Shown here: positions 1-64,000 of the stretch, piece after piece
Layout: every line of letters starts with the position of its first letter
Position numbering within the stretch: the stretch's first letter is position 1
Source: Frankia casuarinae
GTDB lineage: Bacteria > Actinomycetota > Actinomycetes > Frankiales > Frankiaceae
NCBI RefSeq assembly: GCF_000013345.1
Contig: NC_007777.1
Span: forward strand, 3,286,001-3,350,000
Length of the DNA stretch: 64,000 bases
Reading direction: 5' to 3'
The notes under the pieces: model-generated
What the model saw: only the letters and a program-made list of their open reading frames with translations
Database searches by the model: none
Told to the model about the DNA's origin: nothing
Made by a program: the position numbers and the translations under genes

Positions 1-659
1 AGCGCCTCCGCGACACGCGGCCGCGGCACGGTCGCACCGAAGAACACCACGTCCGGTTCCAGCTCGTCACCGCCACACCGGCGGCAGCCCACCATGACGA
101 AGGCGGCGACCATGTCGTCGGGGAGCGTGACATCGCCGTCCGGGTTGGTCTGCGCGGCGCCGACATGGAATCCGGGATTGACCGCCCGCAGACGCTGGTC
201 GAGCTCGAGGCGAGGGCTCACGTCGCCGCAGCCGCGACACAGCACGCGCGACAGCCTACCGTGCAAATCGATGACGCGCCGTGAGCCGGCGCGCTGGTGC
301 AGGCCGTCAACGTTCTGCGTCACGACGCCGGTCACCAGGCCGTCCTGCTCCAACCGGGCCAGTGCCCGGTGGCCCGGGTTCGGCTCCGCCCGGGCCACCC
401 GCCGCCACCCTGCATGGCTGCGGGCCCAGTAGCGGTGCCGGGCCGCGGGATCATCGGTGAACTCCTGGTACGTCATCGGGGTGTGACGGCGCAGTGCCCC
501 GTTCGGACCCCGATAGTCCGGAATACCGGAGTCGGTGGAGATCCCCGCACCGGTCACCACCGCGACCCCGCCGGCCGCGACCAGCGAGCAGAGCCGGTCG
601 AACGCCTCGCCCCCGCCACCCGCCGCCTGCTGTCGCGCACCGTCCCTCACACCGTCCAT
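1..659 (-). CDS. SIR2-family NAD-dependent protein deacylase (3' end outside window)
   Basis: The reading frame starts at an ATG on the minus strand and runs off the left edge without a stop, so 219 residues of the N-terminal and central part are visible. Sirtuin landmarks appear in order: TGAGIS (36-41) and GIPDYRG for NAD binding, TQNVDGLH (114-121), the catalytic His in DLHG (His133), and a zinc ribbon with Cys141, Cys144, Cys192 and Cys195. The final visible motif, PDVVFFGATVP, is typical of the family. Sirtuins remove acyl groups from lysine using NAD in the cytoplasm. Family assignment is firm; the substrate is unknown. Confidence 0.93.
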   Translation of the reverse strand, partial: MDGVRDGARQQAAGGGGEAFDRLCSLVAAGGVAVVTGAGISTDSGIPDYRGPNGALRRHTPMTYQEFTDDPAARHRYWARSHAGWRRVARAEPNPGHRALARLEQDGLVTGVVTQNVDGLHQRAGSRRVIDLHGRLSRVLCRGCGDVSPRLELDQRLRAVNPGFHVGAAQTNPDGDVTLPDDMVAAFVMVGCRRCGGDELEPDVVFFGATVPRPRVAEA

Positions 660-1045
660 GCTGCCCGATCTACCCGTGCCCCGGATGCCCGTTCGGCGCC
701 ACCACTCCCTGCCCGTCCGGGGATGAAGCCTGCCCGTCCGGGGATGAAGCCTGCCCGTCCGGGGATGAAGCCGGGGGAAGACGTCCCGGCAGGTTGATGT
801 TTCGGACACCGGCATCGATACGTCGTGTAGTCGTCGTAGCCGGGTGGTGTGATCAGGCTCTGAGTCGTACGGTTGCGGCGAAGCCAGCCTTCCCGAGGAT
901 GGTTACGACGATGGACGGCGAGAACGCACAGGTCGGCACCAGGCACGCCGAGTCGGGGGACGCCCGGCGCCACCCCTCCGGCTCAGTCGCTCATGGCAGG
1001 TCAACCGCGTCGACCACGACCAGGACCACCGTCAAAACCGTCGGC
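660..1045. other. Intergenic region between sirtuin and HypC-like gene
   Basis: About 385 bases lie between the divergent sirtuin and the HypC-like gene. They hold the 21-base tandem repeat described separately and would contain both promoters. The HypC-like gene could begin as early as ATG 899 or 911, where a GAGG stretch offers a weak ribosome site. I see no other gene. Confidence 0.5.
709..771. repeat. 21-bp tandem repeat, three copies
   Basis: Three consecutive identical 21-base units (709-729, 730-750, 751-771), each built around CCCGTCCGGGGATGAAGC. They sit just upstream of the sirtuin start, in the divergent promoter region. A role as repeated protein-binding sites is possible but not shown. 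Confidence 0.9.
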
Positions 1046-1318
1046 ATGGCCGCCGGCACGAGCGCGGGCCGACCGGCCGCGATGGAGGCTGAGCTGGCCT
1101 CGGTCCATCCCGGTCCGGCCGCGCCGGTATGTGAGGCGGCCGGGCGCATCGCCCGGTCGGAGGAGACCATCGAGGCGGAGGTCATCCGCCTCTTGCCCGG
1201 AGCCCTCGCCGTCGTCCGCACTCCCGCCGGAACGGAGGAGGTGGGCATCGCCCTGGTTGACGCCCATCCCGGTGATGCCGTGCTGGTTCACGCCGGGGAG
1301 GCGATCGCCGTTCTCTAG
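1046..1318 (+). CDS. HypC/HupF-like small domain protein
   Basis: The C-terminal 65 residues match the HypC/HupF hydrogenase-maturation fold pattern: a Cys followed by GRI, a variable strand ending LAVVRTPAGTEEV, then IALVDAHPGDAVLVHAGEAIAVL-type closing strands (LVxxxPGDxVLVHAGxAI). HypC chaperones carry Fe(CN)2CO to the large subunit of NiFe hydrogenase using an N-terminal Cys. Here that Cys is internal (VCEAAGRI), as in actinobacterial HupF variants. No hydrogenase genes are in the window. Start is uncertain: 899, 911, 1046 and 1082 are all in frame and none has a strong ribosome site. The next gene begins 50 bases downstream on the same strand, so the two may be cotranscribed. Confidence 0.6.
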   Translation: MAAGTSAGRPAAMEAELASVHPGPAAPVCEAAGRIARSEETIEAEVIRLLPGALAVVRTPAGTEEVGIALVDAHPGDAVLVHAGEAIAVL

Positions 1319-1368
1319 CTCATCCGTTCGTCCGTCCGGGCCAGACCCATCCAGGGCAGGGGGATGCA

Positions 1369-2427
1369 ATGACGGTTCGTTCGCCGTTCAACCAGACCGC
1401 GGCGATCGCGGACGCCGAGATCTACCGCGAGGAGCCCATCCGTCCCGACCGCGCCATCACACGCGGCTCGGACCGGCGGATCGGGGTGCTGACCCCACCG
1501 TGCTATGCCCTCGCCCACCCGGAGGAGCGTTCGCACGCCCACGCGGAGTGTCTCCTGGAGTGCGGCCCCGCCGCCATCCCCGACGTCACGCTGCGAGTCC
1601 GGGTGCGCTACCTGCAGATGACGGTCCGTTTCGTGGATCGTGGCCCCGGGGACGGGGGCCGCTTTCCACCAGGCGGCCGGCCTGCGGGAGATGCCGAGCC
1701 CCGCGGCTGGGACGAGTTCGTCCCGCGCCAGGTCGACGATGTGGTGACGGTCACGGACCTGTTGGCGGCGCCTCCCGGCAGCGCGGTACCGACCGCCGCG
1801 GGGCCGCGGCGGAACTGGCTGCCCCGCCTGAGCGCGCCACGGCCAAATCCATGGGAGCTGGCCGGTCCGGCGAGCGGTGGCGTCTCGGCGGGACTCGGAC
1901 CACCCCACACCGTCCGGTTCAGCGCCCCCTCCGGTCGGCGGGTGGAGACCGTGAGCGGCCACGGCGAGGCGGAACCGACCCGCATCACCTGGGACAGCTG
2001 GGCCGTGCAGGGAGAGCTGCGGTTGAACGCCGGACTGCAGACCTGGGCACATCAGACCGGGGAGACCGGAGCACATCGCCTGGTCCGGCTCCGGGCGGAA
2101 CTGGTGAACACCTCGGGCTGGCATCTTCCGGCCGAGGAAGCGATGGATCACGTCTCCCTTGAGGCGCGCCGCCGGCGGCACCGGGAACAGGCAATGCGGC
2201 ACTCCCTGATCGGCGCGCACCTGCTCCTCGCGACGACCGAGGGCCGATTCGTGTCCCTGGCCTCTCCCCCGGCCCGGGCCAGCGAATTCGCGAAGAACTG
2301 CGTCAACGACGGCCTCTGGCCCGCGCTCGTGACCACCGCGGACGGCCATGACACCGTGCTCGTCGCGCCGATCGTCCTTCCCGATCATCCACGGCCGGCT
2401 CCGGTGGACCACGACAGCGGCAGCTGA
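1369..2427 (+). CDS. Uncharacterised 352-residue protein
   Basis: I do not recognise this family. The ATG is preceded by a good purine run (CAGGGGGATGCA), codon use fits the genome, and the frame ends just before a strong hairpin terminator, so the gene is credible. No signal peptide or membrane segment is seen. The middle (about 90-190) is Pro/Gly-rich and probably a linker. The C-terminal part (about 205-340) reads like a structured domain with ITWDSWAVQGELRLNAG, a basic LEARRRRHREQAMRHSL helix and a strand-rich end. It follows the HypC-like gene by 50 bases, so a shared function is possible but unproven. Confidence 0.65.
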   Translation: MTVRSPFNQTAAIADAEIYREEPIRPDRAITRGSDRRIGVLTPPCYALAHPEERSHAHAECLLECGPAAIPDVTLRVRVRYLQMTVRFVDRGPGDGGRFPPGGRPAGDAEPRGWDEFVPRQVDDVVTVTDLLAAPPGSAVPTAAGPRRNWLPRLSAPRPNPWELAGPASGGVSAGLGPPHTVRFSAPSGRRVETVSGHGEAEPTRITWDSWAVQGELRLNAGLQTWAHQTGETGAHRLVRLRAELVNTSGWHLPAEEAMDHVSLEARRRRHREQAMRHSLIGAHLLLATTEGRFVSLASPPARASEFAKNCVNDGLWPALVTTADGHDTVLVAPIVLPDHPRPAPVDHDSGS

Positions 2428-2440
2428 CCGCCGGCCCGCC

Positions 2441-2470
2441 ACCGGCCTCGGCCGATGAGCCGAGGCCGGT
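2441..2470 (+). terminator. 12-bp perfect hairpin after the 352-residue gene
   Basis: ACCGGCCTCGGC (2441-2452) pairs perfectly with 2459-2470 around a 6-base loop, starting 13 bases after the stop at 2427. There is no T-run, as is usual in GC-rich actinobacteria. It probably ends the upstream transcript before the copC promoter. Confidence 0.65.
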
Positions 2471-2527
2471 CGTCAGCAGCAACGGCAGCGAAAACAGTGA
2501 GCGGAACATACGCGTCGCGGGAGGACG

Positions 2528-2540
2528 TCAACATTGTTGA
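2528..2540. promoter_or_regulatory. Palindrome TCAACATTGTTGA upstream of copC
   Basis: A perfect 6-1-6 inverted repeat in an unusually AT-rich patch about 55 bases upstream of the copC-like start. It could be an operator for a dimeric repressor or lie in the promoter. The binding protein is unknown. Confidence 0.4.
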
Positions 2541-2570
2541 TTATCTTGGATCGGACGCGGTGGCCACGTT

Positions 2571-2585
2571 TCTACGGCGCGTAGA
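2571..2585. promoter_or_regulatory. Inverted repeat TCTACG-GCG-CGTAGA at the copC start
   Basis: Perfect 6-base arms with a 3-base spacer end 9 bases before the GTG chosen for the CopC-like protein. Interrupted CTAC/GTAG palindromes resemble operators of BlaI/CopY-type repressors, which control copper and beta-lactam genes in Gram-positive bacteria. The link to copper is inference. A repressor here would block ribosome access or promoter clearance. Confidence 0.45.
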
Positions 2586-2594
2586 ATCTGCTGG

Positions 2595-3392
2595 GTGCGA
2601 CCAGAGGCGAGGCCGACTGAGAGACGGCGCACGGCAGTCCCGGGGAGGGGCGGCACCCGGTTCGCCGACCTCACCGGTGCCGCCCACGCCACCGGTGGTA
2701 CGGGCGGCACGGGGCCCACCAGCCTTGCCGCTGCGATCAGCCTGGTTGTGACGCTTGGCCTCGCAGCGGCGCTCGTCCCGGCGCTCCTGCTCGGACTGGC
2801 CACCCCCGCATCGGCGCATTCACGTCTGGTCACCACCACCCCGGTGGCGGACAGCACTCTCACCGCCCCGCCACATGAGATCATCCTGACATTCAACGAG
2901 CCGGTGTCCCCGCGCTACACGAACGTCGCCGTCACGGCGGCCGACGGCGCCGGCGTGACCGCCGGTGCCACCCGCGTCGAGGGCGGCACCGTCCACCAGG
3001 GCCTCACCGCTCTCCGCGACGGTCGCTACACGGTGGCCTATCGGGTCGTGTCCGAGGACGGTCATCCGGTCGGCGGCGAGTTCGCCTTCACCGTTGCCGG
3101 CAGCACGGCGTCCGCGGGCCAGGAGGGATCCCCGCCCCCGTCTCCGGTCACCACGACGCCGACCCCGGCAGCCACCGCGAGTCCGACCACGGGTGCCGCG
3201 CCGGCCCCGTCCGCGGCCGTCACGGCCGTCACGGCCGTCACGGCCGATACGGGACCCGCGGACGGCGGGGGCGGGAGCAGTGGCGGTGGCGGTGGCGGTG
3301 GCTGGATACTCCCTGTCGTGATCGCCGGTATCCTCACGCTCGGTGGCGGTACCTTGTTCGCCCTGCGGCGACGTCACTCCGGAGCGCGCTGA
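2595..3392 (+). CDS. CopC-domain copper-binding protein, membrane anchored
   Basis: The first 74 residues form a long N-region, a hydrophobic core and a signal-peptidase site ASA|HS, leaving His75 at or near the mature N-terminus as in CopC proteins. The domain follows (about 75-170): TFNEPVSPRY and the second ligand motif VVSEDGHPVGGEF. A Thr/Ala/Pro-rich linker with a GCCGTCACG triplication and a glycine run lead to a C-terminal membrane helix (about 237-258) and a basic tail. The protein should bind copper outside the cell and pass it to CopD. It ends 4 bases before the CopD-CtaG start. The GTG start is the frame's first; a later start near the hydrophobic core is possible. Confidence 0.85.
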   Translation: MRPEARPTERRRTAVPGRGGTRFADLTGAAHATGGTGGTGPTSLAAAISLVVTLGLAAALVPALLLGLATPASAHSRLVTTTPVADSTLTAPPHEIILTFNEPVSPRYTNVAVTAADGAGVTAGATRVEGGTVHQGLTALRDGRYTVAYRVVSEDGHPVGGEFAFTVAGSTASAGQEGSPPPSPVTTTPTPAATASPTTGAAPAPSAAVTAVTAVTADTGPADGGGGSSGGGGGGGWILPVVIAGILTLGGGTLFALRRRHSGAR

Positions 3393-3396
3393 CCCC

Positions 3397-5781
3397 ATGG
3401 ACACCCCCGCCGCCAGGAAAAACCCCGCCATAACGAACAACCCCACCACGCCCGCAGACCCCACCACGCCCACGGCTCCGGCCGCTCCTCCGCATGCCGC
3501 CGCTCTCACCAGGACCATCCCCGCCAGCCGCTCCCCCTCGGCTGGCGGACGGACGGCGGCGGTCGGACGGATGGCGCCCGTCGCCGTCGCGGCCGGATGC
3601 GTGGCACTGGCCCTGGTCGTCGGTTTCGGGCCAGGCCCCCTGCGGCTGCCCGGTCTGCCTTCGTCCGGCACGCTCACCTACTGGGCACTGCCGTTCGCCC
3701 ATCTGGTCGGCAGGATCGCCGCCGTGGGGACGATCGGGTGGCTTCTCACGGCCGCCGTCCTTCTTCCGGCGAAACACGGTGCGGCCGGCAACGGGTCCCG
3801 GGTGGGCATCCTGTCGCCCACGGCCCGGCGGTGCGGCCGGTACGCGGCGAACGCCGCGGCTCTGTGGATGCTGGCCACCCTCGTGGAGCTGCTGTTCACC
3901 CTGTCCGAGATCTCCGCGCGCCCGGCCGGCGACGTCCTGGATGTCTCCTCGCTGCGCTCCTTCGTCTCCACCACCTCCCAGGGCCGGGCGCTACTCGTCG
4001 TGGCGGCCCTGGCTGCCGTCATCGCGGTGATCGGCCGTACAGTCACGACGACGACCGCGACCGGGGCCCTGCTCGCTGTCGCGGTCGCCGGCATCGTGCC
4101 GCCGATCCTGGTTGGCCACGCCGCTACGTCCGGCGATCATGCGATCGCCGTGGTGGCCCTCGGCGTGCACGTATTGGCGGCCACGGCATGGGTGGGTGGT
4201 CTACTCGGCCTGCTCACCGCGGTGCGGCTGCCGGCGAGCTTGTTCGGCCCGGCGCTGCGCCGGTACAGCCGGTTCGCGGCCGGGGCGGCGGCCGTCACGG
4301 CAATCAGCGGGATCGCCGGTGCGGCCCTGCGGCTCGGCGGCTTCACCCCGTTGTGGGACACCCGCTACGGCCTGCTGGTCCTGCTCAAGGCCGCGGGCCT
4401 GCTGGCCGCCGTCACGCTCGGTGGTCTGGTGCGCCGCCGGGTCGTCGCCGGGCTCACGGTGACGACGCCCACCGACCAGACCGGCACCACCGACCAGACC
4501 GGCACCACCGACCAGACCGGCACCACCGACCAGACCGGCACCGACAGGACTACCGCGGTCGCTCGTTTCCTGCGCATCGCCGGCGTGGAGCTCACCGTTC
4601 TCACGGCCACGGTCGGGTTGGCCGTCGGACTGTCACGCACGGCGCCGCCGGTGAACGACGCACTCGTTCCCGACGATCCGACCCAGACGCTGCTCGGATA
4701 CCCGATGCCCCCACCGGTCACCGCCGCGCGGCTCGCCACCGACTGGCACATCGACTGGGTCTTCCTCGCCGGCGCGGTCACCGCCGCCCTGCTCTACCTC
4801 GCCGGCCTACGCCGGCTACGGGCACGCGGCGCCCACTGGCCGCTTGGGCGCACCATTGCCTGGCTCGCCGGCTTGCTCGTCGTCGTGGTCGCCACGTCAA
4901 GCGGACTCGGGCTGTACGGGCCGGTCCTGCTCAGCGTGCACATGAGCCAGCACATGCTGCTCAGCATGCTGGCCCCGCTCCCGCTGGTGCTCGGCGCGCC
5001 GGTGACTCTGGCGCTGCGGGCGATGCGGCCCGCGACGGCTCCGCACCGCACCGGACCACGCGAATGGCTGCTGAGGACGCTGCGGTCCTGGCCGGTACGC
5101 ATCCTGACCCATCCGCTGCTCGTGACGGCGAACTTTGCCGGCAGCCTCTACGTGCTCTACCTCAGCTCGCTGCTGTCGACTCTCATGCACAACCATCTCG
5201 GCCACCTGTACATGAACGTGCACTTCCTGGCGGTCGGCGTGCTGTTCTTCGAGCTGCTGATCGGGACCGACCCGCTCCCCCGCCGGCTGCCGCATCCCGG
5301 CCGCGTCCTGATGCTGCTGGCGGTCGTCCCGTTCCACGCCTTCCTCGGCCTGACCATCATGAGCACGTCGGCCCTGCTCGGCTCGGGCTGGTACGACCGC
5401 CTGGTCCGGCCCTGGGGCGTCTCACCGCTCAGCGACCAGCGGACCGCCGGGGGCATCGCCTGGTCGTTCGGCGAGATTCCCACCTTCGTCGTGCTGATCG
5501 TGCTGGCCATCCAGTGGTCCCGGCTGGACGAGCGGCAGGCGCGGACCCGGGAGCGGCGCATCGCCGCCGCTGGTGACGTCGACGCCGAACTCGACGCGTA
5601 CAACGCCTACCTCGCCCAGCTCGCCGCCGGCCCAGCCCGGCGCACGCCGTCCGCGGCCACCACCACCTCGACAGCCACCACCACCTCGACAGCCACCACC
5701 ACCTCGACAGCCACCACCTCACGCACGACCTCGCCCACCCCCGGAGACGAGACCAACGCTGAGGCCGAAACCTCCGGATAA
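3397..5781 (+). CDS. CopD / CtaG fusion: copper import and cytochrome oxidase assembly membrane protein
   Basis: Starting at ATG 3397, this 794-residue protein has two membrane domains. The N-terminal half is CopD-like with several helices (for example VGHAATSGDHAIAVVALGVH with its histidines). A linker contains four copies of TDQTGT. The C-terminal half is CtaG-like (caa3-type assembly factor), with LSVHMSQHMLLSML, MHNHLGHLYMNVHFL and WYDRL. The tail holds three TTTSTA repeats and is likely disordered. It should bring copper across the membrane and deliver it for oxidase assembly, in concert with the CopC protein immediately upstream. The CopD-CtaG fusion is common in actinobacteria. Confidence 0.9.
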   Translation: MDTPAARKNPAITNNPTTPADPTTPTAPAAPPHAAALTRTIPASRSPSAGGRTAAVGRMAPVAVAAGCVALALVVGFGPGPLRLPGLPSSGTLTYWALPFAHLVGRIAAVGTIGWLLTAAVLLPAKHGAAGNGSRVGILSPTARRCGRYAANAAALWMLATLVELLFTLSEISARPAGDVLDVSSLRSFVSTTSQGRALLVVAALAAVIAVIGRTVTTTTATGALLAVAVAGIVPPILVGHAATSGDHAIAVVALGVHVLAATAWVGGLLGLLTAVRLPASLFGPALRRYSRFAAGAAAVTAISGIAGAALRLGGFTPLWDTRYGLLVLLKAAGLLAAVTLGGLVRRRVVAGLTVTTPTDQTGTTDQTGTTDQTGTTDQTGTDRTTAVARFLRIAGVELTVLTATVGLAVGLSRTAPPVNDALVPDDPTQTLLGYPMPPPVTAARLATDWHIDWVFLAGAVTAALLYLAGLRRLRARGAHWPLGRTIAWLAGLLVVVVATSSGLGLYGPVLLSVHMSQHMLLSMLAPLPLVLGAPVTLALRAMRPATAPHRTGPREWLLRTLRSWPVRILTHPLLVTANFAGSLYVLYLSSLLSTLMHNHLGHLYMNVHFLAVGVLFFELLIGTDPLPRRLPHPGRVLMLLAVVPFHAFLGLTIMSTSALLGSGWYDRLVRPWGVSPLSDQRTAGGIAWSFGEIPTFVVLIVLAIQWSRLDERQARTRERRIAAAGDVDAELDAYNAYLAQLAAGPARRTPSAATTTSTATTTSTATTTSTATTSRTTSPTPGDETNAEAETSG
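4471..4542 (+). repeat. 18-bp in-frame tandem repeat, four copies
   Basis: Four copies of ACCGACCAGACCGGCACC encode (TDQTGT)4 in the linker between the CopD and CtaG halves. The unit is a multiple of three, so copy-number change only alters linker length. Confidence 0.9.
5659..5712 (+). repeat. 18-bp in-frame tandem repeat, three copies
   Basis: Three copies of ACCACCACCTCGACAGCC encode a Thr-rich (TTTSTA)3 stretch in the C-terminal tail of the CopD-CtaG protein. Confidence 0.9.
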
Positions 5782-5803
5782 GCAGGCCGGGGAGAAACCC
5801 CGG

Positions 5804-8515
5804 CTACGGCGTCGGCCGCGGGCCGTCGGGACCGGATGCCGCGGCCCTCCCGCCCGGACGGACGACCGCCCCCGGACGGACGACCGCCGCGGACCGCGGG
5901 CCGTCGGCAGGCGCACCCTCGGCACGCACCGCGGGCAGGGTCCGCACGTTGCTCTGCGGAACCGACGGGCGGCGCGCCGTTTCCAGGTCCACCCGCGCGG
6001 CCACCGCCGTCAGTTGACGGCGGGTGATCACCCACACGAGTTCGAGCAGGACCGCCGCCGCCACGGCGATGCCGACCGCCGTCCACGGCCCGGTCGTCCC
6101 CACCAGGGAGAGCTGGAAGAACTCCTGGCCGGAGGGGATAGCCAGGACCAGCGCGAACGCGACCGCCATGGTCAGCACGAGCGCGATGCGCCACCAGGTG
6201 TACGGACGGGCGACGATCGCCAGTGCCCACAGCGCGACTCCGAACAGCGTCAGCGTCGCCATCGAGGTTTCGGCCTCCAGGTCATGACCATAGAAATGCG
6301 ACCGGGCCAGCAGGTAGGACGTCATCGTCGCCGCGGCGGCGAGCAACCCGGTGGGAAGGGCGAAGCGCAGCACCCGACCGACGAAGTCCGGCTGCGCCCG
6401 CTCGGTGTTCGGTGCCAGCGCCAGGAAGAACGACGGGATGCCGATCGTCAGCGACCCGACAAGCGTGAGATGCCGAGGGAGGAACGGGTACGGCACCTGC
6501 GTGATCACAACCACGATCGCGAGCAGGACCGAGTAGACGGTCTTGGTCAGAAACAGGTTCGCGACCCGTTCGATGTTGCCGATGACCCTCCGTCCCTCGG
6601 AGACCACAGACGGCAACGTCGCGAAGCTGTTATTCAGCAGCACGATCTGGGCGACCGCGCGGGTCGCCTGACTGCCGGATCCCATCGACACGCCGATGTC
6701 GGCGTCCTTGAGCGCCAGGACGTCGTTGACGCCGTCGCCGGTCATCGCGACGATGTGCCCCCGCGACTGCAACGCCGCGACCATCTCCCGCTTCTGCTGC
6801 GGGCTGACCCGCCCGAAGATCGAGTGGCTCTCCAGGGCGTCGGCGAGCGCGGCCCGGTCGGTCGGCAGCGTGCGGGCGTCAACGGGATCGTCGGCGCCGG
6901 GCAGCCCCAGCGTGCGGGCGACCGCGCCGACCGACAGCGCGTTGTCCCCCGAGAGAATCTTGGCGGCGACGTTCTGCTCGGCGAAGTACCGCAGGGTATC
7001 CGGGGCATCCGCCCGCAGCCGCTGGGCGATGACCACGAGCGCCACCGGGACGACGCCGGCCGGCACCGTCGCCGGGTCCGCCAGCGCGTCCGCCAGCGAC
7101 GCGCCGAACCGGGCGAGCAGCAGCACCCGCAGGCCCTGCGCCCCGTACTCGTCCACGGTGGCGAGCACCCGGTCACCGGCCGCCAGCAGCACGTCGGGCG
7201 CGCCGAGCAGCCAGGTGCCCTCGGTCCCGCCCACGGCGGCGAGGGTCGCGCCGCTCCACTTGCGCGCCGAGGAGAACGGCGCGTCCGCCCGCACCTGCCA
7301 GCCCGGCGGGGCGGGATAGGCATCGATGATCGCCTGCATGCTCGGATTCGGCCGGCTGTCGGCCGCGCCGAGGGCGCCGAGCACGCTCGGCACGAGGGTG
7401 CCCGGCGCTGCGGCCACGCCTGCCCCAACGGCGGCGCCGGTGCCCGGCTCGACGATCCGCAGCTCCACGACGTCCATCGCAGCCTCGGTGAGGGTGCCGG
7501 TCTTGTCCAGACAGACGACGTCGACGCGGGCCAGCCCCTCGATCGCGGGCAGTTCCTGCACCAGGCACTGCCGCCGGCCCAGCCGTACCACGCCGACCGC
7601 GAAGGCGACCGACGTAAGCAACACCAAGCCCTCCGGCACCATCGGCACGAGTCCGGCGACCATCCGGCGGATGGCCTCGGGCAGGTCGTCGTCGTTAACG
7701 ACCACCTGGCTGACGATCAGCGCGATGCCGGCCGGAATAATCATCCAGGTGACGACCCTCAGAATGGTGCTGATGCCGCCCCGCAGCTCGGAGCGCACCA
7801 GGGTGAACCGGCTCGCCTCCTCGGCGAGCCGGGCCGCGTAGGCTTCGCGGCCAACCCGGGTCGCCCGGAACGCCCCCGACCCCGCGACGACGAAGCTGCC
7901 CGACATGACGATGTCACCGGGCTGCTTGTGCACCGGATCCGCCTCGCCGGTGAGCAGCGACTCGTCGACCTCCAGGTGATCGGCCGTCAGGACCAGACCA
8001 TCGACGGGAATCTTGTCGCCGGCGCCGAGCTCAATCACGTCGTCCAGCACGATCTCGGCGGCGGGGAGCTCGCGGGTGACACCGTCACGCCGCACGACGG
8101 GCCGGGACTCCCCCACCACGGCGAGCCGGTCCAGGGTGCGCTTCGCCCGCAGCTCCTGGAACAGGCCGACCAGGGTGTTCACGATGATCACGCCGCCGAA
8201 CAGGGCGTCCTGGAATGGACCGACGATGGCGACGAAGACCAGTAGAACACCGATGATCGCGTTGATCCGGGTGAGGACGTTCGCACGGATGATGTCGCGC
8301 AGCGAGCGACTGGAGCGGACCGGCACGTCGTTGACGCGGCCGTCCGCGAGGCGTTCGGCGACCTCGGCGGCGGTCAACCCAGCGGCGGATCGACCGATCG
8401 CGATGGGTCCGGACCCGGCCCCGGCGGCGGACGCGGAATCGCTGGGAGGCGCCGGGTTCCGGTCGTCGAGCCGTCCCGGAGACAGCCGCGCTCCCGCGGC
8501 CCCTCGCCGAACCAT
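5804..8515 (-). CDS. Cation-translocating P-type ATPase, CtpE-like (probable calcium transporter)
   Basis: A 903-residue P-type ATPase without N-terminal metal-binding domains. Visible motifs: TGEAD in the actuator, the transmembrane MVPEGLVLLTS, the phosphorylation loop DKTGTLTE with Asp337, the hinge GDGVNDVLALKDADIGVSMG, then six predicted C-terminal helices. The MVPEGLVLL signature is that of mycobacterial CtpE, a calcium-uptake ATPase, rather than the CPx motif of copper pumps. It is therefore probably not part of the copper system it faces, despite convergent ends only 22 bases apart. The last 50 residues are Pro/Ala/Arg-rich and probably disordered. uppP lies 205 bases upstream on the same strand. 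Confidence 0.88.
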   Translation of the reverse strand: MVRRGAAGARLSPGRLDDRNPAPPSDSASAAGAGSGPIAIGRSAAGLTAAEVAERLADGRVNDVPVRSSRSLRDIIRANVLTRINAIIGVLLVFVAIVGPFQDALFGGVIIVNTLVGLFQELRAKRTLDRLAVVGESRPVVRRDGVTRELPAAEIVLDDVIELGAGDKIPVDGLVLTADHLEVDESLLTGEADPVHKQPGDIVMSGSFVVAGSGAFRATRVGREAYAARLAEEASRFTLVRSELRGGISTILRVVTWMIIPAGIALIVSQVVVNDDDLPEAIRRMVAGLVPMVPEGLVLLTSVAFAVGVVRLGRRQCLVQELPAIEGLARVDVVCLDKTGTLTEAAMDVVELRIVEPGTGAAVGAGVAAAPGTLVPSVLGALGAADSRPNPSMQAIIDAYPAPPGWQVRADAPFSSARKWSGATLAAVGGTEGTWLLGAPDVLLAAGDRVLATVDEYGAQGLRVLLLARFGASLADALADPATVPAGVVPVALVVIAQRLRADAPDTLRYFAEQNVAAKILSGDNALSVGAVARTLGLPGADDPVDARTLPTDRAALADALESHSIFGRVSPQQKREMVAALQSRGHIVAMTGDGVNDVLALKDADIGVSMGSGSQATRAVAQIVLLNNSFATLPSVVSEGRRVIGNIERVANLFLTKTVYSVLLAIVVVITQVPYPFLPRHLTLVGSLTIGIPSFFLALAPNTERAQPDFVGRVLRFALPTGLLAAAATMTSYLLARSHFYGHDLEAETSMATLTLFGVALWALAIVARPYTWWRIALVLTMAVAFALVLAIPSGQEFFQLSLVGTTGPWTAVGIAVAAAVLLELVWVITRRQLTAVAARVDLETARRPSVPQSNVRTLPAVRAEGAPADGPRSAAVVRPGAVVRPGGRAAASGPDGPRPTP

Positions 8516-8720
8516 GGTGTCCCTCCACGCTCCGTCGCGGCCGCTGCCGGAGGCTTGGCAGCGGAATCGTTATCGGTTTCCCGACCGACCTCGGGCGGGT
8601 CTCGGACTCGTTTGGATATGTCCCGTAGATGCCTCCACCGTCTGCACACGCGGACCGCCGACCCTCACCGTAGTTGACGGCCGTAGGCGCGTGGGTCGCG
8701 CCTGGGGGCTCCCCGCCCGT

Positions 8721-9599
8721 TCAGCCCGGGGGGGCACCGGCGTCGGGGCTGAGGGCACCCCCGACCAGCAGGGAGAACAGCAGCAGCCCCAGCCCCACGC
8801 GATACAGCACGAAGGGCGCGAAACTGCGCGTCGAGATGTACCGCAGGAACCATGCGATCGCGGCGTAGCCGGTGACGAACGCCACGAATGTGGCGAGGAT
8901 CGTCGGGCCCCAGGCGACGTCGGCATCCTTCCCACCGATGGAACGCAGCTCGAAGACCCCGGACGCCAGCACCGCCGGCATCGCCAGCAGGAAGGAGTAC
9001 CGGGCCGCAGCCTCGCGAGTATAGCCGAGAAGCAGGCCCCCGCTGATCGTCGCACCGGACCGGGAGACGCCGGGGATCAGCGCGGCAGACTGAGCGAGAC
9101 CATAGAGGAGCCCGTCACGCACCGACAAGTCCTCAAGCACCTTGCGCGGGCGGAGCGGCGAATGACGACCCTGCGGCCGCCCCTTCGAGGCGTACCAGTC
9201 CGCGCCGCCCAGGATCAGGCCGAGCACGATCAGCGTCGTGGCAATCAGCCGCAGGTCGCGGAACGGACCCTCGATGGCGTCCTGCAGCGTCACCCCGAGC
9301 AGGCCGATCGGAAGGGTGCCGAGGATGACCAGCCAGCCCGTCCGGGCGTCGGGGTCCTTACGCATCTCCCGGCGGGTGAGCGAGCGCGCCCACGCCGCCA
9401 CGATGCGGGCGATGTCCCTGCGGAAGTAGATCAGCACGGCGGTCTCGGTGCCGATCTGGGTCACGGCGGTGAACGCGGCGCCCGGGTCCTCCCAGCCGGC
9501 GAGCGCGGCAGCGATGCGCAGGTGGGCGCTGGACGAGACCGGGAGAAACTCGGTGAGCCCCTGAACGAGACCGAGGACCGTTCCCTCGAAGAAGTTCAT
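8721..9599 (-). CDS. uppP: Undecaprenyl-diphosphatase
   Basis: Integral membrane enzyme (292 residues from ATG 9599) that dephosphorylates undecaprenyl pyrophosphate to recycle the lipid carrier for peptidoglycan. Signature segments are visible: LVQGLTEFLPVSSSAH near the N-terminus (catalytic Glu and Ser/His region) and PGVSRSGAT in the second half, with about eight hydrophobic helices. An in-frame GTG seven codons upstream (9620) is an alternative start. Loss of this activity sensitises cells to bacitracin (family knowledge). Confidence 0.93.
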   Translation of the reverse strand: MNFFEGTVLGLVQGLTEFLPVSSSAHLRIAAALAGWEDPGAAFTAVTQIGTETAVLIYFRRDIARIVAAWARSLTRREMRKDPDARTGWLVILGTLPIGLLGVTLQDAIEGPFRDLRLIATTLIVLGLILGGADWYASKGRPQGRHSPLRPRKVLEDLSVRDGLLYGLAQSAALIPGVSRSGATISGGLLLGYTREAAARYSFLLAMPAVLASGVFELRSIGGKDADVAWGPTILATFVAFVTGYAAIAWFLRYISTRSFAPFVLYRVGLGLLLFSLLVGGALSPDAGAPPG

Positions 9600-9840
9600 C
9601 GACGCGCCGACCTGGCCCACGAGCCAGACGAGTCCGGTTCATCCGGTCCATCCGGTCCGTTCAGCCCGTCCGGCGAGGCCGCCGGGTCCGGAGGCCACGC
9701 CGAACGACGATTGGTCTGCCGGCTCCGCGCCCGGCCTGTTCGCGTCATCCACGCATACCCGACCACGGCTTCACCGTAGCGAAGGGTGAAATGCGGGCGG
9801 ATGCTGGGTGACGGCGTCCCCGCCTTCTCCGATCCTCCGA

Positions 9841-9882
9841 CCTGGTCCGATCGACCTGGTCCGATCGACCTGGTCCGATCGG
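9841..9882. repeat. 14-bp tandem repeat, three copies
   Basis: Units 9841-9854, 9855-9868 and 9869-9882 are CCTGGTCCGATCGA with one change in the last copy. The unit is not a multiple of three, which agrees with this stretch being non-coding. Confidence 0.9.
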
Positions 9883-10060
9883 GGTTCGGCCGGATCGGGC
9901 CGAGTCCACCCCGCAGCAGGCCCCCACATGGGCTGACCTGGCGGTTCGTCGGACAGTCACGGACCGCGACAAACGAGCGGGTTCACGCTCTGGCCATACA
10001 ACCGAACGGAATCGCTCACTTTCTGTTCATCTGCGACCCGCACCGTGTCACCCGGAAGTA

Positions 10061-10113
10061 CAGACCGCCCGCCTCGTGGCGGTCTGGCGCGCCCCGACCA
10101 GGGTCGGGGCGCG
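10061..10113 (+). promoter_or_regulatory. Two consecutive strong hairpins in the leader of the small peptide gene
   Basis: First stem: CAGACCGCC (10061-10069) with 10078-10086, 8-base loop. Second stem: CGCGCCCCGAC (10088-10098) with 10103-10113, 4-base loop and 11 perfect pairs. They end about 15 bases before a GGGAGG ribosome site. The pair could be a terminator of leftward or rightward transcription, an attenuator or a structured 5' leader of the peptide gene. Confidence 0.6.
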
Positions 10114-10139
10114 ACACGGTACGCCTGGGAGGTTACACG

Positions 10140-10253
10140 ATGAGTCACCTGCTCGCGAATGTGATCATTGAAGTGGTCGGAACGGCCGTGATCCTGCTTC
10201 TGACCGGTCTGGTGCGACGCTGGCTGGGCCAACCGGCCGCTCGCCCCGCCTGA
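10140..10253 (+). CDS. Small 37-residue single-span membrane protein
   Basis: ATG 10140 is preceded by a strong ribosome site, GGGAGG, at a spacing of 7. The peptide starts MSHLLANVII, continues as one hydrophobic helix (about residues 4-24, VVGTAVILLLTGL) and ends in a short basic tail, LVRRWLGQPAARPA. This is the layout of small stress membrane proteins and of type I toxins. No homologue is recognised. The two hairpins upstream and repeats downstream make regulation by RNA structure conceivable. Confidence rests on the ribosome site and the amphipathic logic of the peptide. Confidence 0.6.
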   Translation: MSHLLANVIIEVVGTAVILLLTGLVRRWLGQPAARPA

Positions 10254-10376
10254 TCCGACCCAACCCGACCTGATCCAAACCGACCCAACCCGACCTGATC
10301 CGACCCGACCTGCCCCGCCGCCGGTCCGGCCCGTCCTGGACATCCGGGACCAGTGCCGGCCGGACGGACGACACGA

Positions 10377-10610
10377 TCAGTCATGCGGCCTGGAGGTCCG
10401 GGACGCGGTTCTGGAGGGCTGCGTACCACCGTCCGGATTGTCCCGAAAATCGGGATCTCCCACGTGGGCGAACGGTAAGGCGACCGAATCACGGTAACAA
10501 GTCGGCGTCGCACCATACAGCCGTTTGAATTCTCGACAGAAGTGACTCGTGTCCGCAAAACCCCAACGGCTGGCGATCGCCTGAATGGAGCATGATCCCT
10601 CGATCAGGTC
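10377..10610 (-). pseudogene. AraC-family regulator, C-terminal part cut off by the insertion sequence
   Basis: This segment encodes the second half of an AraC/XylS DNA-binding domain: IQAIASRWGFADTSHFCREF, then KRLYGATPTCYRDS and a short tail. It has no start of its own; the open frame begins inside the insertion sequence. Joined at the target duplication to the N-terminal part (12246-13062), it restores one continuous frame, RRDLI|EGSCSIQ, giving a 346-residue regulator. See the insertion sequence entry. Confidence 0.9.
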
Positions 10611-10629
10611 CAGGGTGACCCGCAAAGTC
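10601..10629. repeat. Left target duplication and terminal inverted repeat of the ISAs1 element
   Basis: CGATCAGGTC (10601-10610) is the target duplication and CAGGGTGACCCGCAAAGTC (10611-10629) the 19-base inverted repeat. Both recur exactly at the right end (12227-12255). Confidence 0.95.
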
Positions 10630-12245
10630 ATTGATGCAGGTCAGCGGGGTTGTCGAGAGTGAGGATGGCCAGGAGCAGGGCGTTGTCGTGTCGGATTCTG
10701 CGGATGGTCGGGGCGATGCGGTTATGGCCAGCGAGGCGAATCAGCCCGATGATCAGGTTACGGAGTGTGGTCATGATGCGGGGCAGTGGGCCGGTCCGAA
10801 CCCGCGAGGCATCCTCACGGAACGTCACATCGCGCACCCAGTGGACCTTGTTCTCGATCGTCCAATGCCCTCGGGCGTAGCCCGCGAGATCAGCGGGTGT
10901 GACCGCGTCGAGGGTGAGGCTCGTCAGGACGTGGACCGTGACAGTGCTCGGGATCGTCCGGGTGACCCGGGCCCGGCCCGTGCCGGTGGTCACGGTCCGC
11001 CGGACATGACGGCGGATCCGCGCCACGGTGCGGGCATGGGGATAGCGGGCACGGATCGCCTCGCTGGCCTGGGCCAGCTGGATGGTGCGTCGTTCGAACC
11101 GTCCATGGGCCCTGCCCTCGGCGCTGTGCCCGATCGGGATCTTCGTCCAGTCGGTCGCCTGGTGGCAGTCGACCGACAACGCCGGGGTGTTCGCCTTCAC
11201 CGTGAACACGAAGTGCGCTCCCAGCTCGGTGACGATCAGGTCGGCGTGGGCGCGGGTCGTGTGCAACGCATCAGCGGTCACCACCACCCCATCCAGCGGA
11301 TCATGGGAATGCAGTTCGCGGAGCAGCGGTGCGAACGCGGTGACCTCGTTCGTCTTCGCGCCGACCTCATGCTCGGCGAGCACCACACCCGTGCCGTGTT
11401 CGGCGACCGCGAGCAGGTGCGGTGCCCGCCCCTCAGGCCCAGCCGCGCCACGCAGGGTCTTCCCGTCGACCGCGACCACCCGCCGCCCACCACCACGGGC
11501 CTGGCGGGCGCGGGCCGCGGCGAACATCCCGACCGCCCTCGCCAGCGCCGAGCTGTCCACCGCGGACAGGACCCGGATCATCGTGTCCACCGACGGTGCC
11601 TGCGGCTGCCCGGTCACCGGATGGACCCGCGCCCCGAGAGCGGTCAGGACCTGCGTCGGGGCGTGCGCAGCCCAGGCCGCGATCTCCTCCACCGACTTCT
11701 CCCCCGCGGCGACCGCTGCGGCGGACAGTCCCAGGATCACCGGGAGCCGGTGACGTATCCCTCGCGGGTCCCGCGGGTCAGGCACCCCGGCGAGTACGTC
11801 GGCGAGCCCCTGCACCTCACCGCCGTGCGCCCCCAGGACCCGCAGCGACCGCCGCATCCGGACCAGCTGCCCCGACCCGGCCTGTCCGAGATCGGTGGGA
11901 GTGACGGGCATGCGAGACTGGACCGGCAACGGGGCTCCCTACGGCTGGTGATCTAGGCAATCCCCGTCCTACCGGGACCCCGTTGCCTCACCGCAGCCAC
12001 CCTCACCGTGGTGGCCCGCCGTTGTTCCCCCGGACCCCACGGCCCCACCGCCCCACCCACCCCACCGGCTGTCACAGAACGTCATCGGTGGCGTTTCCGC
12101 CGGCGCCGGAACCCACCCTCACACGCGCTACTCACAGCGACGAAACAGCAGCCGGGCCCGGATCCTCACACCACCACCGGCCCCAGCCCCCCGCACCCCG
12201 TCTCACACCGTCTACCTGCACAAACAGACTTTGCGGGTCACCCTG
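10611..12245 (-). mobile_element. Complete ISAs1-family insertion sequence, 1635 bp
   Basis: Bounded by perfect 19-base inverted repeats (10611-10629 and 12227-12245) and flanked by an identical 10-base direct repeat, CGATCAGGTC. This target-duplication length is normal for ISAs1. It carries one intact transposase on the minus strand whose stop codon overlaps the left repeat by two bases. About 300 non-coding bases precede the transposase at its right end. The element interrupts an AraC-family gene, and precise removal restores that gene's frame. The intact ends, duplication and transposase indicate a recent insertion that may still be mobile. Confidence 0.96.
10628..11911 (-). CDS. ISAs1-family transposase
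   Basis: DDE transposase of about 428 residues. The N-terminal domain carries the DUF4277/DDE_Tnp_1-associated pattern (LADVLAGVPDPRDPRGIRH). Catalytic acids are in VAVDGKTLRG, VVTADALHT and the HWTIENKVHWVRDVTFREDAS segment, where the YREK-like E region lies. No frameshift or stop is present, so it should be active. ATG 11911 is chosen; TTG 11929 is an in-frame alternative. Confidence 0.95.
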   Translation of the reverse strand: MPVTPTDLGQAGSGQLVRMRRSLRVLGAHGGEVQGLADVLAGVPDPRDPRGIRHRLPVILGLSAAAVAAGEKSVEEIAAWAAHAPTQVLTALGARVHPVTGQPQAPSVDTMIRVLSAVDSSALARAVGMFAAARARQARGGGRRVVAVDGKTLRGAAGPEGRAPHLLAVAEHGTGVVLAEHEVGAKTNEVTAFAPLLRELHSHDPLDGVVVTADALHTTRAHADLIVTELGAHFVFTVKANTPALSVDCHQATDWTKIPIGHSAEGRAHGRFERRTIQLAQASEAIRARYPHARTVARIRRHVRRTVTTGTGRARVTRTIPSTVTVHVLTSLTLDAVTPADLAGYARGHWTIENKVHWVRDVTFREDASRVRTGPLPRIMTTLRNLIIGLIRLAGHNRIAPTIRRIRHDNALLLAILTLDNPADLHQ

Positions 12246-12255
12246 CGATCAGGTC
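12227..12255. repeat. Right terminal inverted repeat and target duplication of the ISAs1 element
   Basis: 12227-12245 is the exact reverse complement of the left inverted repeat, and 12246-12255 repeats CGATCAGGTC. The first codons of the element read into the interrupted AraC gene create its premature TGA at 12238. Confidence 0.95.
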
Positions 12256-13062
12256 CCGGCGGGCTCGTGCGAGTCGCTGGGAGCGGACGACGGCGCTGTA
12301 GCTGTTTCCTGTCGCGGCGAAGCTGCGCTGCAGCGTGCGGACAGACACACACTGCGCAGCGGCCGCCGCGGCGGCGCTGACGTCGCGGTGGCCAAGGTTT
12401 CGAGCTATCCAGCGTTCCACTGCGAGCCGCAGCGCTTCCCCAGTGATCGCACTCGTGAACGTGGCCTCGGGGCGCACCGCCGCGGCCACCAGCTCCAATG
12501 CCGCGTTGCGGGCCGCCGTTATGGTGGGGGCGGGAACCTCGTGCGGGAGGCCGGCAAGTGATGCGACATAGCTGCGCAACAACCTAATCGCGGGAGCGTT
12601 CACATCCACCACGAGGTCGGCTTCCAACCACGGGCTCTCCAAGACCTCTTCCAGCGCCACTCTCGGGATTACCAGGGTAATTTTGCGGAAGTGCTCGACA
12701 ACTTCGAACCGCACCTTTTGCATGCTGTTCCAGATGACGAAGCTTCCTGGAGTGACAACAATCTTCTTGTCCTCGATGGCAAGCCGTTCAGTCCCAGCGG
12801 TAGCGAAGAATATCGCGATATTGTCCTCGCTGGTCCGGCTGATCAGATTTCGACTACGTTCACCCCTGCACGGATCACATGCGATATCCAGCAGCGCGAT
12901 GTCATCGAACCAGCGACGCTCAATCGAGGCACGGTAGGGTAATCGCCCTGGAGGAACATCAGTGTGGAATGGCGTCACCGCGCTGCCCAGGATCTCCTCC
13001 CAGCGTCCAGGACGGTCGCGATGGGGTACATCGACGAGGTCGTACGTCTCGTAGATTCGCAT
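12246..13062 (-). pseudogene. AraC-family regulator, N-terminal part interrupted by the insertion sequence
   Basis: Starts at ATG 13062 behind TAGGAGG. Residues 1-170 are the AraC-binding-like sensor domain (for example DNIAIFFATAGTERLAIEDKK). The first DNA-binding helices begin near VSVRTLQRSFAATGNSYSAVV and the frame is cut after RRDLI by the ISAs1 element, ending two residues later. The second DNA-binding helix is on the far side (10377-10610), so the truncated product should not bind its operator normally. The neighbouring cupin dioxygenase gene, 244 bases upstream on the same strand, is a likely former target. Confidence 0.92.
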
Positions 13063-13306
13063 GATGGCCTCCTACCGGGAACCTGGGCCGCCGCGCCCGC
13101 AAGCATAAGCAGTGGGAAGACGTGGGGGAAGCCCAGGTAAGTCGCGATAGCGGAATCCACGCTCGTGGTGTACGAATAGCGACCGGCTGGCGACTCGTCG
13201 AAGGCGAGGGTCGCACAAGGCTCACCAGGGTGGCCAGGGTGGCCGGTGGGACTCGCAAGGCTTACTGGTGGGACCAGCGTGATCACCGGCCCCACCAACC
13301 GACTGG

Positions 13307-13795
13307 CTACGAGAGGGCGAAGCTGGTCAGGTCAACCGGTATGATCCCGTGCTTCCTGCAGTACTCGTTGTATCGTTCGGCGAACGTATGGGCCTGCTCG
13401 ATGCCTATGATCTCGTCGCTTGGGCCGAGGAAAGCAATAGCTCCTTCAACCGAGATGAACACCTCGATGCCCTCGTCAGGCTCCACAATGAACGTGTGCC
13501 TGCTGTTGGCGACCTCGTACACGAAGTCACCCGGCCCCGACACCCAGGCGTGCTCCGCGTACCGCCATTTCCCTCGAACGGTGTAGACAAGCACGCGGCC
13601 ATAATGGTCGTGCACACCCAGCGAAGCTCCCCCCGGCGCCCGCAGAAGCATTTGCGTCTCGCTCTTGATCAGATCCACATGAAGGATCTTTAATTCCACC
13701 TCGTTCGTGTAAGGCGTGAACGGAACCCAGGGAAGATCATCGACTCCCGTGTACGTTGGAGCGAAATGTTGGAGGGGATTGACCAGTGTCGTCAT
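13307..13795 (-). CDS. Cupin dioxygenase of the 2,4'-dihydroxyacetophenone dioxygenase type
   Basis: A 162-residue single-domain cupin starting at the second ATG (13795), placed 6 bases after GAGGAG. The metal site is suggested by VHDHYGRVLVYTVRG (two His and a downstream acidic residue) and by the second motif SGPGDFVYEVANSRHTF. This matches the ChrR-like/DAD family, whose members cleave C-C bonds of aryl ketones or diketones with a non-haem metal. The actual substrate is inferred only from family. It is transcribed away from the PucR regulator and towards the broken AraC regulator. Confidence 0.72.
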   Translation of the reverse strand: MTTLVNPLQHFAPTYTGVDDLPWVPFTPYTNEVELKILHVDLIKSETQMLLRAPGGASLGVHDHYGRVLVYTVRGKWRYAEHAWVSGPGDFVYEVANSRHTFIVEPDEGIEVFISVEGAIAFLGPSDEIIGIEQAHTFAERYNEYCRKHGIIPVDLTSFALS

Positions 13796-14025
13796 CTGCA
13801 TCTCCTCGGGTGGCTGTCGTCGATCCCTGCCTTCGGAATCGTCTGGATCCGGCGGGGAACAGCCGGCTAGGCGAGCGGTAGGGTTTGATTCTGGACCCAC
13901 CAAAAGATCCGAGATAGAACAGCGGTGACAGATCCCTGAACATACGCGACAAGCGCGGGTGCCACGCGCGCCATTGGGGCGCGGACCGGGGTGCCGATGA
14001 CACCGCCGGGCAGGATAATCCCCTG

Positions 14026-15180
14026 ATGATGCGGATGTCCGACGACCGTGTGCGAGAACTCACCGCTGCGCTGGAACACGACGAGGGACTGGTGGATCCC
14101 ACGATCAAGCGTGTCCGGCGCGAGATCCCGGCCTATGAGGTGGTCCCGACCGAGGCGCTGGTGACGAGCATCCACCGCAACGTCGTGCTGGCGTGCCGCA
14201 CCCTGCGGGCGGGCGTCGTGCCGCCGAGCTCGGAGATCTGGCAGGCCGAGCGCACAACGCTGGAACGGCTCCGGCAGGGCGTGCCGATCGAGGACATCAT
14301 GGGCGGCTTCCGCATCTGCATAGCGAGTATCCAGGACCGGCTGGTGGATCGCGCCCAGGAGTTCGGGGTCGACCACCCCGAGTCGCTCACTCTCACCTCG
14401 CTGCTGTGGAAGCTGAGTGACGTGTTCTCCGCTCGTGCGGCGAGCGCCTACCGTGAGTACGGCCTGTCGCATGCGGTGGCGGACCGAAGGCGCAGGGACG
14501 AATGGCTCGCCGGGCTGCTCGCCGGCACCCTGTCTCCGACGCAGATTGAGCAGGGGTGCATCCGCTACCACGTGCGGCGCGACACACGCCTGCGGGCGGT
14601 GTGCACTGCCACCCTGTCGGAAGCGGAGCTGGACCAGGCCCTCAACCTGATCAACCAGGGGTGCCGGCGCAGCAACATGGTCCTGCTCCTGGTGCCCTCC
14701 CAAGGCCGGCTCGTGGGGATCGTGTCGGGGCCGCCACCCGCGGTCCCGGGGCTGCTGGTCGCCGCCGGGCCCGAGGGGCCGCTGGGCCGGGTCGCGGCGT
14801 CCTTCTCGGTGGCCAACGACGTATTGGCCGCGGCCCGACTGCGCCACGACGAGGGCGTGCACACCCTCGAGAGCCTCGGCTGGCGGGTGGCCGTGCCGCG
14901 TGCGGCGGACGTGACCGCACTGATGCGGGCCCGCTACCTCCAGCCGCTCCGGGACACCGGTGCGTTCGGGGAGGAAGTCGTCGAGTCGCTCCGCTGCTAC
15001 CTGGCCAATGGCCGTAACATCCCGCGGACCGCCGAGGCGCTGCATGTACACGTCAACACGCTGCGCTACCGACTAGCCCGGTTCGAGGAGCTGACCGGGC
15101 GGTCCCTGGACGACACCGACACCCTGGTGGAACTGTCCTGGGCCTTCCATGCGGAGACGGCAGCCCCGCCGGTTTCGTAG
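14026..15180 (+). CDS. PucR/CdaR-family transcriptional regulator
   Basis: A 384-residue regulator with an N-terminal sensor region (about 1-160), a GGDEF-like degenerate middle domain (about 170-280) and a C-terminal PucR helix-turn-helix. The DNA-binding segment is NIPRTAEALHVHVNTLRYRL followed by ARFEELTGRSLDD near the end, which is diagnostic of the family. PucR proteins control purine or small-acid catabolic genes in response to metabolites. It is divergent from the cupin gene and followed 158 bases later by a metabolite:proton symporter, so it may control both. Confidence 0.9.
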   Translation: MMRMSDDRVRELTAALEHDEGLVDPTIKRVRREIPAYEVVPTEALVTSIHRNVVLACRTLRAGVVPPSSEIWQAERTTLERLRQGVPIEDIMGGFRICIASIQDRLVDRAQEFGVDHPESLTLTSLLWKLSDVFSARAASAYREYGLSHAVADRRRRDEWLAGLLAGTLSPTQIEQGCIRYHVRRDTRLRAVCTATLSEAELDQALNLINQGCRRSNMVLLLVPSQGRLVGIVSGPPPAVPGLLVAAGPEGPLGRVAASFSVANDVLAAARLRHDEGVHTLESLGWRVAVPRAADVTALMRARYLQPLRDTGAFGEEVVESLRCYLANGRNIPRTAEALHVHVNTLRYRLARFEELTGRSLDDTDTLVELSWAFHAETAAPPVS

Positions 15181-15338
15181 CCGCGTACGAAGCGAAGGGC
15201 GCCGCGTTGGCATCCCGCCCGTAGCCTTCGATGTGTCGCACGCCACATCCTGTTGGAAATTCGTACCCGTTACCGGGCCCATCAGAGCTCGACGTTCCGA
15301 GCTGGTGGTCTCGGCCCCGCCCAACAGGGGAGCAACCC

Positions 15339-16637
15339 ATGACCGCTTCGATGACAGCAACAACCGGCCTCCGGGAGCGGACCAACCACTATCGGCAGCT
15401 CCTGGCCGCCTCCGTCGGCAACGCCGTCGAATGGTTCGACTGGTACATCTACTCGATGCTTGCGGTGTACTTCTCCACGCAGTTCTTCCCGGCCAGCCCG
15501 GGAGGCAGCCTGGTGCCGCTGATGTCGACCTTAGCGATCTTCGCCGTCGGATTCTTCGCCCGCCCGGTCGGAGCGCTGATCCTCGGGATTCTCGCCGACC
15601 GGATCGGCCGCCGCAGGACGCTCAGCACCACGATTATGGGCATGGGCCTGGGCAGTCTCATCATCGGGCTTGCCCCCACCTACAAGCAGGTCGGGGTCGC
15701 CGCCCCGGCACTGCTCCTGCTGGCCCGGCTGATCCAGGGTGCCTCCGCGGGGGGCGAGTATGCCGCGGGAAGCGCGTTTCTCATCGAGTCCGCGCCGGCT
15801 GGCCGTCGGGGACTGTACTCGAGCTTCTTCTACATCAGTGCGACCTCGGCCAACCTGGCGGCGATCGGGATCAGCGCCTTACTCGCCAGCACGCTGGACT
15901 CGCAGAACATGACCAGCTGGGGCTGGAGGATCCCCTTCCTGCTCGGCTCGGTCGCGGCCATGGTCGGCATGTGGATCCGGACGCACGCCAAGGAGACCCT
16001 CACCCAGACGGCGGACGAGCCGGCCGGTGCCCGTCGTGCCGACATGTTCGAGTTCCTCCGCCGGCACCCCAGGGAATCCCTCCAGGTGTTCGGGCTGACC
16101 GCGGCCCCGGCCCTGGTGTTCTATGTATGGACCGCCTATCTGCCGACGTACGCGAACATCACGGTGGGCTCCAACCTCAAGCACGGCCTGCTCTCCGGTG
16201 TCGTCGCGCTGACCATCTTCCTCGCCCTGCAGCCGGTCTTCGGAGCGATCTCGGACCGCGTCGGCAGGCGGCCGATGCTGCTCATCTTCGGCACCTTCTT
16301 CGTGGTCGGCACGGTTCCGATGCTGGCCCTACTGGACGGCTCGACCACCAGACTGCTCCTGGTTCAGATCATGGGGCTGGTGTTCCTCGCCTGCTGGTCG
16401 TGCATCTCGAGCGCGGTGGTCGCCGAGCTGTTCCCGGCGCGCCTGCGCAGCTCCGGTATCGGGTTCCCCTATGCGCTCTCCGTCGCCCTCTTCGGCGGCA
16501 CCGGCCCCTACGTCGCCACCTACCTCGTGGACATCGGCCACGCCGCCTCCTTCGGCTGGTACGTCACCGCCGTCGCCCTGGTCAGCACCGTGGTCTTCAG
16601 CCGGCTCCCCGAGACCGCGCACCGGCCCCTGCACTGA
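15339..16637 (+). CDS. MFS transporter, metabolite:proton symporter family
   Basis: 432 residues from ATG 15339, with AGGGGAG upstream. GNAVEWFDWYIYS in the first helix and the loop ADRIGRRRTLS identify the metabolite:H+ symporter (MHS) branch, which imports dicarboxylates, aromatic acids or osmolytes. Twelve hydrophobic segments are visible, with a longer loop after helix 6 (RTHAKETLTQTADEP). Its placement between PucR and malyl-CoA enzymes suggests uptake of a small organic acid. That is inference from context. Confidence 0.9.
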   Translation: MTASMTATTGLRERTNHYRQLLAASVGNAVEWFDWYIYSMLAVYFSTQFFPASPGGSLVPLMSTLAIFAVGFFARPVGALILGILADRIGRRRTLSTTIMGMGLGSLIIGLAPTYKQVGVAAPALLLLARLIQGASAGGEYAAGSAFLIESAPAGRRGLYSSFFYISATSANLAAIGISALLASTLDSQNMTSWGWRIPFLLGSVAAMVGMWIRTHAKETLTQTADEPAGARRADMFEFLRRHPRESLQVFGLTAAPALVFYVWTAYLPTYANITVGSNLKHGLLSGVVALTIFLALQPVFGAISDRVGRRPMLLIFGTFFVVGTVPMLALLDGSTTRLLLVQIMGLVFLACWSCISSAVVAELFPARLRSSGIGFPYALSVALFGGTGPYVATYLVDIGHAASFGWYVTAVALVSTVVFSRLPETAHRPLH

Positions 16638-16660
16638 CCGACAGGAGACATCGCCCGCGA

Positions 16661-16692
16661 GTCCGAGCGTCCGAGCGTCCGAGCGTCCGAGC
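16661..16692. repeat. 8-bp tandem repeat, four copies
   Basis: Four copies of GTCCGAGC just after the transporter stop. The unit would break a reading frame, and the stretch is intergenic. Confidence 0.9.
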
Positions 16693-16727
16693 GTCCGGAT
16701 CACGCTGGCAGGGAACGGTGGTGGCTT

Positions 16728-16754
16728 CCACCGCGGTGGCTTCCACCGCGGTGG
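16728..16754. terminator. Twin palindromes between convergent genes
   Basis: CCACCGCGGTGG occurs at 16728-16739 and again at 16743-16754. Each copy is self-complementary, and the two can also pair with each other. Lying between the convergent transporter and thioesterase genes, they are a candidate bidirectional terminator. Confidence 0.5.
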
Positions 16755-16818
16755 AGGGGCTGTCGCATCCCTACAGCCGTCGAAGCGGCCAGAACGGTCA
16801 CCGCCAGAACGGTCACCG

Positions 16819-17760
16819 TCAGGAGGCCGCCTGGCCGTCGGCCAGACCCGCGATGGCCGCGCTGACGGCGAGAATCCGGCGCGCGTTGTCGACGTGCAGG
16901 TTCTCGATCAGCCGGCCGTCGACGGTCGCCACTCCGCGGCCCTCGCGTAGCGCCTCCTCCCAGACCCGCACGATCTCCGCGGCCTGCGCGACCTGGGCCT
17001 CAGTGGGTGAGAACGTGCGGTTACACGTCTCGATCTGGTTGGGGTGGATAAGCGTCTTACCGTCGAAGCCCATCTCGCGGCCCTGGCGGCATTCCGCCGC
17101 GAAGCCGTCGGCGTCGCGGATGTCGTTGTAGACACCGTCGAGGATCACGGTTCCACTCGCGCGCGCGGCCAGCAGACACAGCCCCAGGCCGGTCAGCAGC
17201 GGGGCGCGGCCGGGCACGAATTCGGCACGCAGCTCGTTGGCCAGGTCGTTGGTGCCCATCACGAGGACGGTGAGCCGCGGCGACGCCTGGGCGATCTCCT
17301 GGGCGCGCAGGATGGCACCAGGTGTCTCCACCATCGCCCATATCATGGTGCGGTCCGGCGCGCCGGCCGCTTCGAGCCCTTTTTCGATCGCGTGGACGTC
17401 CGACGGCGACTCGACCTTCGGCACCACGACGGCGTCCGGGCCCACCCGTCCCGCGGCGCGCAGGTCGTCGGCATGCCAGGAGCTGCCGCGGGCGTTGACG
17501 CGAACCGTGACCTCCCGGTGGCCGTAGGCGGCATCGGCCACCGCCGCGCAGACCTGCTCCCGGGCGCGCTCCTTGGCGACGGGCGCCACCGCGTCCTCGA
17601 GGTCCAGGATGAGCGCGTCGGCCGGCAGATTCCTGGCCTTCTCCATGGCGCGCTCGTTGGCCCCGGGCATGTAGAGGACGGAACGCCGCGGACGGTACGC
17701 GGCGGGTGGGCGGCCCGCGGACGGGGAACCCGGGGAACCCGCGGCCGCGGTGCCGGTCAT
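16819..17760 (-). CDS. CitE-like CoA-ester lyase, (3S)-malyl-CoA thioesterase type
   Basis: 313 residues of the HpcH/HpaI-CitE TIM-barrel family: RRSVLYMPGANERAMEKA, LILDLEDAVAP (metal Asp), WAMVETPGAI (metal Glu) and the C-terminal GFDGKTLIHPNQI. CitE-like proteins lyse or hydrolyse malyl-CoA and related esters. The downstream position in a two-gene unit after a longer malyl-CoA lyase resembles the Mcl1/Mcl2 division in the ethylmalonyl-CoA pathway, where the shorter enzyme is a thioesterase. The start codon overlaps the upstream stop by 4 bases (ATGA), implying translational coupling. Confidence 0.82.
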   Translation of the reverse strand: MTGTAAAGSPGSPSAGRPPAAYRPRRSVLYMPGANERAMEKARNLPADALILDLEDAVAPVAKERAREQVCAAVADAAYGHREVTVRVNARGSSWHADDLRAAGRVGPDAVVVPKVESPSDVHAIEKGLEAAGAPDRTMIWAMVETPGAILRAQEIAQASPRLTVLVMGTNDLANELRAEFVPGRAPLLTGLGLCLLAARASGTVILDGVYNDIRDADGFAAECRQGREMGFDGKTLIHPNQIETCNRTFSPTEAQVAQAAEIVRVWEEALREGRGVATVDGRLIENLHVDNARRILAVSAAIAGLADGQAAS

Positions 17761-18824
17761 CGTGCCTCCGGCGCGGGTAGTCCGTAGGCCGCCGCGAGCT
17801 GCGCGTCCCGGGCGGCGAGGCGAGTGGCGAGAGTGAGGATGACCCGGCACTGCTTCACCGAGGCGTCGTCCTGCATCGTACCGTCCACCATCACGGCACC
17901 CGTTCCGTCGCCCATGGCCGCGACGACGCGCTTTGCCCACTCGACATCCGCGGGCTCGGGGCTGAAGACCTTCTTCGCGATGTCGATCTGAACGGGATGC
18001 AGTGACCACGCCCCGACACACCCGAGCAGGAACGCGTTGCGGAACTGGTCCTCGCAGGCGAGGACGTCGGCGATGTCACCGAACGGCCCGTAGTACGGCA
18101 TGATCCCGTTCGCCGCGCAGGCGTCTACCATCCGGGCGAGCGTGTAGTGCCAGGGATCCTGCTGGAACGTGGCTCGGACAGCCGCCGGGTCGTCCGGCCG
18201 CGGATCCTGGCGTACCAGGTAGCCGGGGTGCCCACCGCCGACACGGGTTGTCTTCATCCGCCGGTCCGCCGCCAGGTCCGCCGGGCCGAGGGACAGACCC
18301 TGCATGCGGGGACTTGCCGCGCAGATCTCCTCGACGTTCGCGACCCCTCGCGCGGTCTCCAGAATCGCGTGGACAAGCACCGGCCGGGACAGGCCGGCCT
18401 TCGCCTCCAACTGGGCGAGGAGGCGGTCCACATAGTGGATGTCCTCCGCCCCCTGGACCTTGGGCACCATCACCACGTCGAGATTCTCGCCGATGGCGGG
18501 CACGAGCGTGAGCAGGTCGTCGAGCCCCCAGGGTGAGTCGAGGCTGTTCAGGCGGATCCAGAACTGCGTCTCACCGAAGTCCGCGCCGTCGACGATCTTT
18601 ATCAGGTTCTCCCTGGCAACGATCTTGTTGTCCGCTCGGACCCCGTCCTCGAGGTTCCCGAGCAGCACGTCGACCCGGGGGATGATCTGCGGCAGCTTCG
18701 CCGCCATCTTCTCGTTGCTCGGGTCGAAGAAGTGAATCATCCGGGACGGCCGCCACGGGATCTCGCGAGGCGGGGGTGGCGCCCCCACGGCGAGGGGAGC
18801 GAAGAAATCCTTGGCGCTGCGCAT
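17757..18824 (-). CDS. L-malyl-CoA / beta-methylmalyl-CoA lyase-type CoA-ester lyase
   Basis: 355 residues, CitE superfamily but longer than the thioesterase paralogue, as malyl-CoA lyases are. Motifs: DVLLGNLEDGVRADNK with the metal-binding acidic residue, VMVPKVQGAEDIHYVD, HAILETARGVANVEEI (Glu ligand), SLGPADLAADRRM and GAWSLHPVQI. It would cleave malyl-CoA to acetyl-CoA and glyoxylate, or the methyl homologue to propionyl-CoA and glyoxylate. Start ATG 18824 follows GGGAGA. It is first in a two-gene unit. The physiological route (ethylmalonyl-CoA cycle or another) cannot be told from this window. Confidence 0.82.
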   Translation of the reverse strand: MRSAKDFFAPLAVGAPPPPREIPWRPSRMIHFFDPSNEKMAAKLPQIIPRVDVLLGNLEDGVRADNKIVARENLIKIVDGADFGETQFWIRLNSLDSPWGLDDLLTLVPAIGENLDVVMVPKVQGAEDIHYVDRLLAQLEAKAGLSRPVLVHAILETARGVANVEEICAASPRMQGLSLGPADLAADRRMKTTRVGGGHPGYLVRQDPRPDDPAAVRATFQQDPWHYTLARMVDACAANGIMPYYGPFGDIADVLACEDQFRNAFLLGCVGAWSLHPVQIDIAKKVFSPEPADVEWAKRVVAAMGDGTGAVMVDGTMQDDASVKQCRVILTLATRLAARDAQLAAAYGLPAPEAR

Positions 18825-19234
18825 GTGAAATCTCCCGGGAAGGAACCCTGGCCGGTGCCGGGTGACCGGCTCCCGGCGACCAGCGCGACACTCAGCGTCG
18901 ACGACGCCCGACTCCGCCGGACTGTATCAGTTTGATGTCCGACACGCTCCCCTGATCATCTCCCGCCCGATCGCGACCGTCGAGGTCATGGTCCAGTCGG
19001 CAGGCATTCTCTGCGATCCGGGCGCTCTATTTCTGTTCCATGAGTTCCGCATAAACCACTGCGACAGGAGAATTCCCCGTCGCCATTCCGTCCAGGTCCG
19101 CAGTCTGGCTTTCTCCGTGCGGACGTCTTACCCACACCGTCGGCGTTCGGTGCCTGTTCACGAGCAGCCCCCTCAACCAGCCTCCCCTCAACCAGCCCGA
19201 TCGGAGACATCGTCTGCGCCCGATACGAAGGGGC
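18825..19234. other. Intergenic region upstream of the malyl-CoA lyase gene
   Basis: 410 bases containing the promoter of the leftward lyase unit. I find no gene. Its right end runs into a decayed transporter fragment. Confidence 0.5.
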
Positions 19235-19440
19235 ATGATGACCTCTGCCATCCCCGGTCCGGCCCGGGCGTCGGCGTTCGCGCTGTTCTCGTCGTCCGCG
19301 GGTGCCGGGCTGGCCGGCGGCCCGTCCTCGCCGGTGTCCTGCTCGACCACTTCTGGTGGGACTCGATATTCCTGGTGAACGTGCTGCTCGGCCTGCTCGG
19401 AGTCGCGGGCGGCCACGTAAACCGGCGCCGATGGCTATGA
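19235..19440 (+). pseudogene. Decayed fragment of an EmrB/QacA-type MFS transporter
   Basis: One frame reads PARASAFALFSSSAGAGLAGG and the neighbouring frame continues VLAGVLLDHFWWDSIFLVNV. Together they give the helix 4-5 region of a 14-helix multidrug exporter. The switch falls at GGCGGCCCGTCCTC, where one missing base breaks the frame. The rest of the transporter (more than 400 residues) is absent. Confidence 0.75.
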
Positions 19441-19571
19441 TCGCCAGAAAGTCCAGGATGCGGGAAGCACAGTCCACAGGCTGGAACGCCGCTGTACGGC
19501 CGTCCCGGCGGTTGGCGGCGAGTGGTCGTGTACGTCGGGGAGAACCCGGAGAAGGAGTTCGAGGAGCCGCC

Positions 19572-20774
19572 ATGACCAACGCCGCTCCACCCGCCGCTGC
19601 GGTGCCCGGTCTCGCCGCCCGAGCCGGCGCCGTGCGCACCTCGCCAGTGCGGGAGATCCTCGCGCTGACCGCCCACCCGGAGGTGATCTCCTTCGCCGGC
19701 GGTCTACCCGCTCCCGAGCTCTTCGACGCCGACGGAATCCGGCGCGCCTACGACCGGGTGCTCACCGAGGAGCCGCGGCGCGTGCTGCAGTACTCCGCCA
19801 CGGAGGGCGACCCGGACCTGCGCCAGACGGTCGCGGAACGCCTGGCGCGCCGCGGCCTGCCCACCCGAGCGGACGACCTGCTGATCACGACGGGCTCGCA
19901 GCAGGCCCTGACGCTGCTGTCGGCGACGCTCGTGGAGCCGGGTGACGCGGTCCTCGTGGAGGATCCGACCTATCTGGCTGCCCTGCAGTGCCTCGGCCTC
20001 GCGGGTGCCCGGGTGGTGCCCGTCCCCACCGACGAGCACGGGATCCTCCCCGACCGGTTGGCGGAGACGGTGGCCCGCGAGCGTCCCAGACTGCTCTACC
20101 TGGTGCCGACCTTCCAGAACCCCACCGGTCGGACGCTGTCCGCGGCGCGCCGCGCGGCCGTCGCCCGGGTGGCCGCGGAGCAGGGCCTGTGGATCGTCGA
20201 GGACGACCCCTACGGTGAGCTGCGCTTCCAGGGCACGCGGGAGCCGTGGATCGCGTCGTTCGCCGACGCCGCCGACCGCACCGTCCTGCTCGGCAGCTTC
20301 TCCAAGATCATAGCCCCAGGGATGCGACTGGGCTGGCTGCGGGCCCCGGCCATGCTGCGGCGGGCCTGCGTGATCGCCAAGCAGGCCGCGGACCTGCACA
20401 CCTCCACGGTCGATCAGGCCGCCGCCGCCCGGTATCTGGCCGACGCCGACCCCGACCTGCACATTGCTCGGATGTGCGCCGCCTACCGCGAACGCCGCGA
20501 CGCGCTCCTCGACGGGCTCGCCTGGGCGCTGCCGCCCGGGAGCAGCTGGAACCGGCCCGAGGGCGGCATGTTCGTCTGGGCCCGCCTCCCCGATGGTCAC
20601 GACGCCACCGCCCTGCTGCCCGGCGTGGTGGAGCACGACGTGGCCTACGTTCCCGGTGCTCCTTTTTTCGCGGGGCCGCCGGACCCCGCGACGCTGCGCC
20701 TGTCCTTCACCACGCACCCGCCGGTGGAGATCACGAAGGGGTTGACGCGGCTGGCACGGGCGTTCGGAGTATGA
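19572..20774 (+). CDS. PLP-dependent aminotransferase, class I/II (2-aminoadipate type)
   Basis: 400 residues from ATG 19572 (GAGGAG upstream). Fold type I aminotransferase motifs: ISFAGGLPAPELF, YSATEGDPDLRQ, TGSQQALTLL, PTFQNPTGRTLS, EDDPYGELRF and the PLP lysine in GSFSKIIAPGMRLGW. This set is typical of LysN/2-aminoadipate and MocR-like aminotransferases without the DNA-binding domain. Cytoplasmic; the amino donor and acceptor cannot be read from sequence. It stands alone between the MFS remnant and a convergent SRPBCC gene. Confidence 0.9.
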   Translation: MTNAAPPAAAVPGLAARAGAVRTSPVREILALTAHPEVISFAGGLPAPELFDADGIRRAYDRVLTEEPRRVLQYSATEGDPDLRQTVAERLARRGLPTRADDLLITTGSQQALTLLSATLVEPGDAVLVEDPTYLAALQCLGLAGARVVPVPTDEHGILPDRLAETVARERPRLLYLVPTFQNPTGRTLSAARRAAVARVAAEQGLWIVEDDPYGELRFQGTREPWIASFADAADRTVLLGSFSKIIAPGMRLGWLRAPAMLRRACVIAKQAADLHTSTVDQAAAARYLADADPDLHIARMCAAYRERRDALLDGLAWALPPGSSWNRPEGGMFVWARLPDGHDATALLPGVVEHDVAYVPGAPFFAGPPDPATLRLSFTTHPPVEITKGLTRLARAFGV

Positions 20775-20876
20775 CCGTCATCCCTGACCGGGTGCCGGTG
20801 CCGGCCCGACACGAGTCGGCGGAGATCGACGAAACGGCGGGGACCGACGAAACGATAGAGACCGCCGCAAAGGCGC

Positions 20877-21593
20877 TTAGGCGAACACGTCCTGTAGCCA
20901 GTCGGTCCAGGCCTGGGTGGTCTTCGCCTGGTCGGCGCCGGGGGCGAACAGGTGCAGGGCGATGCCGATCGGGGCGCCGAAGGCGTTGCGGCCGAAGAAG
21001 CGGTACAGCCCGTCGCCGGTCCGCAGGCCGAGGAAGTGGGGATGCAGGTAGTCGACCACGGCGTCCAGCGGGTCGATGCCCGGGAGGGTGACGCGCACCG
21101 CGTCGCCCTGGCCGACCTCGTCGGCGACGCCGAGCTCGCGGCGCAGCCGGACGAACGCGTCCGGCGCGGTCGAGGACGCCGGCGCGTCGGCCGCGACGTA
21201 GGTCACCGGCCGGCGACTGAAGTACCGCAGGTACTGGCCGAGCGTGTGCAGGTAGAAGTCGGTGTGCTGGCTGGCGCCGTCGTACTGGTTCTCCCAGTCG
21301 TCGACGAAGATCCCGCTGTGGACGTAGCGGAAGGAGGTCGTGCCGCCGTCCCGGCCCTCGATCACATGTTCCAGCTGGTTGAACCAGCCATCCGCACCCT
21401 CCACCCGGGTGACGAGGTGGTGCGGCGGATCCCAGACGGTGACCGTGCCCCCGAAGGGCGCGGCGCCACCCTGGCGGGGCTCGAACTCCATCGGCCACAG
21501 CCATCCGCCGTTACCGGTGGTCACGGCGTCCCAGTACTCCTCCGGGGAGGTGGGCAGCACGCCCTCGCGGCGGATCTCGAACCCACGGGACAT
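20877..21593 (-). CDS. SRPBCC-fold (AHSA1-like) protein
   Basis: 238 residues. The N-terminal 130 have the pattern of the START/Bet v1-like AHSA1 family: RREGVLPTSPEEYWDAVTTG, FGGTVTVWDPPHHLVTR, and a C-terminal helix HTLGQYLRYF. A further 100 residues form a second, less recognisable domain ending WTDWLQDVFA. It starts two bases after the stop of an upstream HTH regulator, a pairing that is very common (ArsR-type regulator plus AHSA1). The ligand is unknown. Confidence 0.85.
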   Translation of the reverse strand: MSRGFEIRREGVLPTSPEEYWDAVTTGNGGWLWPMEFEPRQGGAAPFGGTVTVWDPPHHLVTRVEGADGWFNQLEHVIEGRDGGTTSFRYVHSGIFVDDWENQYDGASQHTDFYLHTLGQYLRYFSRRPVTYVAADAPASSTAPDAFVRLRRELGVADEVGQGDAVRVTLPGIDPLDAVVDYLHPHFLGLRTGDGLYRFFGRNAFGAPIGIALHLFAPGADQAKTTQAWTDWLQDVFA

Positions 21594-21595
21594 CT

Positions 21596-22354
21596 CTAGT
21601 TCTCCTTGGTTGCGGTGGGGCCATCGGTTCCGGTGGGACCGGCTGCGCTGGTAAGGCCGGCTGCGCTGGTGGGACCGTCGATGCCAGTGGGACCGGCGGT
21701 GCCGAGGCCGAGGATGCCCTCTCCCGCCTCGGATCCCGCATTGGACCCGACAGCCACCCGCTCGGGCCGCGTGACGCTCGGGTGCAGGGCGACGACGAAA
21801 CGGTGGGAGCGCCCGCCCGCAGCGGTGGTGTCGTGGTACCTGCCGACGAGGGCGGCAACCGTCTCCCCGAGCTCCGCGGCGAACGCGGCGCGGTCCGCGG
21901 CGGAGGCGAACCGGATCTCGCTGTCGATCGCGAACGTCGCCAGCCGCTGCCGGGCGGCGGTGGCACCGGTGAGGAGGTCGCCGATCTCCCGCACCAGCCG
22001 GGCACCGAGCGCGAGCAGCCATCGGGCAGAGCGCTGATCCGGCGACCGGCCGGGATCCGGGGCGACCGCCGGCAACGCGGTCGGCGAGATCACATAGGAG
22101 GCCGCCGTCGCCCGTAATACGCGCTCGGTGCAGTTGCCCCTTCTGCGTTCCTCGACGAGTTCGACCAGCCCGTGACGCTCCAGGGCCCGCAGGTGGTAAT
22201 TGACCCGCTGACGTGACAGCCCCACGGGAGTGGCCAGGGTGCTGGCCGAACCCGGCTCCGCGAGCGCGGCCAGCAACCTCGCCCGGACCGGGTCGAGCGC
22301 GGCCCCCGCGGCGGCCGGGTCATCGATCACTGCGACCTCCAACATGCGCCTCAT
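21596..22354 (-). CDS. ArsR-type winged-helix transcriptional regulator
   Basis: About 252 residues. The N-terminal winged helix is clear: LDPVRARLLAALAEPGSAST, then GLSRQRVNYHLRALERHGLV and a basic wing ERRRGNCTE. The rest (about 90-200) resembles the sensor part of regulators paired with SRPBCC proteins. The tail has imperfect GPTGTDGP/LTSAAG repeats. No metal-binding Cys motif is visible. ATG 22354 is chosen because of CAGGACG just before it; ATG 22345 is also possible. It is the first gene of a two-gene operon with the SRPBCC protein. Confidence 0.85.
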   Translation of the reverse strand: MRRMLEVAVIDDPAAAGAALDPVRARLLAALAEPGSASTLATPVGLSRQRVNYHLRALERHGLVELVEERRRGNCTERVLRATAASYVISPTALPAVAPDPGRSPDQRSARWLLALGARLVREIGDLLTGATAARQRLATFAIDSEIRFASAADRAAFAAELGETVAALVGRYHDTTAAGGRSHRFVVALHPSVTRPERVAVGSNAGSEAGEGILGLGTAGPTGIDGPTSAAGLTSAAGPTGTDGPTATKEN

Positions 22355-22397
22355 CGTCCTGCCGAAAATTTTCCTTGTCAAGGAGGACAATCATGTC

Positions 22398-22463
22398 GGA
22401 GCAGATCCGGAGCAGATCCGGAGCAGATCCGGAGCAGGCCCGAAGCAGGCCCGAAGCAGGTAC
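22398..22463. repeat. 11-bp direct repeat, six copies
   Basis: Units GGAGCAGATCC at 22398, 22409, 22420, then GGAGCAGGCCC, GAAGCAGGCCC and GAAGCAGGTAC up to 22463. They lie just upstream of the ArsR-type gene and between it and the divergent siderophore-interacting protein gene. The 11-base period places each copy on the same face of the helix, which fits cooperative protein binding. Confidence 0.85.
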
Positions 22464-22639
22464 GGAACGACCGTCGCGCCCCTCCGCGAGTCATCGCCCG
22501 AATGGCGGGGCGTAGGTTCGTCCTGAAATGCCACCCGGGCTCGCGGAGGTCGGGACAGCCCCGTCTCGGGCCTGAAGCCCGTCCGTGCGGGCCAGGACCA
22601 GTCCAGCCCGCGGTCACGAGAGACAGGACGCAAGAACCG

Positions 22640-23686
22640 ATGTCGACCTTCGGGCCGGACTCCTCCGTACCATCCACGCCACCATCCACGCCCCACCCGA
22701 CCGGACTACCGGACGGGCGCGACGGCCGCCCGTCGACGTCGGCGGAAAACCGGCCCGCGCCGCGGCGCGCCCGGCCGGCCCCGCGCCGGCTGCGGGTCGT
22801 CCGCGTCACCCCGCTCACCGGGGACATGGTGACGGTGACGCTCGGTGGGCCGGCGCTGGCCGGATTCGCGCTGCCCCGGGCCGCGCAGCACGTGAAGATC
22901 TTCCTGCCGGCCGACGGGCAGACCGAACCGACCGTTCCGAGCTGGGGGCCGGACGGACGACCCGTCTTCCCGGCGGGTACGCCCCGCCCGATCGTGCGGA
23001 CCTACACCCCGCGCCGGTTCGACGCTGAGGCCCTCGAACTGGACATCGAGATGCTCCTGCACGGCGAGGGTCCGGCCGGGCGGTGGGCGGGTACCGCTCG
23101 GCCCGGTGACCATCTCGCCATCGCCGGACCGGGGGGTGGATACGAGGTGCGGACGTCGGCCGCGCATCACCTGCTCGCCGCCGACGAGACCGGCCTGCCC
23201 GCGCTGGCGACGGTGCTGGAACGGCTGCCCGCTCGGGTACCGGTGACCGTGGTGGCGGAGGTTCGCGACGCCGGCCGCCGACGGGCTCTCCCGGTCACCC
23301 CCGCGACGACCGTCACCTGGCTGCACCGTGACGGCGGGGTTCCCGGCACGCTGCTGGCCGAGGCCGTCGAGGCCGTACCCCTGCCCGCCGGCACCGCGGC
23401 CTGGGTGGCCTGCGAGGCCACGGCGGTACGCCGGATCCGCCGTCACCTGCTCGCCGCGGGGCTGGACCGCGCCGACCTGTCGACCCGCGGCTACTGGCGG
23501 CTGGGTGCGGCGGACCATCCCGATCATGACTACGGGGAGGGCGAGGCGGCGGATGTCACCCGTGGCGGCGAGGGACGGATCGATCGGCTGCGCCGCACCC
23601 TCGGGCCGCTGAAGCAGCGTGCCGAAACCACCGCGCGCGGCCTCGGGGCGACCGTGAAGGCCCGCGCCGTCGAGCGCCGGCGGTGA
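22640..23686 (+). CDS. Siderophore-interacting protein (FAD-dependent ferric reductase)
   Basis: 348 residues from ATG 22640. After a Pro/Ala-rich N-terminal 50 residues comes a SIP-type FAD domain: RPIVRTYTPRRFD for flavin binding, HGEGPAGRWAG, then DHLAIAGPGGGYEV, and the NAD-like domain with LLAADETGLPALATVLERL. The end, RGYWRLGAADHPDHDYGE, is the family's conserved closing motif. It should reduce Fe(III) in siderophores inside the cell. The 50-residue C-terminal extension is basic and unusual in length. No siderophore transporter is nearby. Confidence 0.92.
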   Translation: MSTFGPDSSVPSTPPSTPHPTGLPDGRDGRPSTSAENRPAPRRARPAPRRLRVVRVTPLTGDMVTVTLGGPALAGFALPRAAQHVKIFLPADGQTEPTVPSWGPDGRPVFPAGTPRPIVRTYTPRRFDAEALELDIEMLLHGEGPAGRWAGTARPGDHLAIAGPGGGYEVRTSAAHHLLAADETGLPALATVLERLPARVPVTVVAEVRDAGRRRALPVTPATTVTWLHRDGGVPGTLLAEAVEAVPLPAGTAAWVACEATAVRRIRRHLLAAGLDRADLSTRGYWRLGAADHPDHDYGEGEAADVTRGGEGRIDRLRRTLGPLKQRAETTARGLGATVKARAVERRR

Positions 23687-24044
23687 CCGGGTCGGCACCG
23701 GCTTCGACCACCCGATCCTCGACCACCCGATCGTGGGCGCGGCATTTCGGTGGGACGCGTCCCAGGGCCCTCGCCCGCCAAACTCGCTCTCCAAACAACC
23801 CGTAGCCGATGCAACCGGGCTCCGTCACGGCGGACAACCCGACCGCATGGCAGGCTGGTCGCGTACCAGCGCACACCGCCCGACCACGGGGATCCACCGC
23901 GCCACGGCATTCCGACAAGCCGTCGCACGGACAAGGCGACGAACGGACCGGACGACGGCGGCTCGGGGACGACCCGTCGGGGAATGACGGCACGGTGGCG
24001 GGTGGACCCGGTACGCGAATGGTGCCCGTTGGCGAAGAGGGGCC
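23687..24044. other. Intergenic region upstream of pknG
   Basis: 358 bases that hold a short repeat of TCGACCACCCGATC (near 23704-23732) and, presumably, the pknG promoter. No gene is recognised. Confidence 0.5.
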
Positions 24045-26297
24045 ATGACGGAGGACAGCGCGAGACCCGTTGCCGGGCCTCCCATCGTCGGGGAATCCGG
24101 GTCGGTGAATCTGCCGGCTCCCCGGGTGACCGCGCTACCCCGGCGGTTCCCGGCGCCCGGCGCCCACCGTGATCCGCTCCGGCTCCCACACCTGGTCGGC
24201 CCGCCCCCCGGTTCGACCCCGCCCCTCCTGGACGCGCCCAGCGTTCCCACGGGCCTTCGGGAGTGCGCCGGGTGCGGCGCGCCCGTGGCCCGGCCGGGCC
24301 ACGACGAGCAGGACGAGCAGGACGAGAGCGTCGCCCTGGAAGGCAGCTGCGCGGGATGCGGCCACCGCTACTCGTTCACCGTCAAGCTGCGACCGGGCGA
24401 ACGGGTCGGCCGCTACACCGTGCACGGCGTCATCGCGCACGGTGGGCTCGGCTGGGTGTATGCCGCGACCGACGACAACCTCGGCGGCGACGGCGTGCGG
24501 GCCTGGGTGGTGCTCAAGGGCCTGCTCGACGCGGCGAACCCGGAGGCGCGTCGGATCGCCGAGGGAGAGCGGCGCATTCTGACCACGGTGTCCCATCCGG
24601 GCATCGTCAAGATCCTCGACTATGTCACCCACCATGGCGAGGACTACATCGTCATGGAGTACGTGCCGGGGGTGTCCCTGGCCGGCCTGGCCGAGGTCGG
24701 GGTGGCGGGACCGGACGGGCGGTCGGCTCCGCCGTCGGCCGCCGACGTGATCCGCTACCTGCTGCGGGTGCTTCCGGCCCTCGGGCATCTGCATCGCCTC
24801 GGGCTGGTCTACTGCGACCTGAAACCGGAAAACGTGATGGTCACCGCCGAGGACGTCAAACTGATCGACCTCGGCGGGGCGCGCCGGCTCGACGACCGCG
24901 TGTCGGGATACCTGTCCACGCCCGGCTACCGGGCCCCCGAACTCGACGACGACGGGGAACGCCCGGCGGGCATCGCGCGCACCGCGCCCACGGTCACCAC
25001 CGACATCTTCGCCGTCGCCCGGACCCTGGCCCGTCTCGTCCTCGGCCGGTTCCCGGGCTTCCTCGGCGCCTACCGGCACGCCCTGCCGCCGCGCCGGGCC
25101 CATGCCCCGTTGCGGGACTTCGAATCCCTGGACCGGCTCCTGCGCCGAGCCACCGCGACCGATCCCGACCAGCGCTTCCAGAGCACCACGGAGCTCGCCG
25201 ACGAACTGGTGGGGGTGCTCTACGAGATCGTGGCCAGAACGGAGGGGCCGGTCCCCCCGTTGGCCAGCCGGTGGTTCGACGCCGTCGGGCACCCCACCGG
25301 GGAGGCGGGGCCCGCCGGGACCCCCGCATGGTGGGAGGTCCTCCCCGATCTGCGGATCGACCAGGACGATCCATGGGCGCCCGGACTGACCGCCGGTTCG
25401 GACGAGGAACCGGCCTCCCTGGCCACCCGGCTGGCGGCGATCGTCCCGAGGACCACCGAGGTGCGGCTGTCCCTGGCCCGCGCCCAGATCCGGGCCGGGC
25501 AGCTCCATGAGGCGGCGGGCACCCTGGACGACGCGGCCGTGGAGCAGCCGCGGGAATGGCGGGTCGACTGGTACCGGGGCCTACATGCCCTCGTCGGAGG
25601 ACGACCGGCCGTGGCCGCCGCGGCGTTCGACCGGGTCTACTCCCGGGTCCCCGGGGAGCTCGCTCCGCGCCTCGCCCTCGCGACCGCACTCGCGGACGTG
25701 GCGACCACCGCGGACACCGCGGACACCGCGGACACCGCGGACACCGCGCCTGAACGTGACGCGGCCCGGCACCGGGCCGCGGCCCTGTTCGACGTCGTCT
25801 CCACCATCGATCCGAGCACGACCAGCGCGGCGTTCGGGCTGGCCCGATGCCGGACCGATCCGACTGACAAGATCGACGCTTATCTACGGGTCCCTCCGTC
25901 GTCCGCCGCCTACACCGCGTCGCGGATCCGCATGATCGGGGTGCTCGTCGGCCTGGCCGCCCGACCAGACCGCGCGGCCTCGGGATCGGCGGCCCTGCAT
26001 CGGGCGGCGACGATACTGGCCGATCCAAGGCTCGACCTGGGCGAACGACGCCGGGCCGAACTGCACCGTGACCTGTTCACCGCCGCCTTGGCCCTCGTCA
26101 TGACCTACCCGGCCGCCTACCCGGCCGCGGATGCGCCCCGGCCACCGACCCTGCTCAGTCGGGTCATGGTGGAACGGGACCTCCGCTTCGGGCTGGCCGA
26201 GACCTACCGGGAGATGGCCCGGTTGGCCGGTGACCGGGCGAGCCGGGTCCGCCTCGTCGACCAGGCGAACCGCATCCGGCCCCGCACGCTGCTCTGA
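24045..26297 (+). CDS. pknG: Serine/threonine protein kinase PknG
   Basis: 750 residues with the three-part PknG layout. A rubredoxin-like metal site (Cys74-X2-Cys77 and Cys102-X2-Cys105), a kinase domain (about 120-390) with gly-loop IAHGGLGWVY, catalytic YCDLKPENVM (Asp258) and DLGG in place of DFG (Asp275), then a TPR domain. PknG senses amino-acid status and phosphorylates GarA/OdhI, changing glutamate and TCA metabolism. Unusually, its usual partners GlnH and GlnX are here on the opposite strand rather than in the same operon. Four in-frame ACCGCGGAC repeats (25707-25742) extend the TPR region. Confidence 0.95.
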   Translation: MTEDSARPVAGPPIVGESGSVNLPAPRVTALPRRFPAPGAHRDPLRLPHLVGPPPGSTPPLLDAPSVPTGLRECAGCGAPVARPGHDEQDEQDESVALEGSCAGCGHRYSFTVKLRPGERVGRYTVHGVIAHGGLGWVYAATDDNLGGDGVRAWVVLKGLLDAANPEARRIAEGERRILTTVSHPGIVKILDYVTHHGEDYIVMEYVPGVSLAGLAEVGVAGPDGRSAPPSAADVIRYLLRVLPALGHLHRLGLVYCDLKPENVMVTAEDVKLIDLGGARRLDDRVSGYLSTPGYRAPELDDDGERPAGIARTAPTVTTDIFAVARTLARLVLGRFPGFLGAYRHALPPRRAHAPLRDFESLDRLLRRATATDPDQRFQSTTELADELVGVLYEIVARTEGPVPPLASRWFDAVGHPTGEAGPAGTPAWWEVLPDLRIDQDDPWAPGLTAGSDEEPASLATRLAAIVPRTTEVRLSLARAQIRAGQLHEAAGTLDDAAVEQPREWRVDWYRGLHALVGGRPAVAAAAFDRVYSRVPGELAPRLALATALADVATTADTADTADTADTAPERDAARHRAAALFDVVSTIDPSTTSAAFGLARCRTDPTDKIDAYLRVPPSSAAYTASRIRMIGVLVGLAARPDRAASGSAALHRAATILADPRLDLGERRRAELHRDLFTAALALVMTYPAAYPAADAPRPPTLLSRVMVERDLRFGLAETYREMARLAGDRASRVRLVDQANRIRPRTLL
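25707..25742 (+). repeat. 9-bp in-frame tandem repeat, four copies
   Basis: Four ACCGCGGAC units encode a TAD-type repeat inside the TPR half of PknG, probably in a loop between helices. Confidence 0.9.
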
Positions 26298-26331
26298 CGG
26301 TGGCTTCCTTGCTCATAGGCACTGAGCTGTG

Positions 26332-26770
26332 GAGCTCGGCGATATCACCTCCGAAGGTATCCAGCGAACCCTGGCCACCAACCATCTCGCGCCGTACCTG
26401 CTGCTGCGCTCGCTGATCGGCCCCATGAGTGACCGGCCAGCGCGCTTCGTCGTGGTCGGCGGCTCACCGGCTCCCGCATCACGGTGAACGGCGCTCATCC
26501 GGGCATTATCAGCAAGACGGACTCGGCCGAGATTCCCGCGGCGCACTGCGGGTGTTCAGCGCGATGCTCGATCCGTTCAGGCCTGGCCCCGACGTCGGTG
26601 CCGATACGCCGGCATGGCTCGCGACCAGTCCCGAAATCAATGGTGTCAGCGGGCGTTTCTTCGTCCGGCACGAGACGGTCATAACCGCATCGCACACCAC
26701 CGACGTCGCGCGCTGCAACCAGCTCTGGGACGCCGGCGCACGGCTTGTCGGTCTACCGTCCGAACTGTGA
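26332..26770 (+). pseudogene. Remnant of a short-chain dehydrogenase/reductase
   Basis: Three SDR blocks lie in different frames. The first is EGIQRTLATNHLAPYLLLRS then DRPARFVVVGG, which is helix 4 to strand 5. The second is GSRITVNGAHPGII, the strand-6 segment. The third is PAWLATSPEINGVSGRFFV then LWDAGARLVGL, the C-terminus. The N-terminal Rossmann half and the catalytic YxxxK region are missing and at least two frame changes occur. It lies between the convergent pknG and glnH genes. Confidence 0.8.
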
Positions 26771-26872
26771 CAACCATCGGGGCTCGGGCACCAGGGCTCG
26801 GGTGCGCGTCATTCATCATGAATCACCGGTTTCGATCTCGTGGCTCGCCCGGCCCGCCAGCTCACGGCCCGG

Positions 26873-28033
26873 TCAGGGACGGCCACCGTCGAGCAGCGGG
26901 GGGCGGCCGGGTACGCGTAGGCCCGGTCGCAGCCACTCGTCATACAGGCGGGACCAGGTTCCGTCGAGCATGATCTCGCGAAGCACGCCGTTGACGAACG
27001 CGACGAACTCGTCGTCTCCCGCCGTGTCCCCGGTGATCGGCATGGCGATACCGTAGGGCTCGTCGAGCCGGCCGCCGGCTTCGAAGTCCGCGCCGAAGGC
27101 GCTCGGCCCGAGCACCGTCGTGTAGGGGTCCTGGGCGGCCAGTCCGGCGAGGAGGACATCGTCGCCGGCGATCGCGTCGACGTCACCGTGCTGGAGCGCG
27201 ACCAGGCAGTCCGCGAGGCGGGCCCGGGTCACCGGTCGGGGTCCCGGCGCCGGCAGCCGCGCCAGCTTCTCGCTGGACGTGCTCCCCGCCGACGAGCAGA
27301 CCGGCCGTCCGACGAGATCGGCGATACCGCGGAACCCGGCGTTCTCCCGAACCAGCAACCGCAGGGTCGACTCGTAGTACACGTCGGAGAACCGGACCTG
27401 CCGCTTGCGCTCGCAGGTGATGGTCATGGTAGCCACGAGCATGTCGACCATGCCGGAACGGAGCAGGTCCTCCCGCTCGGAGGTGGTGACGGCACGGAAC
27501 TGGACATGATCGTCGACCCGCTCGGCGCCGAAGATGGCCGCTGCGACCGCGCGGGCTATGCCGACGTCGAAACCCTCCAGTCGCAGGGTGCGCCAGTTCA
27601 TCAACCCGGCCGGGGGCGCGTCGGTAGCGATGCCCACGCGCAGGTAGCCGCGGTCCCGCGCGATCGCGCGCATGCGGCTGCCCACCGGCATCCGGCCGGG
27701 GGGAGGCATCGGGGTGAGGGGTGGTTCGCTCGACCGGAGCGGTCTGCCATCCCGGCGACAGGTTCCATCCGGGTTGGCCGATTCCGCCGACGCCCGCGTG
27801 GGCTCGGCGTCCGGCACCGGTGATGGCGGCATCGGGGCGGCCTCCAGCGGAAGGGGGCTACGGGCGGTACTGCAGCCCGTACCGCCCACGAGGACCATGC
27901 AGCCAACGAGGATCCCCCCAAGCAGCGGGCCCACTGCCCCCGTCGGGATGGAAGGGTGCCGGCGGGTGGTCCGCCCGGTCCGGCGCCCGGTCCGACCGGG
28001 CGGGCTCACAGGTACTCCCGGAGCCGGGGCCAC
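26873..28033 (-). CDS. glnH: Glutamate-type substrate-binding lipoprotein GlnH
   Basis: 386 residues. A lipobox at MVLVGGTGC places the lipidated Cys54 after a Pro/Arg-rich N-terminus. Residues about 125-365 form a class II periplasmic-binding domain: YLRVGIATDAPPAGLMN, RLEGFDVGIARAVAAAIFG, DMLVATMTITCERKRQVRFS and PYGIAMPIT. In mycobacteria GlnH binds Asp/Glu outside the cell and signals through GlnX to PknG. The start overlaps the glnX end by 28 bases, so the pair is cotranscribed and coupled. Confidence 0.9.
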   Translation of the reverse strand: MAPAPGVPVSPPGRTGRRTGRTTRRHPSIPTGAVGPLLGGILVGCMVLVGGTGCSTARSPLPLEAAPMPPSPVPDAEPTRASAESANPDGTCRRDGRPLRSSEPPLTPMPPPGRMPVGSRMRAIARDRGYLRVGIATDAPPAGLMNWRTLRLEGFDVGIARAVAAAIFGAERVDDHVQFRAVTTSEREDLLRSGMVDMLVATMTITCERKRQVRFSDVYYESTLRLLVRENAGFRGIADLVGRPVCSSAGSTSSEKLARLPAPGPRPVTRARLADCLVALQHGDVDAIAGDDVLLAGLAAQDPYTTVLGPSAFGADFEAGGRLDEPYGIAMPITGDTAGDDEFVAFVNGVLREIMLDGTWSRLYDEWLRPGLRVPGRPPLLDGGRP

Positions 28034-29682
28034 ATCCCCGCCGCGGCCGCGACGATCGCGGTGAGGACAAGCGCCGGGCCGGCCAGCTCGAGATCGCGCA
28101 ACGCCGCGGCGGCCCGGCGGACATCTCCTTCGAACCTGCCCCGGGCGGCGTCGATCGCGACGTCGAGCTTGCCGAGGAAGCTGGTGAACGCCGTCGTGCC
28201 CGGCCCGAGGGTCCGGGTCACCGCCTGTCCGAACGTGTCGGAGGAACGCGGGTCCCCGACGGAGGAGCCGGCGTCTCCCGGTCCTCGCGCGGCCGCGACG
28301 ACCGAGTCCGGTGACGAGGCCAGCAGAGCCACCACCGAGGCCCGGCTACGCAGCCAGGAGCGCAGATCGCTCTCGAGTCCCGCCGGTATCCCGGCCCCCC
28401 CGCGCGCGTCGAGGGCGACGACGAGTGAACCACGACGGGTGACCGGTTCGGGCGGTAGGCGGTCACCGGTCACGTCGAAGCCGAGGCCTCGGGTCACCCA
28501 GGCGAAGTGCTCGTCGAAACGGGTGCCGTTGCCGAGCGCCGTCAGCGAGAGGTTCTCATCGACCCGTGCCTCCAGAGCCAGGGTCTTCGATCGGGCGAGC
28601 AGGCTCATCGGTCGATACCCGGAGTCCTGCGCGGTGTCAAGACGGGTCTGCTGGGTCCCGAAGGCGACCGCGGTCCAGGTGACCGTGGCCAGGATGCACC
28701 CGGTGCCGAGCAGCAGGCCCGGGTTGACCAGTCGGTTCGTGCGTCGGACCAGAAGCAGCTGGACGCCGACGAGCGCGATGATCGCGAGGGCGGCCGTGAT
28801 CACGATCGCCCATTCCCCCCGTGAGCCGGTGGCCTGCTGGTAGGCGGTGTCCACCGCGTCGGCGTACCGGGCGACGAGCACCTCGGTCGCCGGAAGGATC
28901 TCCGTGCGCATCATCGTCGAGGCGGCCCGCAGGTTGGCCTCGCCGACGGACAGCCCCGCCCGGTTGTTCGCCCGGGCCCGTTCGACCATCCCGTTGTAGA
29001 CGGGAATGCCGCCGGCAAGCACGTCCAGGGGGCACGACGAGGCGATCCGCCCGGACGACGGCCGGGTCCCTGCGCCGTCGGGTCCGGGTGGCGGCGCCGC
29101 GGGGTCGGACCAGGGCGGGTCCGCGGCGCACAGGGCCGGGTCTAGTCGGCGCAGGTCCAGGACGTCACGGGCGGCATCGGCGACACTCGCCTCGAACAGC
29201 CCACCGTTCTTGATCCGATCATAGCGCTGCCGCAGCTCGGCGGCGGACTCTCCCCTGCCGACGAGAAGCTCGACGGGCGCGAAGACCTCCGCCGCCGCGG
29301 CGGCATCCGCCTGGGAGAGGGCGGCCCGCAGCTCCTGAGCCGTGGCGAGCGCTCGGCCGTGCCGACTCACCAGGCCGTCGGTCGCGTCCAGCCGATGAGT
29401 GACCACTCCGTGCAGCGTCAACCCGAACAACGCGAGCGCGACCACGAGAAACGCCAGCAGCCCGACGAGCCGGACACCCGCGTCGCATCGCGCCGCGATG
29501 CCCAGCACGGCCCGCGCGAGCCGCGTGCCCCACCGCGCTCGCGGGCCGCCCGGGCCACCGGGCTCCCCACCGCCACGGCGACGACGCGCGGTCGCTCGGC
29601 GACCGGCCGGGGAGGCTCCCCCACTCTGCGTGGGCGGCAGCGACGTTACAGCCGTCACAGCAACTAAGCGTACGCGCTTCAC
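28006..29682 (-). CDS. glnX: Transmembrane signalling protein GlnX
   Basis: 558 residues. After a basic N-terminal 60 residues there is a first membrane helix (LVGLLAFLVVALALFGLTL), an extracellular helical domain of about 190 residues, two central helices (IVITAALAIIALVGVQLLLV and LVNPGLLLGTGCILATVTW), a second external domain and a final helix (LVLTAIVAAAAGMWP). This is the four-helix layout described for mycobacterial GlnX, which links GlnH to PknG. The GTG start at 29682 is preceded by GGATCGGG. Confidence 0.85.
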   Translation of the reverse strand: MKRVRLVAVTAVTSLPPTQSGGASPAGRRATARRRRGGGEPGGPGGPRARWGTRLARAVLGIAARCDAGVRLVGLLAFLVVALALFGLTLHGVVTHRLDATDGLVSRHGRALATAQELRAALSQADAAAAAEVFAPVELLVGRGESAAELRQRYDRIKNGGLFEASVADAARDVLDLRRLDPALCAADPPWSDPAAPPPGPDGAGTRPSSGRIASSCPLDVLAGGIPVYNGMVERARANNRAGLSVGEANLRAASTMMRTEILPATEVLVARYADAVDTAYQQATGSRGEWAIVITAALAIIALVGVQLLLVRRTNRLVNPGLLLGTGCILATVTWTAVAFGTQQTRLDTAQDSGYRPMSLLARSKTLALEARVDENLSLTALGNGTRFDEHFAWVTRGLGFDVTGDRLPPEPVTRRGSLVVALDARGGAGIPAGLESDLRSWLRSRASVVALLASSPDSVVAAARGPGDAGSSVGDPRSSDTFGQAVTRTLGPGTTAFTSFLGKLDVAIDAARGRFEGDVRRAAAALRDLELAGPALVLTAIVAAAAGMWPRLREYL

Positions 29683-29697
29683 CCCGATCCGATTACT

Positions 29698-30090
29698 CTA
29701 AGCAACGACGAGGGGCTCGTATCGCCGGAACCGGCGGGAACGTTCCTCGGCGCGCAGCAGGTCCAGCCAGCGAGCCTGCATAGCCGCCAGGCTGCCCGCC
29801 GCACCGATCCGCACCGATCCGCACCGGGGTCTCGCAGCTGTGGATCAACCCACCCGCCCCGCTCGACCAGCGTCGTCAGTCGGCGCGCGACGGGCAGCCG
29901 ACGCATGACGACCATGTGATCACGCAGGAGGCCGGCCTCGTCGCGGACGTCCGCGACGGCGAGGTACACGTCCGGCGCCAGCCGCCGGTTGAGGGCCACC
30001 TCGGTCTGGCAGGCGTCTTCCCGTGCCTGTCGCCGTCGCAGGTCCACGGATCCGACCACGACGGGTTTGGGCATCTTCAGGACCCGCGGG
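29698..30090 (-). pseudogene. Truncated, frameshifted phosphotransferase/kinase (aminoglycoside phosphotransferase-like)
   Basis: The frame RVLKMPKPVVVGSVDLRRRQ, then EVALNRRLAPDVYLAVADVR and DHMVVMRRLPVARRLTTLV, is the N-terminal lobe of the bifunctional aminoglycoside-phosphotransferase/AAA kinase family. After WVDPQLRDP it shifts frame at a 10-base repeat (GCACCGATCC, 29801-29820). Another frame then continues GAAGSLAAMQARWLDLLRAE to a TAG at 29698. The true N-terminus and at least 300 C-terminal residues are missing. Confidence 0.8.
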
Positions 30091-30265
30091 GGTCCGGCGG
30101 CGGTGTCGTCAGCAGTGCCCTGCCGGGACGGACCAGCCGATCCGCCGGATGTCACGCCCGGCTGGCCGTTCGGCCCTTACCGAGTGGGCCGAACGGCCAT
30201 GCCGAGTATGCGGGCGGCGACGATCACGACCCGCTGCCCTCCCCGGGCCGGCAGACCCGCCGGGG

Positions 30266-31096
30266 TCAGGCCTCGCGGAGGGACTCCAGGAAGAGCAGGG
30301 TCCGCGCGGCGACGCTGCGACGCCCCGGACCCGTCAGCACGTCGTGGCCGCCCGGGACGACCACGAGCTCCGCCCGGGACGCGGTGCGCGTCGTCATCCG
30401 GATCAGGGGTAGCGGGCTGACCTCGTCCTGCGCACCGTGGATGAGCAGGATCGGGAGGTCGGGCAGGGCACGCGGCAACGGTTCCTCGATGGCCACCCCC
30501 GCGACGGGAACCTGCAGGAGCGGCAGGCCGACCATGATCACACCGTCGGGACGTACCGCGGGGGAGGCGGCCATCGCCAGCGCCGCGAGGGCCCCCGTGT
30601 CGGAACCGAGGAGGACGAACGGGACACCCGGCACCCGGTTCTCGGCCACCGCGGGCACCCGGCGGCCACCGTCGGGAACGACGGTCACCAGGTAGCCGTC
30701 CAGCGCGAGCCGATCGGCGAGAAGGTGGAACGGGCCGGCCTGCTCACCGCGCCCGAGCAGCACCGCGACCACGGCACGCACGTATTCCCCGGGTGCCCCT
30801 CCGGAGGCGGGAGAGGCCGCCGGGAGCCGACGCGTCGACGGAACCGGGGTCGCGGCCGGGACGGCGGTGGACGCCGGAGAGACGATCGACGCCGGAGAGA
30901 CGATCGACGCCGGAGAGACGATGGGTGCGATGGGTGTCGCGGCCGGCCTGCCTGCGGTCGGCACGACGGAGTTGCCCCGCTGCGGACCGACGATGGTGCG
31001 GGCGCGGGACTGCCTGCCCGCCGCGGACGAGGTGGGCGAGGTGGGCGAGGCCATCCGTGGATCATCGACGGACAACTGAGTGGTCGGCGACGGCAT
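30266..31096 (-). CDS. Alpha/beta-hydrolase fold protein
   Basis: 276 residues. The N-terminal 100 are low-complexity, including SPASIV repeats. From about residue 105: VVAVLLGRGEQAGPFHLLAD, a nucleophile-elbow position reading LLGSDTGALAAL (Gly-Ser-Asp-Thr-Gly), LPILLIHGAQDEVSPL for the acid strand and GGHDVLTGP for the His. A Ser-X-X-Gly elbow of this type suits some family members but leaves the nucleophile (Ser or Asp) uncertain. The product is probably cytoplasmic; substrate unknown. Confidence 0.75.
   Translation of the reverse strand: MPSPTTQLSVDDPRMASPTSPTSSAAGRQSRARTIVGPQRGNSVVPTAGRPAATPIAPIVSPASIVSPASIVSPASTAVPAATPVPSTRRLPAASPASGGAPGEYVRAVVAVLLGRGEQAGPFHLLADRLALDGYLVTVVPDGGRRVPAVAENRVPGVPFVLLGSDTGALAALAMAASPAVRPDGVIMVGLPLLQVPVAGVAIEEPLPRALPDLPILLIHGAQDEVSPLPLIRMTTRTASRAELVVVPGGHDVLTGPGRRSVAARTLLFLESLREA
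30870..30923 (-). repeat. 18-bp in-frame tandem repeat, three copies
   Basis: Three units of GACGCCGGAGAGACGATC (plus strand), the last with one altered base, encode (SPASIV) repeats in the disordered N-terminus of the hydrolase. Confidence 0.9.
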
Positions 31097-31211
31097 CGGC
31101 GCCAGATCTCCTTCGGACGAAACGGATCGTCGCGGCAGACGGGCCGGACGTGCCGCGTGCGCGGCGTCGAGGTGACATCAATCGTTGATCTCGCCTCGGA
31201 GACTCGGTGAG

Positions 31212-31306
31212 GGTTTGAGGACGCGGAGAAGGCTTGAGGACGCGGAGAAGGCTTGAGGACGCGGTGAAAGCTCGCGGACGCGGAGAAGGCTTGAAGAGTG
31301 GGAGAG
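31212..31306. repeat. 19-bp tandem repeat, five copies
   Basis: Units of GGCTTGAGGACGCGGAGAA at 31212, 31231, 31250, 31269 and 31288; the fourth and fifth have diverged. Intergenic; 19 bases is not a multiple of three. Confidence 0.9.
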
Positions 31307-31786
31307 GGAAGGTGTCCGGCCCGCCGATGATCGGTCCGACGGCCCGGCGACCGGAGGGACACGCGGCTGCCGCACGTCGCCTGCCGGCGAACGTCAGGAG
31401 CTCATCGGGCTGCGGAGGATGCCGAACCGCTGGCCGCCCGCGGCCGGGACGGATCGCTCGGCTCGGGACCGCCGGCAGGCTCGGGACCGCCGGCAGATCA
31501 GCGACAACGTCGCCAGGACGACGGCGACGGGAGGATCTCGGACTGGCGTCGATCGGGCCGGAGCACGTCCACGAACATGTCTACTACCCTGCGTAGCGGG
31601 AAGGGAAGCCGTCAAGCCGTTCACGGTGTGTCGTACATCACTCCACGACACGCCGACCAGACGCTGACGTGACGTCGACCGAAAGGTGTCCGGTCGGCCG
31701 GACCGGCGGCAAGGTCAGCTGGGAAGCCAGCCGCGAAGCCGGTGACCGGACCTCGTGGCCCCCGCCCCGAAACACCGGAAAACGAC

Positions 31787-31819
31787 GACAAGGGCACCGC
31801 CGGAGGCGCTGCCCTTGTC
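31787..31819 (-). terminator. Terminator downstream of superoxide dismutase
   Basis: A 15-base stem (GACAAGGGCACCGCC with 31805-31819, one mismatch) has a 3-base loop. On the minus strand it is followed by GTCGTTTTCC, giving a short U-run, so it is oriented to end the sod transcript 93 bases after its stop. Confidence 0.75.
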
Positions 31820-31911
31820 ATGATCCGTACACATTTTTCGCGCACGTTTGATGATCAACTATCTCGGCTCTCCGGGCACGGTCCTGTGCCTCGGGGAACC
31901 AGCCCGCACGG

Positions 31912-32523
31912 TCAGGCCGCCGCCGCGCCCTTGGCCTTCACGAAACGGGCGGCCACGTCGGCCCAGTTGACGACGTTCCACAGGGCCGCCACGTAGTCGA
32001 CCTTGACGTTCTTGTACTGCAGGTACCAGGCATGCTCCCAGGCGTCGAACACGAGCAGCGGGGTGTTGCCCACGCCGACGTTGCCCTGGTGGTCGTACAC
32101 CTGCTCGATGAGCAGACGTTGCGCGGTGGCGTCGTAGGCCAGGACGCCCCACCCGGAACCCTGCACCGTGGTGGTCACCGCGTTCAGTTGCGCCTTGAAG
32201 GCGTCGAAGGAACCGAAGTCGGCGGCGATGGCCTCACCGAGCGCACCGTCCGGCTTGTCCCCGCCGTCCGGCGAGAGGTTCTCCCAGTAGATCGAGTGGA
32301 GAATATGCCCGGAAAGGTTGAAGGCGAGCGTCTTCTCCAGGCCCACGATGGCACCGAAGTCGCCCTTGTCGCGCGCCTCGGCGATCTTCTCAAGGGTGTC
32401 ATTGGCACCCTTGACGTAGGTCGCGTGGTGCTTGTCGTGGTGCAGTTCGACTATCTGCCCGATAATGGACGGTTCCAGAGCACCGTAGTCGTAGTTCAGG
32501 TCCGGCAGCGTGTACGTCGCCAC
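31912..32523 (-). CDS. Iron/manganese superoxide dismutase
   Basis: 203 residues from GTG 32523 (product begins [18 protein letters not shown]). Metal ligands sit in [26 protein letters not shown], and [14 protein letters not shown] (Asp and His). [12 protein letters not shown] closes the C-terminal domain. It converts superoxide to peroxide and oxygen in the cytoplasm or at the surface. Fe versus Mn preference cannot be decided from these residues alone. An upstream ATG (32547) would add eight residues, but the family normally starts at ATYTLP. Confidence 0.95.
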
Positions 32524-32913
32524 TAGCGCACGATCCTTTCCATTCATAAGGAATTCATCCGAGGAGTCCCCGCGTGGAGCTCTCGGAGGTCAGATGGGCG
32601 GTGCGGTGGAGCCGGCGGCCACCCGGGGCGGAGGAGGCGGACAGAACCTGGCGATGCTCATCGGCTCGCCCCTCCCCTCTCCCGCGGCACCGCCTCAACG
32701 GCACCCTGTGGACGGTCGGCTTCGCTGCTGCGATCCTCCGCGCGATCCCCCCGACTGGACACTATCGCCAGTCGGATGGGTCCTGCATGGCGAGACCCGA
32801 CACCATGACACTCAAAGGATCGGCCCGTTCACATCGCCAACAACGGTGCGTAACGACGAGGAAACGAAAACGGGATTACTCCGCCATTCATCGCCACCAT
32901 CCACTACCTTCCG
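32524..32913. other. Intergenic region between bacterioferritin and superoxide dismutase genes
   Basis: 390 bases, likely holding the sod promoter and the bacterioferritin terminator. No gene or clear palindrome is seen. Confidence 0.5.
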
Positions 32914-33393
32914 CTACTCCTCATGGATCTGTTGGGCGAGGTAATGGGCCGCACCAAGCTGGGAGATCAGCTCCAGCTGGGCGTCGAGCCAGTCGATGTG
33001 CTCCTCCTCGGAGACGAGGATCCGCTCGAGGAGCACGGCCGATCCGACGTCGCCCCGCTCCCGGCAGAGTGCGACCCCCCGGCGCAGCAGGTCAACCGCC
33101 TCAAACTCCCCGGACCGGTCCACCTCGAGCTGCTCGGGCACCGTCTCCCCGATACGCAGCGTGTGCAGACGCTGCAAGTTCGGCAGACCGCCGAGATACA
33201 GCACCCGCTCGATGAGCTGATCCGCGTGCTTCATCTCGTCGATCGACTCGTGATAATAGTGCTCGGCGATCCGTCGATATCCCCAGTTACGTTGCATACG
33301 ACTGTGCAGAAAATACTGGTTGACGGTCGTGAGCTCGTTCGTCAGCACGCTGTTCAGAAGTTCGATGATTTCCGCGTCACCACGCGTCACCAT
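32914..33393 (-). CDS. bfr: Bacterioferritin
   Basis: 159 residues, usual length, starting at ATG 33393 after GGAGG. The ferroxidase centre is complete by alignment with E. coli numbering plus two: Glu20, Tyr27, Glu53, His56, Glu96, Glu129 and His132. Met54 is present as the haem ligand. It forms a 24-mer shell that stores iron as ferric mineral and limits Fenton chemistry, consistent with its neighbour superoxide dismutase. Confidence 0.95.
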   Translation of the reverse strand: MVTRGDAEIIELLNSVLTNELTTVNQYFLHSRMQRNWGYRRIAEHYYHESIDEMKHADQLIERVLYLGGLPNLQRLHTLRIGETVPEQLEVDRSGEFEAVDLLRRGVALCRERGDVGSAVLLERILVSEEEHIDWLDAQLELISQLGAAHYLAQQIHEE

Positions 33394-33776
33394 ATAACCT
33401 CCACCTCCCGTCGGGCATCGCCGGCCGGACGTCGTTCGTCATCACACCGAGGGAGTGCCCCGTCCCACGCCGCTTGATCGACCCGTCGTGGCGCCTCAAC
33501 CAGCGGCGATGACCTCCGACGGTCCGCGCGAGCCGACGGGCGGAACCTCCAGCGGACAGCACATCACACGGATACGGATTTCGCAGCGAACCTGAACCCG
33601 GACCCCTCACATCCGCATGAACGTAAGTGCAGGTAAGTTTTACTGTAGGATAGAAATCCCGCACAGAGGAAGCGTGCGGGCAGCGTGCGACGAACCGTCA
33701 TAATCATGGCGTTATTCCCCCGCAGCGACTTCGCCCGACCAGACGAGCCCCTGCCGGCACGCTGCCGGCAGTCGGT
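33394..33776. other. Intergenic region upstream of bacterioferritin
   Basis: 383 bases with an AT-rich stretch near 33625-33660 containing GTAA-GTT-TTAC, a weak inverted repeat that might be part of a metal-responsive operator. No gene is seen. Confidence 0.4.
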
Positions 33777-34469
33777 TCAGTGCCGGTCGGTGCCGGTCCC
33801 GGCGGCCGGCGTCTCACCACATTGGACGACGACGAATCCCCCCCGACCGGAGTACTCGATCTGCGCGAGCTCCCCCGAACTACGCCCCACGAGGTTGCCT
33901 ATCTTGAACGAGGAGACCACCCGGGTACGCACGCCCGCCGTCCAGGCGACCGCGGCATCCCGGTCGACGCAGACCGGCTCGTCCGTCGACAACACCAGGG
34001 GAGCGCCCAGGCACAGCACGGCGACGCCGCCGCTGCCGGAAACCTCGGTGTTGAAGATCCCACCGGCGATCATGGCGCCGATGCCGCCGGACGTCGTGGT
34101 GACCTTGTAGCGGATGCCGGACTCCAGCGCGAGCAGACTGCGGCCGTTGACCGTCAGGCTGTCGTTGTCGAGCGTGAAGACCGAGATGTGGCTTCCGGAC
34201 TCGGCGAACCAGACGGTTCCGTGGCCGGCCACCCTCATCAGGTCCTGGCCCTCACCAGTCACCGCCCGCCGCAGGAATCCACCGACTCCCTGGCCCTTGT
34301 AGGCGAAGTCGACGCGGCCGCGATAGGCCACCATGGATCCCTGCTTGGCGTACATCTCGCCGCCGTCGAGGCGTACCCGCAGCATGCGATCGCCCTCTTC
34401 CAGGGCGAACGGGGGGCCCGCGGCGGGGCCCCCCGCGAAGGTGGCGAGTGGCTGGCTCATGGCCTCCAT
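33777..34469 (-). CDS. AIM24-family protein
   Basis: 230 residues matching the AIM24/TRAP-like beta-sandwich family: MLRVRLDGGEMYAKQGSMVA, FLRRAVTGEGQDLMRV, GRSLLALESGIRYKV and WTAGVRTRV. The function in bacteria is unknown; the yeast homologue acts in mitochondrial inner-membrane organisation. There is no signal peptide or membrane helix. Two ATGs (34469 and 34460) are possible; GGAGG lies between them. Confidence 0.88.
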   Translation of the reverse strand: MEAMSQPLATFAGGPAAGPPFALEEGDRMLRVRLDGGEMYAKQGSMVAYRGRVDFAYKGQGVGGFLRRAVTGEGQDLMRVAGHGTVWFAESGSHISVFTLDNDSLTVNGRSLLALESGIRYKVTTTSGGIGAMIAGGIFNTEVSGSGGVAVLCLGAPLVLSTDEPVCVDRDAAVAWTAGVRTRVVSSFKIGNLVGRSSGELAQIEYSGRGGFVVVQCGETPAAGTGTDRH

Positions 34470-34569
34470 TCAACGCCCATCCATACCCGTTCGGGCCACA
34501 CCGGTAGGAATACCGACGGGAATAAGGCGGGTAGACCGGCAGCCGCCCGTCAGGACCGGCACCCGTCCG

Positions 34570-35175
34570 TCAGAGCAGCATCAGCAGCATCGCGCCGGCC
34601 ATGACCAGCCGGGACGCGGCCGATGTCGCCGGCGGCGGGTGGGTCACCCAGCCCGGCCTGACCCTGCGGACCAGCGGGCCACCGACAGCAGCCACCACCG
34701 CCGCAGCGAAGATCACCGCGAACCAGTCGGTCAGATTCGTCAGACCGGTCGAATCATCGACCGGCCACCTGCCCGCCCGGGCCATGCACGCCATCGCCAA
34801 GCCCTCGATGACGAGCATCGAGCAACAGGACCACCGCGACGGCTCGCAGGTCGGGTCCGTCAGGACAAGGAGGAAGAAGACGCCGGCCAGCGCCAGATAG
34901 GCGACGGCGAACACCACCGACGACGTCATCCAGCGTGGGCCGACGAACATGACGGCCATTCCCGCGGCCACCACCGTGTGCCCGATCTCGACCGGTGGGT
35001 ACACGGCCCTCCGCCGGGCTCGCGCAAGCGCGCCGGCAAGACGTCCGGCGTGGAACATCGCCAGCAACGCGCAGACGGCCGCGGCAACGACGGCCACCGC
35101 CTGCGGTGGGGCCAGTGCGTGCGCCGCTGCCGGGTGGTGGTGTGTCACCGATCCGACGGCCCCCGCCGACCCCAC
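34570..35175 (-). CDS. DUF5134-type membrane protein
   Basis: 201 residues with five to six hydrophobic helices: AVAVVAAAVCALLAMFHAGRL, then VEIGHTVVAAGMAVMF, SSVVFAVAYLALAGVFFLLV, CCSMLVIEGLAMACM, WFAVIFAAAVVAAVGG and MAGAMLLMLL. His residues at the second and third helices are typical of the DUF5134 family of actinobacteria, whose role is unknown. GTG start at 35175. It is on the same strand as the small cysteine protein upstream. Confidence 0.65.
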   Translation of the reverse strand: MGSAGAVGSVTHHHPAAAHALAPPQAVAVVAAAVCALLAMFHAGRLAGALARARRRAVYPPVEIGHTVVAAGMAVMFVGPRWMTSSVVFAVAYLALAGVFFLLVLTDPTCEPSRWSCCSMLVIEGLAMACMARAGRWPVDDSTGLTNLTDWFAVIFAAAVVAAVGGPLVRRVRPGWVTHPPPATSAASRLVMAGAMLLMLL

Positions 35176-35226
35176 CCGGTGACACCCCGATCCGCGGGCT
35201 CCCGTCCAGTTACGGCACGTCGCACG

Positions 35227-35463
35227 TCAGCTCACGCCCAGGGCAAGTTCGGCATCGACCAGTGCGGTGATGCTGCCGGCACGGGCCTCGTCGATGATGG
35301 CCTGGAGCTGTTCGACGCTCATCTGGATCCGCTGGCCGAAGTCGTCGGTCAGCACGATGCGCCGCTCCGCCGGAGCTTCGTGGTCGACGAAGAGCTCCGG
35401 GCAACCACAGTTGCATTTTCCGCAGAAGGTCAAAATGTGACGCCCATGAGTAGATCCGGACAT
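35227..35463 (-). CDS. Small protein with a CGKCNCGCPEL cysteine cluster
   Basis: 78 residues. The N-terminal third holds the metal-binding-like motif CGKCNCGCPELFVD; the rest, RIVLTDDFGQRIQMSVEQLQ, is a predicted strand-helix unit. The spacing could bind Zn or an Fe-S cluster. I recognise this as a conserved actinobacterial hypothetical family without known function. It lies 51 bases upstream of the DUF5134 gene. Confidence 0.75.
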   Translation of the reverse strand: MSGSTHGRHILTFCGKCNCGCPELFVDHEAPAERRIVLTDDFGQRIQMSVEQLQAIIDEARAGSITALVDAELALGVS

Positions 35464-35568
35464 GTCGCCTCCCGGGGTAGCGGACCAATCAGGAATATCA
35501 GTCTAAGATCCTCTCAGGGAAACGTCTGCGCGTTTACCGGATTCCGGGGGCACGGACACGGGGCGCAG

Positions 35569-37335
35569 TCAGGGGGCACGGTCAGGGGCCGGGGGACCCC
35601 CGGCGGAGTCGTCCGGCAGCCCACCCACGCCACCGCCGCCGGACGCGCCACCGCCGGACGCGCCAAAGGCCCCGGGCCCCATGTGGGGATACACGTGGTC
35701 GGCAGGCGGAGCGAGATTCTCCTTGATCACCCGTGGGCTGACCCAGCGCAGCAGGTTCTGCGCGGAACCGGCCTTGTCGTTGGTACCGGAACGGCGAGCG
35801 CCGCCGAACGGCTGCCTGCCGACCACGGCCCCGGTCGGCTTGTCATTGACGTAGAAGTTGCCGGCCGCGAAGCGCAGCACGTGTTCGGCGCGAGCGATCG
35901 CCGAGCGGTCGGTCGCGACGACGGCACCGGTGAGCGCGTAGGACGAGGTCCGATCGATCAGTGTCAGCACGTCGTCCCAGGCACCTGGCCGGTTGTCGTC
36001 GTAGACGTGAACCGACAGGATCGGGCCGAACAGCTCGCGGGTGAACCACTCCCGCCCGGGATCGGTGCCGAGCAGCACCGTCGGCCGGACGAACCAGCCG
36101 ACAGCGTCATCGCACTGTGCCCCGGCGAGAACGGTGACGGTCGAATCGCTGGCAGCGCGGGTGCACGCGGCGGCCAGGCGATCGTAGGCGCGCGCGTCGA
36201 TGACCGCACCGGTGAAATGGTCGAAGTCGCTGACGTCCCCCACCGACAGTGCCTCGGTCGCGGCGGCGAGTTCGGCGTCCAGGCGCCGCCACAGGCTTGC
36301 GGGCAGGTACGCCCGGGAGGCCGCCGAGCATTTCTGGCCGCTGTACTCGAAGGACCCCCGCAGCAGCGCGGTACGCAGCACGTCGACGTCGGCCGAGGGA
36401 TGCGCCACCACGAAGTCCTTGCCACCGGTCTCCCCGACGATCCGCGGATAGGAACGGTAGCCGTCCAGATTCTCGCCGACCGCCCGCCACAGCCGGGCGA
36501 AGACGGCGGGAGAACCGGTGAAATGAACGCCGGCCAGATCCGGGTCGGAGAACACCACGTCGCTGACCGGTTCACCCGAACCGCCGACGAGGTTGATGAC
36601 GCCGGGCGGCAACCCCGCCGATTCCAGCAGCCGCATCAGGAAATGTGCGGCGAACGCCTGCGTGGGAGCCGGCTTCCAGACGACAGTGTTCCCCATCAAC
36701 GCCGGCGCGGTCGCCAGGTTCCCGGCGATGGCGGTGAAGTTGAACGGACTGACCGCGTAGACGAATCCCTCCAGTGGACGCAGATCCAGCCGGTTCCATT
36801 CCCCGATCCCGCTGGCCGGCACGTCGGCCAGCAACTCGGCGGCGAACATCACGTTGAACCGCCAGAAGTCGATCAGCTCGCAGGCGGCGTCGATCTCCGC
36901 CTGTTGGCAGGTCTTCGACTGGCCCAGCATGGTGGCCGCGTTCAGCGTGTCCCGCCACGGGCCGGCGAGCGCCTCCGCGGCGCGCAGGAGCACCGCGGCC
37001 CGTCCCGCGAAACCCAGATCCCGCCAGCCGGGGGCGGCCTTCTTCGCCGCGGCGACCGCCGCGGCCGCGTCCGCGTGGGTGCTCTCTCGCAGCGTTCCGA
37101 GCACCCGCCGGTATGCATGAGGCTGCACGACGTCGCGGGCCGGGCCGCCGCCGAGATGCTGGTGTCCCCCGATCGTGTTAGTCAGCTCGATGTGCTCACC
37201 GCCCAGCCGGAGCAGGGCCCGCCGCAGACTGGCACGTTCCGGGCTACCCGGGGCGTAGGAACGGGTCGGTTCGTTACGCGCGACCGGAACCGTCACCGGT
37301 CCGGTCGCCACGCGCTCTGCTTCGTCCCGTCGCAC
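35569..37335 (-). CDS. pruA: L-glutamate gamma-semialdehyde dehydrogenase (proline catabolism)
   Basis: About 588 residues of the aldehyde dehydrogenase superfamily, P5C-dehydrogenase branch: SPFNFTAIAGNL, FTGSPAVFARLWRAVG, catalytic Glu in VGETGGKDFVV, catalytic Cys in FEYSGQKCSAASR, and PFGGARRSGTNDKAG near the end. It oxidises the semialdehyde made by PutB to glutamate with NAD. The C-terminal 40 residues are Gly/Pro-rich. Start uncertain: GTG 37335 has a GGGGGA site, with TTG 37353 and GTG 37311 as alternatives. It is separated from putB by a repeat block. Confidence 0.93.
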   Translation of the reverse strand: MRRDEAERVATGPVTVPVARNEPTRSYAPGSPERASLRRALLRLGGEHIELTNTIGGHQHLGGGPARDVVQPHAYRRVLGTLRESTHADAAAAVAAAKKAAPGWRDLGFAGRAAVLLRAAEALAGPWRDTLNAATMLGQSKTCQQAEIDAACELIDFWRFNVMFAAELLADVPASGIGEWNRLDLRPLEGFVYAVSPFNFTAIAGNLATAPALMGNTVVWKPAPTQAFAAHFLMRLLESAGLPPGVINLVGGSGEPVSDVVFSDPDLAGVHFTGSPAVFARLWRAVGENLDGYRSYPRIVGETGGKDFVVAHPSADVDVLRTALLRGSFEYSGQKCSAASRAYLPASLWRRLDAELAAATEALSVGDVSDFDHFTGAVIDARAYDRLAAACTRAASDSTVTVLAGAQCDDAVGWFVRPTVLLGTDPGREWFTRELFGPILSVHVYDDNRPGAWDDVLTLIDRTSSYALTGAVVATDRSAIARAEHVLRFAAGNFYVNDKPTGAVVGRQPFGGARRSGTNDKAGSAQNLLRWVSPRVIKENLAPPADHVYPHMGPGAFGASGGGASGGGGVGGLPDDSAGGPPAPDRAP

Positions 37336-37360
37336 GCTCCGTCCCCCGTCCAACCAGCCC

Positions 37361-37444
37361 GCGTCCCAGGCCCGCCCATAATCCCAGGCCCGCCGCGTCC
37401 CAGGCCCGCCGCGTCCCAGGCCCGCCCATAATCCCAGGCCCGCC
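37361..37444. repeat. 34-bp direct repeat with extra half unit between putB and pruA
   Basis: An identical 34-base sequence occurs at 37361-37394 and 37411-37444, separated by a 16-base partial unit. Each is built from CCCAGGCCCGCC blocks. It fills almost the whole putB-pruA gap and may influence read-through or processing. Confidence 0.85.
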
Positions 37445-37449
37445 GCGTC

Positions 37450-38379
37450 TCAGGCCCGACTCCGGAGCGCGCGGGCGGCAAGCAGCAGGTTCGTGGGTCT
37501 CTCCACCAGCCGCCGGGTCAGGTACGGCACGCAGTCCGCCCCGTAGGGCACATACACCCGCACCGTGGCCCCGGTCGACGCCAACCGCCGCTGCTCGCCC
37601 GGGCGTACCCCGTACAGCAACTGGTATTCGAAGGTCGCGGGCAGGCGTCCCACGTGCTCGGCGAACCGGCCGGCGAGGTTCAGGAGGGCGGGATCGTGAG
37701 TGGCAATCATGGGATAGCCCGATCCGGTGAGCAGGATTCCCAGACAGCGGGCGTACGCGGCGGCGACGGCCGGACGTCCCTGGTAGGCCACGGCGGACGG
37801 TTCGCGGTAGGCGCCCTTGCACAGCCGCACCCGTGACCCGGCGGTGGCGAGGTCACGGCAGTCCGTCTCGGTGCGCAGAAGCTGCGCCTGCAGGACGGCG
37901 CCGACGAAGGGGAAGTCGCGACGCAGCTCCACCAGGGTGTCCAACGTCGAGTCCGTGGTGGTGTGATCCTCCATGTCCAGGGTGACCGTCGCGTTCGCCG
38001 CCGCTGCCCGCGCGCAGAGCTCGGCGGCGTTCTCGTATGACAGCTTGCGGCCGTCGCGGGGCACGGCCTGACCGAGCGCGGACAGCTTCACCGAGACGTC
38101 GAGACCGGCGGCGATCCCCGCGCGGTCGGCGAGGTCGAGCAGCCCGAGGTAGGCCAGCAGAGTGTCGGCCGCGTCCTGCGCACGGGTGATGTCCTCACCG
38201 AGCAGATCCACTGTCGCCAGGAGGCCGAGGTCGGCAAGTCCGGCTACCGCGGCGATCGCGTCCGTATCGGACGGGCCGGCGACGAAGCGATCGATGATCC
38301 CCCGGGCGAGGGGGGTACGTGTGACGAGCGCGCGGGTGAGCGGATGGCGGGACACGGGAGGCATCAGCTTTTGGATCAT
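37450..38379 (-). CDS. putB: Proline dehydrogenase, monofunctional
   Basis: 309 residues from ATG 38379 behind GAGGG. FAD-dependent TIM barrel: DVSVKLSALGQ, VTLDMEDHTTTDSTLDTL, RVRLCKGAYREP with the conserved Lys and Arg, MIATHDPALL, and FEYQLLYGVRPGEQRRL for substrate binding. It converts proline to P5C at the membrane, passing electrons to quinone; PruA then completes the route. It lies immediately downstream of three conservon genes. Confidence 0.93.
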   Translation of the reverse strand: MIQKLMPPVSRHPLTRALVTRTPLARGIIDRFVAGPSDTDAIAAVAGLADLGLLATVDLLGEDITRAQDAADTLLAYLGLLDLADRAGIAAGLDVSVKLSALGQAVPRDGRKLSYENAAELCARAAAANATVTLDMEDHTTTDSTLDTLVELRRDFPFVGAVLQAQLLRTETDCRDLATAGSRVRLCKGAYREPSAVAYQGRPAVAAAYARCLGILLTGSGYPMIATHDPALLNLAGRFAEHVGRLPATFEYQLLYGVRPGEQRRLASTGATVRVYVPYGADCVPYLTRRLVERPTNLLLAARALRSRA

Positions 38380-38512
38380 ATCGATCGTCCCTCTGAGGCG
38401 ACGTGACAGAATGAGCGCGATCCGAAGCTTCACGTAAGCTCAATGCTCTGTCCAGCCCAGCGGCGCGGAATGCCGCGCCGTCTCAGAGCGCGCCGTCTCA
38501 GAGCGCGCCGTC

Positions 38513-38872
38513 TCAGATGCGACGCAGGCCGGCGAGTACCCGGTCGAGCAACTCGAGCTGCGGGGCTCCCGTCGGCATGGTGAGCTGGGAGATCTCTACC
38601 AGGCGGTCCGCCGCCGCGTCGGCGACGAGCACGCGGACGACGCCCACGGGCAAACGCAGCTCGGCCGCGATCTCGATCACCGACTGAGGCTGCACGCACA
38701 TCGCGACGATCGACTTCTGTTCGAGAAGCAGGACGGACAGCCGCCCGCGGCCGAGCGGTGTCGTGGTCACCATGGCCTCGAGCGCCAGCAGACGGGACGG
38801 GCGCGCCCGGCCGCGGGTCGCCGTGTACGGCCGCACAAGCTCGCCCGACGGCTCCACCGCGTCCCCGTTCAC
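38513..38872 (-). CDS. DUF742 protein (conservon component C)
   Basis: 119 residues, GTG start. Core motif RPYTATRGRARPS then LALEAMVTT, with a MarR-like winged-helix segment SVIEIAAELRLPVGVVRVLVAD. DUF742 proteins are the C component of actinobacterial conservons (sensor kinase, roadblock, DUF742, GTPase) that act with Ras-like GTPases at the membrane. Here the GTPase that normally follows is absent. Confidence 0.9.
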   Translation of the reverse strand: MNGDAVEPSGELVRPYTATRGRARPSRLLALEAMVTTTPLGRGRLSVLLLEQKSIVAMCVQPQSVIEIAAELRLPVGVVRVLVADAAADRLVEISQLTMPTGAPQLELLDRVLAGLRRI

Positions 38873-38939
38873 GTGATCACCTGATCACCTGGTCATAGGG
38901 GTATGGGGTCATGGGGGATGTCACCTGGTGGACACCTGG

Positions 38940-39344
38940 TCACACACTTTCGCGGCGGGCCGGGGTGAGCGCCTCCCGGGTCCGGGCGACGAGCACCGTC
39001 ATCTCGTACCCTACGAGCCCGATATCGCAGGTGTTGGTGGCGAGCACGGCCAGATAGGACCCCTCCCCGACTGCCATGAGCAGCAGCGAGCCCTGGGCCA
39101 TCTCGACGATGGTCTGGGTGACGTGGCCGCCGTCCACGAAGTCGGCGGCGGCCAGGGTCAGGCTGAACAGACCGGACGCGAGAGAACCCAGCCGTTCCGC
39201 CCGCTCCCGCGGGAGACCAGTGCAGACGGCGAGGAGATGCCCGTCCGAGGACGCGACGATCGCATTGGCCACGCCGGGCACGAAGTCGACGAAGTTGTTG
39301 ACGAGCCAGTCGAGCGAGGGATGCTCGGGATCCGCGCGGGTCAC
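38940..39344 (-). CDS. Roadblock/LC7-domain protein (conservon component B)
   Basis: 134 residues starting at GTG 39344 four bases after GGAGGACGC. The sequence LDWLVNNFVDFVPGVANAIV, then ASSDGHLLAVCTGLP and LAVLATNTCDIGLVGYEM is the roadblock fold of MglB-like GTPase partners. It sits between the sensor kinase and the DUF742 protein, as in a conservon. Confidence 0.92.
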   Translation of the reverse strand: MTRADPEHPSLDWLVNNFVDFVPGVANAIVASSDGHLLAVCTGLPRERAERLGSLASGLFSLTLAAADFVDGGHVTQTIVEMAQGSLLLMAVGEGSYLAVLATNTCDIGLVGYEMTVLVARTREALTPARRESV

Positions 39345-39446
39345 GCGTCCTCCAGACTATGCGAATCAGACGGTGCGAATCAGACGGTGTGGTGTCCGCG
39401 CGCAGGCAGGAAGGGTGCGGATGGTCATCCGTCCCCGCCAGGCTCG

Positions 39447-42400
39447 TCAGGGGTCTCCCTTGACACCACGGGCATGGTGAACGCCTTCGTACAGTCGGCT
39501 CAGGCGGCCGCGGATCCGTTCGGGCGCCACCGTCTGCCGTTCCGGGGCCGGCGTGAGCGCCGCTGCCGGGCCGAAAAGGTCGGGACCGGCATCGGGGGGG
39601 CGAGCGGTCGCGGACCTGGACGGGGGTGTGCCCAACGGGTCCGGGCCGAGGAGCCCGTGGGTCTGCGGGGCGCGGATCGGCAGCCCGGAGGGGGTCCTGG
39701 GACCGTCTGGCCCGATGGGGGGATGGTCACTCACCGCCGCTTCGCCTGAGCCCGGTACCCCACCGACGGTTATCGCCCCGCCTGACCGTGCCGCCCCACC
39801 GGCCGCTGAGGGCTCAAGGGACGCGGGTGGCTCAAGGGACGCGGGTGGCTCAAGGGACGCGGGTGGGATGCGCTCCGCGGAACGCGACGGTGCCGGATCT
39901 CGCGTGAACCAGTTGAACTTCTCCTCGGGGACCTCGGGGACCTCGGGGACCTCGGGGACCTCGGAGGGCTCGGAGGGCTCGGAGGGCTCGGGCGACCGCA
40001 CCGCGGCGGCGCGCATCCTTCTGTCCGCCCCACGCTCGCGCCGACGACGGAGCGCGGCCACCGCCTCCTCTATCGGAGGCAGGGCGGCCCCGCCATCCGA
40101 TCCCGTGGCGGCGCCCGGACGCGACCCGCCACCCGCCTCGGCCGCGGTGGGCAGGTCGGCGTCGTCGGCGAGCTCGTCAACGACGTCGAGATCGACACCG
40201 CGCGGCCGGAACCACTCCTCGGTCGGTGTGTAGGAGGTGTAGGAGCCGAGAGCGGCCGGCGGCGTATCGGGACCGCCGAGCGACCCCGCAGGCCCAGCAG
40301 GCCCCGCAGGCCCGTAACCGTTCAGGCCCGTCGCACCGGGCCCCGCCAGGCCGGGAGCCGCCAGGCCGTTGCCATGAGACGCGCTGCCATGAGACGCGCT
40401 GCCACGAGACGCGCTGCCACGAGACGCGCTGCCCGCGACGAGCAGCACGGCGGGCAGATGGACGAGCGCGCGAACCCCGCCGGTATCCGAGCGTGCCAGC
40501 CGCACCTCGATGTCGTGCCGCGCGGCCAGGCGGGCCACGACGAACAGGCCGAGGCGTTGGGCGATCGAGAAGTCGAACACCGGAGGCTCGGCCAGCCGCT
40601 GGTTGGCTGCGGTCAGCTCCTTCTCCGACATCCCGAGGCCGGCGTCGTCGATGATGATGAGCAATCCGCCGTCGTCAAGGCGGGACGCCGCGAGGTCGAC
40701 CGCGAGGTATGGCGGGGAGAACTGGGCGGCGTTCTCCAACAGCTCGGCGACGAGGTGGACGACGTGGTTGACGGAGTCGGCCGCAACCTGCACCTCCGGC
40801 ACCTCGATGATCTGGATCCGTTCGTACTGCTCGATCTCGCCGATCGCGGCCTGCAGCACGTCACCCAGCGGTACCGGACCCGCCCGGCGCCGGCCCGGGC
40901 CGGCCCCCGCGAGCACGAGCAGGTTCTCGCTGTTGCGGCGCATCCGGGTCGCCAGGTGGTCGAGCTTGAACAGGTTCTCCAGCTGGAGGGGGTTCTCCTC
41001 GCTGGCCTCCAGCCGGTCGATGAGCGCGATCTGCCGTTCGATGAGGCTCTGGCTGCGCCGGGACAGGCTCAGGAACAGGGTGTTGACGTTGCGCCGCAGG
41101 CCGGCCTGTTCGGTGGCCAGCCGCACCGCCTCGTGCTGCAGCTCGTCGAAGGTGCGCGCGACCTCGCCGATCTCGTCGCGGGAGTCGACGGCGATGGACC
41201 GGATCGTCGTGTCGACCTGGTCCGGGTACGCGGTTTGCAGCTGCTCGATCAGGCGGGGAAGGCGCTCGTGGGCGACGTCGAGGGCGCCCGTCCGCAGCCT
41301 GCGCAGGGGGCCGGTCATCGTGCGCGCGATCGCCAGCGTCCACACGATCGCACCGGCCATGATAATGATGATCAGCGCGCCGAGGATGGCGGTTCGCTCC
41401 CAGGCGGTGGAGCGCAGGTCGCTCGCGGACCCGATGACGTCGTCGAGCAGTCCGGTCTCGACGGTGCGCAGCAGCTCGATGTGGGTGGTGCTGGCCGCGA
41501 ACCACTGGTCGGGATCGATGCCGAGGTCGGGCAGCCGCTGACGCTGGATGGCACGGTCGGAGGTGCGCTTGACCGTCAGCACCGCCTGACCGTTGACGAT
41601 CTGATCATAGCGGGTCCGGTCGCTGGGTCGGGCTGCGGCGCGGAACGCGTCCTGGGCCGTCTGCTCCTCGGCGAGGAGACCGGACATCCGTTCGGCGGCG
41701 CCGAACTCGAACCGGCCGGTGAGGGCCGCGGCGTAGAGCTGACCGCGGATCTGGGAGTTGATCTCCTTGATGGTCGACAGGTCATTGAGGACCGTGGTGG
41801 CGTAGCGGAGCTCGTCGTCGTCCCGGTCCTGCCCGATCCGGCGGTCGAAGGCGAGCAGGCGGCTGATCGTGGTCGAGTACTCGCTCAGGATCGCGCCGAT
41901 GGGCAGCTTCCCGCCCCGGACGGCCTGACGCAGCGCGGGCAGTGCGGCGATGCTCTGCCGCACCCGCACGGACAGCGGGGAGGCCCCTCGGCCGAGACGG
42001 CCGGAGGAGGACCCCAGCGAGGCCTGGAAACGGGTTAGCACCTTGTCCACGACACGCTGCTCGGTGTTCAGCCGGTCGGCCAGCGCCCTGCTGGTCGGGG
42101 CGGCGCCACGCCCGCTCATGATGAAGCCCGCGGCGAGGTCCCGCTCGAGCTGCATCTCGTGCACCGCCGCGGTCACATCCCGGCCGAGCCTCGCCGAGGT
42201 CACCCCGTGACCGTAGCTGGCCGCGTCGGACAGCCAGGTCACGCCGGCGAGAATCGCTACCGCCAAGAAGGCCGCCATGGGCACCGCCAAGGCCGCGAAG
42301 AGCTTCCCGCGCACGGGGAGGTCGTGCAGGCGCAGCCGCCGCCACGGACGCGATCGGAACTCCCCCGCCCCGGTCGTAGCCACGGCGGGGGCCGCGGCCC

Positions 42401-42572
42401 CGGTCACGGCCCCGGTCACGGTCACGGTCACGGCCCCCGCCGAGTGCCGCCGACGCCGCACCGGGGATGGCTGCTCCCGGTCCCCGGGTGTGCCCGCGCC
42501 ACAATGCCGGCTCTCGGCAGAGGAGCCCGGCGGGTCATCCGCCGCGACCCGCCTTCTTCCCGGCTGGACCAC
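39447..42572 (-). CDS. Nitrate/nitrite-sensing (NIT) domain sensor kinase, conservon component A
   Basis: 1041 residues. A basic N-terminus, first membrane helix near residue 95 (LFAALAVPMAAFLAVAILAG), an external helical NIT domain (about 120-390), second helix near 400 (ALIIIIMAGAIVWTLAI), a HAMP-like linker, a signalling helix (LSRRSQSLIERQIALIDRL) and a GHKL ATPase with ELLENAAQFSPP and DDAGLGM. The typical His-containing H box is replaced by the conservon form. The last 300 residues are disordered, with 15-, 18- and 9-base in-frame repeats. It should regulate the B/C partners downstream. Confidence 0.92.
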   Translation of the reverse strand: MVQPGRRRVAADDPPGSSAESRHCGAGTPGDREQPSPVRRRRHSAGAVTVTVTGAVTGAAAPAVATTGAGEFRSRPWRRLRLHDLPVRGKLFAALAVPMAAFLAVAILAGVTWLSDAASYGHGVTSARLGRDVTAAVHEMQLERDLAAGFIMSGRGAAPTSRALADRLNTEQRVVDKVLTRFQASLGSSSGRLGRGASPLSVRVRQSIAALPALRQAVRGGKLPIGAILSEYSTTISRLLAFDRRIGQDRDDDELRYATTVLNDLSTIKEINSQIRGQLYAAALTGRFEFGAAERMSGLLAEEQTAQDAFRAAARPSDRTRYDQIVNGQAVLTVKRTSDRAIQRQRLPDLGIDPDQWFAASTTHIELLRTVETGLLDDVIGSASDLRSTAWERTAILGALIIIIMAGAIVWTLAIARTMTGPLRRLRTGALDVAHERLPRLIEQLQTAYPDQVDTTIRSIAVDSRDEIGEVARTFDELQHEAVRLATEQAGLRRNVNTLFLSLSRRSQSLIERQIALIDRLEASEENPLQLENLFKLDHLATRMRRNSENLLVLAGAGPGRRRAGPVPLGDVLQAAIGEIEQYERIQIIEVPEVQVAADSVNHVVHLVAELLENAAQFSPPYLAVDLAASRLDDGGLLIIIDDAGLGMSEKELTAANQRLAEPPVFDFSIAQRLGLFVVARLAARHDIEVRLARSDTGGVRALVHLPAVLLVAGSASRGSASRGSASHGSASHGNGLAAPGLAGPGATGLNGYGPAGPAGPAGSLGGPDTPPAALGSYTSYTPTEEWFRPRGVDLDVVDELADDADLPTAAEAGGGSRPGAATGSDGGAALPPIEEAVAALRRRRERGADRRMRAAAVRSPEPSEPSEPSEVPEVPEVPEVPEEKFNWFTRDPAPSRSAERIPPASLEPPASLEPPASLEPSAAGGAARSGGAITVGGVPGSGEAAVSDHPPIGPDGPRTPSGLPIRAPQTHGLLGPDPLGTPPSRSATARPPDAGPDLFGPAAALTPAPERQTVAPERIRGRLSRLYEGVHHARGVKGDP
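39811..39986 (-). repeat. In-frame repeats in the kinase tail
   Basis: Three 18-base units GGCTCAAGGGACGCGGGT (39811-39864), four CTCGGGGAC units (39924-39959) and three CTCGGAGGG units (39960-39986). They encode Pro/Ser/Glu-rich repeats in the cytoplasmic tail. Confidence 0.9.
40371..40430 (-). repeat. 15-bp in-frame repeat, four copies, in the kinase tail
   Basis: Four units of GCCATGAGACGCGCT (two with a T to C change) encode GSASH/GSASR repeats between the ATPase domain and the disordered tail. Confidence 0.9.
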
Positions 42573-42853
42573 GAGATCCGTACCTCTCGCCCTCTCGGAT
42601 CGCCCTCTGGAACTGTCCCGCCAGGCCAGTCCCGGCCCTGGCCGGCAAAGACTATGCCTTGGCCGGCAAAGACTATGTGGGCGCCCGATGTCGCCGCCGG
42701 TGGGGTCGCCAGTAGGCTCGCCTGACGATTGGCCCCGTCAATCACCCGCGCTGCTGGACAGCCCGGCTGCGGTTGTTGTCCGACAAACAACTAGTGTCGC
42801 CGCTGGCCACTGCCAGCTTTCACTCCTCACCGAGCCGGGCATGCGGGAGCACG

Positions 42854-44230
42854 ATGATCCACGGGTTTCGAAGCACGGTCGCGGGCCTTGCGCTTCTCTC
42901 CGCGGTCGTGCTGGCCGCCTGTGGTAGCGGTGGCAAAGCCGAGCCGGCCCGAGTTTCCGGCGAGGTCAAGATCGGACTGCTCGCCCCCATGACCCATGGC
43001 GATACCGAGACGGGGCGTGACGCACAACGCGGAGCAGAGCTCGCCAGCCGTCTCATCAACGCCGGCGAAAGCTGGGCGAGCGACGGGACCAGAGACCTCT
43101 GGGGGCCAGCCGGCCGGGCCCACCTTTCTGTTGTGACATTGGATACAAGTAGCGATCCGCGCCAGACCGCGGACGCCACGTCACGCTTGGCGACCGACCA
43201 CGGCGTCGTGGGCATCGTCGGCGCGTTCACCCCCGACGCCACCCTGGAAGCCAGCCAGCGGGCCGAACGCCTGCGGATCCCGTTCGTCAGCGGGGGCCCG
43301 TCGCTGACGGCGCTGACCGAACGTGGGCTGAGCTGGTTCTTCCGGATCGGACCCGACGCGGCCGACTACGGCGGCGCCTTCCTGTCCCTGCTGCGTGACG
43401 CCGAGCAGCCGGGCCAGGAACGCCGACGCGTCGCCCTGCTCTACACCAACGACGCCACCGGCCTCGATATGCAGGCGACCGTGGCGGAGTTCGCCGAGGA
43501 GACCGGTTACCCGATCGTGGCGAGCGTGGCCTACCAGCCGGGTACGGGCCAGCCGGGTACGGGCGATCTGGCCGCCGCTGTCGGCGCCCTGCAAGCCACT
43601 GCACCCGACATTGTACTGACGAATATTTCTCCCGGTCAGGGCGCAATTCTGGGAAACACTTTCCGGGATGGTGGATACATACCGCCCGCGGTTGTCGTGT
43701 ACGGCGACCCGGCGGAGGCCGCCCGACTCGCCGCGGTTCCCGAGTTCGCCGATCGGGTCAGCCGCCAGGTCGCCTGGTCGATGCCCATCGCCCGGGCCAA
43801 TCCGCTGGCCGCGAGAGTAATCGACCGCTATCTGCACGATTTCGGGGCGCCGATGACCGAGAATGCGGCCGAGGCCTTCACCGCCATGACCACGATCGCG
43901 CAGGCAATCGATGACGCGGGCAGTACGGATCGTGAACTGGTCCGCTCCGCGTTGACCGCCCTGAATCTACCCGCGAGTTCGACCATCATGCCGTGGAACG
44001 GCGTCCATTTCGACGGAACCCACCAGAACACACTTTCCGCAACAGCGATCGAACAGACCACCGGTACGACATTCAGAACCGTCTACCCCCGCGACCTGGC
44101 CACGACGACGGTCAAGTGGCCCGCGCCGGGGACGGCCGTGACGACTGTCGGACACCCATCATCGAGGGCGACGTCGGCGTCACAGTCGACGCCGGGGACC
44201 AGGACCAGGACACGGACACGGAACGAGTAG
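42854..44230 (+). CDS. Branched-chain amino-acid-type ABC substrate-binding lipoprotein
   Basis: 458 residues from ATG 42854 (GGGAG just before). The signal peptide ends in a lipobox, LAACGSGG, with Cys23. The type I periplasmic-binding fold follows: EVKIGLLAPMTHGDTETGRD, GIVGAFTPDATLEASQ, RIPFVSGGPSLTAL and DIVLTNISPGQGAIL. No permease or ATPase genes are beside it, and it diverges from the NIT-domain kinase. It could act as a sensor-linked ligand receptor rather than a transporter part. The basic tail TRTRTRTRNE is unusual. Confidence 0.85.
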   Translation: MIHGFRSTVAGLALLSAVVLAACGSGGKAEPARVSGEVKIGLLAPMTHGDTETGRDAQRGAELASRLINAGESWASDGTRDLWGPAGRAHLSVVTLDTSSDPRQTADATSRLATDHGVVGIVGAFTPDATLEASQRAERLRIPFVSGGPSLTALTERGLSWFFRIGPDAADYGGAFLSLLRDAEQPGQERRRVALLYTNDATGLDMQATVAEFAEETGYPIVASVAYQPGTGQPGTGDLAAAVGALQATAPDIVLTNISPGQGAILGNTFRDGGYIPPAVVVYGDPAEAARLAAVPEFADRVSRQVAWSMPIARANPLAARVIDRYLHDFGAPMTENAAEAFTAMTTIAQAIDDAGSTDRELVRSALTALNLPASSTIMPWNGVHFDGTHQNTLSATAIEQTTGTTFRTVYPRDLATTTVKWPAPGTAVTTVGHPSSRATSASQSTPGTRTRTRTRNE

Positions 44231-44716
44231 GTACCCGGATCGTTCTCCCCCTGACCCGTCCACGGATCACCTCGCCGGCGCGAGATCCGCCACCAGCACC
44301 GGATCGAGGCCGCCGGGGGTGCCGTCCGGCTCGGTCTTCTCCAGCCGGAACCGGGCCGCGCGTCCGTCGAGTTCGAGGACGGCGAGCACACCGCCTGCCA
44401 CACCGGGCTCGGCGCCGTGGCCGCGGCGCCGTGGCCGCTGGGCGAAGCCGTCACCGGACTGCTGACCATGGTGGCGGTCTGGGCGACCCTCTCCCGGAGA
44501 CTCCTGTACGCGAGCCCTGGAGCCGCCGGCGGCGCATACCTGGCGGCGCGCACCTGGCGGCCAGGTGGTGCTGGCGACGGCGCCACGCGAGCCACTCCGG
44601 GAAGTCGGACGACAGGCTCGTCGTGTAGCGCCGTTCACGGCAGCGCGAGCGAGGATATTCTGGAGGTTTTTGAGCTGGTCCTTCAAATTCGGACCTTCCT
44701 TCAGCTATGAGCCGGT
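44231..44716. other. Region between binding lipoprotein and HNH endonuclease
   Basis: 486 bases. A minus-strand frame (44267-44686) ends LAVLELDGRAARFRLEKTE, which looks protein-like but has no recognisable family or ribosome site. It may be a gene remnant. Nothing else is seen. Confidence 0.4.
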
Positions 44717-46186
44717 CTATGCAACTGTTGCCGCACGGAGGAGATCGGAGGTATGTCGGCTGTAGGGGTTGCGTCGGGGTATCTGGTCGGAGTCGACCCA
44801 GGGCGGAGGGATGAATTCGGGCCGGCGATCGTGGCCGATTCGGACGATCCAGCCGTGATGGTGGATGAGCCTGTGATGATATCCACACAGTAGTACCAGA
44901 TTGTCAAGTGAGGTTCTTCCACCGTCTATCCAATGACGAACGTGGTGAACTTCGCACCATGACGGCGGCCGATCACACCCCGGGAATGAACAGCAGACGT
45001 CTCGGGCGATGACGGCGCGGCGTAGGTCCGCGGGTGCGGTGCGGTGGGCCCGTCCGACGTCGAGGGGGACGCTCGCCGCATCGAAGACGACGCGGGTGAC
45101 CGTGGCGTCACAGGCCAGCCGGCGCAGGACACTGGCCGGCAGGGGTTGACCCCAACTGGTGGTGGCGGGCGTACCTCCCTGGCCGAGTAGTGCCGTCCAG
45201 GAGACGGTGACGGTGAGGTGGGGGCGCACGCCGCCGGTGACGGGCAGGGCTGCGGTGGCGAGGGTGCGGTGAAGGAGGTCGACGAGGGCGTCGGCGCGGC
45301 GCTGTGCAGGTGTGCGGGGGTCGAGGGTGCCGTCGTCGGCGGGGCGGGGTTTGGCCAGCGGGTCAAGTGCGCTGCGTAGGAGCGCGGCGGCTTCGGCGTC
45401 GAGTTCGCCGGTGATACGGGTGCTACCCCCGGGCAGATCGGTGATCCACAGGCCGCGCCGATCCGCGGGGGCGTCGCCCGAATCCTGGTTGCCGTTGCCC
45501 GAATCCTGGTTGTCGTTGCCGGGGTTCTGGTTGTCATCGCCGGCCGGGCCCCCTGCGGGGCCGGGAGACGTGCCGGAGTCGGCGCCCTCACGGTCGCCGT
45601 TCTGGCTGCCGGTGTTGGCGGGGCCGTCGCCGCCGGGGCTGGTGTCGATGCGGGTGAGTTGTTCCCGCAGGTGCCGGCCAAGACGGGCCAGTTCGCGGGG
45701 GTCGAACATCCGGGCCAGCTCCAGCAGGGATGCCTCCGCCGCGGTGTACACCTGCGCGTCCAGGCCGCGGGGGAGAGAACGGATCGTCGTGCGGACCTCG
45801 ACCGCCTGCTCGACCGTGATCGCGCCGGCGGCCAGGGCCGCACCGGTGGCACTCAGCGGTCCGTCCACGGCCAGGGCCAGGGCCAGATCGACCAGGCGAT
45901 GGGCGTCCCCCGGCCGGATCCGCAGCCGTTCCCGCAGCAGCGCCGCGGTGCTGGTAGCCCCCTCCCGCACGGCCAGGTTCCGGCCGTGGGCCTCTCGCAC
46001 CAGCGCGAGCCGTACCGCGGCCAGGCGGGCCAGCTCCACCGAACAGTCGTCCAGGGCGCCGTACAACTCGGCATCCGACAACGACCACACCGGCGCGTCC
46101 AACAGGCCGCCGACCTGCTCGGCCACTACCGCCAAACCCGACGGCACCAAATGCTGCCCGAGGGCCGGGCCGGCAGTGATGGTCAT
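44717..46186 (-). CDS. DUF222 / HNH endonuclease-domain protein (13E12-repeat type)
   Basis: 489 residues. The N-terminal DUF222 domain (about 1-200) is helical with LRIRPGDAHRLVDLA and LPRGLDAQVYTAAEASLLE. A Gly/Asn/Asp-rich linker with DSGNGNQ repeats follows, then the C-terminal HNH nuclease: VCCSFPGCDRPPSWCEVHHV then GGRTSLDNLVLLCGYHHRLIHH. Such genes are multicopy in actinobacteria (13E12 repeats of mycobacteria), often mobile-associated, with unknown role. The HNH residues are intact. Confidence 0.9.
   Translation of the reverse strand: MTITAGPALGQHLVPSGLAVVAEQVGGLLDAPVWSLSDAELYGALDDCSVELARLAAVRLALVREAHGRNLAVREGATSTAALLRERLRIRPGDAHRLVDLALALAVDGPLSATGAALAAGAITVEQAVEVRTTIRSLPRGLDAQVYTAAEASLLELARMFDPRELARLGRHLREQLTRIDTSPGGDGPANTGSQNGDREGADSGTSPGPAGGPAGDDNQNPGNDNQDSGNGNQDSGDAPADRRGLWITDLPGGSTRITGELDAEAAALLRSALDPLAKPRPADDGTLDPRTPAQRRADALVDLLHRTLATAALPVTGGVRPHLTVTVSWTALLGQGGTPATTSWGQPLPASVLRRLACDATVTRVVFDAASVPLDVGRAHRTAPADLRRAVIARDVCCSFPGCDRPPSWCEVHHVRHWIDGGRTSLDNLVLLCGYHHRLIHHHGWIVRIGHDRRPEFIPPPWVDSDQIPRRNPYSRHTSDLLRAATVA
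45477..45539 (-). repeat. 21-bp in-frame imperfect repeat, three copies, in the HNH gene
   Basis: Units at 45477, 45498 and 45519 built around CGAATCCTGGTTG (plus strand), encoding (DNQDSGN)-like repeats in the linker between DUF222 and HNH domains. Confidence 0.85.
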
Positions 46187-46566
46187 GGATCAAGCGTAGA
46201 TCACACAACCCCCGATGTCGAACTCATGTTCGATTGCCGTAACTAGGTGCTGTGGTCGTAGCGGAAATGAGGACCGGCGTGCTGGTGCGCGCCCTGCGCG
46301 AAGATCCCGGTCGCCCTCGGCTTCACGTGTATGGCCGGCGGCCTGCCGGCCGGGACCGTCCCCGCACCCCGCCCGGGCCGCCCTCGACTCCCCCGGCAGC
46401 CCGGGGCACGGCCTCGAGCACGGTCCAGAGCCCATCCCGCGCCTGCGATTGTTCACTTCTCCGGTGGAAAATCTGCACCCGCCGCGGACAACGACCCGAC
46501 ACGCTGCTAGCGTCGAAGCCGTGAGGTCGTATGCCGGATATCCGGGACGGTTGCGCGCCGCTCTGC

Positions 46567-46592
46567 GATGTTCGGGGGGATGCCCGAACATC
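46567..46592 (+). terminator. Perfect 10-bp hairpin in the metY leader
   Basis: GATGTTCGGG (46567-46576) pairs with 46583-46592 around a 6-base loop. It is far from any upstream coding end on the plus strand, so it could be an attenuator in a long metY leader rather than a plain terminator. Confidence 0.45.
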
Positions 46593-46759
46593 GGTACACC
46601 GAATGGTCACCCATCCCGCACGGCCGCCTTCGACGGGCTGTGTCCAGGCTCCTGACCTTTTCCGTACCACACGATCTTAGGCATTCCGACCGGGCCCCGG
46701 GGAAGCGGCCCGGTTCGGCAGCCGGACCGTCCACCGCCGCACCGCGCGAGCAACCGTGA

Positions 46760-49460
<2,701 letters not shown>

Positions 49461-49490
49461 CCCGGAACTGATTATCCGCACAGTTTATCC

Positions 49491-49553
49491 GCACGTTGAC
49501 GGCACCGCGCGGCACTCTGACGGCACGGCGCGGCACGTTGACGGCACGGCACC
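49491..49553. repeat. 21-bp tandem repeat, three copies, upstream of the RpiR gene
   Basis: Units at 49491, 49512 and 49533 around GCACGTTGACGGCAC (the second has CTCTG). They end 23 bases before the regulator start, so they overlap its promoter or leader and may be an autoregulatory binding array. Confidence 0.88.
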
Positions 49554-49576
49554 CCGGCCCGTCACCTTGAGCGTGT

Positions 49577-50536
49577 ATGAACCGCTGCATGGTGACCCCC
49601 TCCGCCGGTCCGCCGGGTGCCCGCCCGGGCGGGCTGTTCGCCACCATCCGCGCGGCCCTGCCAGGCCTGCTCCCGAGCGAGCAGCGGGTGGCCGAAGTGT
49701 GTCTGGCCCGTCCGGGGGACGTGGTCGAATGGTCCGCTGCGCAGCTCGCGGAGGCCGCGGGAACATCGACGGCCACGGTGGTGCGCGCCTGCCAACATCT
49801 CGGCTTCCGCGGATTCCAGCATTTCCGCGTCGAGCTCGCCCGGGAGAGCGGGGCCGCGGCGCTGCGCGGTGAGATCGGCCGAACGGACGCCGCCGACCCG
49901 GTCGAGCGCCTGGTGGACACCGTCTTCGGCGCGGCGACCGCGGTGCTCGCCGACGCGCTCGGCCCGCTGGACCGGTCCCGTCTCGCGCCCGCCGTGGACC
50001 TGCTGGACCGGGCCGACCGGCTGCTCGTCATCGGCAACGGCGGATCGGCTCCGGTCGCCCAGGACGCGGCGTTGCGCTTCCTGGGTATGGGCCGGCCGGC
50101 CGAGGCGCCGGGCGACTCGATCGCCCAGGAACTCACCGCCCGCCTGCTCGCGCCCTCGGACGTCTGCCTGGTTATCACGAGCAGCGGAGCGAACGAGCCG
50201 AGTCTGCGGGCCGCGGAGGCGGCCCGGACCGCGGGCGCCGCCGTCATCGGCATCACCAGCTACACGGCCGGTCCCCTGGCCGAGATCGCCGACATCAGCC
50301 TCGTGGTGGGGGCGCCCGACTGGCCCATCAGCTCGGACATGATCGCAAGCCGGCTGGCCTCCCTGCTGCTGCTCAACGCCCTGCAACTCGCGGTCGGCCT
50401 GCGCCGCACGGACAACCCGCTGCTGGCCGGAACCATCATGCGGGACGTCCAGGGCCACTCCGTGCGGGCGGAGGACGGCCCGCGGCGGCCCGCGGCGGAT
50501 CCCGGCCTCGGGGCCGCCGATCCCTACGAGTTCTGA
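49577..50536 (+). CDS. MurR/RpiR-family transcriptional regulator with SIS domain
   Basis: 319 residues. N-terminal helix-turn-helix of the RpiR type (LLPSEQRVAEVCLARPGDVV, SAAQLAEAAGTSTATVVRAC, then LGFRGFQHFRVEL). The SIS sugar-phosphate-binding domain follows (DRLLVIGNGGSAPVAQDAAL, VCLVITSSGANEPSLRAAEA, GITSYTAGPLAEIADISLVV). RpiR regulators sense phosphosugars. It is 206 bases upstream of the ABC transporter operon on the same strand and is its likely regulator. Confidence 0.92.
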   Translation: MNRCMVTPSAGPPGARPGGLFATIRAALPGLLPSEQRVAEVCLARPGDVVEWSAAQLAEAAGTSTATVVRACQHLGFRGFQHFRVELARESGAAALRGEIGRTDAADPVERLVDTVFGAATAVLADALGPLDRSRLAPAVDLLDRADRLLVIGNGGSAPVAQDAALRFLGMGRPAEAPGDSIAQELTARLLAPSDVCLVITSSGANEPSLRAAEAARTAGAAVIGITSYTAGPLAEIADISLVVGAPDWPISSDMIASRLASLLLLNALQLAVGLRRTDNPLLAGTIMRDVQGHSVRAEDGPRRPAADPGLGAADPYEF

Positions 50537-50742
50537 CCGATGACCGGTCGGGTCAGGGGACGCGCGGACAGCTACGAAAGCGTCCCACCGGCAAGGCGCT
50601 TGGCCGGAGATTCGTTGCGGTAAGTGACTGTCCCCCGTTTCCCGACCGTCATGGACCATTCATCTCGGTACCCGAGACTGCCTCTGTAACGAGGAACCGG
50701 GAGGCAGGCGCGCTCCTGGAGCAGACGTACACGGGGTGCTGG

Positions 50743-51990
50743 GTGGCAGAAATCCGGATCGAGGGCCTCACGAGGCGCTTCGGAAACGTCCGTGCGGTGG
50801 ACGACGTCTCCCTCGACGTGGCGGACGGCGACTTCCTCGTTCTGCTGGGACCGAGCGGCTGCGGGAAGACCACGCTGCTGCGCATGATCGCCGGCCTGCT
50901 GGAGCCGAGCGAGGGACGCATCATGCTCGGCGATCGCGACATCACCCATGTCCCCGCCCGACGGCGCGACCTCGCCATGGTCTTCCAGAGCTACGCGCTG
51001 TACCCGCACCTGACGGTCGAACGCAACATCGGGTTTCCGCTGCGGGCCGCGCGCCGCCCCAAGGCGGAGATCGCCCGGCGCGTCCGCGAGGTCGCCGACC
51101 AGCTCGAACTCGGCGGGCTGCTCCACCGGCGCCCCCGTGAGCTGTCCGGCGGGCAGCGCCAACGGGTGGCGCTCGGCCGTGCGCTGGTCCGTGACCCCCA
51201 GGCGTTCCTCATGGACGAACCCCTCTCGAACCTCGACGCGAAACTGCGCACCGCGACCCGCACCGAGCTCGCCGGACTGCACCGCCGGCTGGGCCGGACC
51301 TTCATCTACGTCACCCACGACCAGGTGGAGGCCATGTCGATGGCAACCCGCGTGGTCCTGCTCAACGGCGGCCGCGTGGAACAGGTGGGCAGCCCGACCG
51401 AGGTCTACGACACGCCGGCCTCGGTGTTCGTCGCCGGCTTCCTCGGCGCACCGCCGATGAACCTGATCGAGGCCCGGGTGGAGGCCGACGGCGACCTGCT
51501 GGCGGTCCGCGCGGACGGGCTGCGCATCCCGCTGTGGCCGGGCTTCGACGAACCCCGCGACGTCATCGTCGGTCTGCGACCCGAGAACCTGACGCTGTTG
51601 CCCGGCTCGGCCGAGTCGCCCCGCCCGGCCGAGCCGCCCCACCCGGCCGAGGCATCGACGGCATCACCCGGCTTGACGGCATCACCCGGGTCGACCGCGC
51701 AGATCGAAGGTGTCGTGACCACGGTCGAGAACCTCGGCAGCGAGGAGGTGGCCTGGTGCGACGTCCACGGTCAGGCCGTCGCGCTGCGTGGCCCCCGCCC
51801 GATCGGACTGGCCGCCGGTGACCGGGCCCGACTCACTGTCGACGTCTCACGGGTGCACCTGTTCGCTCGGGCGAGCGGACGTCGTCTCGCCTGGCGGCCA
51901 CCGGATCCCCGGGAATCCCTGACCATCCCCGTGCCCGGCGCGCTCGCCGCGTCCCCATCCCCCGCTTCGCCCGCGCCCGCCGCGGTCTGA
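50743..51990 (+). CDS. ABC transporter ATPase, MalK/UgpC type
   Basis: 415 residues from GTG 50743. Walker A GPSGCGKTT (about 37-45), Q-loop QSYALYPHLTV, signature LSGGQRQRVALGRA, Walker B AFLMDEPLSNLD and H-loop VTHDQVEAM, then a C-terminal OB/TOBE domain (about 235-400) broken by a Pro/Ala/Ser insert. Such ATPases power MalFGK-type and Ugp-type importers. It is first in an operon with binding protein, phosphatase, phosphodiesterase and two permeases. Confidence 0.95.
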   Translation: MAEIRIEGLTRRFGNVRAVDDVSLDVADGDFLVLLGPSGCGKTTLLRMIAGLLEPSEGRIMLGDRDITHVPARRRDLAMVFQSYALYPHLTVERNIGFPLRAARRPKAEIARRVREVADQLELGGLLHRRPRELSGGQRQRVALGRALVRDPQAFLMDEPLSNLDAKLRTATRTELAGLHRRLGRTFIYVTHDQVEAMSMATRVVLLNGGRVEQVGSPTEVYDTPASVFVAGFLGAPPMNLIEARVEADGDLLAVRADGLRIPLWPGFDEPRDVIVGLRPENLTLLPGSAESPRPAEPPHPAEASTASPGLTASPGSTAQIEGVVTTVENLGSEEVAWCDVHGQAVALRGPRPIGLAAGDRARLTVDVSRVHLFARASGRRLAWRPPDPRESLTIPVPGALAASPSPASPAPAAV

Positions 51991-52041
51991 GCTGCGACCA
52001 GACCAACCGGACCAGATCATCGCGATCCGGTCCGTCCGCCA

Positions 52042-52080
52042 TCCCGTTGATCCCGTTGATCCCAACGTCCCGTTGATCCC
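52042..52080. repeat. CCCGTTGAT repeats before the binding-protein gene
   Basis: Three CCCGTTGAT units, the last separated from the others by CCCAACGT, lie just upstream of the AAGGAG ribosome site of the binding-protein gene. Confidence 0.8.
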
Positions 52081-52093
52081 AAGGAGCATCCCC

Positions 52094-53473
52094 GTGGCTC
52101 GACCACGCCTGCTGCGTGCCGCGGCTGGCCTCGCGTTGCTTGCGGCGCTCGCCTCCGCGTGTGCGACGTCCTCGTCCACACCCACGAGTACGGCCGCGAA
52201 CGCCAGCACGATCCCCGAACTCTCCCCGGACCAGAAGGTCTCGATCGTCTTCGAAAGTTACAACCTCGCGAACGTCGGGACGTGGAAGCCGGTGATCGAG
52301 GGGCTGCTGCGCGACTTCCAGGCCGCGCATCCCAACATCACCGTCAAGGGCCAGCCGCCGCAGAACCTGGCCGGTAGCGCGAACAGCGGCGACTACGTCA
52401 CCAGCATCAAGAACCAGGTGCTGGCAGGCAGCCCCCCGGACGTCGCCCAGATCACCTTCAACGCGCTGCGCTTCGCCGCCGGCAGCCTCGGCGCCCAGCC
52501 GCTCGACACGTTGGTCGGGCGGGAGGCCGTTCAGGCGAACTTCGGCGGCGAACACCCGTTCGCCCCGAAAGCCCGCACCCTCGGCGACGTTGACGGCAAG
52601 ACCTACGCCGTCCCGTACGTCTTCTCCACCCCGGTTCTCTGGCTGAACAAGACCCTGTTCACCCAGGCCGGCCTCGACCCGGCCAAGCCGCCGAAGACCT
52701 GGGCGGAGGTAAAGACCGCGGCGCTTGCCATCAAGGCGAAGACCGGCAAGGACGGGGTCCTCATCGACTGTCTGACGAAGGTCGGGGACTGGTGTTTCCA
52801 GAGCCTGGTACGTTCGGCCGGCGGCCGAGTGATCTCCACCGACGGTACCAAGCTGTCCTTCGCCGATCCGCCGGGCGTCGAGGCGGTATCGATGGCCGCC
52901 GACCTGGTACACAGCGGCGTGATGCCGAACCTTGACCAGAAGCAGCAGGTCAAGGCGTTCAGCAGCGGTCAGGCCGGGATGCTGCTCGAAAGCAGCTCCC
53001 TGCAAGGGATGTTCATGGCCGGCGCCAAGGCGAACAACTGGCAGCTCGACGCCACCCAGGAACCCTCGTTCGGCTCGAAGCCGGTCATCCCCACCAACTC
53101 GGGAGCGGCACTGGCGATCTTCAGTAAGGACCCGGCCAAGCAGCGCGCCGCCTGGGAACTGATCAAGTTTCTCACCGGCGACCACGCCTACACCGAGATC
53201 TCCTCGAAGATCGGCTACCTGCCGCTGCGGACCGGCCTGATCGACGACCCGAAGAGCCTGCAGGCCTGGGCGAAGGCGAACCCGCTCATCAAGCCGAACC
53301 TCGACCAGCTCGCCCGGATCGAGCCGTGGGAGTCCTTCCCGGGTGACAACTACCTCCAGATCTCGGACACGATGATGACCGCGGTCGAAAGCGCCGTCTT
53401 CACCGGCAAGGATCCCGCATCCACCCTGGCCGCCGCACAGAAGCAGGCCACCAGCTTCCTGCCCCGGAAGTGA
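52094..53473 (+). CDS. Extracellular solute-binding lipoprotein (family 1, sugar or glycerophosphodiester)
   Basis: 459 residues from GTG 52094 behind AAGGAG. Lipobox ALASAC with Cys23. Mature part with KVSIVFESYNLANVGTWKPV, GSPPDVAQITFNALRFAAG, YAVPYVFSTPVLWLNKTLF and AAWELIKFLTGDHAY has the family 1 binding fold of UgpB/MalE type. The ligand cannot be read off. A phosphodiesterase gene in the same operon makes a phosphodiester (for example glycerophosphocholine) a reasonable guess. Its stop overlaps the next start by 4 bases. Confidence 0.93.
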   Translation: MARPRLLRAAAGLALLAALASACATSSSTPTSTAANASTIPELSPDQKVSIVFESYNLANVGTWKPVIEGLLRDFQAAHPNITVKGQPPQNLAGSANSGDYVTSIKNQVLAGSPPDVAQITFNALRFAAGSLGAQPLDTLVGREAVQANFGGEHPFAPKARTLGDVDGKTYAVPYVFSTPVLWLNKTLFTQAGLDPAKPPKTWAEVKTAALAIKAKTGKDGVLIDCLTKVGDWCFQSLVRSAGGRVISTDGTKLSFADPPGVEAVSMAADLVHSGVMPNLDQKQQVKAFSSGQAGMLLESSSLQGMFMAGAKANNWQLDATQEPSFGSKPVIPTNSGAALAIFSKDPAKQRAAWELIKFLTGDHAYTEISSKIGYLPLRTGLIDDPKSLQAWAKANPLIKPNLDQLARIEPWESFPGDNYLQISDTMMTAVESAVFTGKDPASTLAAAQKQATSFLPRK

Positions 53474-54330
53474 CCGCCGTGCCCGTCGTAAGCACCGGGA
53501 GCACGGCCACCGCAGCGAGCACCGGGAGCGCCCCGGGCGACGGCGGGGCGCCGCAGGCGCGGCGCGTCCTGTCGCTGCCGGGCACGATCAACCTGCGCGA
53601 CGTCGGCGGCTACCCGACTGTGCACGGACGCTCCCTGCGCTGGCGCACGCTGCTGCGCTCGGGCACGCTACGCGGGCTCGACGGCCGTGGGCAGGCCATC
53701 CTCGCGCAGATCGGGCTGCGCACGGTCATCGACCTGCGCGAGGACACCGAGGTGGCGCACGATCCGGACCAGCTCGGCCGGCTCGCCGCGACGCATCGGC
53801 GGGTGCCCGTCTACACCCTGCCGGTCGACCGGCACCAGACGGCCGGCGATCTGCGCAGCCTCTACGACCACGTCGTCGATCATCGAGGGGACCGCCTCAC
53901 CGCGGCCATGCTCGCGCTCGCCACACCGGGGGCACTGCCCGCGATCGTGCACTGCAGCGCAGGCAAGGACCGCACCGGTCTGGTCATCGCTCTGGCGCTG
54001 GACCTCGCCGGGGTGCCAGCCGAGGTGATCGCGCAGGACTTCGCGCTGACCTCGTACTTCCTGCGGGACGAGGCCGCGGCGGCCGTCCAGCGCATCTCCG
54101 CTCTGATGTCCACCGACGGCGAGGAGCTGCCGGCCTCGCTGATGGCGAGCCCGCCCGACCTCATCCTGCACGCACTGGACCGTATCCACGCCCGGCACGG
54201 GGACACCCGCACCTACCTGCTCGCGCACGGGGCGACGGCGCACGCGCTGGACCGCCTCGTCGAGGCCCTGCTCGTGCCGGCGGAGGCCTCCGACGCCGGG
54301 CCGGACTGCGGTCCGCCGACCGCGGGCTGA
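53470..54330 (+). CDS. Tyrosine-type protein/lipid phosphatase (Y_phosphatase3 family)
   Basis: 286 residues, starting at GTG 53470 in a GTGA overlap with the binding-protein stop. RVLSLPGTINLRDVGGYPT opens the domain, LRTVIDLREDTEV follows, and the P-loop is HCSAGKDRTGLV with nucleophile Cys162 and Arg168. This is the MptpB/Y_phosphatase3 family, whose members act on phosphotyrosine, phosphoserine or phosphoinositides. Inside a transport operon it may dephosphorylate the imported compound or a regulator. No signal peptide, so cytoplasmic. Confidence 0.9.
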   Translation: MTAVPVVSTGSTATAASTGSAPGDGGAPQARRVLSLPGTINLRDVGGYPTVHGRSLRWRTLLRSGTLRGLDGRGQAILAQIGLRTVIDLREDTEVAHDPDQLGRLAATHRRVPVYTLPVDRHQTAGDLRSLYDHVVDHRGDRLTAAMLALATPGALPAIVHCSAGKDRTGLVIALALDLAGVPAEVIAQDFALTSYFLRDEAAAAVQRISALMSTDGEELPASLMASPPDLILHALDRIHARHGDTRTYLLAHGATAHALDRLVEALLVPAEASDAGPDCGPPTAG

Positions 54331-54339
54331 ACCCCAGCC

Positions 54340-54387
54340 GGTGAGCCGCAGGCCCGAAGTCCCCACCCCTCGGGCCTGCGGCTCACC
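54340..54387 (+). terminator. 18-bp perfect hairpin inside the ABC operon
   Basis: GGTGAGCCGCAGGCCCGA (54340-54357) pairs perfectly with 54370-54387 around a 12-base loop, ten bases after the phosphatase stop and 47 bases before the phosphodiesterase start. There is no T-run. It may reduce expression of downstream genes or stabilise the upstream message end. Confidence 0.6.
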
Positions 54388-54434
54388 CCATGCGCCACCC
54401 CGCCCGCCCTGAACCCCGCTCCGGAAGGATGTCC

Positions 54435-55298
54435 ATGCCAATACTCCTGGACCCGACCGCGCACACGCCCACCCACATCCTGATCCAGATCAGTGACACC
54501 CACATCGTCCGCGAGGGTGAGCTGATGCACGGCAAGGTCGACACGTACGCCGCGCTGCGCACCGTGCTCGACCAGATCGAGGCGTCCACGCTGAAGATCG
54601 GCGCCCTGCTGCTCACCGGCGACCTCGCCGACCGCGGTGATCTGCTGGCCTACCAGCGGTTGCGTGACCTGGTCGAACCGGCGGCGGCGCGCCTGGGCAC
54701 GCCCGTGCTCTACGGCGTCGGCAACCACGACTCGCGTGGCCCGTTCCGGGAGGGACTGCTCGGCGCGGAACCCACGGCGGAGGCTCACGACTACGTGCAC
54801 TGGGTCGGTGACCTGCGGATCATCATGCTCGACACCACCGAACCGGGCGAGCACAGCGGCTTTCTGAGCACCGCCCAGCTGCGCTGGCTCGCCGACGAGC
54901 TGGCCACCGCGGCCCCTGACGGGACCATCCTCGCCCTGCATCACCCACCCGTGCCGTCCCCGCTCGCGATGGTGAACTCGCTCCTGCTCGCCGAGCCGCA
55001 GAACCTCGCCGACGTGCTCGCCGGCAGCGACGTGAAGATCGTGCTGGCCGGTCACGCCCACCACGCGTCCGCGGGCGTGCTCAGCGGCGTTCCGGTCTGG
55101 GTGGCGGGTGCCACCGCCTACCGGATACGCACCCTCGGCCCGGCCGACCGGATAACCGGCCTGGTGGGGGGCGAGTACACCCGGATCGACGTCTACCCCG
55201 AGGGGGCCGTCGCCACCGCGGTACCGATCGCCACCTCCGAAGTGGTCTACGACATGACCCTCGACGAGGTCGTCCAGCTCGCGGCGGATTATCACTGA
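54435..55298 (+). CDS. Metallophosphoesterase, CpdA/Icc-like phosphodiesterase
   Basis: 287 residues from ATG 54435, six bases after GGAAGG. Calcineurin-like two-metal motifs in order: QISDTHI, GALLLTGDLADRG, GVGNHDSRG, LHHPPV and LAGHAHHA. This set is typical of CpdA-type enzymes that hydrolyse cyclic nucleotides or glycerophosphodiesters. The operon context suggests cleavage of an imported phosphodiester. No signal peptide. Confidence 0.93.
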   Translation: MPILLDPTAHTPTHILIQISDTHIVREGELMHGKVDTYAALRTVLDQIEASTLKIGALLLTGDLADRGDLLAYQRLRDLVEPAAARLGTPVLYGVGNHDSRGPFREGLLGAEPTAEAHDYVHWVGDLRIIMLDTTEPGEHSGFLSTAQLRWLADELATAAPDGTILALHHPPVPSPLAMVNSLLLAEPQNLADVLAGSDVKIVLAGHAHHASAGVLSGVPVWVAGATAYRIRTLGPADRITGLVGGEYTRIDVYPEGAVATAVPIATSEVVYDMTLDEVVQLAADYH

Positions 55299-55401
55299 CC
55301 CCGTCCGGCACTGACCCCGTCCGGCACCGACCCCGTCCGGTGCGTCGGCCCTTCCCACGCCTCCGGACTTCCCGCGCCTCCGGAAAGGATGCTTCCGAAC
55401 C

Positions 55402-56391
55402 GTGTTCGTCGAAATCGCCATCCCGGGGGCAGCCGGCGCCACAGTCCCCGCCGGTGCCGCAGTTTCCGCCGGTGCCGCGTCGCGCGTGCCGGTGCGGGCC
55501 GCCCGGCCGTCGCTGGCCCGGCGGATGCTCGCCGCCACCCCGCCCTACCTGTACCTGCTGCCCGGAGTGGCCAGCCTGGTGCTATGGACCTACAAACCGA
55601 TCATCGAGGCCGTCCAGCTGTCCTTCTACCACTGGAACCTGCTGCCGAACTCGCCACGGACCTACGTCGGTCTGGACAACTACCGGCAGATCTTCACCCT
55701 TCCGCAGCTCCGGGGCGCCGCGAAGAACACGCTGTGGTACATCCTCGGCCTGGTTCCGTTCGCCATCGTTCTGCCCACCGCCATCGCGCTGGCCATCCGG
55801 GACCTGGGCGGTCGGTCGCGCACCGTCTACCGGGCGCTGGTCTTTCTGCCGATGCTGGTCGCGCCGGTCCCCGCCGCCGCGGTCTGGCGCTGGTTGCTGG
55901 ATTCCAAAGGGGTGGTGAACCACGCCCTCGGGCTTGGTGACTACAGCTGGCTGCGGGAGGAGCGGACGGCGCTGATCGCCATCCTGGCGATCTGCGCGTG
56001 GCAGATCCTCGGCTTCGCCACCCTCGTCATCTCCGCCGGACTCACCGGCATCAGCAGTGATTACGCCGAGGCCGCCGAGATGGACGGGGCGTCGCGCTGG
56101 CAGGTCACCCGGTGGGTGACTCTGCCGATGCTGCGCTCGACCCTGCTGTTCATGCTGCTGATAACCGTGCTGCTGTCGGGGCAGTGGACATTCCCACTGC
56201 TCGACGTGCTCACCCAGGGCGGCCCCGCCGACTCCTCGACCAACATCTATTACCTGCTCTGGGAGTTCGGTTTCCGCAGCCTGGACTCCGGTCTGGCCTC
56301 CGCGGCGGGCATCGCGTTCTTCCTCGTCTTCGCGGTGGTGGCGGCAGTGCTGGTCAAACTGGCCGACCGGTACAGCTTCGCTGACAACTGA
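55402..56391 (+). CDS. ABC sugar-type permease, MalF/UgpA family
   Basis: 329 residues from GTG 55402. A variable Ala/Val-rich N-terminus precedes six membrane helices starting at PPYLYLLPGVASLVLWTYKP. VALQLSFYHW-like and NLLPNSPRTYVGLDNYRQIF segments are typical of UgpA/MalF. The cytoplasmic EAA loop reads EAAEMDGASRWQVTRWVTLP. It pairs with the next gene to form the channel. ATG 55528 is a possible shorter start. Confidence 0.93.
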   Translation: MFVEIAIPGAAGATVPAGAAVSAGAASRVPVRAARPSLARRMLAATPPYLYLLPGVASLVLWTYKPIIEAVQLSFYHWNLLPNSPRTYVGLDNYRQIFTLPQLRGAAKNTLWYILGLVPFAIVLPTAIALAIRDLGGRSRTVYRALVFLPMLVAPVPAAAVWRWLLDSKGVVNHALGLGDYSWLREERTALIAILAICAWQILGFATLVISAGLTGISSDYAEAAEMDGASRWQVTRWVTLPMLRSTLLFMLLITVLLSGQWTFPLLDVLTQGGPADSSTNIYYLLWEFGFRSLDSGLASAAGIAFFLVFAVVAAVLVKLADRYSFADN

Positions 56392-56456
56392 CCCGGACCC
56401 TCGGCGACCGGATTTCTCGACACACCCCGGTCCCCCGATCCAAGGATGCGCACACG

Positions 56457-57287
56457 ATGAGCAGCATGCGGATACCGCGGATACCCCACTGGCGGGCCGC
56501 GGCCAGCCATCTGATGCTGGCCCTACTGAGCCTGATCAGCCTGTTTCCGGTGTACTGGATGTTCGCCACCTCCTTCCGCCGGCCGGACGACATCTTCGAC
56601 CAGTCGCTCCTGCCCTGGCCGCTGAGCCTCGCGAACTACCGCTACGTCTTCGACAGTCTCGACATCGGCGTGCTGCTCGCCAACACCTTCACGATCGCCG
56701 CCGTCACCGCCGCCGGCCAGCTCATGATGTCCCTGCTCGCCGCCTACGCCTTCGCCGCCTGGGAGTTCCGCGGCAGGACCCTGTTCTACCTGGCGTTCGT
56801 GGCCACCTGGCTCATCCCGTTCCAGGTGACGATGATCTCGAACTACCTGGTGCTGTCGAACCTGGGCCTGCTGAACACGCTGGCCGGCGTCATCGTGCCG
56901 AACCTGTGCTCGGCGCTCGCGGTGCTCATGCTCCGCCAGCACATGCAGGCCTTCCCCCGGGAGCTGCTCGACGCGGCCCGCATCGACGGGCGGGGTTCAT
57001 GGTCCACATTGTGGACGGTCGTCGTGCCGAACCTGCGCCCGGCGCTGGCGTCGCTGTCGATCCTGCTGTTCATCACCGCCTGGAACGAATATTTTTGGCC
57101 GGCGCTGGCGCTGCAGCGGGCGAACTCCGTCATCCAGCTGGGCATCCGCGGTTTCCTGACCCTCGAGGGCGACAACTGGGGCGCCGTGATGGCCGGGTCC
57201 GGCCTTGCCTGCCTGCCCGTCTTCGCCCTCTACCTGGTCCTGCAGCGCCAGGTCGTCGACGCGTTCGTGCGCTCCGGCCTGCGCTGA
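56457..57287 (+). CDS. ABC sugar-type permease, MalG/UgpE family
   Basis: 276 residues from ATG 56457, six helices. FPVYWMFATSFRRPDDIF is the standard first external loop, and the EAA loop reads ELLDAARIDGRGSWSTLWTV. It ends VVDAFVRSGLR, typical of MalG-type subunits. Last gene of the operon, 65 bases after its partner permease. Confidence 0.93.
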   Translation: MSSMRIPRIPHWRAAASHLMLALLSLISLFPVYWMFATSFRRPDDIFDQSLLPWPLSLANYRYVFDSLDIGVLLANTFTIAAVTAAGQLMMSLLAAYAFAAWEFRGRTLFYLAFVATWLIPFQVTMISNYLVLSNLGLLNTLAGVIVPNLCSALAVLMLRQHMQAFPRELLDAARIDGRGSWSTLWTVVVPNLRPALASLSILLFITAWNEYFWPALALQRANSVIQLGIRGFLTLEGDNWGAVMAGSGLACLPVFALYLVLQRQVVDAFVRSGLR

Positions 57288-57445
57288 CCGCGCTGACCGC
57301 TCCGGCCTACGCTGACCGCGCGGCCCCGTTTCCCGGCGGCAGCTCCTCGCCTCTTGCCTCTTGCCTATCCAAAGGAAGCCGGCCGGCCGGGTGACGGCGA
57401 TCCAAGGTGGGCCGCGAAAGTGGGCCGCGAGATCGGAGAGCTCCG

Positions 57446-58696
57446 TCAGACGGACGGGGTGACCATATCGTCGGCGATCCGCTCGATCCTGGCCCGCAAC
57501 TCGGCCAGGGGGAGCCTCAGGTCGAGCACGTACGTCACGAGCCCGATGGGCGTGGGACCCCCGATCCGGCTCCGGATGACGTCGCCACGACCGCCGGGCT
57601 GGCCGTCGGCCCGCTCCGAGCCGGCGTAGACGAGCCATCCCTGCCGGGCGCCGAGCCGGGCACAGTAGGCGATCATCTGGTGGTACACGTGTGCGCGCGC
57701 GCCCTGTCGGATCGCGAGCCGGTACTTCGCGTCGAGGACAACCGCCGGGATCATCCGCCCGCCCGGGCCCTCCGGCCGGTACAGCACGAGATCGGGGCAC
57801 ATCTCCAGCGTCCGGTCCTCGTCGAGGTGGTGGGTGCGGTCCTGCAGGCGGACCTCACCGCCGCGGTGGGTGAGGACCTCGTCGACGGCGTGGGTCACGA
57901 AGTCCTCGAAGACCTCCCACATCTTCACCACGAAGCCGTCCACCCGGAGCGTCTCCCCGTCTTCCCGTTCGAAGGAAGACGAGCGCAAGACCGTCTCGGC
58001 GAGCCGGAGCGCCGCATGGTAAGGCGCGTTCACCCGGGTTGGCACCCAGTCCGGCGGCTTGACGGGGCCGTGCGCCGGCTCGGCCACACCGTCCAGGGCG
58101 GCGGCGATACGGCGCAGCTCCTGGGCGGTGGCCGGTGCCACCCCGGCCAGGGCGAGCAGCGAGCGGGTGGCGGCGAGCAGCAACCGGTTCTCGGCGGTGT
58201 CGACGGTGCGCTCGTCATAGCGCACCTCGAGGGGGAACATCACCCCGGACCGTTGCCGGAGCTGCGCGGACTCGCGCAGCCGGCCGCGAAGGACGGGAAG
58301 CGCCGCATCCACCTGCCGATAGCCTCGCGGCACCCCGTGCGCGAGCGCCCGCGAGGCGGTTCGGGCGAACGCCGCGGCGACCGCGGGCAGAAGATCCGGT
58401 TCCTCCGCCGCCTGGACCTCGTCCTCGAACCACCTGCCGCGATCCTGCGCGTAGCCAAGCAGAAACAGCAGACGGCGGATGGTGACCTTGGGTCGGATGC
58501 GAACCTCGAACGTATCCTCGCCCGACCCGAGGCGCACGGTGCCGACCAGGGCGTTGTCCTTGACCTCGCAGGTACCGTCGGCACGCCGTTGCCGCACCTG
58601 CGCCACCTCGCTGGCATCGAGCGCATCGGCCTGGCCCGGGCTCAGCTTCCGCCGCTGCCACCCGGCGCCCTCGGTCAGCTCCACCGGCGCAAGCAT
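57446..58696 (-). CDS. mcrC: McrC-type component of a McrBC restriction system
   Basis: 416 residues from ATG 58696. The N-terminal domain (ELTEGAGWQRRKLSPGQADA) and a middle region with PRGYRQVDAALPVLRGRL, RYDERTVDTAENRLLLAA match McrC. The C-terminal PD-(D/E)XK nuclease reads CPDLVLY, then PAVVLDAKYRL with the catalytic Asp and Lys. Together with McrB it cleaves methylated foreign DNA. It starts four bases after the mcrB stop, so the two are coupled. Confidence 0.92.
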   Translation of the reverse strand: MLAPVELTEGAGWQRRKLSPGQADALDASEVAQVRQRRADGTCEVKDNALVGTVRLGSGEDTFEVRIRPKVTIRRLLFLLGYAQDRGRWFEDEVQAAEEPDLLPAVAAAFARTASRALAHGVPRGYRQVDAALPVLRGRLRESAQLRQRSGVMFPLEVRYDERTVDTAENRLLLAATRSLLALAGVAPATAQELRRIAAALDGVAEPAHGPVKPPDWVPTRVNAPYHAALRLAETVLRSSSFEREDGETLRVDGFVVKMWEVFEDFVTHAVDEVLTHRGGEVRLQDRTHHLDEDRTLEMCPDLVLYRPEGPGGRMIPAVVLDAKYRLAIRQGARAHVYHQMIAYCARLGARQGWLVYAGSERADGQPGGRGDVIRSRIGGPTPIGLVTYVLDLRLPLAELRARIERIADDMVTPSV

Positions 58697-58700
58697 GGCA

Positions 58701-60926
58701 TCAGCCTGCCGCGGGGCCGGGGATGGTGTTCGCGGGGACTCCGGCGGCCGGAACCACCGCGGCCGGAACCACCGCGGCCAGGCCGAGGGACTGCCGCAGC
58801 GCCGGTAGGCCGTACCGGGCCGCGAGATCGATGGTCTCGCCGACGTGGTGTTCGGCCAGCAGCGGCAGGATCTGATGTTCCCACACCCGGTCGAGGCCGT
58901 CGGCACTCTGGTGGACGCGGTCGCGCATCAGATAGGACGGGCCGATGCGGGCGTCCGGGTCGTCGATGCGGCGGTTCAGCTCGCCGAGCAGGCGGGCCGC
59001 CTCGTCGGGCAGGTCGCCTGCCGCAAGCCAGCGGCGCAGCACGGACGCGGTCGGTTCGACGTCCGGATGGAGCCCGACGAAGGTGAACCGCCGGCGCAGC
59101 GCCTGGTCGAAGGCGGCGATCGAACGGTCCGCGCTGTTCATCGTGCCGATGATGAACAGGTTCTTCGGTAGTTGGAAGTCGCGCGTGTCCGCGGAGGCGT
59201 ACTGGGTGGTGACGGCCTCCCCGCGGTATTCCAGCAGAAAGTACAGCTCACCGAAAATCCTGGCCAGGTCACCCCGGTTGATCTCATCGATGATCAGGAA
59301 GAACGCCTGGCGGGGATTGAGCTCGGCGGCGGTGGCGAGCCGGCGCAGCGGACCGTCCACGAGCTCGAAGGACATCCGGTTGGTGGTGGCCGCGTCACCG
59401 TCGCCGCCCTTCACCTGCACCGGACGGAAACCCTGGAAGAAGTCCTCGTACATATAGGACGGATGGAACTGGACGAGGGTGACGTTCTCGCGCCGATCGT
59501 CGGCGAGATGCCAGGCCAAGCGCCGGGCGAGGTACGTCTTGCCGGTGCCGGGCGGGCCGTAGAAGATGAGCTGCGGCCGGTCCCGCAGAAGCTCGACGCA
59601 CCTGCGCAACCAGTCCCGGCTGTAAAAGAGGCCGTCCGCGAACTCGTCCGTGACCTCGCGCAGATCGTCCCCGCCGAGGGCCTGGCCGGCGAGGGCCTGG
59701 CCGGCCAGGTCGGCGTCGGCGCTCTGGGGGGCGGCCCCCGTCGTCGCGATCGATGCCACCGGCGCGGGCGCGGGCACCAGGGCGTCGAGGTCGGCGACGA
59801 AATCGGAAAGATCGACGATGCGCGCTTCCGCGTTGCCGAGCAGGGCCGCCACCCGATCGGGTAGATCGAGGTAGTTCACCGGCTCGTCGGCGTTGCGCCA
59901 GTGGACCGGCCGTTGCAGGTCCGCGACGCCCCCGACGCTCGCGACGAACACCGGCGGTCCGAGGATCTCCCCGACGTAGTACTCGTCACGGTCGTTCACG
60001 ACGACGAGGTCGTTCTCCCGCATCCGGCTCAGGAAGGCGTGGTACTCGCTGGTGAGCCGGCCGCGCCGGGCCGAGGTGAGCGAGGCGTGTTCGCGGTCGA
60101 CCGCCCGGCGCACCTGCTCCCGGTCGACCCCGGGCCGCACCTCCAGCCGGTCACCGGGCAGGGAACAGACCTCGTCGGCCAGCCAGAGATCCCGCGCCAG
60201 CGAACGGCCACGCCGGTCCGCGCCGCGCACCAGCCAGGCCCGGCGAGGGATCCGCTCCGGCGCGATGGACTCGACGAGCATGCGGAGGTCGTCGAGCGGC
60301 AGCCGCAGCTCGCCGGCAGCCCGCCCCGCCGTCAGGTCGCCGACCTCGACCTCGAACCAGTCCAGCCAGTCGCGATACTCGTCCTCGGTGAAGAGGGCCT
60401 CGCGCGGCGGCCGGCCCGCCGGGTCGAGTACGCGCGACCAGCCCTCGGGGCGGAAGCCGCACAGATGGCGGACGAGGCCATCGACCGTCAGATCGGCCAC
60501 CGTCGAGAGATCCGTGACGCTGACCCAGGTCTGTTCGGGCAGCACCGCGAGGACGTCGTCCACCAGGCCAAGGCTGCTCCGGTGTTCCCGCCAGTAAGTG
60601 TTGTGCTCCGTGACATCACGCCACCACGCGGCCTCGTCCGGGGACGCCCGCAACGCATCCCGGCCGATTCCGGTAGCCTGCCACCGGCGGTTGCTCTCAC
60701 TCAGATGACCGGCCCTGGCCAGGTAGACAGCGCCCCGCAGGACGAGTTTCCTTGCGACGGCGCTCCGCGGGTCGTCACCTGATCCGCGCCGCCATCCGGG
60801 ATCGGCGCCAGCATCGGACGCACGCATCCGCATCCACAGCTCGTCCGGAGACGCCTCGCCGACCTCCGCCAAGATCCGCATAACCCGGTACAGCAGCCCG
60901 CCGATGATCTCTAGCTGATCCGCCAT
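58701..60926 (-). CDS. mcrB: McrB-type AAA+ NTPase with N-terminal winged-helix and EVE-like domains
   Basis: 741 residues from ATG 60926. The N-terminal region (about 1-260) is a helical/winged-helix module (LLYRVMRILAEVGEASPDEL). A middle segment (about 290-360, FLSRMRENDLVVVNDRDEYY then VGEILG and RPVHW) looks like an EVE/PUA-type modified-base reader. The C-terminal AAA+ motor has Walker A FYGPPGTGKTYLARRLAW, Walker B FFLIIDEINRGDLARIFGE and sensor TMNSADRSIAAFDQALRRRF. The tail has AVVPAAVVPAAGVPA repeats. It is the recognition and translocation subunit of type IV restriction. Confidence 0.9.
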   Translation of the reverse strand: MADQLEIIGGLLYRVMRILAEVGEASPDELWMRMRASDAGADPGWRRGSGDDPRSAVARKLVLRGAVYLARAGHLSESNRRWQATGIGRDALRASPDEAAWWRDVTEHNTYWREHRSSLGLVDDVLAVLPEQTWVSVTDLSTVADLTVDGLVRHLCGFRPEGWSRVLDPAGRPPREALFTEDEYRDWLDWFEVEVGDLTAGRAAGELRLPLDDLRMLVESIAPERIPRRAWLVRGADRRGRSLARDLWLADEVCSLPGDRLEVRPGVDREQVRRAVDREHASLTSARRGRLTSEYHAFLSRMRENDLVVVNDRDEYYVGEILGPPVFVASVGGVADLQRPVHWRNADEPVNYLDLPDRVAALLGNAEARIVDLSDFVADLDALVPAPAPVASIATTGAAPQSADADLAGQALAGQALGGDDLREVTDEFADGLFYSRDWLRRCVELLRDRPQLIFYGPPGTGKTYLARRLAWHLADDRRENVTLVQFHPSYMYEDFFQGFRPVQVKGGDGDAATTNRMSFELVDGPLRRLATAAELNPRQAFFLIIDEINRGDLARIFGELYFLLEYRGEAVTTQYASADTRDFQLPKNLFIIGTMNSADRSIAAFDQALRRRFTFVGLHPDVEPTASVLRRWLAAGDLPDEAARLLGELNRRIDDPDARIGPSYLMRDRVHQSADGLDRVWEHQILPLLAEHHVGETIDLAARYGLPALRQSLGLAAVVPAAVVPAAGVPANTIPGPAAG

Positions 60927-61466
60927 GCACCCGCCCCCGAGACGATCCACCCGCAGGATCTGATCGGGAGCAATTATTCATCAGGTCATCAGACAACGAC
61001 GAAGCACTCATAGCGAACGAAACTTCCACTACCCAGAGTGATCATTCTGGTGAGCCAGCCAGGCCGTCCGGAGAGGTATCGAGCCGTCCGTTTCCCGCTG
61101 TCGCCGTCCACACGCCTCACGCACCGAACGCCCGTCGCCCCCGGCAGGCCTGCCGGCAACCGAAGATCGATGCTGCCGTGAGCAGGCACACAGGCCGGCA
61201 GGAGCGTCCTCACCGCGAGCATGAAGGCGCGCGAACCGATCTGTTTCGCGCGGCGCCGGCTCACGTGGACCGCGGAGAAATACGCCCCCCGATCGCCGGA
61301 GGTGATTACAGGCGGCAATCCCGCCCGGCTCGCTTCTCCGCGCCGGGATGCCGTACAAGTGCCAGGCGCTTCTGAATACGATACCGTTGGCCCGGTCACG
61401 AGAATGGCTCTCTTCTGCCCCGGGAGCGTCCATGGCTGTTCGCCGGTCTCCGGCCAGGTTACCGCG
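60927..61466. other. Intergenic region between mcrB and the zeta-toxin gene
   Basis: 540 bases between divergent genes. The zeta frame stays open upstream to 61221 and could use ATG 61404, so its right part may be coding. No other gene or strong palindrome is seen. Confidence 0.5.
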
Positions 61467-62711
61467 GTGACTCCGGCCGAGTTCCGTGGCCTCGAAACCG
61501 CCCCGGAACGACCCGACGCAGGCGGTGGGCCGGTCCCGGAGCAGTCTCGGGTCACCGAGATCGACAGAAAGCTCGACCTGCTGGACCGCGCCGCCTCCCC
61601 GGGCGACTCACCCGAGCCCCGCCATCAGGAGCGACCGGCCGGCCGGGATGCTCCCAGCCGGAACACCTCCAGCATCGACGCCAAGCTGGACCTTCTCGAC
61701 AGGGCGGCGCTCGCCCGTTCCGGCGGCGGCGCGGCTACGCCGGCGGACACCACCGGCGACCGGCCGTCCGAGGTCCGCCCGCCCACCGAGCCCGGGAACA
61801 GCGACCGGGCTCGGACCGAGGCCAAGCTGGCGCTGTTGGAGGACGCGGCCCGCCGCTACCGCCCCGAGCCCCCGGACGCGCCCGCCCCCGGTCGGGAGCG
61901 CTGGGCCGTCCGCGAGGCACCGCGGACTCTGCCGGACGACCATCCGCTCCTCACCCCGACGGACACCATCAACACCCCCGAACGCGCCGCCCTCCGGGAG
62001 AATCTGGTGAAGGAGGTGATCGGCGATGCCAAGCCGCCGGAGCAGGGCAGCCCCACCCTCGACCTCATGGGCGGCGGCGGAGCCTCCGGCAAGGGCTTCG
62101 TGCTGGAGTACCTCAAGGACGAAGGCCAAGTACCCACCGAGAACGTAGTCCATCTTGATCCCGACGAGATCAAGAAAATGATCCCCGAGTTCGACGAGAT
62201 CATGGGTGCAGGAGACTCGCGCGCGGCTGAGGTGGTCCATGAAGAGAGCAGCTCACTCGCGAAGGGAGTCCTTCAACAGGCCATGGACCGCCGCCTCAAT
62301 ATCATCTACGATAGCACCCTCGGCAACCCGGAGAAGACCGCCAAGCTGATCGATGACGCGCATGCGAAGGGATACGAGGTTCGCCTATTCGGGGTGAGTG
62401 CCGATCCGGAGCTCGCGGTCACGCGCGCCGCGGACCGCGCCGCAAAGTCCGGCCGCTATGTTCCCGTTGACCACCAGCTTGCGGCACACCGTGGATTCTC
62501 CCAGGGCTTCGAAGGTTATGCCGAGAAGGCCGATAAAGTACGTCTTTATGACACCAACTCTGAACCCCGACAGATCGCCCGCAAGAGGGCGGGCGAAATT
62601 TTGACAATTCTCGACCAAGGATCGTACGATAAATTTCAAAATAAAATAAACATTAATCCAGAAGCCATGGGGCCGACATCACTGTACACCGATCGAGGCG
62701 AAAACCAATAA
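61467..62711 (+). CDS. Zeta-toxin-family P-loop kinase with a repeated N-terminal domain
   Basis: 414 residues if it starts at GTG 61467 (ATG 61404 and 61221 are in frame; no start has a strong ribosome site). Residues about 202-400 are a zeta-toxin-like kinase: Walker A GGGGASGKGFVLEYL, HLDPDEIKKMIPEFDE with catalytic Asp, YDSTLGNPEKTAKLIDDA and RAADRAAKSGRYVP with the arginines. Zeta toxins phosphorylate UDP-sugars or other metabolites. The N-terminal 130 residues hold three copies of a DxKLDLLDRAA motif (about 31-43, 70-81, 118-128). The last 100 bases are AT-rich, unlike neighbours. No secretion signal is seen. Confidence 0.88.
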   Translation: MTPAEFRGLETAPERPDAGGGPVPEQSRVTEIDRKLDLLDRAASPGDSPEPRHQERPAGRDAPSRNTSSIDAKLDLLDRAALARSGGGAATPADTTGDRPSEVRPPTEPGNSDRARTEAKLALLEDAARRYRPEPPDAPAPGRERWAVREAPRTLPDDHPLLTPTDTINTPERAALRENLVKEVIGDAKPPEQGSPTLDLMGGGGASGKGFVLEYLKDEGQVPTENVVHLDPDEIKKMIPEFDEIMGAGDSRAAEVVHEESSSLAKGVLQQAMDRRLNIIYDSTLGNPEKTAKLIDDAHAKGYEVRLFGVSADPELAVTRAADRAAKSGRYVPVDHQLAAHRGFSQGFEGYAEKADKVRLYDTNSEPRQIARKRAGEILTILDQGSYDKFQNKININPEAMGPTSLYTDRGENQ

Positions 62712-62786
62712 TTTTCACTTCGACGACCAGCTACCCGCACAATCCGAATATCAGACAGATGGTTTCACGAGAAAAAGGAGCATAGC

Positions 62787-62990
62787 ATGGAAGGCAAGGA
62801 AACCGACGAGGAGTTCGACGCTCGTCGTTCACAGAAGTTCGATGAGGGGATGGACCGACTCCAAACCTTCGACCCAGATAAATGGGAGGCCGTCAAGAAG
62901 CGGATGCGCGAGAAGGAAGAAGAGGAGACCAAGCGCATCTTCGGCGACAAGAAGCCCACTCTGTATGTCGATCGCTATACCGACCTGTGA
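62787..62990 (+). CDS. Small charged protein following the zeta-type kinase, candidate partner or antitoxin
   Basis: 67 residues with a strong ribosome site (AAAAAGGAG, 6 bases before ATG 62787). Very rich in Glu, Lys, Asp and Arg, with predicted long helices (SQKFDEGMDRLQTF, EAVKKRMREKEEEETKRIF) and a short C-terminal PTLYVDRYTDL. No family is recognised. It lies 75 bases after the kinase gene on the same strand. The toxin-first order differs from epsilon-zeta systems. It shares the low GC of the kinase 3' end. Role as antitoxin is inference. Confidence 0.75.
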   Translation: MEGKETDEEFDARRSQKFDEGMDRLQTFDPDKWEAVKKRMREKEEEETKRIFGDKKPTLYVDRYTDL

Positions 62991-63154
62991 GGCTTCGCGG
63001 CTGATCCCGGCGGCCCACAGAACCCGTCGGTATCGGGTGAAGTCAGATCGGCGCTGAGATCGTACGCAGAGATCCGGGGACGCGGCTACCAGAGGGCGTG
63101 CTGGTCGCCGGGAGGTGGCTCCGTGCCTTGTGCGCGCCGAAGGCTGCGAGGGTG

Positions 63155-63794
63155 GCCGGGTGAGGATATACTCGAGCATCACGTAGTTCGTCAGCAGGAT
63201 GTCGGGACGCCGATCCAGGATCCGCTGCCGGGACTCGGCCAAGTCCTGCCCGGTGTACCGGTCGAAGGTGACCGACCGGCCATCCACGGGTATTCCCCAT
63301 TCGAGATACTTCTTCAACTCGTGGAGCTGGCTGTTCGCCAGCGCGTTCATGGGGTAGACCACGATCGCCGAGATGCGGTTCGGGCGGGGGTCACGGAGGA
63401 CGGAATCCACGACCGGCACGATGTAGGAAAGGCTTTTACCGGATCCCGTGCCGGTGGTGAGCACATAGCTGCTGCCGTCCCGGGCCGCCTCGATGGCTTC
63501 CCGTTGGTGCCGATACAGCGTCAGCGACCGCCCGCCGGGATCGCCGGAATCCCTCTTGACCCGGAAGAATCTGCCGCAGTCGGGGTGCAGCAGACCTGTG
63601 CCGACCAGTTCGTCGACCGTGCCGCCGGAGGCGAACGCAGGGTTGAGCGAGATCCACGGGTCAGGCCAGCGGACCTTCGCCGCCCGCTCCCGCTCGAGAT
63701 AATCTTTGATCTTCTCGTCGCGAACCTCGACGAGGGAGTCGGTGAAGGCCGCATAGTCCTCGATCAGGCTCCGATGAGTCTCGAAGACCTCCAC
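63155..63794 (-). pseudogene. 5' stump of a DEAD/DEAH-box helicase of defence type
   Basis: Starts at GTG 63794 after AGGGAG. About 210 residues read as a genuine helicase N-terminus: WPDPWISLNPAFASGGTVDE, a Q-motif-like LYRHQREAIEAARDG, Walker A TTGTGSGKSLSYIVPVVDSV, YPMNALANSQLHEL and ILLTNYVMLEYILTRP. It matches the large DUF1998/MrfA-linked helicases found in bacterial defence systems. Homology stops at about 63155, just before the DE-H box motif is expected. The frame then runs on, unrelated, to 62829, so most of the protein is missing. Confidence 0.82.
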
Positions 63795-64000
63795 GTACTC
63801 CCTGCCCTCCTACCCACCAGGTCCGAACAGTGTCCGGCCAGCACATCCAGGTCGGGCGCGGCGGGCCGGGTGCGTCTGTCGTCGTACCCTACGGTGATCG
63901 GCGCCCGTCGTCCGGCATGACGGACCGGCTTCTGCTTCTGGTGGATCCGCCGCCTGACCCGGCCCGACCCGGCCTGACCCGGCCCGACCTGATCGCGGCA
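63795..64000. other. Right edge, non-coding with short repeats
   Basis: About 200 bases upstream of the helicase stump. The final 50 bases consist of CCTGACCCGGCCCGACCCGG-like repeats. No gene is recognised. Confidence 0.5.

What the first reader, a model, noticed from the sequence alone, without database searches (positions are those of the whole stretch)
61467..62990. Zeta-type kinase with a downstream small charged protein: candidate new toxin module
The kinase has the complete zeta-toxin motif set, yet its N-terminus bears three DxKLDLLDRAA motifs not seen in canonical zeta proteins. A 67-residue highly charged protein with an excellent ribosome site follows, where an antitoxin or immunity gene would sit. 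No epsilon-like antitoxin precedes it. It stands beside McrBC and a helicase stump.
Basis: partly seen in the sequence, partly recalled or inferred. Interest (0 to 1): 0.75.

Follow-up and report, generated by a model that had tools for sequence, protein, structure and literature searches.

The report
Frankia zeta-like kinase with downstream partner
In a few Frankia bacteria a toxin-like kinase, most closely related to kinase domains of viruses and plasmids, always travels with a small, conserved, charged protein just downstream, which looks like a toxin-antitoxin pair in the unusual order toxin first, antitoxin second.

Summary
A Zeta_toxin kinase (61467-62711) is followed by a 67-residue gene with a good ribosome site (62787-62990). 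Two relatives carry an empty site where others carry a ~2.1 kb unit holding only these two genes. The kinase fold is zeta/AvrRxo1-like, but it is not a canonical epsilon/zeta system: there is no upstream antitoxin, no GTxR substrate motif, and the P-loop is GKG. The kinase groups with phage-head and plasmid zeta domains, not with other actinobacterial zetas. The "three motifs" are two exact and one degenerate KLxLL[D/E] copies in a disordered N-terminus; orthologues have 1-2. The small protein matches no known family above cut-off. Best reading: a toxin-first kinase toxin-antitoxin pair resembling AvrRxo1:Arc1 in arrangement, with an unrelated-looking antitoxin and unknown substrate. Toxicity and binding are untested. 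New variant of a known kind.

The parts
61467..62711 (+). Zeta-like kinase, 414 aa, GTG start
   Evidence: Pfam Zeta_toxin 1.2e-56; orthologues in three other Frankia genomes with the same start; fold matches AvrRxo1 4z8u Z 19.5 and zeta 1gvn Z 18.9
61467..61940 (+). N-terminal extension, mostly low-confidence (likely disordered), carrying the motif helices
   Evidence: pLDDT about 30-45 in most blocks except short helices 25-43, 70-82, 113-129
61560..61595 (+). motif copy 1, IDRKLDLLDRAA
   Evidence: K, L, LL and D invariant in all four orthologues
61674..61709 (+). motif copy 2, IDAKLDLLDRAA
   Evidence: KLDLLDRAA identical to copy 1 in protein, only synonymous codon differences; a second copy also in AiPs1
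61815..61850 (+). motif copy 3, degenerate TEAKLALLEDAA
   Evidence: absent from the orthologues
61941..62681 (+). kinase domain (residues about 159-405)
   Evidence: pLDDT mostly 80-95; aligned range 161-405 to 4z8u
62070..62096 (+). P-loop GGGGASGKG
   Evidence: GKG in this genome, QA3 and AiPs1, GKS in the 7.5 Mb genome G006; GKG also in phages PSS2, DAC16 and HCTV-5
62601..62630 (+). sigma-70-like promoter match TTGACA-18-TACGAT inside the kinase gene, upstream of the small gene
   Evidence: 2 promoter-like sites found against 0.3 expected; not found in the three orthologous loci
62787..62990 (+). small charged partner, 67 aa, candidate antitoxin
   Evidence: AAGGAG ribosome site at 62775-62780; orthologue directly downstream of the kinase in 4 of 4 genomes; purifying selection; two-helix hairpin predicted at low to medium confidence

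Best explanation
The two genes form a toxin-antitoxin module in toxin-first order. The zeta-fold kinase, of a sequence group otherwise seen in tailed-phage structural proteins and plasmids, phosphorylates a small-molecule or nucleotide substrate and so slows or stops growth when free; the substrate need not be UDP-GlcNAc. The co-inherited 67-residue two-helix protein binds the kinase and blocks it, probably with its second helix and conserved C-terminal tail (FGD-P-W/Y-x-D-x-Y). The disordered N-terminus with KLxLLD helices is an accessory anchor, for the small protein, for self-association or for a host factor. Shown: conserved pair, joint gain/loss, selection on the small protein, zeta/AvrRxo1 kinase fold, catalytic Lys/Asp/Arg residues. 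Inferred: toxicity, inhibition by the small protein, roles of its helices, role of the N-terminus.
For: Small protein adjacent in 4 of 4 kinase-bearing Frankia genomes, neither gene in the other 9 (chance 1/715 if the small protein were distributed independently and present in 4 of 13). Unit inserted between GNAT and the next conserved block in G006 (2,109 bp) and G012 (2.6 kb) but absent in G011 (74 bp) and G002 (about 165 bp). dN/dS 0.12-0.61 for the small gene. Fold: 4z8u/4z8v AvrRxo1-ORF1:ORF2 Z 19.4-19.5, 1gvn zeta Z 18.9, 2p5t PezT Z 17.7. P-loop Lys209, Asp231, Arg324 and Arg330 (counterparts of zeta Lys46, Asp67, Arg158, Arg171) invariant. Known precedent of kinase followed by a small antitoxin: AvrRxo1:Arc1 (PMC4938570).
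Against: No experiment. The small protein matches no antitoxin family above cut-off and neither epsilon/PezA nor Arc1 in the PDB at E up to 10. Only four orthologous pairs, in one genus. Orphan small-protein copies without a kinase exist in QA3 (clear) and AiPs1 (weak). The internal promoter match is not conserved. Binding could not be judged: the model tool gave no coordinates.
Confidence: 0.6

Rival explanations
1. Effector and immunity (or chaperone) pair: the kinase is exported or delivered to competitors or the plant host and the small protein is its immunity protein or secretion chaperone; the variable disordered N-terminus is a trafficking region.
For: [quoted passage not shown] Relatives are fused to phage head proteins. 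Arc1 was first thought a chaperone. An orphan small protein in QA3 looks like an orphan immunity gene.
Against: No recognisable secretion or head domain in the N-terminus (Pfam); no secretion genes recognised beside it in the four loci as far as read (by eye).
Confidence: 0.2
2. Non-toxic kinase with an accessory subunit, for example a metabolic, nucleic-acid repair or anti-phage enzyme, the small protein being an activator or adaptor.
For: GTxR is missing, so the zeta substrate is not implied; polynucleotide kinases are the next structural neighbours (Z about 13.9); in this strain the neighbours are McrBC and a truncated DruE-like helicase.
Against: The defence neighbours are absent from the three orthologous loci; no PADLOC match for either protein beyond noise.
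Confidence: 0.15
3. The kinase is restrained in cis by its own N-terminal helices and the small protein only tunes this.
For: KLxLLD helix conserved as copy 1 in all four orthologues.
Against: Extension is poorly conserved and mostly low confidence; copy number varies 1-3.
Confidence: 0.05

Closest known systems
AvrRxo1:Arc1 (zeta-fold NAD kinase and its antitoxin)
   Same: Zeta-fold kinase with a small partner gene directly downstream; best structural match, tied with zeta (Z 19.5)
   Different: About 19% identity over the aligned region; partner not detectably related in sequence to Arc1; no known secretion system link
epsilon/zeta (pSM19035) and PezAT
   Same: Kinase fold (1gvn Z 18.9) and catalytic Lys/Asp/Arg residues
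   Different: Antitoxin upstream in the known systems, downstream here; GTxR substrate motif missing; P-loop GKG; partner unrelated in sequence
Zeta domains in tailed-phage proteins (cyanophage PSS2 minor head protein, Bacteroides phage DAC16, Halovirus HCTV-5) and a Lactiplantibacillus plasmid zeta
   Same: Closest by sequence: VHEESS motif or a variant, GKG P-loop in the three phages, grouped apart from actinobacterial zetas with support 99/97
   Different: PSS2 and HCTV-5 kinases sit inside large virion or multidomain proteins; no copy of this small partner was found in viral contigs
PezAT-Mtb (Rv0366c-Rv0367c)
   Same: Actinobacterial zeta-like toxin also lacking GTxR (PMC6362051)
   Different: Antitoxin (RHH protein) is upstream

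Membership tests
Zeta_toxin kinase superfamily (PF06414) | Profile match above the curated cut-off | tested here: met
   191.8 bits against 22.3
Zeta_toxin kinase superfamily (PF06414) | Zeta kinase fold | tested here: met
   1gvn_B Z 18.9, rmsd 3.5, 220 aligned; Foldseek E 1.1e-12
epsilon/zeta UNAG-kinase toxin-antitoxin system | epsilon/PezA antitoxin gene upstream | tested here: not met
   McrB on the opposite strand upstream here; GNAT upstream in the orthologous loci
epsilon/zeta UNAG-kinase toxin-antitoxin system | GTxR UNAG-binding motif | tested here: not met
   STLGN in three orthologues, SVLAD in the fourth
epsilon/zeta UNAG-kinase toxin-antitoxin system | UNAG phosphorylation and toxicity | not testable with these tools
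   needs biochemistry
AvrRxo1:Arc1 | Kinase followed directly by a small gene | tested here: met
   4 of 4 loci
AvrRxo1:Arc1 | Partner homologous to Arc1 | tested here: inconclusive
   No sequence match in the PDB at E up to 10; only a short two-helix model at pLDDT about 50-74
AvrRxo1:Arc1 | NAD phosphorylation | not testable with these tools
   needs biochemistry
Type II toxin-antitoxin pair | Two adjacent co-inherited genes, toxic enzyme and small neutralising partner | tested here: inconclusive
   Adjacency, co-inheritance and selection met; toxicity and neutralisation not testable here

The most novel reading that the evidence does not exclude
A new antitoxin family (FGD-P-W-x-D-x-Y tail) neutralises a phage-lineage, non-UNAG zeta kinase in toxin-first order, with a repeated KLxLLD motif in the kinase's disordered N-terminus that directs it to a partner or target.
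Probability: 0.4. Interest if true: 0.6.

Novelty: new variant of a known kind. Interest (0 to 1): 0.5.

Why it matters
If confirmed it gives a second, apparently unrelated example of a zeta-fold kinase with a downstream antitoxin, ties chromosomal zeta toxins to virion- and plasmid-borne kinases, and offers a small, easily tested pair with an open substrate question in a nitrogen-fixing plant symbiont.

Tried and rejected
Single-sequence genome-contig scan with the kinase found no relatives. HEPN_AbiV match of the small protein (17.1 against a cut-off of 27.1 bits) and BrnA match (E 0.69) rejected as chance. Helicase ORF at 62829-63794: only its first ~214 residues are helicase-like; its tail is antisense to the small gene. 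Considered that the kinase starts at 61221: rejected, conservation begins at 61467. A read-through model of both genes in one chain (stop read as Gly; both genes are in the same frame with no further stop) gave a confident kinase but no coordinates to judge docking. The internal promoter match was tested in orthologues and not found. Upstream small genes of other actinobacterial zetas show no visible similarity by eye; not aligned formally. EzeT (cis-inhibited zeta, known from memory) could not be found in the paper library.

Full report
Where it is. The window is 3286001-3350000 of a single-contig 5,433,628-base genome. That size is the one I recall for Frankia casuarinae CcI3 (memory, not tested); two relatives carrying the pair are named Frankia sp. 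QA3 and AiPs1 in a public collection. A third, 7,497,934 bases, is by size probably F. alni ACN14a (memory); it is called G006 here.

Checking the observation. The kinase is 61467-62711 (414 aa, GTG start). The start is right because all four orthologues begin M-T-P-A-[DE]-[FI] there. Pfam Zeta_toxin scores 191.8 bits against a cut-off of 22.3. The 67-aa gene is 62787-62990 with AAGGAG six bases before its ATG. The motif claim is partly right: two exact KLDLLDRAA copies (identical in protein, with only synonymous codon differences) and one degenerate copy; KLxLL[DE] appears nowhere else in 60,381 residues of long open stretches of the window. Orthologues have one (QA3, G006) or two (AiPs1) copies, with the first always present. 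The profile of the N-terminus finds nothing else in 13 genomes of the genus. The claim of a complete zeta motif set is not right: the P-loop is GGGGASGKG, and the UNAG-binding GTxR motif is STLGN (motif definitions in PMC6362051). Lys209, Asp231, Arg324 and Arg330, the counterparts of zeta Lys46, Asp67, Arg158 and Arg171, are invariant.

The small protein is conserved next to every homologous kinase found: identities to this copy are 66, 48 and 35% for QA3, AiPs1 and G006. It is under purifying selection (dN/dS 0.12-0.61 among the four). In the genus, 4 of 13 genomes have the kinase and the same 4 have the small protein. In a sample of 394 genomes of the class, the small protein occurs only in these four, and no close kinase occurs elsewhere (next best E 5e-8). 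QA3 has a clear extra small-protein copy without a kinase, and AiPs1 a weak one (E 8.9e-5).

Joint gain and loss. The pair lies in a conserved neighbourhood between a sugar-ABC permease and a phosphofructokinase gene. In G006, 2,109 bases containing only the kinase and small gene separate GNAT from the next conserved block; in G011 the same junction is 74 bases and in G002 about 165 bases. G012 (AiPs1) has 2.6 kb there, with an extra kinase N-terminal fragment. In this strain GNAT is missing, and McrB/McrC and a truncated helicase flank the pair. The helicase stump matches DruE of Druantia best (E 3e-22). These neighbours are strain-specific, so they are not part of the module.

What the kinase is. 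The model of the kinase domain is confident (pLDDT mostly 80-95). AvrRxo1-ORF1:ORF2 (Z 19.5, rmsd 3.0, 231 residues) and zeta 1gvn (Z 18.9) are tied as closest, then PezT (17.7) and polynucleotide kinases (about 13.9). By sequence it is closest to zeta domains in cyanophage PSS2 minor head protein, Bacteroides phage DAC16, a Lactiplantibacillus plasmid and Halovirus HCTV-5, which share VHEESS (variant VHDEAS in HCTV-5); the best phage family is PHROG 16619, minor head protein, E 1.7e-21. A 13-row tree separates this set plus Frankia from actinobacterial zetas and a Diaphorobacter plasmid zeta with support 99/97; inner forks are unresolved, so direct phage origin is not shown. The second zeta gene of the same genome (2733867-2734439) belongs with the actinobacterial ones.

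How it most likely works. Kinase first and small partner second is the order of AvrRxo1:Arc1, a demonstrated toxin-antitoxin pair (PMC4938570), and also of polymorphic toxin-immunity pairs such as MuF toxins (PMC5576092). I judge an intracellular toxin-antitoxin pair most likely (0.6), an effector-immunity pair next (0.2), a non-toxic kinase with accessory subunit 0.15. The substrate is open, since the UNAG motif is missing. The small protein is predicted as two helices with a low-confidence conserved tail and matches neither epsilon/PezA nor Arc1 nor any family above cut-off.

Limits.

Noticed in passing
window 63152-63794 (-): The helicase stump matches the N-terminus of Druantia DruE best (PADLOC E 3e-22), a truncated defence gene.
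   Followed up: partly
window 57446-60950 (-): McrB and McrC genes sit only in this strain at a conserved permease-phosphofructokinase site; a likely insertion hotspot.
   Followed up: partly
L020 4877-5074 (-); L021 about 6586-6738 (+): Orphan copies of the small protein without a kinase in Frankia QA3 (clear) and AiPs1 (weak).
   Followed up: partly
L009 3530-3796 (+): Fragment of a second kinase N-terminus just upstream of the AiPs1 kinase, possibly a decayed duplicate.
   Followed up: no
window 62601-62630 (+): Promoter-like TTGACA-18-TACGAT inside the AT-rich 3' end of the kinase gene, which could give the small gene its own transcript; not seen in orthologues.
   Followed up: yes
window 61467-62990; L123 3318-5204: In this genome and in QA3 the two genes are in the same frame, separated by one stop and an otherwise open 23-25 codon linker; in the other two genomes they overlap in another frame.
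   Followed up: partly
G000:C1:2733867-2734439 (-): A second, more typical Zeta_toxin gene in the same genome without this small partner.
   Followed up: partly
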